This document shows positions 1-44,378 of a stretch of DNA of 44,378 nucleotides, in pieces. Under the pieces are notes generated by a model. That model did not search any database. It was not told where the DNA came from and was given only the letters and a program-made list of their open reading frames with translations. Numbering within the stretch: position 1 is the first letter of the stretch; every line of letters begins with the position of its first letter. Made by a program: the position numbers and the translations under genes. This DNA is from Bacteriovoracaceae bacterium. Its GTDB lineage: Bacteria; Bdellovibrionota; Bacteriovoracia; Bacteriovoracales; Bacteriovoracaceae. The DNA lies in assembly GCA_017858255.1 (NCBI GenBank), contig JAFMBV010000022.1, forward strand, positions 1 to 44,378, in the 5' to 3' direction.

Positions 1-177
1 TTTGAAGTACGACTCTTGCATGGAGTTCATGGGGGTATGATCAGAATTGGCTTCCTTAAAGATGCCTCCGTCCCAGTTTCCAAGAAATGAGAAGCCGATG
101 AGTCCAGAAGAACCCAATAAAAAGATAACGAAAAGGAAGGTATGTTTTCGCGCCATCATCATGAGAAATTCTACCAT
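1..177 (-). CDS. Truncated membrane-anchored protein, N-terminus only
   Basis: The window edge cuts this gene, leaving its first 59 codons. The product starts MVEFLMMMARKHTF, followed by a hydrophobic stretch (about residues 12-30) and then a polar segment that begins NWDGG. This is the pattern of an inner-membrane signal anchor with a periplasmic body. A short basic start and a single anchor are also seen at the N-terminus of PpiD/SurA-type folding factors, but too little sequence is present to name a family. It diverges from mutS and the two share the intergenic region. The open frame and start codon are seen directly; the function is unknown. Confidence 0.55.
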   Translation of the reverse strand, partial: MVEFLMMMARKHTFLFVIFLLGSSGLIGFSFLGNWDGGIFKEANSDHTPMNSMQESYFK

Positions 178-250
178 GAAGGATTAGTGGAACGCTCTAT
201 TTTTTAATGACTTAGCCTTACCATGCTCAAACTTAATCAGCGCGTTATCC

Positions 251-280
251 TTGCCTTTTCCTGACTATTTTTGTCATAAT
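251..280 (+). promoter_or_regulatory. Candidate sigma-70 promoter of mutS
   Basis: TTGCCT (251-256) and CATAAT (275-280) are separated by 18 bases and resemble -35 and -10 boxes. Transcription would start near 286-288. That leaves room for the Shine-Dalgarno at 299-304 and supports the GTG at 310 as the mutS start rather than the ATG at 295. This is a by-eye match. Confidence 0.45.
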
Positions 281-309
281 TAGCCTTTCGACAAATGCAA
301 GGAGACAAT

Positions 310-2976
310 GTGTCGCACACCACCCTCCAAATGGTTCTTGATGCCAATATAAAGCTCACCCCTATGATGGAGCAGTACAGCTCTATCAAGGAAAACTACC
401 AAGACCATATCTTACTCTTTCGTATGGGTGACTTTTACGAAGTTTTCTTTGAAGATGCCGTACGTGCCTCGCAACTCCTAAATATTACGCTTACCCACCG
501 AGGTAAGGTTGGTGACTACCCCATTCCAATGGCCGGAATTCCTCACCATGCAGCGACTGTTTATGTAGACCGTCTTTCTAATAGAGGCCTCAAAGTTGCT
601 ATTTGTGAGCAAATACAAGATCCCAAAGATGCTAAGGGAATTGTAAAAAGGGCCGTTACCCAAGTCGTTAGTCCGGGCATGCCTTATGATCTCGATAAAA
701 CAGAGGCCCGTGAACAACGCTTCATGGTGGCCACATATAAAGAAGAAGGTCTTATCACCTTCATCGCCTTAGATTTTACTACAGGTGAATTTATTGGATG
801 CTTGCTGAACTCTGATGAGGAACTTGTTAATAAGCTTCTTATGTACTCACCCCGTGAAATCGTAACTTTCATGGGACAATGGGATGAAAATAAAAAAATA
901 ACAGGCGCTCTCGACCATATTGGCACCCTTAAGACTTATCTTACTGAAGATTATTTCACGCCAAAGTTTACAGAAATTTATCTGGAGAAGATCCTTCCTG
1001 GCTTTAAAAGAGATAAAACAATAAAAGGCCACAGCAACATCTTAAAGGCCATGGGTGCCCTTGCCTATTATGTGTGCTCAACTCAAAATCTTGATCAATT
1101 TTTTCATATCAGACCCTTTCGCCTTCTTAATGAACAAGAAGAGATGAAGGTAACTCTCTCAACTCTCCAAGGCCTTGAGATCTTACCTAAAAGTCGTGAG
1201 ACTTATAAAGAAAGCTTACTAGGCTATATGGATAAGACTCAAAGTGCTTTAGGCTCAAGAGCTCTTAAAAAACTTTTTAGTACCCCTTTATACAACATCG
1301 AAAGAATTACAGAACGCCAAGACACTGTTGAAAAACTTTTGGCGGCTCCCGAAATATTGACAGACATGAGGGATATACTTGGAGATGTTCGCGACTTAGA
1401 AAGGATTCTAGCAAAAGTTAGCACCAATAAAGCAACTCCAGGCGACCTCATAAACACGGCAGCTGCTATTGAATGTTATGAAAATCTTGCTAAAAAGTTT
1501 ACAGGTCCCCTTAAGAATCTCTTTACCCCACTAAAGCCTGCCGCCATTAAAAAGCTTTCGGCCTTAAATAGTGAAATAAGAAAAACGATCAACGACGAAG
1601 TTGGAGCCTCTCTCGATAAGGGCAATCTTATTAAATCTGGCGCCTCTAAACAAAGAGATCGTCTGGCAAAACTTTCTCAAAATGCGTCCCTTGAGCTTAA
1701 ACAACTTGAAGAGCGCTACCGAGAAGAAACAGGAATCCCAAAACTACGCTTAAAATCCAATAATGTTGCCGGCTACTTTGTAGAGGTATCAAAGTCTTAC
1801 TCAAAACAAATACCCAAACATTTTGAAAGAAGACAAACTCTCGTCAACAGTGAACGCTATACCACTGAAGAGCTCAATGAATTCGAAAAAGAAATTACCT
1901 CTGCGAAAGAAAAACTAGAACGTCTTGAAAGAGAAATTTTCAAAGGCATTGTTGAGAGTATGACTTCTATGTCTGACTCAATCCAAGTACTTGCAGATAA
2001 ATTATCCTACATCGACGCTCTTCAATCGCTAGCGTGGATCTCCCTCCAAGAGGGGTTTCATAAACCTACATTTAATACTTCTGGTAGCCTAACGCTCAAA
2101 AGAGCCTGGCATCCTCTCATTAAAAGTGTACTTAAAGACCAATTCGTTAGCCACGACCTTGTCTTAGATAAGGACATATACTTTGGTCTTATTACGGGCC
2201 CGAACATGGCCGGTAAAACTACCGTTATGCGTGAAGTGGCCATCATTCAAATTCTAGCCCAAGTAGGCTGTTTTGTTCCTGCTGAAGTTGCTTCATTATC
2301 TATGTGTGATTTTCTCTTCAGCCGCCTTGGTGCTTCTGATGACATACTCAAAGGTCAATCGACTTTTATGGTTGAAATGGCCGAAACTGCAGAGATCATT
2401 CGCCATGCCACAGACAAGTCCTTGGTAATACTCGATGAAGTAGGAAGAGGTACTTCCACTTATGACGGACTCAGTATCGCTTGGGCCTTAGTAGAGCATC
2501 TTATCTACACCACTAAGTGCTTTAGCCTCTTTGCGACTCATTATCATGAACTTATTGACCTTATTGAGGAACTTCCTCATGGTAAAAACCTTACGGTTCA
2601 AACACAGAATAAAGATGGGGATGTTCAATTTCTCTATCGATTAATTGAAGAAGGTGCCAGCCAAAGTTTTGGTATCTACGTAGCAAAACTTGCGGGCCTT
2701 CCCCCTTCACTTCTTCACAGGGCCACAGAAATATTGAGTGGCCTTGAAGATCAAGAGCAAAGTGGCGCTGCGATTAACAAAGGTCTTCCAAAAGAAATTC
2801 CCGGAAAACAGTTAGACTTTTTTCCAGATAGCGAGAGGGTTCCAGAAATCCCCCCTTATCTTAAGGAACTAGAAAAAGAACTTCTCGAGCTGGATCTTAA
2901 TAATATGACGCCACTTCAGATTATGAATAAGATGCAAAATCTTAAAGAAGATCTTAACCATTCAAAATTACAGTAA
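310..2976 (+). CDS. mutS: DNA mismatch repair protein MutS
   Basis: MutS binds mispaired bases and small loops in new DNA and, with MutL, starts strand-specific repair. The N-terminal mismatch-reading motif GDFYEVF is present, with the Phe and Glu that contact the mispair. The C-terminal ATPase has Walker A GPNMAGKTT (family usual GPNMAGKST or GPNMGGKST), the signature DEVGRGTSTYDG, and the ATHYHEL motif. At about 888 residues it is full length for the family. The frame also opens at ATG 295, but AAGGAG at 299-304 lies five bases before GTG 310, so I take GTG as the start. It appears to be transcribed from its own promoter. The identification is secure. Confidence 0.96.
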   Translation: MSHTTLQMVLDANIKLTPMMEQYSSIKENYQDHILLFRMGDFYEVFFEDAVRASQLLNITLTHRGKVGDYPIPMAGIPHHAATVYVDRLSNRGLKVAICEQIQDPKDAKGIVKRAVTQVVSPGMPYDLDKTEAREQRFMVATYKEEGLITFIALDFTTGEFIGCLLNSDEELVNKLLMYSPREIVTFMGQWDENKKITGALDHIGTLKTYLTEDYFTPKFTEIYLEKILPGFKRDKTIKGHSNILKAMGALAYYVCSTQNLDQFFHIRPFRLLNEQEEMKVTLSTLQGLEILPKSRETYKESLLGYMDKTQSALGSRALKKLFSTPLYNIERITERQDTVEKLLAAPEILTDMRDILGDVRDLERILAKVSTNKATPGDLINTAAAIECYENLAKKFTGPLKNLFTPLKPAAIKKLSALNSEIRKTINDEVGASLDKGNLIKSGASKQRDRLAKLSQNASLELKQLEERYREETGIPKLRLKSNNVAGYFVEVSKSYSKQIPKHFERRQTLVNSERYTTEELNEFEKEITSAKEKLERLEREIFKGIVESMTSMSDSIQVLADKLSYIDALQSLAWISLQEGFHKPTFNTSGSLTLKRAWHPLIKSVLKDQFVSHDLVLDKDIYFGLITGPNMAGKTTVMREVAIIQILAQVGCFVPAEVASLSMCDFLFSRLGASDDILKGQSTFMVEMAETAEIIRHATDKSLVILDEVGRGTSTYDGLSIAWALVEHLIYTTKCFSLFATHYHELIDLIEELPHGKNLTVQTQNKDGDVQFLYRLIEEGASQSFGIYVAKLAGLPPSLLHRATEILSGLEDQEQSGAAINKGLPKEIPGKQLDFFPDSERVPEIPPYLKELEKELLELDLNNMTPLQIMNKMQNLKEDLNHSKLQ

Positions 2977-3035
2977 ACCCGACTAATTAGTACTGTCATT
3001 TTCTATTCATCTGCTCGCTAAAATATTCCGATAAA

Positions 3036-3698
3036 GTGAGTATGAACTGGTCCAATAAAAATTTAGAGACAAATGCTGAAATCCTATCATTCCCTACTTC
3101 TGTTGATTTAAAACCCTCTGGGCAGACAGAAAAAGAGATTAAAGCTGAACGTTGGGAAGAGGCGCGTAAGGGAAAGTTAAAGAAAAGGTTTTATGCCTTT
3201 TTTACTGACCTTTTTCTCATTGGCCTATTACAAAAAGCTATCATTTTTTCTTATGTAAGCTTTATAAATCAAACTCTTTACCAAGCTCCTGCCATTGTGA
3301 GGAGCAACCTCACTAGCAATGTAACAGAGCTAAAAATATCAACGCTTATTTTTACTTTCTTTAGTTACTTTCTCATTAGCTATTATATGGGCCATGGGAA
3401 AACTATTGGGAAAACGGTTTTTAACCTGAGGGTTCTAAGTCACGAGGGCGAAGCTGAAGAGTTGAGTTTTATGGAATCCTTCATGAGAACACTAGGATAT
3501 ACCACATGTTGTGTCACAGGTAGTTTTCTCTTCGCGATTGTATTTCTTAGGAGTGACAATCGTGGCATTCCAGACTTCTTTTCTCAAACAGAGGTCATTA
3601 CTGAGGAAGAGTTTACTCTCTATCAAGAAGAACTCCATCAAGAACAAATCGCTTTCAATCAAAAGGAAGATCTTCAACTCGATCTCTTTGCCTCATAA
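3036..3698 (+). CDS. RDD family membrane protein
   Basis: The product has about 220 residues. A polar N-terminus precedes KKRFYAFFTDLFLI, the Arg/Asp start of an RDD domain. Then come three or four hydrophobic segments, the conserved GKTIGKTVFNLRV loop between helices, and DNRGIPDFFSQTEVI, matching the Asp-containing end of the domain. RDD proteins are small inner-membrane proteins; some have been linked to ion transport, but most have no known role. A charged tail of about 40 residues follows the domain. The start could be GTG 3036 or ATG 3042; neither has a strong Shine-Dalgarno. Two exported unknowns follow closely and may be co-transcribed. Confidence 0.8.
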   Translation: MSMNWSNKNLETNAEILSFPTSVDLKPSGQTEKEIKAERWEEARKGKLKKRFYAFFTDLFLIGLLQKAIIFSYVSFINQTLYQAPAIVRSNLTSNVTELKISTLIFTFFSYFLISYYMGHGKTIGKTVFNLRVLSHEGEAEELSFMESFMRTLGYTTCCVTGSFLFAIVFLRSDNRGIPDFFSQTEVITEEEFTLYQEELHQEQIAFNQKEDLQLDLFAS

Positions 3699-3710
3699 GG
3701 ATTAGAAGAA

Positions 3711-4241
3711 GTGAGAGGGTTTATTTTCATTACATTCCTTCTCATTTGCCAAAGTACTGCTCTTTTCGCCAAAGAAATGCCCAGAGACATACTAAGAGAC
3801 ATACCGACTGAACTCAGTAACAACTGGAAAGAAAAGGCCGTCTTCTTCGGCGTGAATAAGGCCTGGGATTACCTTCCTCAAGAGCACACTCTTCTTACCT
3901 ATCTAGCCAGAGATGAGGCCTTTAACTATAAGACCTTTTCCGAAGAGAAGTATTTCGAAGGTCTTACCAAGGCCAGAGAGATTGGACTTAAGCTTGCCGG
4001 TATAAAGAATTGGAAAATTTTAAAAAAGAAACTAATCAAAATCTCTGATAAGAAAATACTTATAAAACTAAGTGGTACTTATCTTGTAAAACGTGGATTC
4101 GTCAAATTTACGGAGTGGCAACTCTTTACTGGTGAGGAGTATCATCAAGTCGCCCTTATTGAAAATAAAGATGCATACTCCCCTCTTTCAAAAAAACAAC
4201 TCAAAAATATTTTCCACTCTCTATTGGGAGTGAGTCCATGA
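3711..4241 (+). CDS. Exported protein of unknown function (176 aa)
   Basis: A GTG start gives an N-terminal signal peptide (MRGFIFITFLLICQSTALFA, predicted cleavage after AlaLeuPheAla), then a mature part of about 155 residues rich in Lys, Leu and aromatics. I recognise no domain. It begins 12 bases after the RDD gene, and its stop overlaps the next start by four bases (ATGA), so it is probably translationally coupled to the 464-residue exported protein. The pair may work together in the periplasm or outer membrane; that is inferred only from the coupling. Confidence 0.7.
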   Translation: MRGFIFITFLLICQSTALFAKEMPRDILRDIPTELSNNWKEKAVFFGVNKAWDYLPQEHTLLTYLARDEAFNYKTFSEEKYFEGLTKAREIGLKLAGIKNWKILKKKLIKISDKKILIKLSGTYLVKRGFVKFTEWQLFTGEEYHQVALIENKDAYSPLSKKQLKNIFHSLLGVSP

Positions 4242-5632
4242 AGACTTTATTTTTCCTTGTTAACTTCACCCTCTTTTTTTCACTGCAGGCCGAGCCCTAT
4301 CGAAACTTACCTTGTCCTGAAAGCACCTATGACACGCCAGAGTTAGACAGACTCATGGAGGGTATTAACCCCGTTGTTAATGTAGTCAATGATTGTGAAG
4401 AGAGAGAGGGTATTGAGGATGCTTATAAAAGAAAAGGTGATCAAGGACCTCCAAATTGGCCAGAGGCCCTACTCGAAAACCCAATTGATTGCATAAAAGG
4501 CCTCTTCTCAGGTCTTATTGATTCCGTTGTCGATATTAGTAACTTTCTATGGTCACTTCTAAAGACTTTCATGAATACATTAAACGCTTCTATGCATGGG
4601 ACCTACAATTTCTTGAAAGCTGCTTTTACAGGAAATCTCTCTTACTGGTTTAGTGAGGCATCAAATGGAGCCTCTGATTTTATAAATAGTTTCTTTGAAA
4701 GTATTAAAGCTATTCCAGAGGCGATTGGTGGTTTATTTAAGGATAAAGTTGAAGAGTGGCAATGCCTTAATGGTGCCGGTCAATCTCAATATGTTTGCAA
4801 AATGATTGGCTATGTTGGTGGAGATACACTCATCACAGCACTAACTCTAGGCGGCTCAAAGCTAGGACTAATCTCAAAGATAGGCCAAGGCGTGAAAAAG
4901 ACTCTTAATTTAAAAAAGAAACATCACAGAAAAGCAAGAAACGTCTATGAGGATCCCAAGAACCCACTCACTCATATTCCCAAACGAGATTTAAACCAAC
5001 TCATACTCGATAACGTTAAAGACAGACGATTCGTTGTGGAAACTGATGCCAGCGGCCATTATTCTGTACGCTACTTTGACCCTGATGGGAGGCCAAGGAT
5101 GTTTGATGGCTCACCCTTCTATCATTACTTTCTCAATAAAAAGTTACGCAGAGAAGGTGTTGGAACAAATCGAGATCGTTCAAAAGGAAACTTAAGAGCT
5201 GGTGAACATTTTACTGTGGATGTTCCCCCAGAAAAGTTTGGGGACCTCATGAACTTTATTGAAAAGCAAAAAGGTACTTTATCGATGGCCTGCACCCGTA
5301 CTGCCTGCGAATCGATGAAGGCCACGGGTGTTGATATTGGTCAAAAGCCAGTTCCAAGTATTGATGGTCTTTATAAGACCTTGGTGAAGGAAGCGGAAAC
5401 AAACCCCCAAGTCACAAGAGTTCCAGTAAATCTAACGATCCCTGAACAGGCCTTAGTTATTGACCGCTTTAGGAGTAATACAAATATTGTGCGCTTCAAT
5501 TTTGGTGCAGTCGCCTTTTCAGGCGTAATGTATGGAGGTGCAACAGTTGCCACCCCACCAACTATGGTTATTGAGGCCATGAGCTCCCACATTCCTGTAG
5601 GAGCCGATCAACCAGAACTAATAGATCGCTAG
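4238..5632 (+). CDS. Exported protein of unknown function (464 aa)
   Basis: The signal peptide MKTLFFLVNFTLFFSLQA is followed by a Cys-containing N-terminal part (NLPCPES, VNDCEE, IDCIKG). A long amphipathic or hydrophobic stretch comes next (roughly residues 85-160), then a Lys/Arg patch (KKTLNLKKKHHRKARN), then a polar C-terminal half with the paired cysteines of MACTRTACESM. GGGAG lies seven bases before the ATG. No enzyme signature is visible. The hydrophobic middle followed by a basic linker and a compact C-terminal part recalls secreted polymorphic effectors, but no toxin fold can be named. Its 3' end meets aspS head-on with four bases between them. Confidence 0.72.
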   Translation: MKTLFFLVNFTLFFSLQAEPYRNLPCPESTYDTPELDRLMEGINPVVNVVNDCEEREGIEDAYKRKGDQGPPNWPEALLENPIDCIKGLFSGLIDSVVDISNFLWSLLKTFMNTLNASMHGTYNFLKAAFTGNLSYWFSEASNGASDFINSFFESIKAIPEAIGGLFKDKVEEWQCLNGAGQSQYVCKMIGYVGGDTLITALTLGGSKLGLISKIGQGVKKTLNLKKKHHRKARNVYEDPKNPLTHIPKRDLNQLILDNVKDRRFVVETDASGHYSVRYFDPDGRPRMFDGSPFYHYFLNKKLRREGVGTNRDRSKGNLRAGEHFTVDVPPEKFGDLMNFIEKQKGTLSMACTRTACESMKATGVDIGQKPVPSIDGLYKTLVKEAETNPQVTRVPVNLTIPEQALVIDRFRSNTNIVRFNFGAVAFSGVMYGGATVATPPTMVIEAMSSHIPVGADQPELIDR

Positions 5633-5636
5633 AAAT

Positions 5637-7433
5637 TTATTTCGTAAAATTCATATGCAGCTCTTTAAGCTGAGCTGTCCCCGGAGTTGAAGGGGCCTGG
5701 GCCATTAAGTCAGTGGCCGATGTAGTCTTTGGAAAAGCAATCACGTCTCTTATTGAATCCGTCCCCGTCATCAACATAACAATCCTATCTAAACCAAAGG
5801 CAAGACCACCATGCGGTGGGACTCCATAGCGTAGGGCCTCTAAAAAGAAACCAAATTGATGTTGAGTTTCCTCTTCGCTCATCCCTAGTGCTTCAAACAT
5901 TTTTCTTTGAACATCACCACGGTGAATCCTGATAGAGCCGCCACCAAGTTCATAGCCATTACAAACGACATCGTAAGCTTCAGCTCGCACTTGCTCCCAG
6001 TTTTCTTTACCACCTTGAAGAAATTTTTCAACATCTTCTTCCATTGGCATTGTAAAAGGGTGATGCATGGCCACGAAACGCTTTGCTTCTTCATCATAAT
6101 CAAGAAGAGGGAAATCATTTACCCATAGGAAAGCATAACCTTCACCAATAAGTTCTAGTTTTTTACCAAGGTGACGTCTGAGTGCATCTGCACATGAGTG
6201 AACGACACTAGGTTTAAGATCTGCAAAGAAGAGCCAGGTTCCATCGCCACTAAATCCCGTAGATTCTTCAAGGCGCTTCATAATCTGGTCATCAATGAAT
6301 TTTGAAATTCCGGCACTTCTTTCGCCGTTATTAACCTTAAAGAAGGCAACGCCTTTACCACCGTGAGGTTTTACAATATCAACAAAGCCATCGGTATCCT
6401 TGCGGGAAAAACTACCATTTTCGGCCGGTACAAACATCGTTTTAATAAGACCGCCATTTTGAGCAGGACCACTAAGAACAGCAAATTCAGAATCTTTAAA
6501 CAAATCAGTAACGATTCGCTGTTCAAGGCCAAAGCGAATATCAGGCTTATCAGAGCCATAGACTTCCATTACCTGAGAGTAACTCATGATCGGCATTGAG
6601 AAACCGCTCTCAAATTTGAATAGCTTAGTAACAATCTTCTCCACTAGGCTTTTAATATAACTTGGAGTTGTAAATGAAACTTCCATATCAATTTGAGAAA
6701 ATTCTGGCTGACGATCGGCGCGAAGATCTTCGTCACGAAAACAGCGACAAATTTGAAAATACTTATCTGTACCACCAATCATCAAAAGTTGTTTTAAAGT
6801 TTGAGGTGATTGAGGAAGGGCATAGACCTGTCCCGGATGGACTCGAGAAGGAACGATATAATCTCTGGCTCCTTCTGGTGTCGACTTATAAAGAATCGGT
6901 GTCTCAACCTCTATAAAATCTTCTTCATTCAATATATTTCGGACATCAATAGTGGCTTGAGAACGGATCTTAAGGATCTTTTGCAATCGCGTGCTTCTAA
7001 GGTCGAGGTAGCGATACTTTAATTTTAAATTTTCTGTCGCTTCTTGAGTGCCATGGGGAAGAAAAGGAAGACTCTCAATATCACAGGCTGAGAGTAGTTC
7101 GATACTTTCAACCATAAGCTCTACTTCGCCAGTGGCCATATTCTTGTTTCGGGCATCTTCTGGTCGAGTTCTTACTTCACCCGTTACTCTCAACGTTGAT
7201 TCCAAGTGACACTTCTTAAGAATACCGAGGTCACCTTTAAACTCTTTAAAGCTTAGTTGGGTTAATCCATACTTATCGCGCAAATCAATAAAGTGCAGTC
7301 CACCTAGGTCGCGAGACTTATTTACCCAACCGCATAGACTAACTTTACTGTCCTTATGGTCTATTCTCAGCTCACCACATGTGTGTGAGCGTAAAAGTCC
7401 CTTATTTCCAATAGTGATTGTGGCCATAACCAT
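5637..7433 (-). CDS. aspS: Aspartyl-tRNA synthetase
   Basis: This cytoplasmic class II synthetase charges tRNA with aspartate. The N-terminal OB fold contains CGWVNKSRDLGGLHFIDLR. The catalytic core has TPEGARDYIVPSR, the motif 2 region FRDEDLRADRQPEFSQID and motif 3 GGLAFGLDRIVML near the C-terminus, with the bacterial GAD insert between motifs 2 and 3. The length of about 598 is normal for bacteria. In the tRNA-binding loop (RDLGG) the residue is Leu rather than the His reported in non-discriminating Pseudomonas AspRS, which hints at a discriminating enzyme; that is inference. GGGAG precedes two in-frame ATGs (7433 and 7427), and either could be the start. It diverges from the DUF192 gene with only 26 bases between them. 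Confidence 0.96.
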   Translation of the reverse strand: MVMATITIGNKGLLRSHTCGELRIDHKDSKVSLCGWVNKSRDLGGLHFIDLRDKYGLTQLSFKEFKGDLGILKKCHLESTLRVTGEVRTRPEDARNKNMATGEVELMVESIELLSACDIESLPFLPHGTQEATENLKLKYRYLDLRSTRLQKILKIRSQATIDVRNILNEEDFIEVETPILYKSTPEGARDYIVPSRVHPGQVYALPQSPQTLKQLLMIGGTDKYFQICRCFRDEDLRADRQPEFSQIDMEVSFTTPSYIKSLVEKIVTKLFKFESGFSMPIMSYSQVMEVYGSDKPDIRFGLEQRIVTDLFKDSEFAVLSGPAQNGGLIKTMFVPAENGSFSRKDTDGFVDIVKPHGGKGVAFFKVNNGERSAGISKFIDDQIMKRLEESTGFSGDGTWLFFADLKPSVVHSCADALRRHLGKKLELIGEGYAFLWVNDFPLLDYDEEAKRFVAMHHPFTMPMEEDVEKFLQGGKENWEQVRAEAYDVVCNGYELGGGSIRIHRGDVQRKMFEALGMSEEETQHQFGFFLEALRYGVPPHGGLAFGLDRIVMLMTGTDSIRDVIAFPKTTSATDLMAQAPSTPGTAQLKELHMNFTK

Positions 7434-7459
7434 TTACTCCCGAGTATCCTTAACGGTGT

Positions 7460-8011
7460 ATGAAAAGCCTCTCGACTATAACGCATTCAAAACGTCCTCT
7501 CACCAAAAAATTGGTAATTTACCTGTTTATCCTCACTTTGAGCAGTAGTTTTCTTAGCTGCCAAAGTGATAACGAGGCGCAAGATGGACCTCAAGCAGGT
7601 GTCGTCGTTAAGAATTTTAAAACTTACCCCGTTAAACAGCTCGCCACGTCATCAGGTCACCTCATCAAGGCCTATATTGCAAAGACAAATCAAGAGCAAA
7701 CGCAGGGACTAAGTGGCGTAAAAGAGAACCAACTCTCTGACAATGAAGGCATGTTTTTCTGGTATGAGGTGGCGGGTCCAAGACGCTTTTGGATGCCCAA
7801 TACTTTTACAGATCTAGATATTTTCTTTTTGGATAAGAATTTTAAAGTTATCCATGTTGAAAGAGGCGTTCGCGCACATCCGGGAATGAAGGTGCCACCG
7901 GAGATTGCGAGAACACCAGTAATCTATGCCCATCATGTGCTGGAGCTTAAAGCGAGTTCATCACTTGCTAAAGAGATTAAAAAAGGATCTCAATTAAATA
8001 CTGTTAATTAA
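7460..8011 (+). CDS. DUF192 family exported protein
   Basis: A hydrophobic export signal ends at SSFLSCQS, so the product may be a lipoprotein, although Phe at the -3 position makes this an imperfect lipobox. The mature part carries DUF192 hallmarks: AKTNQEQTQGLSG, then EGMFFWYEVAGPRRFWMPNTFTDLDIFFLD, a VIHVERGV strand and a final HHVLELKA strand. DUF192 proteins are small beta-rich secreted proteins with no settled biochemical role. The stop lies in the palindrome TTAATTAA (8004-8011), which also supplies the stop of the convergent FtsB-like gene, so the two genes overlap by eight bases. Confidence 0.85.
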   Translation: MKSLSTITHSKRPLTKKLVIYLFILTLSSSFLSCQSDNEAQDGPQAGVVVKNFKTYPVKQLATSSGHLIKAYIAKTNQEQTQGLSGVKENQLSDNEGMFFWYEVAGPRRFWMPNTFTDLDIFFLDKNFKVIHVERGVRAHPGMKVPPEIARTPVIYAHHVLELKASSSLAKEIKKGSQLNTVN

Positions 8012-8690
8012 TATTTTCTGGAAATAGAATCAGAAACTCATCCTTAGCAATATATCCAAGATGGTCTCTTACAACTTTCTTTTGATATTGAGGATCTTTC
8101 TTTAATTGCCCTATCTCTTTTAAAAGACCTTTATTTTCAATTTCGATGCGAGCGAGCTCATCAAAACGACTATTAAGAACTTCTTTCTTGTCGTAATAAT
8201 CACTCACACCACCATTAGAAAAAACAAGCCTTAAAAGAAGGATCGCACAAAAAACCCAAACACCTTTGACAACATACTCATTGGTATTTTTTAAGAATTT
8301 ACTCTTTGGTTTTCTTGTTTTTGCTGTAGGTTTACGAGTTACTTTTCTTGTGACGACAGTGGGAGTTTTCGCTTCACTATAGTTAACAGGTGCCGGAGCT
8401 CGGCTCCCCTTGCGAATGGCGGTTGTAAACTCAACGTTATCAGCAGAAGCAACGCTTTTACGTGTTCCTCTACGAGCTGAAGTAGAAGTAGGTTTTGAAC
8501 TTCCTCTTCCCGGCAAAGACCAATCTTCTGAAGAGGCCATTGTCGATTGAGGTCGACTAACACGATCAGCTTGGCTGGCCCTTTTAGTCTGTTTTGCACG
8601 GTTCCTCTCAATCGCTTTTCTTAAGCGATCGGATCCGATATTGTTAGGTGCTGTTGCGCGTTCGCGCTCATTATCAAATGAAAATTCCAC
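8004..8690 (-). CDS. FtsB/DivIC-like septum formation initiator with long basic N-terminal tail
   Basis: The C-terminal 90 residues look like FtsB/DivIC: one membrane helix (about 140-157, VKGVWVFCAILLLRLVF), a coiled coil (about 165-198), and the closing element KKVVRDHLGYIAKDEFLILFPE, which matches the LG...E end of the family. These proteins join FtsL and FtsQ in the division complex at the inner membrane. E. coli FtsB has about 100 residues. Here about 135 extra cytoplasmic residues, rich in Arg, Lys, Ser, Thr and Pro, precede the helix and are probably disordered. The start is GTG, with AGGA upstream inside a 16-base direct repeat. The function follows from the family; the role of the tail is unknown. 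Confidence 0.75.
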   Translation of the reverse strand: MEFSFDNERERATAPNNIGSDRLRKAIERNRAKQTKRASQADRVSRPQSTMASSEDWSLPGRGSSKPTSTSARRGTRKSVASADNVEFTTAIRKGSRAPAPVNYSEAKTPTVVTRKVTRKPTAKTRKPKSKFLKNTNEYVVKGVWVFCAILLLRLVFSNGGVSDYYDKKEVLNSRFDELARIEIENKGLLKEIGQLKKDPQYQKKVVRDHLGYIAKDEFLILFPENIN

Positions 8691-8694
8691 AAAA

Positions 8695-8733
8695 ACGTCC
8701 TGTTTTTATTGGCGTTAACGTCCTGTTTTTATT
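8695..8733. repeat. Two 16-base direct repeats in the leader of the FtsB-like gene
   Basis: ACGTCCTGTTTTTATT occurs at 8695-8710 and again at 8718-8733, 23 bases apart and identical. On the minus strand each copy contains ACAGGACG, so the copy nearest the GTG start supplies its Shine-Dalgarno-like AGGA. It is either a small tandem duplication or a pair of protein-binding sites. Confidence 0.7.
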
Positions 8734-8809
8734 AGTTTAATGTCGCACACAATAGTATACAAGAGAAAAAGTCTTCTGGTCGGTTACTTTTTACTTAATG
8801 AGTAGGGAA

Positions 8810-9682
8810 TTAGCTCTCAATTTCCTGAGAAATATTTATCCAAAAGCGCCTCAAGGCGGCTAGCTCCCGCAAGTAGAGAAACAAGGTTTGCTCTTCTCCC
8901 TTGAGATCTTTCAAAATTTCATGGAAAACAAACTCCCCGCTTATGAAAATATTTTGAAAAGCAGCAAAGTTTTCCTGTTTGTCACTGGTTGTTGAGATCA
9001 TGAAGGACTTATCTGTCGCTGAATACTCATTAACAGGAAAATAATTTCTTAAGAGACCATGGGCCCTACTAAGCCGGCGAAAGGCAATCAAATGATCACC
9101 CAAAGGTCCCAACTGAATCAAAGAGTCATCTCTTTCAATCCCATGACTTTGAAAATAGATCTTTAGATTTAATGAATCCTTATCCATCCACCATGAGAAA
9201 CCAGGATCACTTAAGTTACAAAGGATTGCCTCTTGCCTAGGAAACCTCATGTTGATCATGTGATCAAAGAGAGTTTCTGCCATAGCAATATCTGTAGTGG
9301 AAAAAAATCTAACTGAGTCTAAGTCAGCTTCTTCTTTAATTTTAAGGGCCTTTATAATTTCAGGGCTTTCATTTTCGAGATTTTCACAGTCCCATTCAAG
9401 GTCTTCCGTTACATAGCCACGTATACAAAAGGTGGAAATTCCTTTATCAATGCGATATGTAAGACCTGGTCCAACAAGCTCTTCCTTCTTGGCCTCTTCT
9501 TGAATTTCTTCTTGAATTTCTTCTTCAATATTTTTGGAAAAATCAAACGCATCAAATTGATGTAAAGAAAATAGATCTTTTTGTCCCTCTCCCCCATCAT
9601 TTGAGAATTCTCTGCGAATATTCTCAGAGAGCTCTAGAGTTTCTTGGGCAAGAATATTTAAATCTATCGTAAAGTTAGACAC
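8810..9682 (-). CDS. Cytoplasmic protein of unknown function (290 aa)
   Basis: I do not recognise the family. There is no signal peptide or membrane helix. An acidic segment near residues 50-65 contains a short internal repeat (EEIQEEIQEE), encoded by a repeated TTCTTGAATTTC unit. The remainder is a mixed, probably globular sequence with aromatic-rich stretches such as SDPGFSWWMDKD, and a Leu/Arg-rich helix (LYLRELAALRRFWINI) at the C-terminus. The frame extends upstream to ATG 9703, but AAGGTGG lies six bases before GTG 9682, which I take as the start. About 100 bases separate it from the next minus-strand gene upstream. Confidence 0.65.
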   Translation of the reverse strand: MSNFTIDLNILAQETLELSENIRREFSNDGGEGQKDLFSLHQFDAFDFSKNIEEEIQEEIQEEAKKEELVGPGLTYRIDKGISTFCIRGYVTEDLEWDCENLENESPEIIKALKIKEEADLDSVRFFSTTDIAMAETLFDHMINMRFPRQEAILCNLSDPGFSWWMDKDSLNLKIYFQSHGIERDDSLIQLGPLGDHLIAFRRLSRAHGLLRNYFPVNEYSATDKSFMISTTSDKQENFAAFQNIFISGEFVFHEILKDLKGEEQTLFLYLRELAALRRFWINISQEIES

Positions 9683-9783
9683 GATTAACCACCTTTTCTT
9701 CATCCGTGAATGAGGCTTTTTTAAATTGTAGGATTTCGAGGATCAGATGACAAGGAGCATGGTTTGAGAAATATATTTACTCG

Positions 9784-10131
9784 CTAAGGTAGTTTCCTCA
9801 GTTCAAGCAAAAAAAGCCAAAGTCCCAAAGCAACTAGGGCCAATAAGAAAAAAGAAAAGGCCTTCTTATCAAGGGCCTCGATTTTTCTTTTCAAATGTGG
9901 GCTCTTTTCTTGCTCCAATTGACGGTCACTTCTGTACCCAACAGAGTCAAGAAGCCTTTCCCCTTCTTCTATATTTTCCTCATCAATATAAATGATGGCA
10001 GAGCCCGCATGTATAATTGCGTCCCCATTATTGCTCGTTGTAACGACTCTAAAGGGAAAATTTCCATGAAAAAGGTTATGAATAAAATCGAGCTCTTGGC
10101 TATTATGAATGGTAACCAAAGGAAAATCCAT
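9784..10131 (-). CDS. Small DUF2007-like protein with C-terminal membrane helix
   Basis: From ATG 10131 the product has about 115 residues. The N-terminal 70 residues (FPLVTIHNSQELDFIHNLF, then AGSAIIYIDEENIEEGERLLDSVG) resemble DUF2007, a small alpha-beta domain related to the ferredoxin-like fold of signal-transducing proteins. A charged linker and one membrane helix (FSFFLLALVALGLWLFLLEL) follow, so the domain would be tail-anchored and face the cytoplasm. The longer frame starts at TTG 10143, inside the YggT gene; the ATG is preferred. It lies directly after yggT in a likely YihY-YggT-DUF2007 operon. The domain assignment is tentative. Confidence 0.6.
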   Translation of the reverse strand: MDFPLVTIHNSQELDFIHNLFHGNFPFRVVTTSNNGDAIIHAGSAIIYIDEENIEEGERLLDSVGYRSDRQLEQEKSPHLKRKIEALDKKAFSFFLLALVALGLWLFLLELRKLP

Positions 10132-10136
10132 AAGGC

Positions 10137-10358
10137 TTACCAAGCATACATAACGAGATTTAAAAGAAAGATAACGATAAGGGGAGAGAAATCAAAAGGA
10201 AGATCAGGTGGTAACATTTGACGAATGGGTCGACAGGTAAAGTCAGCAGCTTTCTTTATCCACATGGCCCAAGGTTGAGAGCGAAACTGTGGCAGATAAC
10301 TCAAAATCACATCGATAAATAAAACGAGAATATAAAGATTAATCAGCATTCGTATCAT
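10137..10358 (-). CDS. YggT family small membrane protein
   Basis: This 73-residue protein has two hydrophobic helices separated by a loop containing CRPIRQMLPP and FDFSPLIVIFLL. That matches the P.R..LPP..DFSP signature of YggT/YlmG proteins, which are inner-membrane or thylakoid proteins linked in some bacteria to cell division or ion homeostasis. Most family members carry two copies of this unit; this is the single-unit form. The frame opens at 10394 inside the YihY gene, but ATG 10358 lies seven bases after the YihY stop and has AGGGG upstream, so it is the likelier start. Confidence 0.82.
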   Translation of the reverse strand: MIRMLINLYILVLFIDVILSYLPQFRSQPWAMWIKKAADFTCRPIRQMLPPDLPFDFSPLIVIFLLNLVMYAW

Positions 10359-10365
10359 TGAGGTA

Positions 10366-11304
10366 TTATCCCCTATCTTCGGATAAAGATTCAAGCGTTG
10401 AATTATTGACAGGCGGTTCTTCTTTTAAAAGACTTACGCAGAGGCAAACCCCAAAGTAGAAGAATGCCATTATTAAATAGACCCACAATGCACCGACTAA
10501 AACAGTATAGTAATCACCATAACTTTCAATCAATTGCGATCGTAAATTAAAAAAGTAGAGACCAAATAAAAATTTACCAAGAATTAATAGAAAGACAAAA
10601 GCCCCACTGGCAACGAAAGCTTCTCTCATTCTTAATCGCCAATTAAAGAACCAGCGATAAACAAAAGCAAAGTAAACGAAGAATAAACCAGCTTGAAACC
10701 AAGTGTTCCTTAGGGGAAAAACAAAGCTCCAATTACGCGTCCTAAGGATATCGATTATCCCTCTAAGAGTACTAACGCTTTCATAAATAATATCAATAAA
10801 GGCATTGTATTGAGCCAGTTCGAAGAGAAAATGAAAAATCGGTTGAAGGGAGAAAAGAAATAACACAAGAAAAACGGTAACAGCAACAAGGACTAATACC
10901 TTGAGGTGCTTCATCCAAGACACCAATGTCTTATCTTCGCTAATACTATATAGCCCCGACCATATGGAATTAAAAAACGAAATTGAAGATAGACTCAGAA
11001 TTAAAAAGTTAACAAAGGTAAAAGAATCATTTCCTAGCAAAGGTCCTTTTACAATATTTTTTACTTTTAACAATACTCCTGGCTCTACTTCCGGAAAGGC
11101 TTCTTGTCCTAATGTGAAGATTAGCTGATGTACTTGTTGGATATCACCAATAAAGAAACCGATAAGACGACTCATTAAGAGTAAAAATGGAATAACCGTT
11201 AAAATAACATAGAACGCAGACGAAGCGGCCAGCTGAAGTGCATTCTTTCTGATAAAAAGAAGTCCTGCTTGATAAAAGGGATTTGTTAAACGACGCCAAT
11301 ACAT
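10366..11304 (-). CDS. YihY/BrkB family membrane protein
   Basis: The product has 312 residues and about six membrane helices. It opens with a cytoplasmic YQAGLLFIRKNALQLAASSAFYVILTVIPFLLLM segment that matches the start of the YihY/virulence factor BrkB family (once misnamed RNase BN). Later it has the conserved FNSIWSGLYSI segment and the C-terminal SYGDYYTVLVGALWVYLIMAFFYFG. The transported substrate or true role of the family is unknown. It is the first gene of a minus-strand group with YggT and the DUF2007-like gene. Confidence 0.87.
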   Translation of the reverse strand: MYWRRLTNPFYQAGLLFIRKNALQLAASSAFYVILTVIPFLLLMSRLIGFFIGDIQQVHQLIFTLGQEAFPEVEPGVLLKVKNIVKGPLLGNDSFTFVNFLILSLSSISFFNSIWSGLYSISEDKTLVSWMKHLKVLVLVAVTVFLVLFLFSLQPIFHFLFELAQYNAFIDIIYESVSTLRGIIDILRTRNWSFVFPLRNTWFQAGLFFVYFAFVYRWFFNWRLRMREAFVASGAFVFLLILGKFLFGLYFFNLRSQLIESYGDYYTVLVGALWVYLIMAFFYFGVCLCVSLLKEEPPVNNSTLESLSEDRG

Positions 11305-11335
11305 AAGACCATCATAGGCTCAAATTATAAAATTG

Positions 11336-11632
11336 TCACAGTTCTCGCGAAGAGATGGTGGTTTGTGCGTCTCCCGTCATCAAGGCCAGTTCGTCTTCTA
11401 GAGCTAAAAGATCCCTTTCATAGACAAGAGCAGATATTTCATCCCCTAAAAGGCGGCGATACTCTACTTTGGCCCACAACCTCATGATCTCCATACGTAG
11501 AATACTTTTTTCATGAATAGATTGTAAGTTTGGTCTCTTAACATAAGCACTGCTACAAGACATCACACTTCCTAAAAGAAAGAGGTGACCTGCTTTTTGC
11601 CCACGCTTAAAGAGCTTTTTTATTGCTCGCAT
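11336..11632 (-). CDS. Small probable lipoprotein (98 aa)
   Basis: A basic N-terminus (MRAIKKLFKRGQK) and a short hydrophobic run end at SVMSCSS, a possible but imperfect lipobox with Cys near residue 26. The mature part is helical and charged, with a heptad-like stretch (VYERDLLALEDELALM), possibly a coiled coil. Its start overlaps the upstream gene's end by 13 bases, so the two are probably coupled. No family is recognised. Confidence 0.6.
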   Translation of the reverse strand: MRAIKKLFKRGQKAGHLFLLGSVMSCSSAYVKRPNLQSIHEKSILRMEIMRLWAKVEYRRLLGDEISALVYERDLLALEDELALMTGDAQTTISSREL

Positions 11633-11997
11633 GAAACCTTAAAAGTTGAACCATCGGCAAGCTCAAGAGTTCCGATATATGTAGGACCATTGTCGCTGCT
11701 AACAAATTTTGCTTCGATAACGAATTGAAGTTCCATTGCTTGTTCATCAATTAGGGCCAATTTAAGATCATCACCCATATTCCAGTAGCCAACAATTTGA
11801 GAATTTAAAAACTCTTGTGTCTCTTCTGTAAGGTTATTATTGACGAGTAATCCATTAATAATAGGATTACCAAATACTCTTGCGGTGCTAGCAAATATTT
11901 CATATTCCGTTTGAGGGGTAACGCAATAGAGGCTTCCAGTAGCAAATGATTGTAGTGAAAAGATGGTTGTAGATAATACTAAAAGTGATTTAAACAT
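11620..11997 (-). CDS. Small exported protein (125 aa)
   Basis: A clear signal peptide (MFKSLLVLSTTIFSLQSFA) leads into a mature part of about 105 residues. Two cysteines, one near each end (SLYCVT and FKVSCEQ), could form a disulfide. Alternating polar and hydrophobic residues (LQFVIEAKFVSSDNGPTYIGTLEL) suggest a small beta-rich domain. GGGGAGAA lies just before the ATG. No family is recognised; the location should be periplasm or outside. Confidence 0.68.
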   Translation of the reverse strand: MFKSLLVLSTTIFSLQSFATGSLYCVTPQTEYEIFASTARVFGNPIINGLLVNNNLTEETQEFLNSQIVGYWNMGDDLKLALIDEQAMELQFVIEAKFVSSDNGPTYIGTLELADGSTFKVSCEQ

Positions 11998-12107
11998 AAG
12001 TTCTCCCCAATATGTTCTTAAGTACTAAGCGCATAATGGGAGGGTCCAGTAACTATGGCCACTAGTGTGAAATTCTTACTCTAATGGCAGCGCATTAATT
12101 CAGGAAT

Positions 12108-14438
12108 TTAGAATAAATTGAGCTGATCACCTGTGACAATATTGTCAAAAGACAATCCTAATGGCTCAAGGATAACCTCCGCAATGGGACGAATCTGTTT
12201 GTCGATATAGTGCTGATAATCGAAGTCATCGGGTGCCAATTCAAGTGGGATAGGCCCTCTTCGGGTTATGACATAAAATACGTCCCGATCTATTTGGTGG
12301 CCTGCATCTTGGGCCATCCTTGCAGCACGAACATGAGGAGGAAGACTCTTTGTATACTCTTCAAGTTTCTTAGAAAGCCGTTTTTTGTAAACAAGCTCTA
12401 GGTCATGTTGACCATTTCTTAGGGCCTCTACAACGTCGCGAATAACACTTTCAACTTCTTCACCTTTAAAGAATTTCTCGTAAAGATTAAATTGAAAATT
12501 TTTCGCAAGTTTAGTCCAATCACTTCTGACAAACTCCATTCCTGAAAAGTTCAGTTTCTGCTCACCTTGACGATCACAAATAAGACCTGCGTATTTTTTC
12601 TTCGCTCCGCCCTCTCCCGTTCTCAAAATTGGGAAAAAGATTTGCCGATAATATTTATCAAACTCTACTTCTAAGAAGCTCTCAACTTTAAAGTGCTTCT
12701 TTAAAGTTTTTTTAAGATGCTCAGTAATTCGGGCAGACATAGTCTCTGCTTTATCAAAGACCCTCTCACCAGTGGGAAGCTTTACGAAAACAGAATCTGT
12801 GTCTCCATAAACAACTTCGAAGCCATCATTTTGAAGATATTCGATTGTCTCTCGTAAAATCCATTGGCCAGTACCTGTGATGGCACTTGGAAGATCGGCG
12901 TGATAAAAACGGCTACCTGCTGAGCCCATCACTCCGTAGAAAGAATTCATTAAAATTTTAATGGCCTGACTGAGGTAAGGATCGTTATTTTCTTTCGCAA
13001 GCTGCCTCTTCTCTAATAACTCTGAAATAAAGTCGGGAAGCAAGTGATGACTTTCAGAAAACTTAATACCTGCCGGTGTTTGAACGGGAGCAGTCTCTGC
13101 CATTAAACGACTATAGGGATCTATTTTAAAAGTTTTGATTATTGATGGGTAGAGACTTTTAAAGTCCAACACGACTACATGCTGATGAAGACCACTGTCG
13201 GGTTCAAGTACATAGCCACCGGCCGCATGAACATCACGAGTAATATCCACGACATTAGGTGCGACAAAACCTTTGCGGTGAAGTTTTGGTAGCATAAAGA
13301 AATCAAATGCTGCAGTTGATACACCTTGGCGATTCATCAATAGGCCAGAAAGCTCAACTCGCGTTTGCATTAGTTCAACGAGACCCGTTTTTCTCATAAC
13401 ATCTGTGACAAGAACACAATCAAGGAGGTTGTACTTTGCGAGAGCAGGTTTATCTTCCTTAAACCTTCTTTCAATTTCAGTGACCTTTGCTAGGCCAGTT
13501 TGCTCAATGTCCTTACCGACACCGAGCAGTTTATGGGCAACAAAGTCGAGTTTCCAACTATCAAATTGATAGAAAGCGGCCCTCATTGCATTTGGACCAT
13601 CTATGACTACCCTACCTTTAATACGCGCATACTGTGCGCCACCTAGACGCTCACTAATATAGACCTTACTTTTCTTGCGCCCTAAATTAAGAGACATTCC
13701 CCAGCGCTGACACTTCCTCTCCAAGAAGGCCATGTCAAAGCCAACAACATGCCACCCTAGAAATAGGTCTGGATCAAGGTCATGGACATCGCGCTCAAAG
13801 GCTTCATAACAGGCGCGCTCATCTGGATAATAAAAGAGTTCGCCTTTTTCATCCATCGGCCCTTGATCGATACCAACCATATGAACTCGACGTATATCAC
13901 GTTGTTCATCACAGTAATGAATGCCTATTGAAAAGAGATCATTGCCTCTTGAGGTTTCGATATCAAAAGACATCATACTCAAAGTTGCTTGTGTTTTTTT
14001 GGTCGTAGGCCTTATTTGGGGATTTTTAAAGACCCGCACGCCGTTTTCTTCTGCATAGGTGCCAGAGAATTCAACGTTGCCTTTTATAAAGCGCTCCATT
14101 AAAAAGCGCTCTGTTGTTCTCACATCTGCTTCAAAGGTGCGAGTGCCACCGTCATCTTTGACCTTATAAAGATCAGACTGGCTATTGAAATAACAGGCAT
14201 CAACTTGGGTGCCCGTAAAATTTTTAAGTTCTAGTTCTCGACGCTCAAAGTTAATACCTAGTGGTTTAATCTGGGCCTGTCTTTCGACAAAGAATAGTGG
14301 TCTTTCTTGGGTAAATACCAATTCAAAGGCACCAAATGAAGCACGGCCAAAATATCTTAAATGATGGCGCCCACCATGATCTTCACCATGGGCAGTAAGT
14401 AAAAAACCGTAAAAAATGGGAGCTCCATTTTGCTCCAT
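12108..14438 (-). CDS. polB: DNA polymerase II (B family)
   Basis: This is a family B polymerase with proofreading exonuclease, used in damage tolerance and replication restart. The 3'-5' exonuclease motifs are SFDIETS (Exo I), a GWHVVGFDMAFL segment (Exo II) and YNLLDCVLV (Exo III). The polymerase motifs are VLDFKSLYPSII (A), KILMNSFYGVMGS (B) and VYGDTDSVF (C, with both catalytic Asp). The length of 776 is close to E. coli Pol II (783). The frame reaches back to TTG 14480, but GGAGGGGAAGAC sits right before ATG 14438, which fixes the start. It diverges from the iminopeptidase gene. No domain is missing. Confidence 0.94.
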   Translation of the reverse strand: MEQNGAPIFYGFLLTAHGEDHGGRHHLRYFGRASFGAFELVFTQERPLFFVERQAQIKPLGINFERRELELKNFTGTQVDACYFNSQSDLYKVKDDGGTRTFEADVRTTERFLMERFIKGNVEFSGTYAEENGVRVFKNPQIRPTTKKTQATLSMMSFDIETSRGNDLFSIGIHYCDEQRDIRRVHMVGIDQGPMDEKGELFYYPDERACYEAFERDVHDLDPDLFLGWHVVGFDMAFLERKCQRWGMSLNLGRKKSKVYISERLGGAQYARIKGRVVIDGPNAMRAAFYQFDSWKLDFVAHKLLGVGKDIEQTGLAKVTEIERRFKEDKPALAKYNLLDCVLVTDVMRKTGLVELMQTRVELSGLLMNRQGVSTAAFDFFMLPKLHRKGFVAPNVVDITRDVHAAGGYVLEPDSGLHQHVVVLDFKSLYPSIIKTFKIDPYSRLMAETAPVQTPAGIKFSESHHLLPDFISELLEKRQLAKENNDPYLSQAIKILMNSFYGVMGSAGSRFYHADLPSAITGTGQWILRETIEYLQNDGFEVVYGDTDSVFVKLPTGERVFDKAETMSARITEHLKKTLKKHFKVESFLEVEFDKYYRQIFFPILRTGEGGAKKKYAGLICDRQGEQKLNFSGMEFVRSDWTKLAKNFQFNLYEKFFKGEEVESVIRDVVEALRNGQHDLELVYKKRLSKKLEEYTKSLPPHVRAARMAQDAGHQIDRDVFYVITRRGPIPLELAPDDFDYQHYIDKQIRPIAEVILEPLGLSFDNIVTGDQLNLF

Positions 14439-14500
14439 GTCTTCCCCTCCAACGGGATTACCACTAAACTTCTTAAGCAATTAACAAAGGTTATGCCCAA

Positions 14501-15439
14501 GTGAGTCATCTCTACCCAGAAATTGAAGCCTATCATACTGATACTCTAGCCGTCAGCGATATCCATACTCTCTACTATGAAGAGGTAGGAAATTCCGAAG
14601 GAAAACCCATTGTTTTCCTTCATGGCGGGCCAGGAGGCGGTTGTTCAGCCCATTACAGGCGCTTTTTTGATCCCAAAAAGTGGCGAGTGATTCTCTTTGA
14701 CCAAAGAGGCTGTGGCCGATCCACACCATTTGCAGAGCTTAGGGAAAACACGACCTGGGACCTTGTGGAAGATATCGAAAAAATTCGCGAGCACTTAGGC
14801 ATAAAATCATGGTCAGTATTTGGTGGCTCTTGGGGCTCAACATTGGCACTCAGCTATGCAGTAACTCACCCTGAAAATGTAGCAGGTCTCTTTTTAAGAG
14901 GCATCTTTATGCTCAGAGAGAAAGAGATTAAGTGGTTTTACCAAGAGGGTGCTCACCGTATTTACCCGGATGCATGGGAACATTATATCGCCCCTATTCC
15001 TGAAGAAGAGAGAGGGAACTTCATCGAAGCTTTCTATAAGAGACTCACTTCTGACAATCCAGAGATACGCTCAGAAGCGGCCAAGGCATGGTCGGTATGG
15101 GAAGCATCAACCTCAAAGCTCATTCAGGATCAAAATCTCATGCAGGCCTTCGGCACAGACCGCTTTGCTGAAGCCTTTGCTAGAATTGAGTGTCATTACT
15201 TTATCAATCAAGGCTTCTTTGAAGAAGACAACTTTCTTCTCAACAATATCAGTAAAATTCGTCATATTCCTGCCATCATCGTCCAAGGTCGTTACGATGT
15301 TGTCTGCCCAGCAGAGAGTGCTTGGGAGCTTCATCGCGCATGGCCCGAGGCCGACTTTCACATGATTCAAGATGCAGGACATTCTTTGAGTGAAGAAGGA
15401 ATTTCAAAAATTTTAGTGGAAGCAACAGATCGCTTTTAA
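14501..15439 (+). CDS. pip: Proline iminopeptidase
   Basis: This alpha/beta hydrolase releases N-terminal proline from peptides in the cytoplasm (MEROPS family S33). The oxyanion region HGGPGGG is at about 41-47, DQRGCGRSTP follows, and the nucleophile elbow GGSWGS places Ser at residue 110. The acid is in QGRYDVVCP and the His in DAGHSLSE near the C-terminus. The length of 312 is typical. The start is GTG with a weak AAAGG upstream. It is transcribed away from polB, and its 3' end abuts the terminator of the candidate minus-strand RNA. Confidence 0.93.
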   Translation: MSHLYPEIEAYHTDTLAVSDIHTLYYEEVGNSEGKPIVFLHGGPGGGCSAHYRRFFDPKKWRVILFDQRGCGRSTPFAELRENTTWDLVEDIEKIREHLGIKSWSVFGGSWGSTLALSYAVTHPENVAGLFLRGIFMLREKEIKWFYQEGAHRIYPDAWEHYIAPIPEEERGNFIEAFYKRLTSDNPEIRSEAAKAWSVWEASTSKLIQDQNLMQAFGTDRFAEAFARIECHYFINQGFFEEDNFLLNNISKIRHIPAIIVQGRYDVVCPAESAWELHRAWPEADFHMIQDAGHSLSEEGISKILVEATDRF

Positions 15440-15650
15440 AAAGAAAAAGGATTCAAAAGTATTCTCATAAAGCCCAATACCCACGGGAGAAATACTTTTG
15501 AACCCTCTTTATAGTTTTACCGAGGTCTTCTAGCAAAGGAGACGAAAGGATAGTTATCAGGGAGACGGTTATCCTAACTATGCCTCAGTAAAACGCCCTA
15601 GAGAAACTCAACCCAAATCATTTCTCTAGAGGAAGTCTATGTGTGTGAGG
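15440..15650 (-). ncRNA. Candidate structured RNA of unknown class
   Basis: No gene lies between pip and the DUF1304 gene (15440-15828). The first 190 bases are full of paired segments: CTAGAGAAA/TTTCTCTAG (15598-15629), GTTTTACCGAGG/CCTCAGTAAAAC (15514-15525 with 15583-15594, one mismatch) enclosing GTCTTC/GGAGAC (15525-15543) and ATAGTTA/TAACTAT, then a 12-base perfect hairpin followed by U-rich sequence when read on the minus strand. A minus-strand transcript of about 200 bases ending at that terminator fits best. A weak promoter-like pair, TTGTGA and CATAAC, lies upstream near 15653-15682. It does not match a riboswitch or housekeeping RNA that I know. The rest of the gap (15690-15828) is AT-rich, and I see nothing in it. 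Confidence 0.45.
15441..15502 (-). terminator. Rho-independent terminator, minus strand
   Basis: TTCAAAAGTATT (15452-15463) and AATACTTTTGAA (15491-15502) form a perfect 12-base stem with a 27-base loop. On the minus strand the stem is followed by TCCTTTTTCTTTTT; on the plus strand there is no U-run. It therefore ends a minus-strand transcript, and no minus-strand protein gene lies immediately upstream. Confidence 0.65.
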
Positions 15651-15828
15651 GGGTTATGCCACAGTGGGTCTTTTTTTCACAACAGGCATGTTAATTTTTC
15701 ACAGACCCGGATACAAATTATAATAACTCATTGGAATTTCTTAGGTTTTCCTTCTCTTTAAAGATAAAATTAAAAAGAAAATCAAAGAGCGAAAGTTCAA
15801 ACCGCAAGGCACAACCATTAGGAAACCT

Positions 15829-16218
15829 ATGAATCTTCTCTCCATAATTTGCTTTATTTTGGCCGGGCTTATTCATCTCTTTATTTTTGCTCTTGAATCT
15901 CTTCTTTGGGGAAAACCATTTGCGAATAAAGTTTTTCGCCTAGATGAATTGGCCGCCGAACAGCAGAAGTTATTCGCCTTTAACCAAGGGTTTTATAATT
16001 TATTTTTAGCACTAGAACTCTTTTTGGGAATATTTCTCGTCTGCAGTGAAAGAGCGACTTCAGCTGGAATTGCTTTGTCTGCTTTTTCCGCCATTTCCAT
16101 GTTGGCGGCAGCGGTAGTTCTGTTAATCTCTGCACCTCACTTAAAGAGGGCCTTTATCATCCAAGGACTGCTCCCCTTTATGGGACTGACTTCATTAGCA
16201 ATATCATTTTTTAAGTAA
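15829..16218 (+). CDS. DUF1304 family membrane protein
   Basis: This 129-residue protein has four hydrophobic helices. It begins with the family pattern AGLIHLFIFALESLLWGKPFANKVF (His and Glu in the first helix) and continues with FAFNQGFYNLFLALELFLGIF, the Asn-Gln-Gly-Phe-Tyr-Asn motif typical of DUF1304. The biochemical role is unknown. AGGAAACCT precedes the ATG. It is convergent with the LysR gene, five bases away. Confidence 0.85.
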   Translation: MNLLSIICFILAGLIHLFIFALESLLWGKPFANKVFRLDELAAEQQKLFAFNQGFYNLFLALELFLGIFLVCSERATSAGIALSAFSAISMLAAAVVLLISAPHLKRAFIIQGLLPFMGLTSLAISFFK

Positions 16219-16223
16219 AGAAA

Positions 16224-17111
16224 TTAGAGGTGTTCTTTTATTTCAGCGATCACTCTACTTACGAGCGGATTATCTTTACGAGATTTTTGAAAACCAAGAC
16301 CAATAGTATGAGGAAAAAGACCTGTCTTAGAACCAATACCCAGATCAACGACTTCCAAGGCACCTTTTATTACGTGCTCTGAACAGACAGATTCTGGTAG
16401 AAAACCTAGTCCTAGCCCATTAAGTGTCAGCTCTTTTACCGATTCAAGCGAGGATGTCTTATAAATTTTCCTTTCCTCTACATTAAACGCACCTAATTTT
16501 TCTTTTATATTTGCTCCTGGCTCAAAACTATCAGGCATTAAAATAAGAGGAGCATTTTCAATGCTAGTAAAAACCGTTTTCTTCTTTGTGCTCTTATAAA
16601 ACTTAAACACATCTTTTTTTAAAGGCTCAATAATAGTCTGACTTGTCTTCTTCGGGTTTATGATAAGAATGAGATCAAGTTCACCTTTATCTAAAAGCTC
16701 CTGCATATGGGCAGAACGTCCGGTTGAAATTTCCAAAGAAAGATTTGGATATTTAGGAAGAAATTCTTTTAAGAACTTCGGCCAAAAATAAATACCAATA
16801 GAATCATAGGTTCCCACCCTTAATGAGCCGGCCATAGGATCCTCAGAACTCTCTAGCCTTTTCTCTAAATCTTTCAACGAAGAAAAGAGCTCATGACAAT
16901 ATTGATATAAGATTTCTCCATTCTCTGTAAGCCGCACTCCGCGAGGCAAGCGCACAAAGAGCTCTTGGCCGATCACTTCTTCAAGAATTTTTATAGACTT
17001 AGAAAGAGAGGGCTGAGTGACGAAAACGGCTTCAGATGCCCGCTTCATAGACCCAAGCTTTGCAACCTGATAAAAATAACGCAATTTTTCTAAATGTTCG
17101 TGTAAGTACAT
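16224..17111 (-). CDS. LysR-type transcriptional regulator
   Basis: The 295-residue product has the normal LysR length. The N-terminal winged helix-turn-helix reads LRYFYQVAKLGSMKRASEAV, then VTQPSLSKSIKILEEVIGQELFVR and LTENG. The effector domain follows from about residue 90 (GSLRVGTYDSIGIYFWP). It diverges from the nitroreductase gene across about 90 bases, the usual arrangement when a LysR protein controls its neighbour. The effector cannot be read from the sequence. Confidence 0.92.
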   Translation of the reverse strand: MYLHEHLEKLRYFYQVAKLGSMKRASEAVFVTQPSLSKSIKILEEVIGQELFVRLPRGVRLTENGEILYQYCHELFSSLKDLEKRLESSEDPMAGSLRVGTYDSIGIYFWPKFLKEFLPKYPNLSLEISTGRSAHMQELLDKGELDLILIINPKKTSQTIIEPLKKDVFKFYKSTKKKTVFTSIENAPLILMPDSFEPGANIKEKLGAFNVEERKIYKTSSLESVKELTLNGLGLGFLPESVCSEHVIKGALEVVDLGIGSKTGLFPHTIGLGFQKSRKDNPLVSRVIAEIKEHL

Positions 17112-17198
17112 ATGCGCTAAAACTATACCAAACTTAATTATTTTTCAATTTATTTATAGCTAAACATGTCGTATTTTCTGATCATCGGAGGATCAATT

Positions 17199-17852
17199 AT
17201 GCTTCAGCCCTACAAGGCCCCAAATTATGATGAGCTGGCCGCACTCAAAATAAGTCGTGAATTGACGAAGATATTCACTAGGCGTCGAACTATCCGCCAA
17301 TTCTCCTTAGAGAAGCCTGATCGTGAGTTAATTGAAAATGCAGTCGATGTAGCGCGCCTATCTCCTTCAGGTGCTAATAAGCAGCCATGGACTTTTGCTA
17401 TTATTGAATCACCTGAAATAAAGAATGAAATAAGAACTCTTTCAGAAATTGAAGAGCAACGTTTTTACATAGAAAAACCAAATAAGAAATGGATTGAAGA
17501 CCTTAAGCACTTACATACAAATGGAGAAAAAGAATTTCTTACCCAGGCACCTTACCTTATCGTTATTTTCTATAGTCATTTTAGTTGGCAAGAAAAAGAA
17601 AAGAGCACGAATTACTATGCTAAAGAGTCAGCTGGGATTGCTACAGGAATGCTTATCTCTGCCCTACATATGTGTGGATTAAGTACGCTTACCTACACAC
17701 CTAAGAGAATGCAGTTTCTCACTACACTTTTAGATCGCCCAGCGGAGGAGAGACCTTTTATGCTTCTAGGAGTGGGGAAACCTAACCAAGAGGCCACGGT
17801 TCCCACGATCTCCAAAAAATCACTCCAAGAAGTAATGAAAATTTATGATTAG
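17199..17852 (+). CDS. Nitroreductase family protein
   Basis: This is a flavin (FMN) oxidoreductase of the nitroreductase superfamily, 217 residues. FTRRRTIRQFS and ARLSPSGANKQPWTFAIIE give the FMN-phosphate-binding Arg/Ser segments, and ESAGIATGMLISALHMCGLSTLTYTP gives the dimer helix and flavin loop. The order and spacing recall the iodotyrosine deiodinase/BluB-like branch rather than NfsB, but the substrate cannot be told. The frame opens at ATG 17166, but GGAGG eight bases before ATG 17199 fixes the start there. It is probably controlled by the divergent LysR gene. Its stop overlaps the convergent exported gene by four bases. Confidence 0.88.
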   Translation: MLQPYKAPNYDELAALKISRELTKIFTRRRTIRQFSLEKPDRELIENAVDVARLSPSGANKQPWTFAIIESPEIKNEIRTLSEIEEQRFYIEKPNKKWIEDLKHLHTNGEKEFLTQAPYLIVIFYSHFSWQEKEKSTNYYAKESAGIATGMLISALHMCGLSTLTYTPKRMQFLTTLLDRPAEERPFMLLGVGKPNQEATVPTISKKSLQEVMKIYD

Positions 17853-18388
17853 TTAAATTTCTTTAAAATTTCAGAAATTTCCTCAGACGCTACTTGCTTT
17901 GTTTTTTTTACAAGCTCCTGATCACCTTTTAAATAAAGACGTTTAACTTTTTTAAAAGCACTTTGTTGATCTGCATACTCTGCAAGTTTTCTATTTGAGG
18001 TCATGTGAAAGAAAGCAGTATTCTCAAAGGCATCCATTGGATTTGGATTAACCATTTTAGGGAAAGTAGAATCAAGTTCCCAATCCTTAATTTCGCACTT
18101 TTCACCCTTTGCGTAACCAGCAAAACGAAAACCTTGTTTTCTTAGTTTCTCAATATCTGTCAATGTATTGAAGTAAGAGTCATTACTCATGAAAATTCTC
18201 ACTTCAGAAGTATCTTCTTCGTGACTCCAAGATGGATCAACAGTTAAGGCACAGGCTTCTTCTGTATCAACAGTCACGACTTCTATATTTTGAGAAACGG
18301 CGACCGTTACTTTTACATTAGATTTAATAGTTGCTGCTGATAAATTAAAGACCGCAAGTGTCCCAGTAATCGCAATTAACATTTTCAT
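17849..18388 (-). CDS. Exported protein of unknown function (179 aa)
   Basis: The signal peptide MKMLIAITGTLAVFNLSAA precedes a mature part of about 160 residues. Two cysteines (EEACAL and GEKCEI) could pair. The C-terminal third is Lys-rich and helical (KKTKQVASEEISEILKKF). AAGGGG lies seven bases before the ATG. No family is recognised. Confidence 0.65.
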   Translation of the reverse strand: MKMLIAITGTLAVFNLSAATIKSNVKVTVAVSQNIEVVTVDTEEACALTVDPSWSHEEDTSEVRIFMSNDSYFNTLTDIEKLRKQGFRFAGYAKGEKCEIKDWELDSTFPKMVNPNPMDAFENTAFFHMTSNRKLAEYADQQSAFKKVKRLYLKGDQELVKKTKQVASEEISEILKKFN

Positions 18389-18484
18389 AAATTCCCCTTA
18401 ATTTGTTTATGAGAATCTATAGTATTTCCTTACGATAAGTCCTCTAAGGAGCCGATCATTGTAGAATTTATAAAGGTCGTAAGT

Positions 18485-18517
18485 GTCTAAAATTTTGACG
18501 CTTTTAAGGTTTTAGAC
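18485..18517. repeat. Inverted repeat upstream of the aromatic operon
   Basis: GTCTAAAA (18485-18492) and TTTTAGAC (18510-18517) form an 8-base inverted repeat with a 17-base spacer, about 165 bases before the DAHP synthase start. It could be an operator or a hairpin. The rest of the 18389-18679 gap holds only the short reading frame listed next and a purine-rich stretch with the Shine-Dalgarno. Confidence 0.4.
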
Positions 18518-18573
18518 GGCCTCTAAAGATCAAGAGACATAATTTCAAGTTGTTGCTCATCTAAGTGATAGTT

Positions 18574-18660
18574 ATGGATAGACATCCTTTCGGCATGGCC
18601 ATTGCAACGTATTTGTCATATTTTCATCAGTCGCCCACTCCCAAATTTGTGAGAGGATAA
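18574..18660 (+). other. Possible leader peptide frame before the aromatic operon
   Basis: A 28-codon frame (ATG to TAA) ends 19 bases before the DAHP synthase start. It encodes three Phe and two Tyr, including a cluster reading TYLSYFH. Such a frame could sense Phe or Tyr supply by attenuation. There is no strong ribosome-binding site and no clear terminator hairpin after it, so the call is weak. Confidence 0.2.
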
Positions 18661-18679
18661 GAGAAAAAGAGAGAGAACT

Positions 18680-19786
18680 ATGGACATCAAACCAATCAAC
18701 AAATGGATCCCAAACCTCAAAAGACCTTTGGTTATTGCGGGACCTTGCTCTGCCGAGACTGAAGAACAAGTGATGGAGACTGCCAAAGCGGTAGTTGAAA
18801 TTGAAGATGTCAGAATATTTCGCGCTGGTATTTGGAAGCCTAGAACGCGACCGAATAGTTTTGAAGGTGTTGGCGAAGTTGGCCTTAAGTGGCTTAAGAG
18901 AGTCAAAGAAGAAACGGGTCTCCTTGTTACAACAGAAGTAGCGAATGCCCATCACGTAGAACTTGCCCTCAAACATGATATTGATATTCTTTGGATTGGC
19001 GCCAGAACAACTGTGAATCCTTTTAGTGTGCAAGAAATTGCTGATGCCCTGAAAGGCACAAATATACCTGTAATGATTAAAAACCCTATTAATGCGGATT
19101 TGGCGCTTTGGTTGGGTGCCTTTGAACGCATGAACCTAGCGGGAATTGATAAGCTTGTTGCTATTCACCGTGGATTTTCAACAGCAGAAAAATCAGACTA
19201 TAGAAATGTCCCTCTTTGGAGAATTCCTATTGAACTAAAGAGAAGACATCCAGAACTTCCCATGATTTGCGATCCCTCTCATATTACAGGAGATCGTGAG
19301 CGAATCGCTCTCGTGTGCCAAAAGGCCATGGACGTTGATATGGAAGGCATAATGGTAGAGACCCATCCCAACCCAGCGGAGGCTTGGAGTGATGCCGCTC
19401 AACAAGTGACACCCACAAGTCTTGGTCAAATCATTAAATCACTTGTTTTAAAAACTGAATTTTCCTTAGATCGAACTTTTGAGCATGACCTAACAGATCT
19501 TCGCTCTCAAATTGATCGCATAGATTCAGAGCTTCTCGAAGGCCTAAGAATGCGTTTTAATATTGTTGAGAGAATTGGCGACCTTAAAATGAAGAATAGT
19601 GTAACCGCGCTACAGGTGCACAGAATGGATGAAATGATAAACAGGATTACTGAGACGGCAGAAAAAATTGGTCTACGTTCTCAGTTTGCCCAAGAAATTT
19701 ATAATGTCATTCACGAAGAATCGGTTAAATATCAAACAGAGATGATGCGCTCATTCCTCAAAGACACTAGTAAAAGTGAGGATTAA
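18680..19786 (+). CDS. DAHP synthase fused to chorismate mutase
   Basis: The bifunctional enzyme has 368 residues. The N-terminal 260 are a class I-beta 3-deoxy-7-phosphoheptulonate synthase: VIAGPCSAET, FRAGIWKPRTRPNSFEG, IGARTTVNPF, VMIKNPINADL, AIHRGFST and CDPSHITGDR carry the substrate and metal ligands. The C-terminal 90 residues are an AroQ chorismate mutase (LRSQIDRIDSELLEGLRMRFNIVERIGDLK, a later HRMDEMI segment and a final Gln in VKYQTEMM). This joins the first shikimate step to the first step of the Phe/Tyr branch; in related fusions the mutase domain helps feedback control. It is the first gene of an operon whose members overlap or abut. Confidence 0.93.
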   Translation: MDIKPINKWIPNLKRPLVIAGPCSAETEEQVMETAKAVVEIEDVRIFRAGIWKPRTRPNSFEGVGEVGLKWLKRVKEETGLLVTTEVANAHHVELALKHDIDILWIGARTTVNPFSVQEIADALKGTNIPVMIKNPINADLALWLGAFERMNLAGIDKLVAIHRGFSTAEKSDYRNVPLWRIPIELKRRHPELPMICDPSHITGDRERIALVCQKAMDVDMEGIMVETHPNPAEAWSDAAQQVTPTSLGQIIKSLVLKTEFSLDRTFEHDLTDLRSQIDRIDSELLEGLRMRFNIVERIGDLKMKNSVTALQVHRMDEMINRITETAEKIGLRSQFAQEIYNVIHEESVKYQTEMMRSFLKDTSKSED

Positions 19787-20949
19787 TGAACCATCCCCCT
19801 CTATCTGATCGCATTCAAGCGGTAGAAGAATCAAAGTCGGTAAAGCTAGCAGCGGTCATCGCTAATCTCAGGGCCAATGGAGAAAAAGTCATTGGCTTTA
19901 ATGTCGGTGAACCTGACTTCCCTACGCCTGAAGTCGTAATTAAGGCGACCCAACAGGCATTAGCAGAAGGTCACACCCGCTATGCTCTGGTTCCAGGTGA
20001 ACCATTTCTAAGAAATGCCATTGCCAAGAAACTTGACCGCAACCAAGGCGTCAAGGTTACTAAAGATAATATCTGCCTAAGTAATGGCTCCAAACAAGTG
20101 CTCTACTCTCTATTTCAACTCATTTGTAACCCAGGTGATGAAGTTCTTGTACCAGCTCCCTATTGGGTCAGTTTTCCTGAGGCCATAAAACTCGCCGGCG
20201 CTAAACCTGTATTCATTCCCTCAGAAGATGGAAGCTTAAATTTTGAAGAACTCGTTAAAAGAAAAACAATTAAAACGAAAGCGGTTATTCTAAACTCTCC
20301 AAATAATCCATCAGGTTTGATTTATCCCAAAGAACTCAAAAAAGAGATTGTAGAATTTTGTAAAAAAGAAGGCCTCTATCTTATAAGTGATGAAGCTTAT
20401 GAAACCCTCACTTTTGGTGATGAAAACTTTGTTGGACCGGCCGGAGTGGCGGATCCAACGCTTGAAAATACACTTATCGTCCAAAGTTTTAGCAAGAGCT
20501 ATTGCATGACAGGCTTTCGTTTAGGCTATGTGGCCGGTCCTGTTGACCTTATAAAAGGCATGAATAAACTTCAAAGCCATGTTTGTGGCAACACTCCTGT
20601 TTTTATTCAAAAGGGCGCATTGGCCGCTTTAGAAAATGAAGAAACGATTGCGACAGGTATGCGCGAAGTATTTAAAAAGAGAAGTGCACTAGCCTATAAT
20701 CTCTGTCGAGAAATTTTCCCCGATACCCCAATGCCTCAAGGAGCCTTTTACCTCTTTCCAAAGATCCCCGCCGATCTCATGAAGAAATATGGAACTGATG
20801 AGGCACTGGCCCTTCATATTCTCAACGAAGCAAAAGTCGCTCTCCTTCCAGGCTCCTTTTTTGGGATGTCTGGCTTTCTAAGGATTTGTTTTTCTAATTC
20901 TGAAGCTGAAATCAGTGCTGGTTTCAAGGCCATAAAGGAATGCCTGTGA
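19786..20949 (+). CDS. Class I aminotransferase (aspartate/aromatic type)
   Basis: This PLP enzyme has 387 residues. GFNVGEPDFPTPE marks the N-terminal substrate region, SPNNPSG (171-177) and SDEAY (201-205) are the cofactor contacts, and SFSKSYCMTGFRLGY places the PLP lysine at 237 and a carboxylate-binding Arg at 245. The sequence is of the thermophile-type aspartate aminotransferase group. In this operon it probably makes Phe and Tyr, or amidates prephenate to arogenate, from the products of its neighbours. Its ATG overlaps the previous stop by one base (TAATG), so translation is coupled. Confidence 0.9.
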   Translation: MNHPPLSDRIQAVEESKSVKLAAVIANLRANGEKVIGFNVGEPDFPTPEVVIKATQQALAEGHTRYALVPGEPFLRNAIAKKLDRNQGVKVTKDNICLSNGSKQVLYSLFQLICNPGDEVLVPAPYWVSFPEAIKLAGAKPVFIPSEDGSLNFEELVKRKTIKTKAVILNSPNNPSGLIYPKELKKEIVEFCKKEGLYLISDEAYETLTFGDENFVGPAGVADPTLENTLIVQSFSKSYCMTGFRLGYVAGPVDLIKGMNKLQSHVCGNTPVFIQKGALAALENEETIATGMREVFKKRSALAYNLCREIFPDTPMPQGAFYLFPKIPADLMKKYGTDEALALHILNEAKVALLPGSFFGMSGFLRICFSNSEAEISAGFKAIKECL

Positions 20950-21674
20950 AAATTGGTCTCATTGGTTTTGGCCGTTTGGGTCGCCTTATCGCAAAGAATC
21001 TGGCTCAAGATGCTGATCTCTACATATACGATACTTTTGATTACTCTGATGAAATCAAAGAGTTGGGTGCCCAAAGTGTGGATTTAAAAACCGTCTGCAA
21101 TTGCCCCATCGTCATTCCCTTTGTACCCATGAGTGAGCTTGAAGAACTTCTTAAACAAATGGCACCTTACTTAAAGAAAGATTCCTTAGTTATTGATGTC
21201 TGTTCTGTAAAAACAATGCCCGTTCAATGGATGAAAGAACATTTACCTGAAGAGGTTTCAATTTTAGGGACTCACCCTATGTTTGGTCCAGACTCAGCGA
21301 AGGATACTTTATTTGGCTGTAAAATCGTTCTCTGCCCTATCCGAATTAAAGAAGATATTTACCAAGGGATAAAGTCCTATCTCGAAACCCATGGACTCAA
21401 AGTTATTGAAGCTGCTCCTGAAGAGCACGATAAACAAATTGCCCACTCTCTTCTTCTCACCCACTTTATTGGAAGAAGCTTGATGGATTTTGAAGCAAAA
21501 TCCCTTCCGATAGACACCAAAGGTTATAGACGCCTGATGAAAATTCTTGAGACTGTTGAAAACGATTCTTGGCAACTCTTTGAAGACATGAATCGCTATA
21601 ACCCTTACGCCAAAGAAACTCGTGATAATTTCTTGGCCAGCATGAGCTCTATTAGCCAAAAGGTCAATCAATGA
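20946..21674 (+). CDS. tyrA: Prephenate (arogenate) dehydrogenase
   Basis: This NAD(P)-dependent enzyme of tyrosine synthesis has 242 residues. The Rossmann motif IGLIGFGRLGRLIAKNL opens the protein, the catalytic-region segment GTHPMFGPDS follows, and HSLLLTHFIGR carries the second conserved His. There is no ACT or mutase domain, so chorismate mutase is supplied by the fused first gene. The frame allows ATG 20940, but AAGGA lies six bases before GTG 20946, which overlaps the aminotransferase stop as GTGA, so I take GTG. Substrate choice between prephenate and arogenate is not readable. Confidence 0.88.
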   Translation: MKIGLIGFGRLGRLIAKNLAQDADLYIYDTFDYSDEIKELGAQSVDLKTVCNCPIVIPFVPMSELEELLKQMAPYLKKDSLVIDVCSVKTMPVQWMKEHLPEEVSILGTHPMFGPDSAKDTLFGCKIVLCPIRIKEDIYQGIKSYLETHGLKVIEAAPEEHDKQIAHSLLLTHFIGRSLMDFEAKSLPIDTKGYRRLMKILETVENDSWQLFEDMNRYNPYAKETRDNFLASMSSISQKVNQ

Positions 21675-22516
21675 GAATTGGTTTTCAAGGAGAAGCAGGC
21701 GCCTATTCAGAAGAGGCCACGCTTAATTACTTTAAAGAGGATGTCGAAACCGTCGGTTATGAACTTAGTGAGCAGGTTGTTCAAGCTCTCTTAGACAAAG
21801 AAATTGCTATGGCAGTCCTGCCTGTTGAAAACTCTATCGTAGGAAACGTGAGCATCAACCTCGATCTTCTCTATACTCAACCCATATTTGCTATCGGAGA
21901 AATCTATCTCCCTATTCACCATCACTTAATGGCAAATCCTGGCGTAAAGATTGAACAAATTAAAAGCGCCTATTCCCATCCGATTGCTCTAGCACAATGC
22001 CGTGACTATTTAGTAAAAAACCAAATCGCCTCAGTTACAGATTATGATACCGCCGGTTCTTGTAAACTTCTAAAAGAGCGAGAAAGTACTGATGAGGCCG
22101 CTATTGGCTCAATACTTTGTGCTGAAACTTATGGACTAGAAATATTAAGTGATAATATTCAAAAGGTAACTAACAATATAACTCGCTTCTTTGTCCTGAC
22201 CAGAGAAGAAGAGATTCCAGAAGGTATGATGCAATCAAAAACTTCTATTGCTTTTACAGCACATCACCAACCGGGAGCTCTACTTGATTGTCTGCAAATT
22301 TTTAAAAAATTTGATATCAACCTCACCAAGCTTGAAAGTCGCCCGATAGCCGAGAATCCCTTTGATTATATTTTCTTTGTTGATTTCCAAAAGGGTTTAA
22401 AAGATCCTCAAACAATTGCTTGCCTCAAGGAACTCAATCGAGATGCCCATCATGTAAAGGTGCTTGGTTCTTACTCAGAAGGATTAAAACCAGCTCACCT
22501 TGGTCTTAAGGCTTAA
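21671..22516 (+). CDS. pheA: Prephenate dehydratase
   Basis: The enzyme converts prephenate to phenylpyruvate for phenylalanine synthesis (281 residues). FQGEAGAYSEEA opens the catalytic domain, LPVENSIVGNV follows, DYDTAGSCKLL carries the conserved Thr region, and NNITRFFVL contains the TRF catalytic motif. The C-terminal ACT domain has GALLDCLQIFKKFDINLTKLESRP, with the GAL and ESRP elements that bind Phe, so feedback inhibition by Phe is expected. The start overlaps tyrA by four bases (ATGA). It is the last gene of the aromatic operon, and its end overlaps the convergent YciB-like gene by 11 bases. Confidence 0.95.
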   Translation: MRIGFQGEAGAYSEEATLNYFKEDVETVGYELSEQVVQALLDKEIAMAVLPVENSIVGNVSINLDLLYTQPIFAIGEIYLPIHHHLMANPGVKIEQIKSAYSHPIALAQCRDYLVKNQIASVTDYDTAGSCKLLKERESTDEAAIGSILCAETYGLEILSDNIQKVTNNITRFFVLTREEEIPEGMMQSKTSIAFTAHHQPGALLDCLQIFKKFDINLTKLESRPIAENPFDYIFFVDFQKGLKDPQTIACLKELNRDAHHVKVLGSYSEGLKPAHLGLKA

Positions 22517-23120
22517 ATCGATTTAGCACTTCACTTGCTTGCTGAGCCTGGTGCCACTTCTTTACCGCAAGACGCAGGTAAATCATTTCAAATAAAAAGA
22601 AAATACCAAAGACAATATAGAAACCAAGTGTTTTAAAAAACAGCCATTCATCTGTCGTTAGTTTTAGAGCGACAAAAACCATAAAGAAACCATAGCCCAT
22701 AAAGAGAAGCACCATATGCTTTTCCAAGCTCTGAATGATGAAGGCCGGCATAGGCGTTTTGTTGGGCATGCTCTCCATCATTTCCCACATCATGCCCTGA
22801 CCTTTCCATAAACGAAAAATCATGAAGCCACCGATAGCCACCCCAGTGAAGGCCGGCTGGAGTTTAAACCACAGCCCATCTTCACCGAGAAGACTTATTC
22901 CACCTAAAATAAGGATCAAGAAGAAATTAAATTTGGAAAGTGTATGAATATGCTTCGTATAGAAATGCTCAAAACTAATTTCCAGAATCGCAAGAATTAA
23001 GCCTCCCGTAATCGCTATACGGATAGGATAATTCTCCTCTAAATACCAATAGGCGATTGCCGGTAAAAAAGAGATTAGAAAAAAGTTCTTTTGGCTAAGT
23101 GATGTTGGTTCTTTCGTCAT
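22506..23120 (-). CDS. YciB/IspZ-like membrane protein
   Basis: The 204-residue product has five or six membrane helices. FFLISFLPAIAYWYLEENYPIRIAITGGLILAI matches the opening of the intracellular septation protein A family (YciB), and LILGGISLLGEDGLWFKLQPAFTGVAIGGFMIF matches its central GG.sL...D..F..kPt motif. YciB proteins are linked to envelope synthesis and cell shape in E. coli. The resemblance is clear but not close, so the role is inferred. The WYL gene lies upstream on the same strand, 16 bases away. Confidence 0.72.
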   Translation of the reverse strand: MTKEPTSLSQKNFFLISFLPAIAYWYLEENYPIRIAITGGLILAILEISFEHFYTKHIHTLSKFNFFLILILGGISLLGEDGLWFKLQPAFTGVAIGGFMIFRLWKGQGMMWEMMESMPNKTPMPAFIIQSLEKHMVLLFMGYGFFMVFVALKLTTDEWLFFKTLGFYIVFGIFFLFEMIYLRLAVKKWHQAQQASEVLNRFKP

Positions 23121-23136
23121 GCCCTAGCATAGCGAC

Positions 23137-24123
23137 TTATGAGGCTTTTTTCAAAGGCTTCTGTATCTGTTTTTTACTCAGATAATTTTCGAACTCATCC
23201 TTCACTTCCTGGGGATCCAGAATTTCAACTTCGTCTTTTATACTTTCAATCCATTTGAAAAGCTCTTCAGACACTTCTACCGAGGCGGCCCAAATGAACT
23301 CGCCTTCCGTATTGGTCGTCACGTAGGGACTTCCTAGAAAATGAAATTGTGGTTTTAAATTTACTTTTTCTGGAGCAGAGATACGCATAACGAGGCGTTC
23401 TTCATTTCCAGTAATCGAACGAATGGCCATAACAAAGTCATCCACTTCTTGACCGACGAAATTAGCCTTATAACGATGCTCCGATACCGGTACACTACTT
23501 TCAATATTAGTAAAATCGAGACAGACCATGCAGCGATCATTCGTATCTTCTGCAATAAGTGAAAGGACACCATCTAGAAAGACAACTTTGTGAGGTAAAA
23601 CTTCGACTTTGGAGTTTTCGCCCGTTCTTAAAATGAGTAGCTCACCATGAACAATGGCCAAATTAATTTCCTCGAGATTCTGCTCTTGGTCCTTCGGAAT
23701 CAAGTGATGAAACTTGTTCATCTGCTCTTCTTCCTCCAACACCCTATAGAGGTCAAACTGAGGAAACCTGGCCTCAACTCGCTTCATTCGTGTGGCCAAT
23801 GTGTTATAGATTTCTTTGCCTTCATAACTATCGAGCAACGGGAAATGTGCTTGAAAGGAGAGCCACTCTGCTAAGGAGAGCTCCATCGAAACTCTTGGCT
23901 TTTTACCCGTAAAGCATAGCCAAGTCTTTCCATCCCGTTTTTGGGCCTTCAGAGGAAAATCGAACTTTCTCATGAAGGTTAAGACATCGAGTACATCCTC
24001 TTCCTTTACCTTGTCACCGAAATGGTGGCAGAGTTCGGACATTGAGACATCCTGATTAAGGGAATCCAATGTAGAGAGGACTTTCCAAAATTCATTATTT
24101 AAAAGCTTCGAGTTCCCAGCCAT
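23137..24123 (-). CDS. WYL-domain transcriptional regulator-like protein
   Basis: The protein has 328 residues. The N-terminus resembles a small winged-helix region (NNEFWKVLSTLDSLNQDVSMSELCHHFG). A middle part (about 145-225: INLAIVHGELLILRTG, VLPHKVVFLDGVLSLIAEDTNDRCMVCLDFTNIES) follows the strand order of a WYL domain, which senses nucleic acids or nucleotides in other regulators. The end (WAASVEVSEELFKWIESIKDEVEILDPQEV) matches the WCX element. The literal Trp-Tyr-Leu triplet is not kept, so this is a divergent member. The target genes are unknown. Confidence 0.7.
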   Translation of the reverse strand: MAGNSKLLNNEFWKVLSTLDSLNQDVSMSELCHHFGDKVKEEDVLDVLTFMRKFDFPLKAQKRDGKTWLCFTGKKPRVSMELSLAEWLSFQAHFPLLDSYEGKEIYNTLATRMKRVEARFPQFDLYRVLEEEEQMNKFHHLIPKDQEQNLEEINLAIVHGELLILRTGENSKVEVLPHKVVFLDGVLSLIAEDTNDRCMVCLDFTNIESSVPVSEHRYKANFVGQEVDDFVMAIRSITGNEERLVMRISAPEKVNLKPQFHFLGSPYVTTNTEGEFIWAASVEVSEELFKWIESIKDEVEILDPQEVKDEFENYLSKKQIQKPLKKAS

Positions 24124-24260
24124 GTATACAACCTTGTGTGTTTTCCACTACTTAATCTAAATAAGCGTCACTTTAGCAGCACAAATACCATAGCAAACCT
24201 ATCGGGTATTCCAGTGAGAGCTTTAGTGCTTTTTTTTGAGGAAAGAGGCATAATATCTGC

Positions 24261-24770
24261 ATGGCCTTAAAATCATTGATGAAAAATCCTATTCTCGCTA
24301 TTGGTCTTCTTTTTATGATCATTTTCTTCTTTCAGGCGGGAGAGAAATACAATTGGTGGGCCTCACGCAGACAAAAGCTCACGCCCTCTAGTTGTAAGGC
24401 CGTCACAGTTAAACTTGACCGCAGAATCCCTGCAAATTGGTCCACGGCCTGTGAAGGAAGTGATTTTAATAGCCTCGCCATCACTGTTAAATTCCCCCAA
24501 GAAGCTGACAAGAAATTAACGAAGGAAGACGACATCAGGAAGCTCATCTACAGAGAGCTGGCCAATGATCTCATTCGTATTGCCAAGAATTCGCCTGGAG
24601 ATAACCTTGAGCGAACCAATATTGTGCGCGTGCGTTTCATCCACCCACAAAGACAAATTGATGCCATCACGGAAGGTCGCTTTCTTGTGAAACTTCAAAC
24701 TATGACCGATAAAAATCTAATCGCCCAACATTTAAAAGTTACCGTTCAAGTAAAAGAATCGACGCCTTAG
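24261..24770 (+). CDS. Membrane-anchored protein of unknown function (169 aa)
   Basis: A single N-terminal hydrophobic helix (about 9-26, NPILAIGLLFMIIFFFQAG) is followed by a periplasmic part of about 140 residues with two cysteines (SSCKAV and TACEGS) that may pair. The sequence is mixed and probably globular, ending in a beta-like KVTVQVKE strand. No family is recognised. It stands alone between two minus-strand genes. The 137 bases upstream hold no recognisable regulatory site. Confidence 0.65.
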   Translation: MALKSLMKNPILAIGLLFMIIFFFQAGEKYNWWASRRQKLTPSSCKAVTVKLDRRIPANWSTACEGSDFNSLAITVKFPQEADKKLTKEDDIRKLIYRELANDLIRIAKNSPGDNLERTNIVRVRFIHPQRQIDAITEGRFLVKLQTMTDKNLIAQHLKVTVQVKESTP

Positions 24771-24859
24771 GACAATATTTTCGGGTAAGCAAAGTTCTTT
24801 TGATGGCGTGCTGACGATCCCTTTAAGGGAGCCTTTCCAGAATTCTTTCAATAATATTT

Positions 24860-25672
24860 TTAACTCAAATGAAAACTAGGATCGGTGAAGGTCTCATCGC
24901 CTACAGTATAGCTATAGCTATGTAGGCCAAAGGAGTCGGAGGGTTCTCCACCATAAAGAGTATCCCCTATAAGGGGAAAACCTGTAAGTGCCAACTGAAC
25001 ACGAATCTGGTGACGTAACCCTTCATTAAGAACAACTTTCAAGAGGGTGCGATTAAAGGAGAGATCATAATTGGCCTCAATGATTTTCAATCGTGCCTTT
25101 TTACCATCGCCACTCTCTCGCACCTTCTTACCTGTAGTCGTTAGTATATTTTCTAACTCTAAAGGCCCATTGTATTCGCCCGAGACTAGGGCAAAATAAG
25201 TTTTATTTTTAACCAACTTTTTTGTGCGTACTTCTTTTAAGAGAGACGCATCCTTCGTCAAAAGTGTTAACCCAGACGTTTCAAAGTCGAGGCGATAAAG
25301 AAGGCCTCGATCCATATGCTCAGTATTGATATTAATATAATCAAAGTAGCCCTCCTCTCTTAAAAAACTCAAGAGATTATCGTTTTCACCATAATGAAGG
25401 GGATGACAATGAACCCCCGAGGGTTTTGAAAGTGCCAAAAGAGAGCCTCTCTCTTCTAGAATTTTTGGTCGCTCACTATGAGGGCCGTATTTGGGATAAA
25501 CTTCGCCTTTGTTCATAAGACTTGCAGGCAGACTTATCTCCTGCCCTCTTTCAAAGACTTTATCTAGACTGTTACGTGAGACTTCACTTTTCTTGAGGCC
25601 TTGGCGCGAATGACCGAGCTCAATTAAGATATCTTTTAAGGGTGACTTTTTTCCAAGCCAGCAAAAGCTCAT
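24860..25672 (-). CDS. RluA-family RNA pseudouridine synthase
   Basis: The enzyme isomerises uridine to pseudouridine in rRNA or tRNA (270 residues). LLALSKPSGVHCHP opens the catalytic domain, YRLDFETSGLTLLTK holds the catalytic Asp in the R-L-D-x-x-T-S-G motif, and LNEGLRHQIRVQLALTGFPLIGDTLYGG matches the closing conserved element. No S4 RNA-binding domain is evident. The target site cannot be told. It begins two bases after the motB stop with a weak ribosome-binding site, so it may be coupled to motB. Confidence 0.9.
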   Translation of the reverse strand: MSFCWLGKKSPLKDILIELGHSRQGLKKSEVSRNSLDKVFERGQEISLPASLMNKGEVYPKYGPHSERPKILEERGSLLALSKPSGVHCHPLHYGENDNLLSFLREEGYFDYININTEHMDRGLLYRLDFETSGLTLLTKDASLLKEVRTKKLVKNKTYFALVSGEYNGPLELENILTTTGKKVRESGDGKKARLKIIEANYDLSFNRTLLKVVLNEGLRHQIRVQLALTGFPLIGDTLYGGEPSDSFGLHSYSYTVGDETFTDPSFHLS

Positions 25673-25674
25673 GC

Positions 25675-26523
25675 TTAGCGAGGCTCGACCTTGTGACCAG
25701 GAGTCGCCACATCACGTTTTCGAATGATGAACTCAACCCTACGGTTAAGCTCTTGACGTTCTTTACCTGATTTTTCCATGACTTTATCAGGTCGCGTGTC
25801 TCCATAAAAAGTTGTTGTTACCTGCTCTGCGCGTACACCTTGCTTCATAAGATTACGGGCAACCGCGGACGCTCTGGAAGCTGACAGTTCAAAAGCATCG
25901 CGTGTACCATCAGTTGAGGTCTCTCCGCGACTAGAGTGACCTAAAATATAGATAGTCCATTTTGTATCAGAGAGCATCTTTACTAAACGATCATAGACTT
26001 CAATGTTCACTTCACTTGGCACAACACTGCCCTCTTTGAAGTAAATTTTATCTTTCACCATGACCTTAATACCCTCAGGCATTTCATACACGGTCACATT
26101 ATCAGAGAGTTCAAATTGAGAAAGATCTTGGCGTGCATCTTTCAGAGTTTCATCAGACTCACGGTTAATTTCATGTTTATCAAGGATCCCCTCCATCGTT
26201 AAAAATTCGATCGGAAAAGGTTTGATTGGCTGTTGAGATTCAAGCATGGTGGGAGAATCATCAGGAGACTTTCCTCTTTGAATAACTTCACCGTGCTTTA
26301 GAACATTTCCGCCAAAAGCATTACGAATTGACCCTAATGCCGCTTCATATTTTGCAGACTCTGTCTTTGCAAAAGACAAAAGAAGAACAAAGAATGTCAG
26401 AAGCAGTGTCACCAAATCAGCAAAAGTGGCCATCCACGCTGGGAGACCAGGAACGCATTCTGGACACTTTACTGGTGGCTCTATGGAGTCGCCACCACCG
26501 CCTGCCTGTGCATCGTCGGCCAT
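25675..26523 (-). CDS. motB: Flagellar stator protein MotB
   Basis: The stator subunit anchors MotA to the wall and carries the ion-binding Asp. A cytoplasmic N-terminus with CPEC (20-23) leads into the single membrane helix MATFADLVTLLLTFFVLLLSF, with the ion-conducting Asp at 36. A periplasmic linker and a C-terminal OmpA-like peptidoglycan-binding domain follow (IYILGHSSRG, then ELSASRASAVARNLMKQGV and ELNRRVEFIIRKR). The length of 282 is normal. It lies ten bases after motA in a two-gene operon. Proton versus sodium use cannot be read safely. Confidence 0.94.
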   Translation of the reverse strand: MADDAQAGGGGDSIEPPVKCPECVPGLPAWMATFADLVTLLLTFFVLLLSFAKTESAKYEAALGSIRNAFGGNVLKHGEVIQRGKSPDDSPTMLESQQPIKPFPIEFLTMEGILDKHEINRESDETLKDARQDLSQFELSDNVTVYEMPEGIKVMVKDKIYFKEGSVVPSEVNIEVYDRLVKMLSDTKWTIYILGHSSRGETSTDGTRDAFELSASRASAVARNLMKQGVRAEQVTTTFYGDTRPDKVMEKSGKERQELNRRVEFIIRKRDVATPGHKVEPR

Positions 26524-26533
26524 AACTTATCCT

Positions 26534-27304
26534 TTACTCTTCTCCGCCAGCATCATCAACTTCACGTTGTGCTGGTGGAAGGAAACTATTGAGTTTTTCT
26601 TTAATGAGACGAGGGTTTTCTCCTGCAACAATCCCAAGAGTTCCTGCGATCACAATACTCATTTTTGTAGTTTCCGCTTTTGAGCGAAAACCAAGCTTGT
26701 TTTTAATAGGGTTACAAAGAGCGTTGGCGATAACCGCCCCATAGAATGTCGTCAAAAGAGCAACCGCCATAGCAGGACCAATTGCCGCCTGATCTGAAAG
26801 GTTCCCAAGCATGATAACAAGACCAATAAGTGTCCCAATCATACCAAAGGCAGGTCCATCTTCGGCCATCCCACCAAAAACCTCAACCCCAACTTTATGT
26901 CTCTCCTCCATGGCATCAATCTCTAATTGTAGAATAGAGGCAATTACCTCTGGAGGGCGGTTATCTGCGGCCAATGTCATGGCCTTTTTCATAAAGGGAT
27001 CATCTATTGGTTGTTTCTCTAGTGCAAAGACAGACTCTCGCCTTGCCGTTTCTGCCAGGTTACCAATTTCATCAATCGTTTCTTTTGGATCAGAAGGAGT
27101 GAAGAAGAATGCTTTCATCCCGACACCCGCAACAGTCTTTACAACTTCCATGGGCCACTTAATGAAAGTGGAGCCAATCACTCCAAAAACAACAACAATG
27201 ACGGAGGGAACATCTATAAAGGCAACAATATCACCACCTACGAGAATGGATCCCAGGATGGCACCAAATGCCAAAACCAATCCAATGACCGTTGCGATAT
27301 CCAT
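26534..27304 (-). CDS. motA: Flagellar stator protein MotA
   Basis: MotA forms the ion channel with MotB and pushes on FliG. From ATG 27304 it has 256 residues and four membrane helices. MDIATVIGLVLAFGAILGSI is the first helix, VEVFGGMAEDGPAFGMIGTLIGLVIMLGNL is the conserved third-helix region with the Pro of the channel, and AVALLTTFYGAVIANALCNPI forms the fourth. The frame reaches 27346, but AAGGAAG just before ATG 27304 supports the shorter start. A 190-base gap to the upstream gene probably holds the motAB promoter; TTGAAG and CATACT with 17 bases between them are weak candidates. Confidence 0.94.
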   Translation of the reverse strand: MDIATVIGLVLAFGAILGSILVGGDIVAFIDVPSVIVVVFGVIGSTFIKWPMEVVKTVAGVGMKAFFFTPSDPKETIDEIGNLAETARRESVFALEKQPIDDPFMKKAMTLAADNRPPEVIASILQLEIDAMEERHKVGVEVFGGMAEDGPAFGMIGTLIGLVIMLGNLSDQAAIGPAMAVALLTTFYGAVIANALCNPIKNKLGFRSKAETTKMSIVIAGTLGIVAGENPRLIKEKLNSFLPPAQREVDDAGGEE

Positions 27305-27467
27305 AACTTCTTCCTTGAGTATGTTAAAAATAAAATTTCGCTTCAATCCTAGAATCGGAGGTTTACGTGATGAGCTTGAAGATTTTTAGGGATAAGGTGC
27401 TGTTTTCGTATAAACCGGCAATTACTGCCCGAAGTTACGGCGCACCTCTAGTAAGAGAGATGAGTAT

Positions 27468-27506
27468 GATGAAAGGGTCTTTAGGCCAGCAGACCCTTAA
27501 TTCATC
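27468..27506. terminator. Long hairpin at the end of the deacetylase gene
   Basis: AGGGTCT (27474-27480) pairs with AGACCCT (27491-27497), and the flanking GATGAA and TTCATC can extend the stem. It overlaps the deacetylase stop codon. It has no long U-run on either strand, so it may be a weak terminator or an mRNA 3'-end stabiliser. Confidence 0.4.
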
Positions 27507-28288
27507 TCTTTAACAGCAGGAATATTTTCGATGAGGTCGTATTTCCAATTCACACCATCGTTTGAGAGTTCTTGAAGAATTTTATACAGCATTTTAGATG
27601 ACTTGCGATTTATATCATGTAAAAGGATAATCGATGCGCGGCCATTTCTATAGTTTGAATAAATTTGTTTCATGTAGCTATTCTTACAGCTGTCTACACT
27701 TACTCCCTTATTCCAACACTTCCAATCAGCATCATCTCGCCGATTAGGATTACCACCACCAACATTCCAATAAATAGGACCTACATATTTACGAAGCTGA
27801 GGGTTTCCGTTTCCAACAACCTCACGCCAATCATTCCAAATCCCACCTGGTGCCCTAAAGAGCAAAGTGTCTCTTCTAAAAACATAGCTATCGATTAATT
27901 CGTGGGTTCCAATTAAGGAATTAATAAAATGAGACTGTGATGGAAAATCGAATTCATGAGAGTAACTGTGATTGGCCAAACGATGACCTTGTCCACGAAT
28001 CTCATCTAAAATTGATCGATTATTCCTTGCCATGCGACCGACGACGAAGAAAGTCGCCTTCACACCAAAGGTATCAAGAGCATCTAAAATATATGGTGTG
28101 GCGACACTGGTAGGACCATCATCAAAAGTAAAATACAAGGTGTTTCGAGATACACCTTTCAAACTCGTTGTGCCCTTAACAAAGGGAAAGGTCATATCCG
28201 GTGAAAGAATTTTACGAATTCCTGCAAAAGATGGCATTGATATTATTATAGAAAAAATGAGTACTTGTAAGTAAATATTGAATTTCAT
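27497..28288 (-). CDS. Exported polysaccharide deacetylase
   Basis: This NodB-fold metal enzyme removes acetyl groups from a cell-wall or surface polysaccharide (263 residues). After a signal peptide (MKFNIYLQVLIFSIIISMPSFA), LYFTFDDGPT supplies the catalytic Asp and metal Asp, and NHSYSHEFDF supplies the two metal His. RAPGGIWND stands in for the RxPY motif, and IILLHDI carries the last His. GGAGAGCACCC precedes the ATG. Possible substrates are peptidoglycan or chitin-like polymers; the sequence does not decide. It is transcribed alone. Confidence 0.92.
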   Translation of the reverse strand: MKFNIYLQVLIFSIIISMPSFAGIRKILSPDMTFPFVKGTTSLKGVSRNTLYFTFDDGPTSVATPYILDALDTFGVKATFFVVGRMARNNRSILDEIRGQGHRLANHSYSHEFDFPSQSHFINSLIGTHELIDSYVFRRDTLLFRAPGGIWNDWREVVGNGNPQLRKYVGPIYWNVGGGNPNRRDDADWKCWNKGVSVDSCKNSYMKQIYSNYRNGRASIILLHDINRKSSKMLYKILQELSNDGVNWKYDLIENIPAVKEMN

Positions 28289-28341
28289 GGGTGCTCTCCT
28301 CTTAAGTATCTAATATCCAATTGGACACAACCTTAAAAGAC

Positions 28342-28569
28342 CTATTTACCACCCTGTAAAAGGTACTTAGGTACCTCGTGTTTTTTTAACTTATGATCGC
28401 TTTTGGAGCGCTTATTATCCAACTCTTCTTCTTCACTATCGATTGTGACGACAATTTTAAGAACTCCAGAAATAAGCTCAGCTGTGGCCGCCAAGAGATT
28501 AAAAACATTCGCCTTTGTGCTTTGAATTGAAAGAAAAGATATTAAAAAAGTTAGAATTATGTTTCTCAT
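28342..28569 (-). CDS. Small exported protein (75 aa)
   Basis: From ATG 28569 (preceded by GAGGGG) the product begins with the signal peptide MRNIILTFLISFLSIQSTKA. A short hydrophobic part follows (NVFNLLAATAELISGVLKIVVTI), then a highly charged tail (DSEEEELDNKRSKSDHKLKKHE). No family is recognised. The longer frame to 28632 lacks a ribosome-binding site. Confidence 0.55.
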   Translation of the reverse strand: MRNIILTFLISFLSIQSTKANVFNLLAATAELISGVLKIVVTIDSEEEELDNKRSKSDHKLKKHEVPKYLLQGGK

Positions 28570-28710
28570 TATAGTAACCCCTCTTGAATTTTCCTTTTGA
28601 CGGTTTCTTTTGAAAGTACCTTTTGCAGGCAATTGAGAGATTAATTATATCCAAGTAAAAAGTCTTACCAAGGTCAAGTGGTTGTAATTGTTTCAGCTTT
28701 TGAAACGTCC

Positions 28711-28760
28711 AAAAAAAAGCAAAAAAAAACCCTGCTCGACCGAAGTGTTGCAGGGCTTTT
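28711..28760 (-). terminator. Rho-independent terminator
   Basis: CCCTGC (28730-28735) and GCAGGG (28750-28755) form a stem with a 14-base loop. On the minus strand it is followed by nine T and, after GC, eight more T, a strong terminator for the 77-residue gene at 28806. The plus strand also has a short T-rich run. Confidence 0.8.
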
Positions 28761-28805
28761 AATTTTCCTTAGTCTATCCTGACAGTGGAAAAAATTTAGT
28801 TTAAA

Positions 28806-29039
28806 TTATTTAATTTCCTCTAAAGTAGACTCTAGGTAACTCGCCATGCTTTGACGAAGCTCATCCATTGAAATCTTGTCATCCTTTACGAGGAGTTCTG
28901 ATTTAATAAAATCGACGGGAAATCCTGTCATCTCAGAAAGTGACGACAGTGGTACTATATTAGTATCAGATTTTAATCCAACTCTTGTCTCGCCGCGAAC
29001 AGTTCCCTGTTCTTCAGCAACTGTCATAGTCGCCTTCAT
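28806..29039 (-). CDS. Small protein of unknown function (77 aa)
   Basis: ATG 29039 has AAGGGAG upstream and starts an acidic protein with no signal peptide (MKATMTVAEEQGTVRGETRVG). A short helical part (LSSLSEMTGFPVDFIKSELL) and an acidic C-terminal helix (MDELRQSMASYLESTLEEI) follow. The last part could be a protein-binding helix. It is a single-gene unit with its own strong terminator, which suggests it is well expressed. The longer frame to 29129 has no convincing start. The family is unknown. Confidence 0.6.
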   Translation of the reverse strand: MKATMTVAEEQGTVRGETRVGLKSDTNIVPLSSLSEMTGFPVDFIKSELLVKDDKISMDELRQSMASYLESTLEEIK

Positions 29040-29235
29040 TTCACACTCCCTTGTGTTCTCTTCATCAGATCTTCCCAAAAATACATCTGTCCCATCGTCC
29101 TGAAGGGGCGGAATCTCTGAAGTGCACATATCCTAGCGCTTTCATAGATCATATCGGGGACAAAATTTCTATGTCAACAACTTCAAGTAATTTTAAGTGT
29201 ATGTAAGAAGATTTCAGAGTTCTAAGATATCAATT

Positions 29236-30444
29236 TTATTGATAAGTTCGTTTTTCACTGGATGTAAGGAGGTTGGACACGGATAAAAATTTGTCCACCA
29301 TTTCCTGATACTCCGCATCACCATCACTTTCAAAGGTGATTCCCCCTCCAGCATGATAGGTCATAAGCCCCTCTGATAGGTTACCTACGGCCGTGCGGAT
29401 ATTTATTGAGCCGACAAGTTTGTCGCCTCGTCTACTGATCGTAGAGCCGCAATAAAGTCCTCTCGGGTCCCCCTCCAAGTCGCGAAGGACTTCCATCACT
29501 CTTATTTTTGGTGCACCAGTAATCGAACCACCTGGAAAGAGAGAGCGCATGACAGTTAAAAGGGATATGTCTTGAGACAACTGAACTCTTAAATGAGAAT
29601 AGCTATGAATAAGCCCAGGAACTTTTAAAAGTGCTTTTTTTTCTATGACTTCAACAACTGCTCTATCAATACGGTTCATGTCGTTTCTTAAAAGATCCGT
29701 AATCATAAAAAGTTCAGACTCATTTTTCTCTGAATGCTGAAGAAGTTTCCAAGCTTCACTTTCCTCAAGTCCATCGAGATGAATCGTGCCCTTAATAGGT
29801 CGCGATTCTAAAACTCCATTTGAGTCCCACTCGAATAAACACTCAGGACTGTTAGAAAGATAAAAATCATTTTCTATCATAGTAAAAGAAGCAAACTCCC
29901 CTCTTTGCTCAGGCTTGGCCCAAAGAGCGCCAATCAAACCTTCAAGAGAGGCTTCTCGTACTTTTCCATGAAAAGGGTAAGTGAGATTATATTGGTAACA
30001 ATCACCTCTTTTAAGATGTTCTAAACCCTTTGCAAAAGCCTTATGGTACTCGTCTTTATTCGGCAGAGTCCAATCGATTGATACTTTAGAAGAAGTAAGT
30101 GCACCCGGATCAAAGGAGCTTTTTTTTTCAAACTCTAAAATAATCGCTATCGGAGAATCAGGGAAAGGATTTTCGAGTTTATTCCAGCGATAGCCGGCCT
30201 CATAAAAAGAATGCACAACCCAAAGGCCCTCACCATCACGAAAAGGACCACATTTTTTTTCTTCAAGATAACTCTCGAGAAAGGATAAACCATCTTGGAT
30301 GGTTTCATTATTATTCTGAAGATCACATACTTTATTATGAAATATTTTTAAAACTTTCACAGGGGAACTTAAAAGGGAAAAGGTTTTTCCCTCATTTAAA
30401 AGACACCAATATTTTTGACTCGAAAGTTCCTTAATCGCGCTCAT
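29236..30444 (-). CDS. pabB: Aminodeoxychorismate synthase component I
   Basis: The enzyme makes 4-amino-4-deoxychorismate for folate synthesis (402 residues). The chorismate-binding domain has CYQYNLTYPF, ESRPIKGTIHLDG, ELFMITDLLRNDMNRI, LFPGGSITGAPKIRVMEVLRDLEG and RGLYCGSTI. The PIKGT motif with its Lys is characteristic of PabB; anthranilate synthase TrpE has PIAGT. The start ATG 30444 lies inside the last codons of dnaB, with a 14-base overlap and AGGA before it, so the two are translationally linked. The glutamine amidotransferase partner PabA is not in the window. Confidence 0.88.
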   Translation of the reverse strand: MSAIKELSSQKYWCLLNEGKTFSLLSSPVKVLKIFHNKVCDLQNNNETIQDGLSFLESYLEEKKCGPFRDGEGLWVVHSFYEAGYRWNKLENPFPDSPIAIILEFEKKSSFDPGALTSSKVSIDWTLPNKDEYHKAFAKGLEHLKRGDCYQYNLTYPFHGKVREASLEGLIGALWAKPEQRGEFASFTMIENDFYLSNSPECLFEWDSNGVLESRPIKGTIHLDGLEESEAWKLLQHSEKNESELFMITDLLRNDMNRIDRAVVEVIEKKALLKVPGLIHSYSHLRVQLSQDISLLTVMRSLFPGGSITGAPKIRVMEVLRDLEGDPRGLYCGSTISRRGDKLVGSINIRTAVGNLSEGLMTYHAGGGITFESDGDAEYQEMVDKFLSVSNLLTSSEKRTYQ

Positions 30445-31813
30445 TGTCCTGATAGCTAAGGTTCTCAAAGGTAGTATAAGCACCAACCCAAGCAAGCTTG
30501 GCCGTCCCCGTTTCACCACCACGGTTTTTACCGACAATCACTTCGGCCACACCAGGCTCTTTTGTATCAGGGTTATATACTTCGTCACGATAAACGAACA
30601 TCACAATATCCGCATCCTGCTCGATAGCACCAGATTCACGAAGGTCAGCAGTAGTTGGTCTCTTATTTGGTCTCGCCTCAACACCACGGTTGAGCTGAGA
30701 AAGAGCAACAACAGGACACTGTAGTTCTTTGGCCAAAGTTTTAAGACCACGAGACATTTCAGAAATCTGTTGCTCTCTTGAAATTGTTTTATTGTGCGGA
30801 TTCATAAGCTGAAGGTAATCGACGATTACCAGGCCAAGGCCATGTTCGGCTTGAATCTTTCGACACTGAGATTGAACATCTAGAACAGTCGTCTCACCAT
30901 TATCATTAATAAAAATAGGAAAACTAGAGAGTTCTTTTACAGCTTGACCAATATTTCGAAGGTCAGTATCTAGAAAGTTTTTAGTTCTAAGTCTTTTTGA
31001 GTCAACTTTTGCCTTAGAGCTTAGAAGCCTCATGGAAAGTTCTTTATCAAGCATTTCCAGCGAGAAGATAGCGACAGGCTTTCCGTGATGTTCACAAACA
31101 TTATTAGCGATATTCAAGGCCAAAGATGTTTTCCCCATGGCAGGACGGGCAGCTAGAATAATAAGCTGACCAGGCTGCATTCCCAATAGAAGACTATCTA
31201 GTCGAGGATATCCAGAGCTAAGCCCTTGAATCTCTCCAGGGTTACGTGACATATCTTCTAATTCTTTTAAGTTTTCACGTAGGCAGGTGTTAAGCTTTTG
31301 CATTTTTCCAGACTTAGCGTCATTGGTAAGTTTAAAAAAGCTAGCTTCAACTTCTTGAATAAAGTCCTCTGCCTTACCTTGGAAACCCATCCCTCTTTCG
31401 GTCACCCGCATGGAGGTACGAACGATCTCACGCAAAGAGGATTTATCTTTAACAGTTTTAGCGTAGTGGTAAATATTTGCGGCCGATGCTTGATCATCAA
31501 CCAACTCAGTGATTGCAGTTGTGCCACCAACTTCTTCAAGCCTACCAGCTTCATTGAGCTTGGAACTAACAGTTACATAATCGATAGGCTGGTGATCCAT
31601 AGCGAGGTCTTTAATCGCTTCAAAAAGAACACCATATTTTGGATGGTAGAAGTCTGCACCTTGAAGTCTAAGATCAGAAATATCGTCAAATGCCTGACCA
31701 TCAATAATTAAACAACCTAATAGGGAGCGCTCAGCGAGGAGGTCATGGGGAAGTTCACGATTTCCACCACTCTTTTTGGCTTGAGGGGCAGTTCCTTCAC
31801 TCATCATATCCAT
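30431..31813 (-). CDS. dnaB: Replicative DNA helicase DnaB
   Basis: DnaB is the hexameric 5'-3' helicase at the replication fork. The N-terminal domain (LPHDLLAERSLLGCLIIDG) binds DnaG primase. The RecA-like C-terminal domain has Walker A ARPAMGKTSLALNIA, the Walker B segment LGLVIVDYLQLM, the DnaB motif SREQQISEMSRGLKTLAKEL, ALSQLNRGVEAR, and LRESGAIEQDADIVMFVYRDE. At 460 residues it is standard length, and no intein is present. The start ATG 31813 has AGGTGGGA upstream; GTG 31825 is the alternative. It follows rplI across a terminator and overlaps pabB. Confidence 0.96.
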   Translation of the reverse strand: MDMMSEGTAPQAKKSGGNRELPHDLLAERSLLGCLIIDGQAFDDISDLRLQGADFYHPKYGVLFEAIKDLAMDHQPIDYVTVSSKLNEAGRLEEVGGTTAITELVDDQASAANIYHYAKTVKDKSSLREIVRTSMRVTERGMGFQGKAEDFIQEVEASFFKLTNDAKSGKMQKLNTCLRENLKELEDMSRNPGEIQGLSSGYPRLDSLLLGMQPGQLIILAARPAMGKTSLALNIANNVCEHHGKPVAIFSLEMLDKELSMRLLSSKAKVDSKRLRTKNFLDTDLRNIGQAVKELSSFPIFINDNGETTVLDVQSQCRKIQAEHGLGLVIVDYLQLMNPHNKTISREQQISEMSRGLKTLAKELQCPVVALSQLNRGVEARPNKRPTTADLRESGAIEQDADIVMFVYRDEVYNPDTKEPGVAEVIVGKNRGGETGTAKLAWVGAYTTFENLSYQDNERD

Positions 31814-31844
31814 AGGGAGTCCCACCTAATTAAAAGGTTTAATT

Positions 31845-31875
31845 AAAAAAACGGCCCGCATTACGGGCCGTATTC
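31845..31875 (-). terminator. Rho-independent terminator after rplI
   Basis: ACGGCCCG (31851-31858) and CGGGCCGT (31864-31871) form a perfect 8-base GC-rich stem with a five-base loop, followed on the minus strand by seven T. It lies between rplI and dnaB, so most ribosomal transcripts should end before dnaB. Confidence 0.88.
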
Positions 31876-31898
31876 ATACGCATGATTGTCTTATTTTA

Positions 31899-32513
31899 TT
31901 AGCTTCTGAGAAGTTCGTCAGCTTCTTTAGCAAGTTTTTGCTCGTCAGTAAGAGGCTGAATTTCTTTGGCTTCGCCATTTTCTTCGCCTTCTTCTTCACC
32001 TGCTTCTGCTTTGGCCTTTTTCTTCTTCGCCGCAGCTTCAGCTTTTGCTTTAATCTCTTCTGCTTGTTTAGGGTCCATTTCAACTTTTACGCTGAATTCT
32101 GCCTCAACTTCTGAGAAAAGTTTCGCCTTAACGGTGTAAGAACCAACTGATTTGATAGGGTTATCAACTGAAAGAACTCTTTTTTCAACTTCAATACCTT
32201 TCTCTGCAAGAATGCTTGAAAGCTCTGCTGTTGTGACAGTACCAAAGAGACGACCGTTAGATCCAACTTTCTTGATAAGGTCAATTTTCAAACCATCAAC
32301 TTGCTTTTTAATCGCTTCAGCTGCTGATTTTTCTTCACCAACTTTCTTAGCAAGCATTTTATTGTAGTGATTCATCTGAGCCTTGTTAGAATCATCTGCA
32401 AGCACTGCTTTTTGCATAGGGATTAGGAAGTTTCTAGCATGACCTGCTGAAACATTCACAACTTCACCTACGTTACCTAGAGAAGCAACCTTCTCTGTTA
32501 GTATAACTTTCAT
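31899..32513 (-). CDS. rplI: 50S ribosomal protein L9 with C-terminal extension
   Basis: L9 binds 23S rRNA at the base of the L1 stalk. The N-terminal signature MKVILTEKVASLGNVGEVVNV and SAGHARNFLIP are present, with the long connecting helix (about 42-75) and the C-terminal domain (NGRLFGTVTTAEL to about 147). The family usually ends near 148-150. Here about 55 residues follow, with a Lys/Ala helix (KAKAEAAAKKKKAKAEA), an acidic patch (GEEEGEENGEAKE) and a final helix. AAGGAGA precedes the ATG, which overlaps the DUF2232 gene stop by four bases (ATGA). Confidence 0.95.
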   Translation of the reverse strand: MKVILTEKVASLGNVGEVVNVSAGHARNFLIPMQKAVLADDSNKAQMNHYNKMLAKKVGEEKSAAEAIKKQVDGLKIDLIKKVGSNGRLFGTVTTAELSSILAEKGIEVEKRVLSVDNPIKSVGSYTVKAKLFSEVEAEFSVKVEMDPKQAEEIKAKAEAAAKKKKAKAEAGEEEGEENGEAKEIQPLTDEQKLAKEADELLRS

Positions 32514-33553
32514 AATGTATCTCCTTCATCATTTTTTTTATTAAAGAATCTGCGAAAATTGACCCAAGTATCGAGAACGCCAATAAGCGCCAAGATTTGA
32601 TAGGCCAGGATCACGGCGAAAAAAATCACCATTGACCTTAAAAATCCAAAAAACTTCCAATAAGTTAAGAGCTCACTAAAGACTCCAAAACCTTGAAAGA
32701 AGTAAAAAACTCCCAAGATAAGAAGTGTGTTAAATCCAAGAACTTCGGCCCAGTCACCAAAAAAACCATACGCATGGCCAACAGCAAACACTAGCCCAAT
32801 AATAAGGGGCCAGACCACCTGAAAAGGCATCTGAAAGCTTGTAAGAGTTTTTATGTCATATTCATAATCGTGGAATGGTTTCCAAAGAGGAGCCATTCTT
32901 AATGCCACAAAAGTTCCAATCCAAAAAGAGAGGAGGACACAAACGAAAATAAATCCGGTACCATAATTCACTATAGGATCTACAACAAGTGAGGGTTCTT
33001 CCATTACGTCTTTAAGCTGTCTCAGTTGTTCACCAGGAACACCCGCCGCCTTTTCTAAGCTATCATGGTATTGAGTCGCCGTTTTCAGAACGTAAGGTCC
33101 AAGAAAACCACGAATACCGCCTTCTACTGTCAAATGAAACGCGAAGACCAAAGTCATCATAACGGCAAAAACGCTCGCCCCGTTGATGAAAATTGCTTTC
33201 GCAGGATGATCCTTTCTCATGATGGCCGCAGAAATAAGGTAACCATAAATAACCGCTAGAGGATACGTTCCAAGAGCACTTCCCTGATAAATCTTCAATT
33301 GTAGAAGAAAGAAGGCCAAGGCCGTTCCCATAGCTCCCATCAACAATGTTTTCGATTTTCCGTAAAGAAGAAAACTGATGGTAAAGGGAATAGAGGCAAA
33401 GAGAGCAAATGGCTCAAGACTAGCAAACAAAAACGCCAACAACCCGAGAAAGGCAAGCTTACTCATGTTGAGTTCAGGAATCATTAAAGATCTTAACTCT
33501 TGATCGTTAAGAACATTTCCTGATTCTGAATTTATGTTTTTGTTATCAGACAT
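32510..33553 (-). CDS. DUF2232 (YybS-like) membrane protein
   Basis: The 347-residue product has about eight membrane helices. The N-terminal half shows the small-residue-rich helices of the DUF2232/YybS family, which resemble ECF-transporter S components (LAFLGLLAFLFASLEPFALF, SAAIMRKDHPAKAIFINGASVFAVMM). The C-terminal half ends in four helices (HAYGFFGDWAEVLGFNTLLILGVFYFFQGFGVFSEL). YybS-type genes sit next to S6/S18/L9 genes in several phyla, as here, between the S6-S18 fusion (20 bases away) and rplI (4-base overlap). The biochemical role is unknown. Confidence 0.8.
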   Translation of the reverse strand: MSDNKNINSESGNVLNDQELRSLMIPELNMSKLAFLGLLAFLFASLEPFALFASIPFTISFLLYGKSKTLLMGAMGTALAFFLLQLKIYQGSALGTYPLAVIYGYLISAAIMRKDHPAKAIFINGASVFAVMMTLVFAFHLTVEGGIRGFLGPYVLKTATQYHDSLEKAAGVPGEQLRQLKDVMEEPSLVVDPIVNYGTGFIFVCVLLSFWIGTFVALRMAPLWKPFHDYEYDIKTLTSFQMPFQVVWPLIIGLVFAVGHAYGFFGDWAEVLGFNTLLILGVFYFFQGFGVFSELLTYWKFFGFLRSMVIFFAVILAYQILALIGVLDTWVNFRRFFNKKNDEGDTL

Positions 33554-33573
33554 AACTTTAAATAACCCTTAAC

Positions 33574-34197
33574 TTAAGCGCGAAGATCAGCGATTCGATT
33601 AGAAACGTAACTTGCAACACCAATTTGACGAGCTCTTTTAATAGCAGTCGTCGCAAACCTTTGGTGCTTACGGCTAACGCCTGTAACACGAGCGGCTGAA
33701 ATTTTCCCGAATTCATTGATAAGCCAAGTAAAAGTCGCTGGATCTTTCCAGTTAGCTTTCAAGTTATTCGACTTAAAGTAACAAGACTTCTGACGAGCAA
33801 ACTTCTTAGGGTTATCATGGTCATCATCACCTTCTTTGTCAGTGACAGAACCTTTGTAGGTTTTTGAAAAAGGAGTTTTGTAAGCTTTAACAACAGCTTC
33901 ACGTTCTTCGTCTTCACCAAGAGCAATAAACATGTGGCGTAAGTGAAGATCATTAATCTTCAAACGACGAATTAGCTCTTTGTTGTTTGAAGAATTCGCT
34001 TTAAAGATGAAATAAACGAAATGGCCATTGCCAATTCCTTCAGTTGTTGGCTGCGCGAAGCTCATTTTGCCCCACTCATCTTCGATGAATACTTCACCGT
34101 CGTGAGCTTTAACAACTTCGTGAACCATTCCTTTGAGGGTCGCTACTTCTTGGTCAGTAGCTTCCGGTTTCGCCACTAGGGCTAACTCATAGATCAT
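33574..34197 (-). CDS. Fused 30S ribosomal proteins S6 and S18
   Basis: One uninterrupted frame of 207 residues encodes both proteins. Residues 1-97 are S6 (MIYELALVAKPEA, GNGHFVYFIFKA, KINDLHLRHMFIAL). About 36 charged residues follow (TPFSKTYKGSVTDKEGDDDH). Residues 134-207 are a full S18 (ARQKSCYFKSNNLKANW, LINEFGKISAARVTGVSRKHQR, AIKRARQIGVASYV). In other bacteria rpsF and rpsR are separate genes whose products bind as a heterodimer to the 30S platform, so a fusion is structurally reasonable. AGGAGG with a five-base spacer precedes ATG 34197; the longer frame to 34233 is not used. No separate rpsF or rpsR is in the window. Confidence 0.93.
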   Translation of the reverse strand: MIYELALVAKPEATDQEVATLKGMVHEVVKAHDGEVFIEDEWGKMSFAQPTTEGIGNGHFVYFIFKANSSNNKELIRRLKINDLHLRHMFIALGEDEEREAVVKAYKTPFSKTYKGSVTDKEGDDDHDNPKKFARQKSCYFKSNNLKANWKDPATFTWLINEFGKISAARVTGVSRKHQRFATTAIKRARQIGVASYVSNRIADLRA

Positions 34198-34211
34198 AAA
34201 AACCTCCTGGA

Positions 34212-34252
34212 CTAAACGGCTTGTAGGCACCATGCCAATAAGCGGGGTCTAG
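34212..34252 (-). promoter_or_regulatory. Candidate S6:S18-binding leader hairpin
   Basis: Read on the minus strand, CTAGAC pairs with GTTTAG, and inside it GCTT pairs with AAGC, capped by GGCA/TGCC. Unpaired C residues flank the inner stem, and a CCG lies on the 3' side. Many bacteria have a comparable leader with a CCG bulge upstream of rpsF, bound by the S6:S18 complex. The structure is read by eye and the match is suggestive only. Confidence 0.4.
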
Positions 34253-34273
34253 TGAATGTCAAAAATGGTCTGC

Positions 34274-34302
34274 AATGTAGCATTGGTCAGGACTTTTGAC
34301 AA
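34274..34302 (-). promoter_or_regulatory. Promoter of the S6-S18 operon
   Basis: On the minus strand TTGTCA and TACATT are separated by exactly 17 bases and resemble sigma-70 boxes. The transcript would begin near 34267, giving a leader of about 70 bases that contains the hairpin described at 34212-34252. Confidence 0.5.
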
Positions 34303-34360
34303 CAGCATAAGCCCTTGAATAAAGGTTTTTCAACCCTGTAATTTAAGGTAGTTAGATCTT

Positions 34361-37282
34361 TTATGGGAGAACTAGGGGAAGGCGTTGAAACTCAATAGCT
34401 CCATCATTTACCCTGCAAAGCATTAAGTAATTGAAAACACCATCTACCTTACCCGGCCTTAGGTGAACGCAATTATCGGGTATATCGACTGAGAGGACGA
34501 GAGGTCGTAGAAATTCTCCGTCTTTTTTCACCATAGAGTATAAGCGGTTTCCAAAAATCAAAGTACTGTTAATGAAGATTCCAGGATGATTTTCACCCTC
34601 TCCAGTTACGACTATGGGGTTTAGAGTTTCAGAGAAACGCACGCCTGGAAATGAGCTTTCTCTGTTTATCCGCAAGCGTTTATTAGCACCACTATTGGAA
34701 AAATACTGTAGGTAGTATCTTGTTTCGATAAAACGTGTGCCCTCTTTATCATCAAAGCCCGCAACCATATTAAAAATAGGGTCACTCCAATTATCTGTAT
34801 CAAGCAATAAGGCCTTACCTTCTTGCGACTTCGGGTTCCAAACATAAGAACGAACCTGTGACCGGTTGAGCTGAGCAAGGAACTCCAACTTTCCTAAAGG
34901 AGAACCTTTAGAGGAATTATTTAAACTTAGGAGTGAGCGCACCGTATTGCCGGAAATAAAGCGATCAGGAAAATAAACCGGCTCTAGTTTAACATTCAAA
35001 TTATTTACAGCATAAGAATAGTAAGTTCGGTCGAACTCTTCACCTTTGTTAACAAGGCCACGCAAAACTCCAGCTCTCAAATCACTAATAGACTGAGGAA
35101 AAGGCTCTTCGAAGGTTAACGGTAACCAAGCTTCAACCTGTTGCTCCAGACGTATGGAATCCATTTCTTTAGAGGAGTCGACTACTCTCAATTCAAATTG
35201 AAGCTCACCATCTTTTTGAAGAGGGTTAAGATAGTAAAGATGAGGCGCTCTATATTCCTCAGGAATGCGCTCCAGTATATCTGTTGTATTATCAGCTCCT
35301 GGCATCGTATAAGTCGTAAAAAAGGAAGGAACCTTGAGTAGCCCCAAATCATAAGGAAGAGCAACTAGGTGAGTTTCTCCGAGGTCACTATACTCGATAG
35401 GAAAATTATCATAATCCAAAAGGGGGAAATTAAAAGTTAAGCGCTTTTTCTCAGTGCCTTTATCAAATAAGAGATAATCGAAAGTTATGCGAGATTGCTC
35501 TTTGTTTACTGATGTCACCAAATAGTCTGGCTCTTGATCTCCATTAAGATCACTAATACGAACGGAGACCACTTCGTGCTTCTTATCCAATTCTATATTT
35601 TTTCTGGTCCATTTTTTCTTATCTTTAACAACAATAGAGAGAATAGTACTTTCTTCTGTTTGAAGTCCTGGTTCCTCTATATAAAACTGCGGAGAGCTAG
35701 ACCACTCTTCTTTATCTTCAATCAACTTCATGCGCACGACCTTTCGTGTGCCACGAAAGTAAGTCAACTCACTTGCCTTAAAGCCTTCTATTACTTCTTT
35801 AGTTAATGAATCCTCTCGCGATAAGTTTCTTGCAAAGATTAATGTGGTCTCCGTTTGAGAGAAAAAACCATCAGATTCTAAAGAAACAGATAAACGAAAG
35901 TGAGTATCCTTTGTTAAGTCTTTTAGGTGACCTTTAAAAAGGAGGGCAGACTTTTGACCAGGGTTGAGGTCAAGTTTTTGAATAGGGCTATCGAGAGTAA
36001 TATCACTCCTCGAAAAGCTAGCCGTTACTTTTAAATCTTTAAAATCTCCTACCAAACTTTTTATTGGTAAACTGAAGAAGAACTTCCCTGTCTTGTTATC
36101 AAAATTTAAATCTAAGAGGCCCTTATAAATAGGCATAGCAAATTTCTCGGGCCTTTCCATTAAGGTCTTCTTCATATCAACCATTCCATATTTAGTGAAT
36201 TTTCCTGCAAGTTTTGAATCTCCATTATTTCTGGTCGAGGAAAATAGACGAGCCTTTAGTTCATTGGTAGTCATCTCAGGATTTAAAAGCTTTAAACTTG
36301 CTGCAATTCCCGCAACGAAGGGAGAGGCCTGACTAGTACCATTCTTACTTTCATAGCCCTTTATTCTTAATATGCGTGATTCCACACTTTCTTGTGGATA
36401 AGTTGAAACAATGAACTCGCCAGGGGCAAGAAGATCAACTTTTCCACCATAGTTTGAGAATTCAGTTATTTTACCTTGATTATCAACGGCTCCTACACAA
36501 ATCACAGACTCATTCGTACAAGGAAAAGTTGGAATTTCTTTATTATTATTTCCAGCAGCGGCAATCACCACAACATTATTTTCCGCTGCATATTCGAAGG
36601 CGCGCCTAATTTTTGGAGTCTCAATGACCTTTGGCCAACCAATGGACATATTAATGACATGAGCTCCTCTTTGAACAGCAAAGTAAATCCCATCTGCAAA
36701 GATGTCAGTAATCATCCGGTTGTTATAAACAAATTCATTAACATCTTTACTTAAAACTTTAATCGGAAGTATTTTTATACGCTTATCAGCAAGCCCCGCA
36801 ATTCCTAAATTATTATTTGCCGTGGCCGCAATAATCCCAGCAACGTGTGTGCCATGACCCATGTCATCTGTAAGGTCTCTACTCTTATTTAAAATATTGA
36901 CTCCTGAACAAGGCTTATTAGAGTTATCCTCACCTTCAGGACAAAGCTTATGGTCAAAGTGGATACGGCCCAACAGGTCTGGGTGGTCGACATCAAGACC
37001 ACTATCTAAAACGGCCACAACAATTTCACGATCTTCAGGAACCTGTTTTCCAAAGGGTAAATCTTTAATGGAAACCCAGTTTATATCGACACCTAAAATG
37101 CCATCCACTTCCTTTTGGATGAGTTCGTTGGAGCGTCTGAAAATAGTTTGCCCTACATTTTCCAGGCCCCATTGTTTTTCAAATAGGGTGTCGTTATTTG
37201 TCTTAGTATTTAAGGTTCTCGGCGTTGCCTGTAAACCGAAGGATACGATAAAGATAAGAGGAATAAGCTTGAAATAATTCAT
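34361..37282 (-). CDS. Secreted subtilisin-like serine protease (family S8)
   Basis: The product is an exported protease of 973 residues. After a signal peptide (MNYFKLIPLIFIVSFGLQA), the catalytic triad is Asp93 (VAVLDSGLDVDHP), His143 (GHGTHVAGI) and Ser317 (NGTSQASPFVAGIAASL), with the oxyanion Asn245 in AAAGNNN. There is no recognisable I9 propeptide; about 70 residues precede the catalytic domain. The 600-residue C-terminal part is beta-rich, with a VRISDLNGDQEPDYLVTS segment like an FG-GAP/VCBS repeat, and may bind a substrate or the cell surface. Its ATG overlaps the stop of the 1049-residue gene by one base (TGATG), with GGGAG before it, so the two are coupled. Confidence 0.92.
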   Translation of the reverse strand: MNYFKLIPLIFIVSFGLQATPRTLNTKTNNDTLFEKQWGLENVGQTIFRRSNELIQKEVDGILGVDINWVSIKDLPFGKQVPEDREIVVAVLDSGLDVDHPDLLGRIHFDHKLCPEGEDNSNKPCSGVNILNKSRDLTDDMGHGTHVAGIIAATANNNLGIAGLADKRIKILPIKVLSKDVNEFVYNNRMITDIFADGIYFAVQRGAHVINMSIGWPKVIETPKIRRAFEYAAENNVVVIAAAGNNNKEIPTFPCTNESVICVGAVDNQGKITEFSNYGGKVDLLAPGEFIVSTYPQESVESRILRIKGYESKNGTSQASPFVAGIAASLKLLNPEMTTNELKARLFSSTRNNGDSKLAGKFTKYGMVDMKKTLMERPEKFAMPIYKGLLDLNFDNKTGKFFFSLPIKSLVGDFKDLKVTASFSRSDITLDSPIQKLDLNPGQKSALLFKGHLKDLTKDTHFRLSVSLESDGFFSQTETTLIFARNLSREDSLTKEVIEGFKASELTYFRGTRKVVRMKLIEDKEEWSSSPQFYIEEPGLQTEESTILSIVVKDKKKWTRKNIELDKKHEVVSVRISDLNGDQEPDYLVTSVNKEQSRITFDYLLFDKGTEKKRLTFNFPLLDYDNFPIEYSDLGETHLVALPYDLGLLKVPSFFTTYTMPGADNTTDILERIPEEYRAPHLYYLNPLQKDGELQFELRVVDSSKEMDSIRLEQQVEAWLPLTFEEPFPQSISDLRAGVLRGLVNKGEEFDRTYYSYAVNNLNVKLEPVYFPDRFISGNTVRSLLSLNNSSKGSPLGKLEFLAQLNRSQVRSYVWNPKSQEGKALLLDTDNWSDPIFNMVAGFDDKEGTRFIETRYYLQYFSNSGANKRLRINRESSFPGVRFSETLNPIVVTGEGENHPGIFINSTLIFGNRLYSMVKKDGEFLRPLVLSVDIPDNCVHLRPGKVDGVFNYLMLCRVNDGAIEFQRLPLVLP

Positions 37283-40200
37283 CACAAACTCTCCCTTATC
37301 CATTTTCCGTGAAGTTCCCCACCCTGAATGCCAATGATCTCATTGACTCGACTGATAGGACCGTTCCAATATTTGCCACGAATTCGGCCAATAGTATTTG
37401 AGAGGATGGGATCATTAAGGATCTCAGAATCTTTTCGAAAACCATTAATAATGCCATACACATAAATATTTTCTTCACCCACGATACTTAGGAAGTCCTT
37501 AAATTCAAGGTCGCGTACCATGGCCTTAGCGAGATCCATCGAGCACTTCGCCTGCTTTTTACTGTCCCCATCTTGCCGACGTATTCTCTGACAATCACGA
37601 GCTTTATCTTTCATGAAATTAAGATTTTTACATTGTTTGAATCTGCTCGCAGTCCTGATGTTAAAATTTCTTCTTTCAATAACGCCACAGAAGCGACTGC
37701 GTTCTCCGGCATAGCGACGACCAATTCTCTCGAGTGTCTCTGCCGTTACATTTTTTAAGCGCTCAATTCCTGCCTCATAGACATTTGTACTTACACTGAT
37801 ATCAAAAAGATTTAATCCAGCAGAGTTTTCAATACTTCGAGGATCAAACAGACGGTTGTTATATTGGTCATTAAACTCATTAATATATCTTAAAAGTTTA
37901 TTCTTACTCGCTGACCACCCTTCTCTTCGAGTGCTTAATGCGAGAAATGGCGTCGTTAGCTTATCATCCTGCTTTCTCGCCTCGTACCTAGCGCTTACCG
38001 TTTCACTGACTCCCATAAGGCTTTGACCGGGATTTTTAAACCTTTCAGTATCAAGTTCTGGTGTTATAGGTAAATCTTTTGCCCAATCCTTTAAATAGTA
38101 ATTTAGAACATCATAGGTAAATGATTGGTAATTGATTCCCGATTGAGACTCGCTTGTTAAACTAACATAATCGGTACGATTTTCAGTAGGTGTTGTTATC
38201 GAAATCTCATTGTCACCCTTAAGATATTTTGAACGCCAAACCAAGAAAGAAAGTTTCACCGCTCGATCATCAAAGTCCCCTTCAACAATATAAGGTTTTT
38301 CCTGCACTTCTAATAATTCGCTTGATCCCTCTTCTAAAAGGTAGTGAAGGGCCTTGGCATTTACGAAGAGCTTAGGATTTTCAGTGAGATCACTATTAAT
38401 ATTTATTGAATGCATTTTTACTCTATATTTACCGTTTGTACGGTCCCCGTTAATTTTCACAACAGGTATAAGGTGATCAAGACTGGCACTAGCGCTCAAA
38501 GTTAGACCATGACCTTTGTCTTCATAAATATGAATTGTGGAGGCATCTTTTCGAAAAAGGTGAAGACGCCTAACCATGGTTCCAGAAGTTCCAGCAGATA
38601 AAGAAAACTGAGTCTCAAGCATATTAAAAGATCCAGAGACCTTAAGATTTGGTGTCAACCGATCTGTTATAAGAAGGGACTCTCCTACTCCTAATTGTGT
38701 ATTAACTTCTTGAATAAGTTCTTCTATTGCCTTGAGACGCGGATCAATCCCATCCTCAGAAACATCCCCACCTGCCTGGTTGGGAATATTCGCAAGTTCA
38801 TCAAGTTTCTTTTTTAATTTTAACTTCATCAGAGGAACAATCATGTTCCGATAAGGTTCTTTAAAAGTTGCCTTCAGTGTTTTGACCGGTTTTAGATGGG
38901 TATAAGTTCTAACGGCACTTAATGTTCCTGTTGCAGAGGCAATAGGCCAGCGAGGTACATTTTCGATGCCTAAAATGCCTCCGAGAGTTACGGACACCCC
39001 AATCGTGTCGGCAAGTTGAACCAAATTATTTGTTCCTAAATAATTTCCGACAACAATATCTCGACTTAAAATTAGATTTCCATTAACGATCGGGCTAAAC
39101 CAAGTTCCAACCCCATACTCTTTAAACTCACCCGTTTCTACATAATGTTCTAGGCCCTCTTCAAATTGATTTTTTAAAAAATCAAGTTTTTTTTCAGATG
39201 GTTCAAATAGCGAAAGTTCATCATTCACATATTCAAGAAGGTTACTAATCGTCGAATTTTGAATCTTTGAAAAAATAAAGAATTGAAAGTCTTTAAATGG
39301 TGAATCAGGCTCCCCATGAGCAAAGCGACTGGCATAGCCTGGCCAATCTTCCTGAGTAATCTGCCCTTTTGACAATTGCCCTTCATGCGAGACATCTGTA
39401 GAAAAGGCAAGTTTTTCACTCTCTAGAGAAAGAAGACTTACTAAAGAGTTTCTTCTGCTCACTAATTTTTCAATAAGAACTTTTTCAACAGCTTTCGGGA
39501 AATAGGCTTCCTTAACAACTTCCTCCCAATCTTTACGATCAAGAAGGGCCAAGCGCCGAAGTGCCCATTTAGCGTCATCTAAAGTCGTATTCATATTGGC
39601 ATAGCTAAAGTGCGGCAGTAATAAGGTCTCATTATCGATGCGGCCAACAGTCCAAGGCAGTTTATTTATTGATTCCCCTACATTTAGAAGAGCATAGGGA
39701 ATTAGAAGAGAGCGCAGGGTTCTTGTTGTTAGACGCTTAGGAGGTACTCCCATCGCCAAATTGTAATGATCTGTTTCAGAGGGCATGAAGCCAACTACAT
39801 CATGAAACGTCAGGCTTAGTTGATCATCTGATAAATCTTTATGATTAAATCCTAGCCAGCGAGAGGGTGCTCCATAAGTAGACTCAGGTAATTCCTTTGT
39901 TAAAAAGGTATCTCGTTCATGAATGCTTCTAAAATTTACTTTAATTTTTTTAAGGTATTTCATCGCCGGCACTATATAGCCAAGCTTTCTTAAAAGGTTT
40001 CTTCTAAGAAGAGTCGTGTGCAAAGTCTTTTCCATTAGCACTGTAAAGACTCGTGCTTTATTTTTTTCTGGGATCACATTAAATCGGATCAGCCCTTGGT
40101 TTGATGTAATCGTCCCCTTAAATTCATAACTTTCTTCTTCAGTCATAGGGATATTATCAATATTTGTATCTAAGACTGATTGGATACCGTTGGCCCAAAG

Positions 40201-40431
40201 GGCTGATGGTACGGGATCAAGCTGGGATAGGTCTAAATTTAGGTCTGCATCTCTTAATAAATGGCGTGCCTCTTCTGCTGTAAGTACGCGCCCTTGAAAT
40301 AAGAGATCATTTGAAGGTTGTCTTTGAGAATTTAGAGGGATGCGCTCCTCTTGAGCATAGACGGATGAGATGGCCATGAGACTGGTCAAAAATAAGTATT
40401 TGAATGACTTGCGAAGCAAATGAAACTGCAC
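37282..40431 (-). CDS. Large exported protein of unknown function (1049 aa)
   Basis: A GTG start gives a signal peptide (LFLTSLMAISSVYA), then about 1020 residues with no domain that I recognise. A proline- and leucine-rich N-terminal region (VLTAEEARHLLRDADLNLDLSQLDP) is followed by a mixed helical middle. A beta-rich part lies near 590-760 (LKVSGSFNMLETQFSLSAGTSG, GLTLSASASLDHLIP). The C-terminal region has cysteines at SRFCGV, FKQCKN, ARDCQR and KAKCSMD, which may form disulfides. It is the first gene of an operon with the subtilase and is translationally coupled to it. It could be a cofactor, substrate or surface anchor for the protease; that is inference from position. Confidence 0.78.
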   Translation of the reverse strand: MQFHLLRKSFKYLFLTSLMAISSVYAQEERIPLNSQRQPSNDLLFQGRVLTAEEARHLLRDADLNLDLSQLDPVPSALWANGIQSVLDTNIDNIPMTEEESYEFKGTITSNQGLIRFNVIPEKNKARVFTVLMEKTLHTTLLRRNLLRKLGYIVPAMKYLKKIKVNFRSIHERDTFLTKELPESTYGAPSRWLGFNHKDLSDDQLSLTFHDVVGFMPSETDHYNLAMGVPPKRLTTRTLRSLLIPYALLNVGESINKLPWTVGRIDNETLLLPHFSYANMNTTLDDAKWALRRLALLDRKDWEEVVKEAYFPKAVEKVLIEKLVSRRNSLVSLLSLESEKLAFSTDVSHEGQLSKGQITQEDWPGYASRFAHGEPDSPFKDFQFFIFSKIQNSTISNLLEYVNDELSLFEPSEKKLDFLKNQFEEGLEHYVETGEFKEYGVGTWFSPIVNGNLILSRDIVVGNYLGTNNLVQLADTIGVSVTLGGILGIENVPRWPIASATGTLSAVRTYTHLKPVKTLKATFKEPYRNMIVPLMKLKLKKKLDELANIPNQAGGDVSEDGIDPRLKAIEELIQEVNTQLGVGESLLITDRLTPNLKVSGSFNMLETQFSLSAGTSGTMVRRLHLFRKDASTIHIYEDKGHGLTLSASASLDHLIPVVKINGDRTNGKYRVKMHSININSDLTENPKLFVNAKALHYLLEEGSSELLEVQEKPYIVEGDFDDRAVKLSFLVWRSKYLKGDNEISITTPTENRTDYVSLTSESQSGINYQSFTYDVLNYYLKDWAKDLPITPELDTERFKNPGQSLMGVSETVSARYEARKQDDKLTTPFLALSTRREGWSASKNKLLRYINEFNDQYNNRLFDPRSIENSAGLNLFDISVSTNVYEAGIERLKNVTAETLERIGRRYAGERSRFCGVIERRNFNIRTASRFKQCKNLNFMKDKARDCQRIRRQDGDSKKQAKCSMDLAKAMVRDLEFKDFLSIVGEENIYVYGIINGFRKDSEILNDPILSNTIGRIRGKYWNGPISRVNEIIGIQGGELHGKWIRESL

Positions 40432-40463
40432 TTATCCACTCTCTCTTTGTTAAATAGGATCCT

Positions 40464-40482
40464 TTTGCAATTAAGATGCAAA
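40464..40482. promoter_or_regulatory. Inverted repeat before the protease operon
   Basis: TTTGCA and TGCAAA are separated by seven bases, 33 bases upstream of the GTG start. AT-rich sequence resembling a -10 box (TTTATA) lies a little further upstream. It may be an operator controlling the protease operon. The rest of the 40432-40646 gap holds the terminator of the lipoprotein gene. Confidence 0.3.
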
Positions 40483-40589
40483 TTTAAGACCATATAAACT
40501 AAAAGGTTTCGGTGGGTTAGATAGACTAAATTGACTAAACTTTTGACGGCCATTAGCGAGTGTATTTCACTCTTTAATACCAAAATAAG

Positions 40590-40614
40590 AAAAGCCCCAC
40601 GTTATCCGCAGGGC
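40590..40614 (-). terminator. Rho-independent terminator of the lipoprotein gene
   Basis: On the minus strand GCCC (40611-40614) pairs with GGGC (40594-40597) around a 13-base loop, followed by TTTTCTTATTTT. It lies about 30 bases after the lipoprotein stop. Confidence 0.6.
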
Positions 40615-40646
40615 CAGACTTCATTCTCTTAATTTTTAAATTATGC

Positions 40647-41507
40647 TTATTTAATTCCGAAAAGCTCAGGAAGAATTTTATCTTCAAGCTTTTGAGCAGT
40701 AATACCACTGTTAGCGTTCTTAGCAGCGATTTTGTTGATGATAGTACTCTTACCATCAAGAGTTACACCAGCTGCCATCACTTCTTCAAGTGATACACCT
40801 GTTAAGTGTTGAAGGTCGTTAAGAAGAACCTCTTGATCGGCTTCAGTAAGCTCTTGTTGACTAGCACCTTTCTTAAGCATTCCTTCTACTTTCTCTCCAA
40901 GAGAGGCCAATGATAAGGCCATTTCTGCAGATACTTCATAGGTATAAGAAATTTTTGCTACTTTTCCTGCAAGTTTCTTTAACTCAGACTCACCAGCAAG
41001 AAGGTTAACATCTGTTGACTCAACTTCATCTTCATAAGTTAGGCCTGTAATTGCACCTCGGTAGAAACCACCACCAACATCAAATACGACTTCGTAATCG
41101 TTACCAAGTGGATCACCAAATAAGCCACTACCAAAATCAGCATCTTCAATAAAACGAAACTCATCAGCTGTTTGGTAGTTACTTGAATAATATGAGTAAT
41201 ATGTAAGTGATCTAAGATACTGAAGACTTACGGCCTTATGCTCAAGTCTTACTTCGTCCCAGATAACAAACCAATCTTCTGAATCAGTATAAGTTCTGAC
41301 AGTATCAAGAATATCTTTCTCAATATATGAATCAAATGGAAAAGATGTCCCATCTACGCTGTTAAGTGAACTAACAAACTGATTCGCTGTAATGTAAGGA
41401 GTGCTGTAATAACCGTAGGTTGCCCCACCGCCGCCACCGCCACCACAACTTGTTAAAGCTGCTGTTGCAAGTAGTGAAGCGCCTACAATGGCGTTTTTAA
41501 GATTCAT
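40647..41507 (-). CDS. Lipoprotein with poly-Gly linker (286 aa)
   Basis: The signal sequence ends in LTSC, a good lipobox, so the mature protein should begin with lipidated Cys followed at once by seven Gly. An aromatic stretch (YGYYSTPYI) precedes a domain of about 250 residues with many Tyr and acidic residues. The C-terminus is helical (QELTEADQEVLLNDLQHLTGVSLEEVM). GAGAGGAC lies before the ATG and a terminator follows, so it is a single-gene unit. Similar Gly-linked lipoproteins are common on the outer membranes of delta-type bacteria, but I cannot name a family. Confidence 0.75.
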   Translation of the reverse strand: MNLKNAIVGASLLATAALTSCGGGGGGGATYGYYSTPYITANQFVSSLNSVDGTSFPFDSYIEKDILDTVRTYTDSEDWFVIWDEVRLEHKAVSLQYLRSLTYYSYYSSNYQTADEFRFIEDADFGSGLFGDPLGNDYEVVFDVGGGFYRGAITGLTYEDEVESTDVNLLAGESELKKLAGKVAKISYTYEVSAEMALSLASLGEKVEGMLKKGASQQELTEADQEVLLNDLQHLTGVSLEEVMAAGVTLDGKSTIINKIAAKNANSGITAQKLEDKILPELFGIK

Positions 41508-41625
41508 AAAGTCCTCTCTCGTTGTATTTATGAGTTTTTGGTTGAGAGGGTTATGTCATATTTTCCGCTACGCACAAAGTCATTGTGTAAAATTTCTAGG
41601 GCTATCGTGAAATTTAGGGAGATAC

Positions 41626-41802
41626 TTACGAAGACTTTTCTTTTAATTGGTCTATTTGCTTTCCAATTTCTTCAGCTTTTTGGGAGAGCTCACCGAAAAG
41701 CTCAATATTTCCATTTTGCTGGGCCTCCATGGCCTGCATGGACAAGCGCTCATAATCTTTTTGTAACTTTTTAATGGGGTCGCCTTTGAAAATACCAAAC
41801 AT
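41626..41802 (-). CDS. DUF6435-like small protein (58 aa)
   Basis: A short frame encodes MFGIFKGDPIKKLQKDYERL, then a MEAQQNGNIELF segment, and ends in IGKQIDQLKEKSS. This matches the small Lacal_2735/DUF6435 type: MFG-F-K, a helix, an N-G-D/N-I turn and a second helix forming a helical hairpin. The role is unknown. There is no separate promoter; it follows the 42304 gene by 13 bases and is probably in its transcript. Confidence 0.75.
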   Translation of the reverse strand: MFGIFKGDPIKKLQKDYERLSMQAMEAQQNGNIELFGELSQKAEEIGKQIDQLKEKSS

Positions 41803-41815
41803 TCTATCTTCCTTA

Positions 41816-42304
41816 TTAATGACTACGCTTAATCGTTTTTATTATAAATCCACTTTCCAGGATTTTTAATGCATCCTGCTCAACCTTATATTGAGGTTGC
41901 TCATAATTCAAAGGGCTACTAGCTTTTGTCTTAGGAATATATTGGAAGGGAAGATCTCCTTCAAAACGCATGAGCGCGCTATTATATAAGGCACACCGAT
42001 GCTCTTTAATAATTGCGCTGGTTCCAGATTCTCCTGCCGAATAAACGACACAATAAAACTCAGGAGCCCCCTTCACTTCGGTGATATTGATAAGTTCTGC
42101 GATTAATCCTGTTACATTAAGTTCAATAATCTCTAGCTTCTTTTCTTTCTTTTCGGAAAGGTGGACATTTTTAGCATCTCGTTTCTTAATCAAGTAAAAT
42201 TTCTTATTGGCTCGCTGGGTAATTTTAAATTGCTCCAAAGAAGGCAATACACTTTTTCCCCATACCGGTGTTAATAGAAATATAAATAGTAAAACCTTCA
42301 TCAT
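41816..42304 (-). CDS. Exported protein next to the wall hydrolase
   Basis: The signal peptide MMKVLLFIFLLTPVWG precedes about 145 residues that are Lys-rich, with two cysteines (EFYCVVY and EHRCALY) that may pair, so the mature part is probably a small periplasmic domain. AAGGA precedes three nearby ATG codons (42310, 42304, 42301); spacing favours 42304. It begins a few bases after the stop of the SleB-like gene and is probably co-transcribed. No family is recognised. Confidence 0.65.
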   Translation of the reverse strand: MMKVLLFIFLLTPVWGKSVLPSLEQFKITQRANKKFYLIKKRDAKNVHLSEKKEKKLEIIELNVTGLIAELINITEVKGAPEFYCVVYSAGESGTSAIIKEHRCALYNSALMRFEGDLPFQYIPKTKASSPLNYEQPQYKVEQDALKILESGFIIKTIKRSH

Positions 42305-42312
42305 TCTCATCC

Positions 42313-43893
42313 TTAAGGAAAGTTCCTAAACTCATGCCTGACATTTCGATACCAACCATCTCCATTGGTTGAACCAGCATTGTCATGATTGTAATAAAAT
42401 ACGTGAGCACTCGTTGGCGCTAAGTCACCAAGGCTTTCATGAGTTCCACTTATTTGTAACATTAGATTATCATTGCGCCAGGCAGGGTTAACGCCAGGTG
42501 TGTGATAATGGTAAATTTTATTAATATCGGCATTACTGTTACCACCGCGAATATTAAATTCTTCTACTCCAGAATAATTAAGAAAAGAGTTGATAGAGTC
42601 TTCAAACTGGCCTGGCCGCTTATGACCAAATTTAGATGTCCAATTCCCTCCATCGCCTGAGTTATACATGGAAAACTGTAATCGATCGAGAGCAACATCC
42701 ATTAGGTTGAAAACACTATCTTGGTTAACCTCTCCAAAACAAGTCGACCTTTCGGGACCTGAGGCAAAATTATCACGACAGGCCGCCAACTCACTTTCAA
42801 CACCATTGGCATTATCCCGACGATTCGAAAGAACCTTTAAGACCATGATACCTTCTAGTGGATTTTCTCTCGCATGATGACCTGCCTCTCCATCAACCGT
42901 AAAGATGGCCGCAGCAAACTCTTGTTCATGGTTAGGTAGTTCAAATAAGCGTCTAAAAACTAAGGCACGATCACTTGCCGAGGGTGGTTGAGAAACCCCT
43001 CTTAAAATAAAGTCTTGTATCGATTCAATACAATTCGTTAAATTTTCTTGATTCATTTCGAGGTCAGGGTTGGCCTCTCTATCTTCTTCAGTTGCGGCCA
43101 AAGGCTCACATCCTGGAGTTTCTTGATTGGCATTAGGGTCATTTTCTCTGCGATTTATTAAACCCGTTCCATCACCTACGGCAGAAGTTTGCCCAGTGGC
43201 AAAATTCGCTTGTGGCAAATCAGTTCCTGAATAAGTCGGAGCAGCTGCAGAAGGACTACGCGTACTTCTTTCATAACGTTCAGCTGGTAATGGTGGATTA
43301 ACAGGGCCTTGTGCTGTAGCTGCTGCCCGCTCACGATATGAGCTCTCGTCACTGAAGCCAGCAAGTCTGTCACAATCCACCTCTTCTGAATAACGGCGAT
43401 TCACAACATTACTTAAACTTATATCCGCTTGATCCGCCGCCGAAAAACCCATGAGGTTGCGAACCTGGCTTTCAGTAAGGGAAAAACGCCCTGGAATTCG
43501 CACAGGTTTTTGATCAAGGCCTGTCTCGTCCGAGCTCGGAGCAAAGAGGAGAACTTCATAAATATTCTCACTTCCCGTCTCACTCGCGGTGGCCAAGACT
43601 TCCCCTATTCTTATTTGGCCATTTCTATAGGCATTTTGAGGAGGAAGCCCACCTCCGCTTAGAGGGATCAGGCCATCTAAAGTTAAACGACCGATTTGAA
43701 TTTCTTGATTTGAAAGAGGTCCTAGAGATGCCTGAACTGTTTCCTTAGGTTCTTTTTCAGTATTCTCTCCAACTGGCGCTACCACTACATTTGTTTTAAA
43801 GGAGATATTTCGTGGATCTTCGCTCTCTCTTGGGTCTTGCCCAAAAGTCCAAAATGATAAGAATGTGAATAACAACAATAATAGGTTTTTCAC
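42313..43893 (-). CDS. Exported SleB-type cell-wall hydrolase
   Basis: A signal peptide (MKNLLLLLFTFLSFWTFG) and a low-complexity region of about 290 residues rich in Ser, Ala, Pro and Glu lead into a C-terminal domain from about 325. There DGEAGHHARENPLEGIMVLKVLSNRR supplies the probable catalytic Glu, and LDRLQFSMYN, YHYHTPGVNPAW and SAHVFYY follow. The order (E-A, NR, QFS, YHT-PW, H-FY) matches Hydrolase_2/SleB lytic transglycosylases, which cut peptidoglycan. Those usually have about 130 residues; this one has a larger loop between motifs. The frame extends to TTG 43914, but GTG 43893 is the likelier start. It is probably in one transcript with the two following small genes. Confidence 0.75.
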   Translation of the reverse strand: MKNLLLLLFTFLSFWTFGQDPRESEDPRNISFKTNVVVAPVGENTEKEPKETVQASLGPLSNQEIQIGRLTLDGLIPLSGGGLPPQNAYRNGQIRIGEVLATASETGSENIYEVLLFAPSSDETGLDQKPVRIPGRFSLTESQVRNLMGFSAADQADISLSNVVNRRYSEEVDCDRLAGFSDESSYRERAAATAQGPVNPPLPAERYERSTRSPSAAAPTYSGTDLPQANFATGQTSAVGDGTGLINRRENDPNANQETPGCEPLAATEEDREANPDLEMNQENLTNCIESIQDFILRGVSQPPSASDRALVFRRLFELPNHEQEFAAAIFTVDGEAGHHARENPLEGIMVLKVLSNRRDNANGVESELAACRDNFASGPERSTCFGEVNQDSVFNLMDVALDRLQFSMYNSGDGGNWTSKFGHKRPGQFEDSINSFLNYSGVEEFNIRGGNSNADINKIYHYHTPGVNPAWRNDNLMLQISGTHESLGDLAPTSAHVFYYNHDNAGSTNGDGWYRNVRHEFRNFP

Positions 43894-44128
43894 AACGGCC
43901 ACCAACAGCAACAATGTTTGATTCCTTACTATCTATTATCGGTAGGAACCCTTTAGGGTTGTAGCAAAGACTCTCTTTTCGGGGGAAAAATCGGTAAATG
44001 ACTAGAATTAATAGCTAAGAAAAAAGCTCTACTTCTATTGGGTTTGCCTCAATATTTTGGCACCTATTTGGCCTTGTGATGTGATGATGAGGGAGGCCCA
44101 ACTTTAATGCTGGACACCCCTGCAATCA

Positions 44129-44378
44129 TTAAGGTTCTAGGTCCTTAAGACTCATATCAAAGTAAAATGTTTGGCCTTTGTGAGTGTAAGCAAAACAACC
44201 GTTCTTAGTCGCGGAAATATTAAAGCCCGCTCCCCAATAACGAAAACCTTTATCATAACTTCTGGCCGTATTGTAGTTATGGTCTTCTTGGTGAAGAAGT
44301 TCTATTTTTCCTTGATTTTTATTATGACCGACTAGGTTTCTCGTAAAGAAACGCCACTGAAGATGGCGGTCGTCTTTG
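44129..44378 (-). CDS. C-terminal fragment of a gene cut by the window edge
   Basis: The last 82 residues of a protein that starts outside the window. The visible part is polar and aromatic (HLQWRFFTRNLVGHNKNQGKIEL, RSYDKGFRYWGAGFNISATKNG) and ends KDLEP. It looks like a folded C-terminal domain rather than a membrane segment. No family is recognised. The gap to the SleB-like gene (43894-44128) contains a small AACCC/GGGTT inverted repeat and nothing else that I can name. Confidence 0.55.
   Translation of the reverse strand, partial: KDDRHLQWRFFTRNLVGHNKNQGKIELLHQEDHNYNTARSYDKGFRYWGAGFNISATKNGCFAYTHKGQTFYFDMSLKDLEP

Follow-up and report, generated by a model that had tools for sequence, protein, structure and literature searches.

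In the ordered assembly of the 30S subunit, ribosomal proteins S6 and S18 form a textbook pair, and in E. coli the free ends of both are modified. In the same organism, the two proteins pair before they bind rRNA-S15, and the S6:S18 complex acts on a leader RNA, with a putative Shine-Dalgarno sequence in it, to repress rpsF (Babina et al., 2015, PMC4647458). Some bacterial S18 proteins bind zinc through a CxxC...CxxH motif, and human mitochondrial bS18m and bS6m are connected by a [2Fe-2S] bridge (PMC11791143). Here we describe a gene in which S6 and S18 are encoded as one polypeptide. As in the bS6:bS18 heterodimer of the 30S platform, both domains are complete by family models and the S6 fold is kept in the structural model, but they form one covalent chain, so that the S6 C-terminus and the S18 N-terminus are not free. 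The gene also resembles the fusion of a putative signalling protein to L9 (NCBIfam NF011110) in that a ribosomal protein is joined in frame to another protein; there, however, the second partner is not ribosomal, whereas our gene joins two ribosomal proteins that lie side by side in the ribosome. The mitochondrial pair is likewise held together by an extra link, which is a metal cluster in that case and a peptide in ours, where S18 lacks the CxxC ligands.

The preliminary description of the window, a stretch of 44,378 nucleotides from a Bacteriovoracaceae bacterium, had placed this gene at 33574..34197. The open reading frame bears out these coordinates and lies on the minus strand (ATG at 34197-34195, coding sequence 33577-34197, stop codon at 33574-33576); the plus strand of the same interval carries stops throughout. 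As had been proposed, the 207-residue product contains a full-length S6 (residues 1-97, 33907..34197, minus strand) followed in the same frame by a full-length S18 (residues 134-207, 33577..33798, minus strand), and the ribosome-binding site is AGGAGG at 34208-34203 (34203..34208, minus strand), 5 nt before the ATG. By Pfam, the S6 part scores 58.9 bits at residues 3-91 (PF01250, cut-off 27) and the S18 part 54.5 bits at residues 144-193 (PF01084, cut-off 21). The S18 part also exceeds the threshold of its NCBIfam model (TIGR00165, 51 bits against 38.75), while the S6 part reaches 35 bits with TIGR00166, under that model's stricter equivalog cut-off of 42.9, and is thus a divergent S6. An AlphaFold model of the whole chain (pLDDT 84.5, pTM 0.80) shows the beta-alpha-beta-beta-alpha-beta arrangement of solved S6 structures, with TM-scores that reach 0.89 over the S6 target. 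A PDB sequence search returned no solved chain that spans both parts. S6 and S18 each occur once in the window's genome (4.08 Mb, 98% complete), within the fused gene, and the search for separate rpsF and rpsR genes elsewhere in this genome, suggested at the outset, found none.

The S6-S18 fusion is present in most members of one Bdellovibrio-like family, and S6 and S18 are separate in all related families examined. We sampled 129 genomes of Bacteriovoracaceae and relatives, 119 of which gave a match, and found one full-length fused match in 110 of these; in three more (G014, G070 and G140), contig ends cut the gene in a manner that fits a fusion. Translation of 80 fused genes, which represent over 40 genera, gave proteins of 197-214 residues with no internal stop. 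Named records with the fusion comprise Bacteriovoracaceae, Halobacteriovoraceae and Halobacteriovorax MAGs, and a contig scan for the fused gene recovered close relatives only. In 93 genomes from 22 other families of the phylum, S6 and S18 were matched separately, with none spanning both among the matches listed, and the two genes were separate in the other-family genomes that we read directly. An apparent second fusion in G039 was rejected: two genes lie in one frame with a stop between them, and an equal open-frame length had been misleading. Flags for internal stops in G096, G146 and G147 proved to concern no stop between the two domains, and a second S6 in G107 (27% identity, outgroup-type leader) probably belongs to a contaminant contig.

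We considered whether the gene is an assembly or sequencing artefact that joined two genes. Many of the genomes are MAGs and one relative has a stop in the linker, but the same frame is kept in 110 genomes from many projects, and the linker codons are constrained. This conservation refutes an artefact, to which we assign virtually no probability; the junction indel that the preliminary description had considered is likewise dismissed, as the uninterrupted fusion recurs across the family, including in near-gapless assemblies such as G136 (one contig) and G008 (two contigs). The relative with the linker stop (G032, locus L029) has a single in-frame TAA where its relatives usually have a Glu codon; its fused gene is otherwise intact, no S18 start codon follows the TAA, and this observation counts against the reading favoured below. 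The preliminary description knew of no described case. Our literature search, with most subscription papers outside its reach, found no report of the fusion, and no NCBIfam fusion model matches the chain, though such fusions may sit unremarked in protein databases. The fusion also goes unmentioned in a comparative genomic study of predatory Bdellovibrionota (PMC11656739).

The two domains are joined by residues 98-133 (33799..33906, minus strand), previously described as an acidic linker of about 36 residues. Its extent stands, but only about residues 119-129 (TDKEGDDDHDN) are acidic; residues 98-118 (EREAVVKAYKTPFSKTYKGSV) are conserved and carry charges of both signs. By model and alignment, the linker starts at the end of a short helix (96-105) and continues through a conserved YKTPFSKxYxGS into the acidic stretch, and across the fused proteins the acidic residues are followed by KDRRxFxRRKSC. 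Across seven genomes of the window's genus, S6 and the linker both had a dN/dS of 0.119, and S18 one of 0.077. Because the linker value equals that of S6, we conclude that the linker is translated in frame and constrained.

The fusion might be a precursor whose linker is cut by a cell protease, yielding ordinary S6 and S18 and a conventional mature ribosome. The middle of the linker is predicted to be disordered (pLDDT < 50 at residues 122-129) and its length varies, with the S18 Cys at positions 131-147 across the 80 fused proteins, both in favour of cleavage; yet we noticed no conserved cleavage-like motif, YKTPFSKxYxGS beside S6 is conserved, the linker is constrained like S6 (dN/dS 0.12), and a frame kept in 110 genomes would be needless if two proteins were wanted. 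We therefore regard cleavage as improbable. Even less probable, and in our judgment very unlikely, is that S18 is made alone by internal initiation in the linker in addition to the fusion: 69 of the 80 genes have an in-frame ATG, GTG or TTG somewhere after residue 85 and before the S18 Cys, but the positions of these codons are not conserved, only a few are preceded by so much as a weak Shine-Dalgarno sequence, and the window's gene has no in-frame start with one.

Five genomes of the family are unfused (G007, G025, G031, G034 and G098), with the order S6, stop, short gap, S18. Their S18 has its own ATG, in most of the five with a Shine-Dalgarno-like sequence. The S6 of most of these genomes terminates near or soon after KNYKSPFS or its equivalent; their S18 has a long, often acidic N-terminal extension with, for example, (D)xDKDRRMFSRKKSC at its end. 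As these relatives hold what are presumably the donor pieces, the bridge is probably a short S6 tail plus the old N-terminal extension of S18, and its acidic half most likely derives from the latter. The earlier proposal that the S6 tail became the bridge thus holds in that a short tail contributes, but, judging from the S18 extension of the unfused relatives, not in that the tail is its main part.

Fused and unfused S18 proteins also differ in their zinc site. CxxC...CxxH is present in all five unfused family members (L043, L044, L045, L046 and L094), whereas the CxxC pair is absent from all 80 fused proteins; the window's S18 has CYFK and VSRKHQ in place of the motif. Since unfused outgroups (L048 and L053) have lost the CxxC pair as well, the association between fusion and zinc-site loss is a correlation and not proof of a trade. 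Fused and unfused alike, none of the family genomes has a match above cut-off to RimI, the S18 acetylase, so that loss of this enzyme does not set the fused genomes apart.

Directly upstream of the gene lies a candidate rpsF leader RNA (34198..34255, minus strand), consisting of an ACTAGAC/GTTTAGT stem and a GCTT/AAGC hairpin followed by CCAGGAGG, and identified by alignment with fused, unfused and outgroup leaders. It resembles the described rpsF leader (Babina et al., 2015, PMC4647458) in having a hairpin immediately ahead of S6 with the Shine-Dalgarno sequence in or beside the structure; Rfam gave no relevant match. A stem of at least 4 bp can be drawn in 79 of the 80 fused leaders, and in 66 of the 80 a CUC, which can pair with the GAG of the Shine-Dalgarno sequence, precedes the hairpin; the usual order is CUC, hairpin, then CCAGGAGG. 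Outgroup leaders have CCUU (facing AAGG), the same GCUC...GGGC hairpin and then CCAAAAGG. Both strands have thus changed in concert in this family relative to other members of the phylum (CUC/GAG against CCUU/AAGG), which suggests that a putative outer-stem pairing has been kept. The window's genus departs from both in having the ACTAGAC/GTTTAGT stem instead, and two of its members (L007 and L009) alter one side with pairing intact. A recognisable leader motif is absent from the unfused G025, G031 and G098. Compared with the described leader, the effector here would be one protein rather than a complex of two.

Collectively, we consider it highly probable that this is a genuine, clade-wide fusion whose single chain acts as the usual S6-S18 heterodimer on the 30S platform and represses its own mRNA. 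The S6 gene would have lost its stop and joined in frame to the S18 gene directly after it, with the S18 N-terminal extension becoming most of the bridge. If it remains intact, the chain may fill the positions that S6 and S18 normally take on the platform, held together by a flexible linker in which the S6 C-terminus and the S18 N-terminus would meet and no longer be free. By analogy with E. coli, the fused chain may repress its own synthesis by binding the leader RNA across the ribosome-binding site of its gene. The fixed 1:1 synthesis ratio that had been expected follows directly from one polypeptide, and the tether would make S6-S18 pairing intramolecular. We find no support for the earlier suggestion that assembly order may change: because S6 and S18 of E. 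coli already pair before binding rRNA-S15 (PMC4647458), a known step would become intramolecular, and no reordering need follow. A further-reaching version, that the intact chain is stable in the mature 30S subunit and leaves the ribosome with one chain fewer, that the tether arose with the loss of the S18 zinc site as a peptide link in place of a metal-stabilised fold or interface, and that the chain is a single-protein autoregulator, is one that we put forward only tentatively and think rather less likely than its opposite. A tethered lineage with unfused close relatives offers a natural test of a permanently linked pair in ribosome assembly, and could reveal how much separate diffusion, free ends and a pairing equilibrium matter for assembly and autoregulation.

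The history of the fusion may have involved one gain, one gain and one reversal, or two gains. A tree of RpoB by itself does not fix the branching at the base of the family. With RpoB and RpoC combined, the group of G025, G031 and G098 falls between two fused groups, and forcing all fused genomes together gives a borderline p-AU of 0.052, which leans against a single fused clade and toward two changes. The tree of S6 and S18, in turn, accepts one fused clade (p 0.83). As G025, G031 and G098 combine a zinc-form S18 with the lack of a leader motif, their operon may be ancestral or may have been replaced.

The S6 and S18 parts have neither ssb nor priB between them. Downstream on the same strand, the next gene in the run encodes a DUF2232 membrane protein (PF09991, 32510..33553), which separates the fused gene from rplI (TIGR00158, 31899..32513), and the replicative helicase gene dnaB follows (TIGR00665, 30431..31825). 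The L9 encoded by rplI has a charged C-terminal extension of about 55 residues past the usual domain, rich in Lys and Glu.
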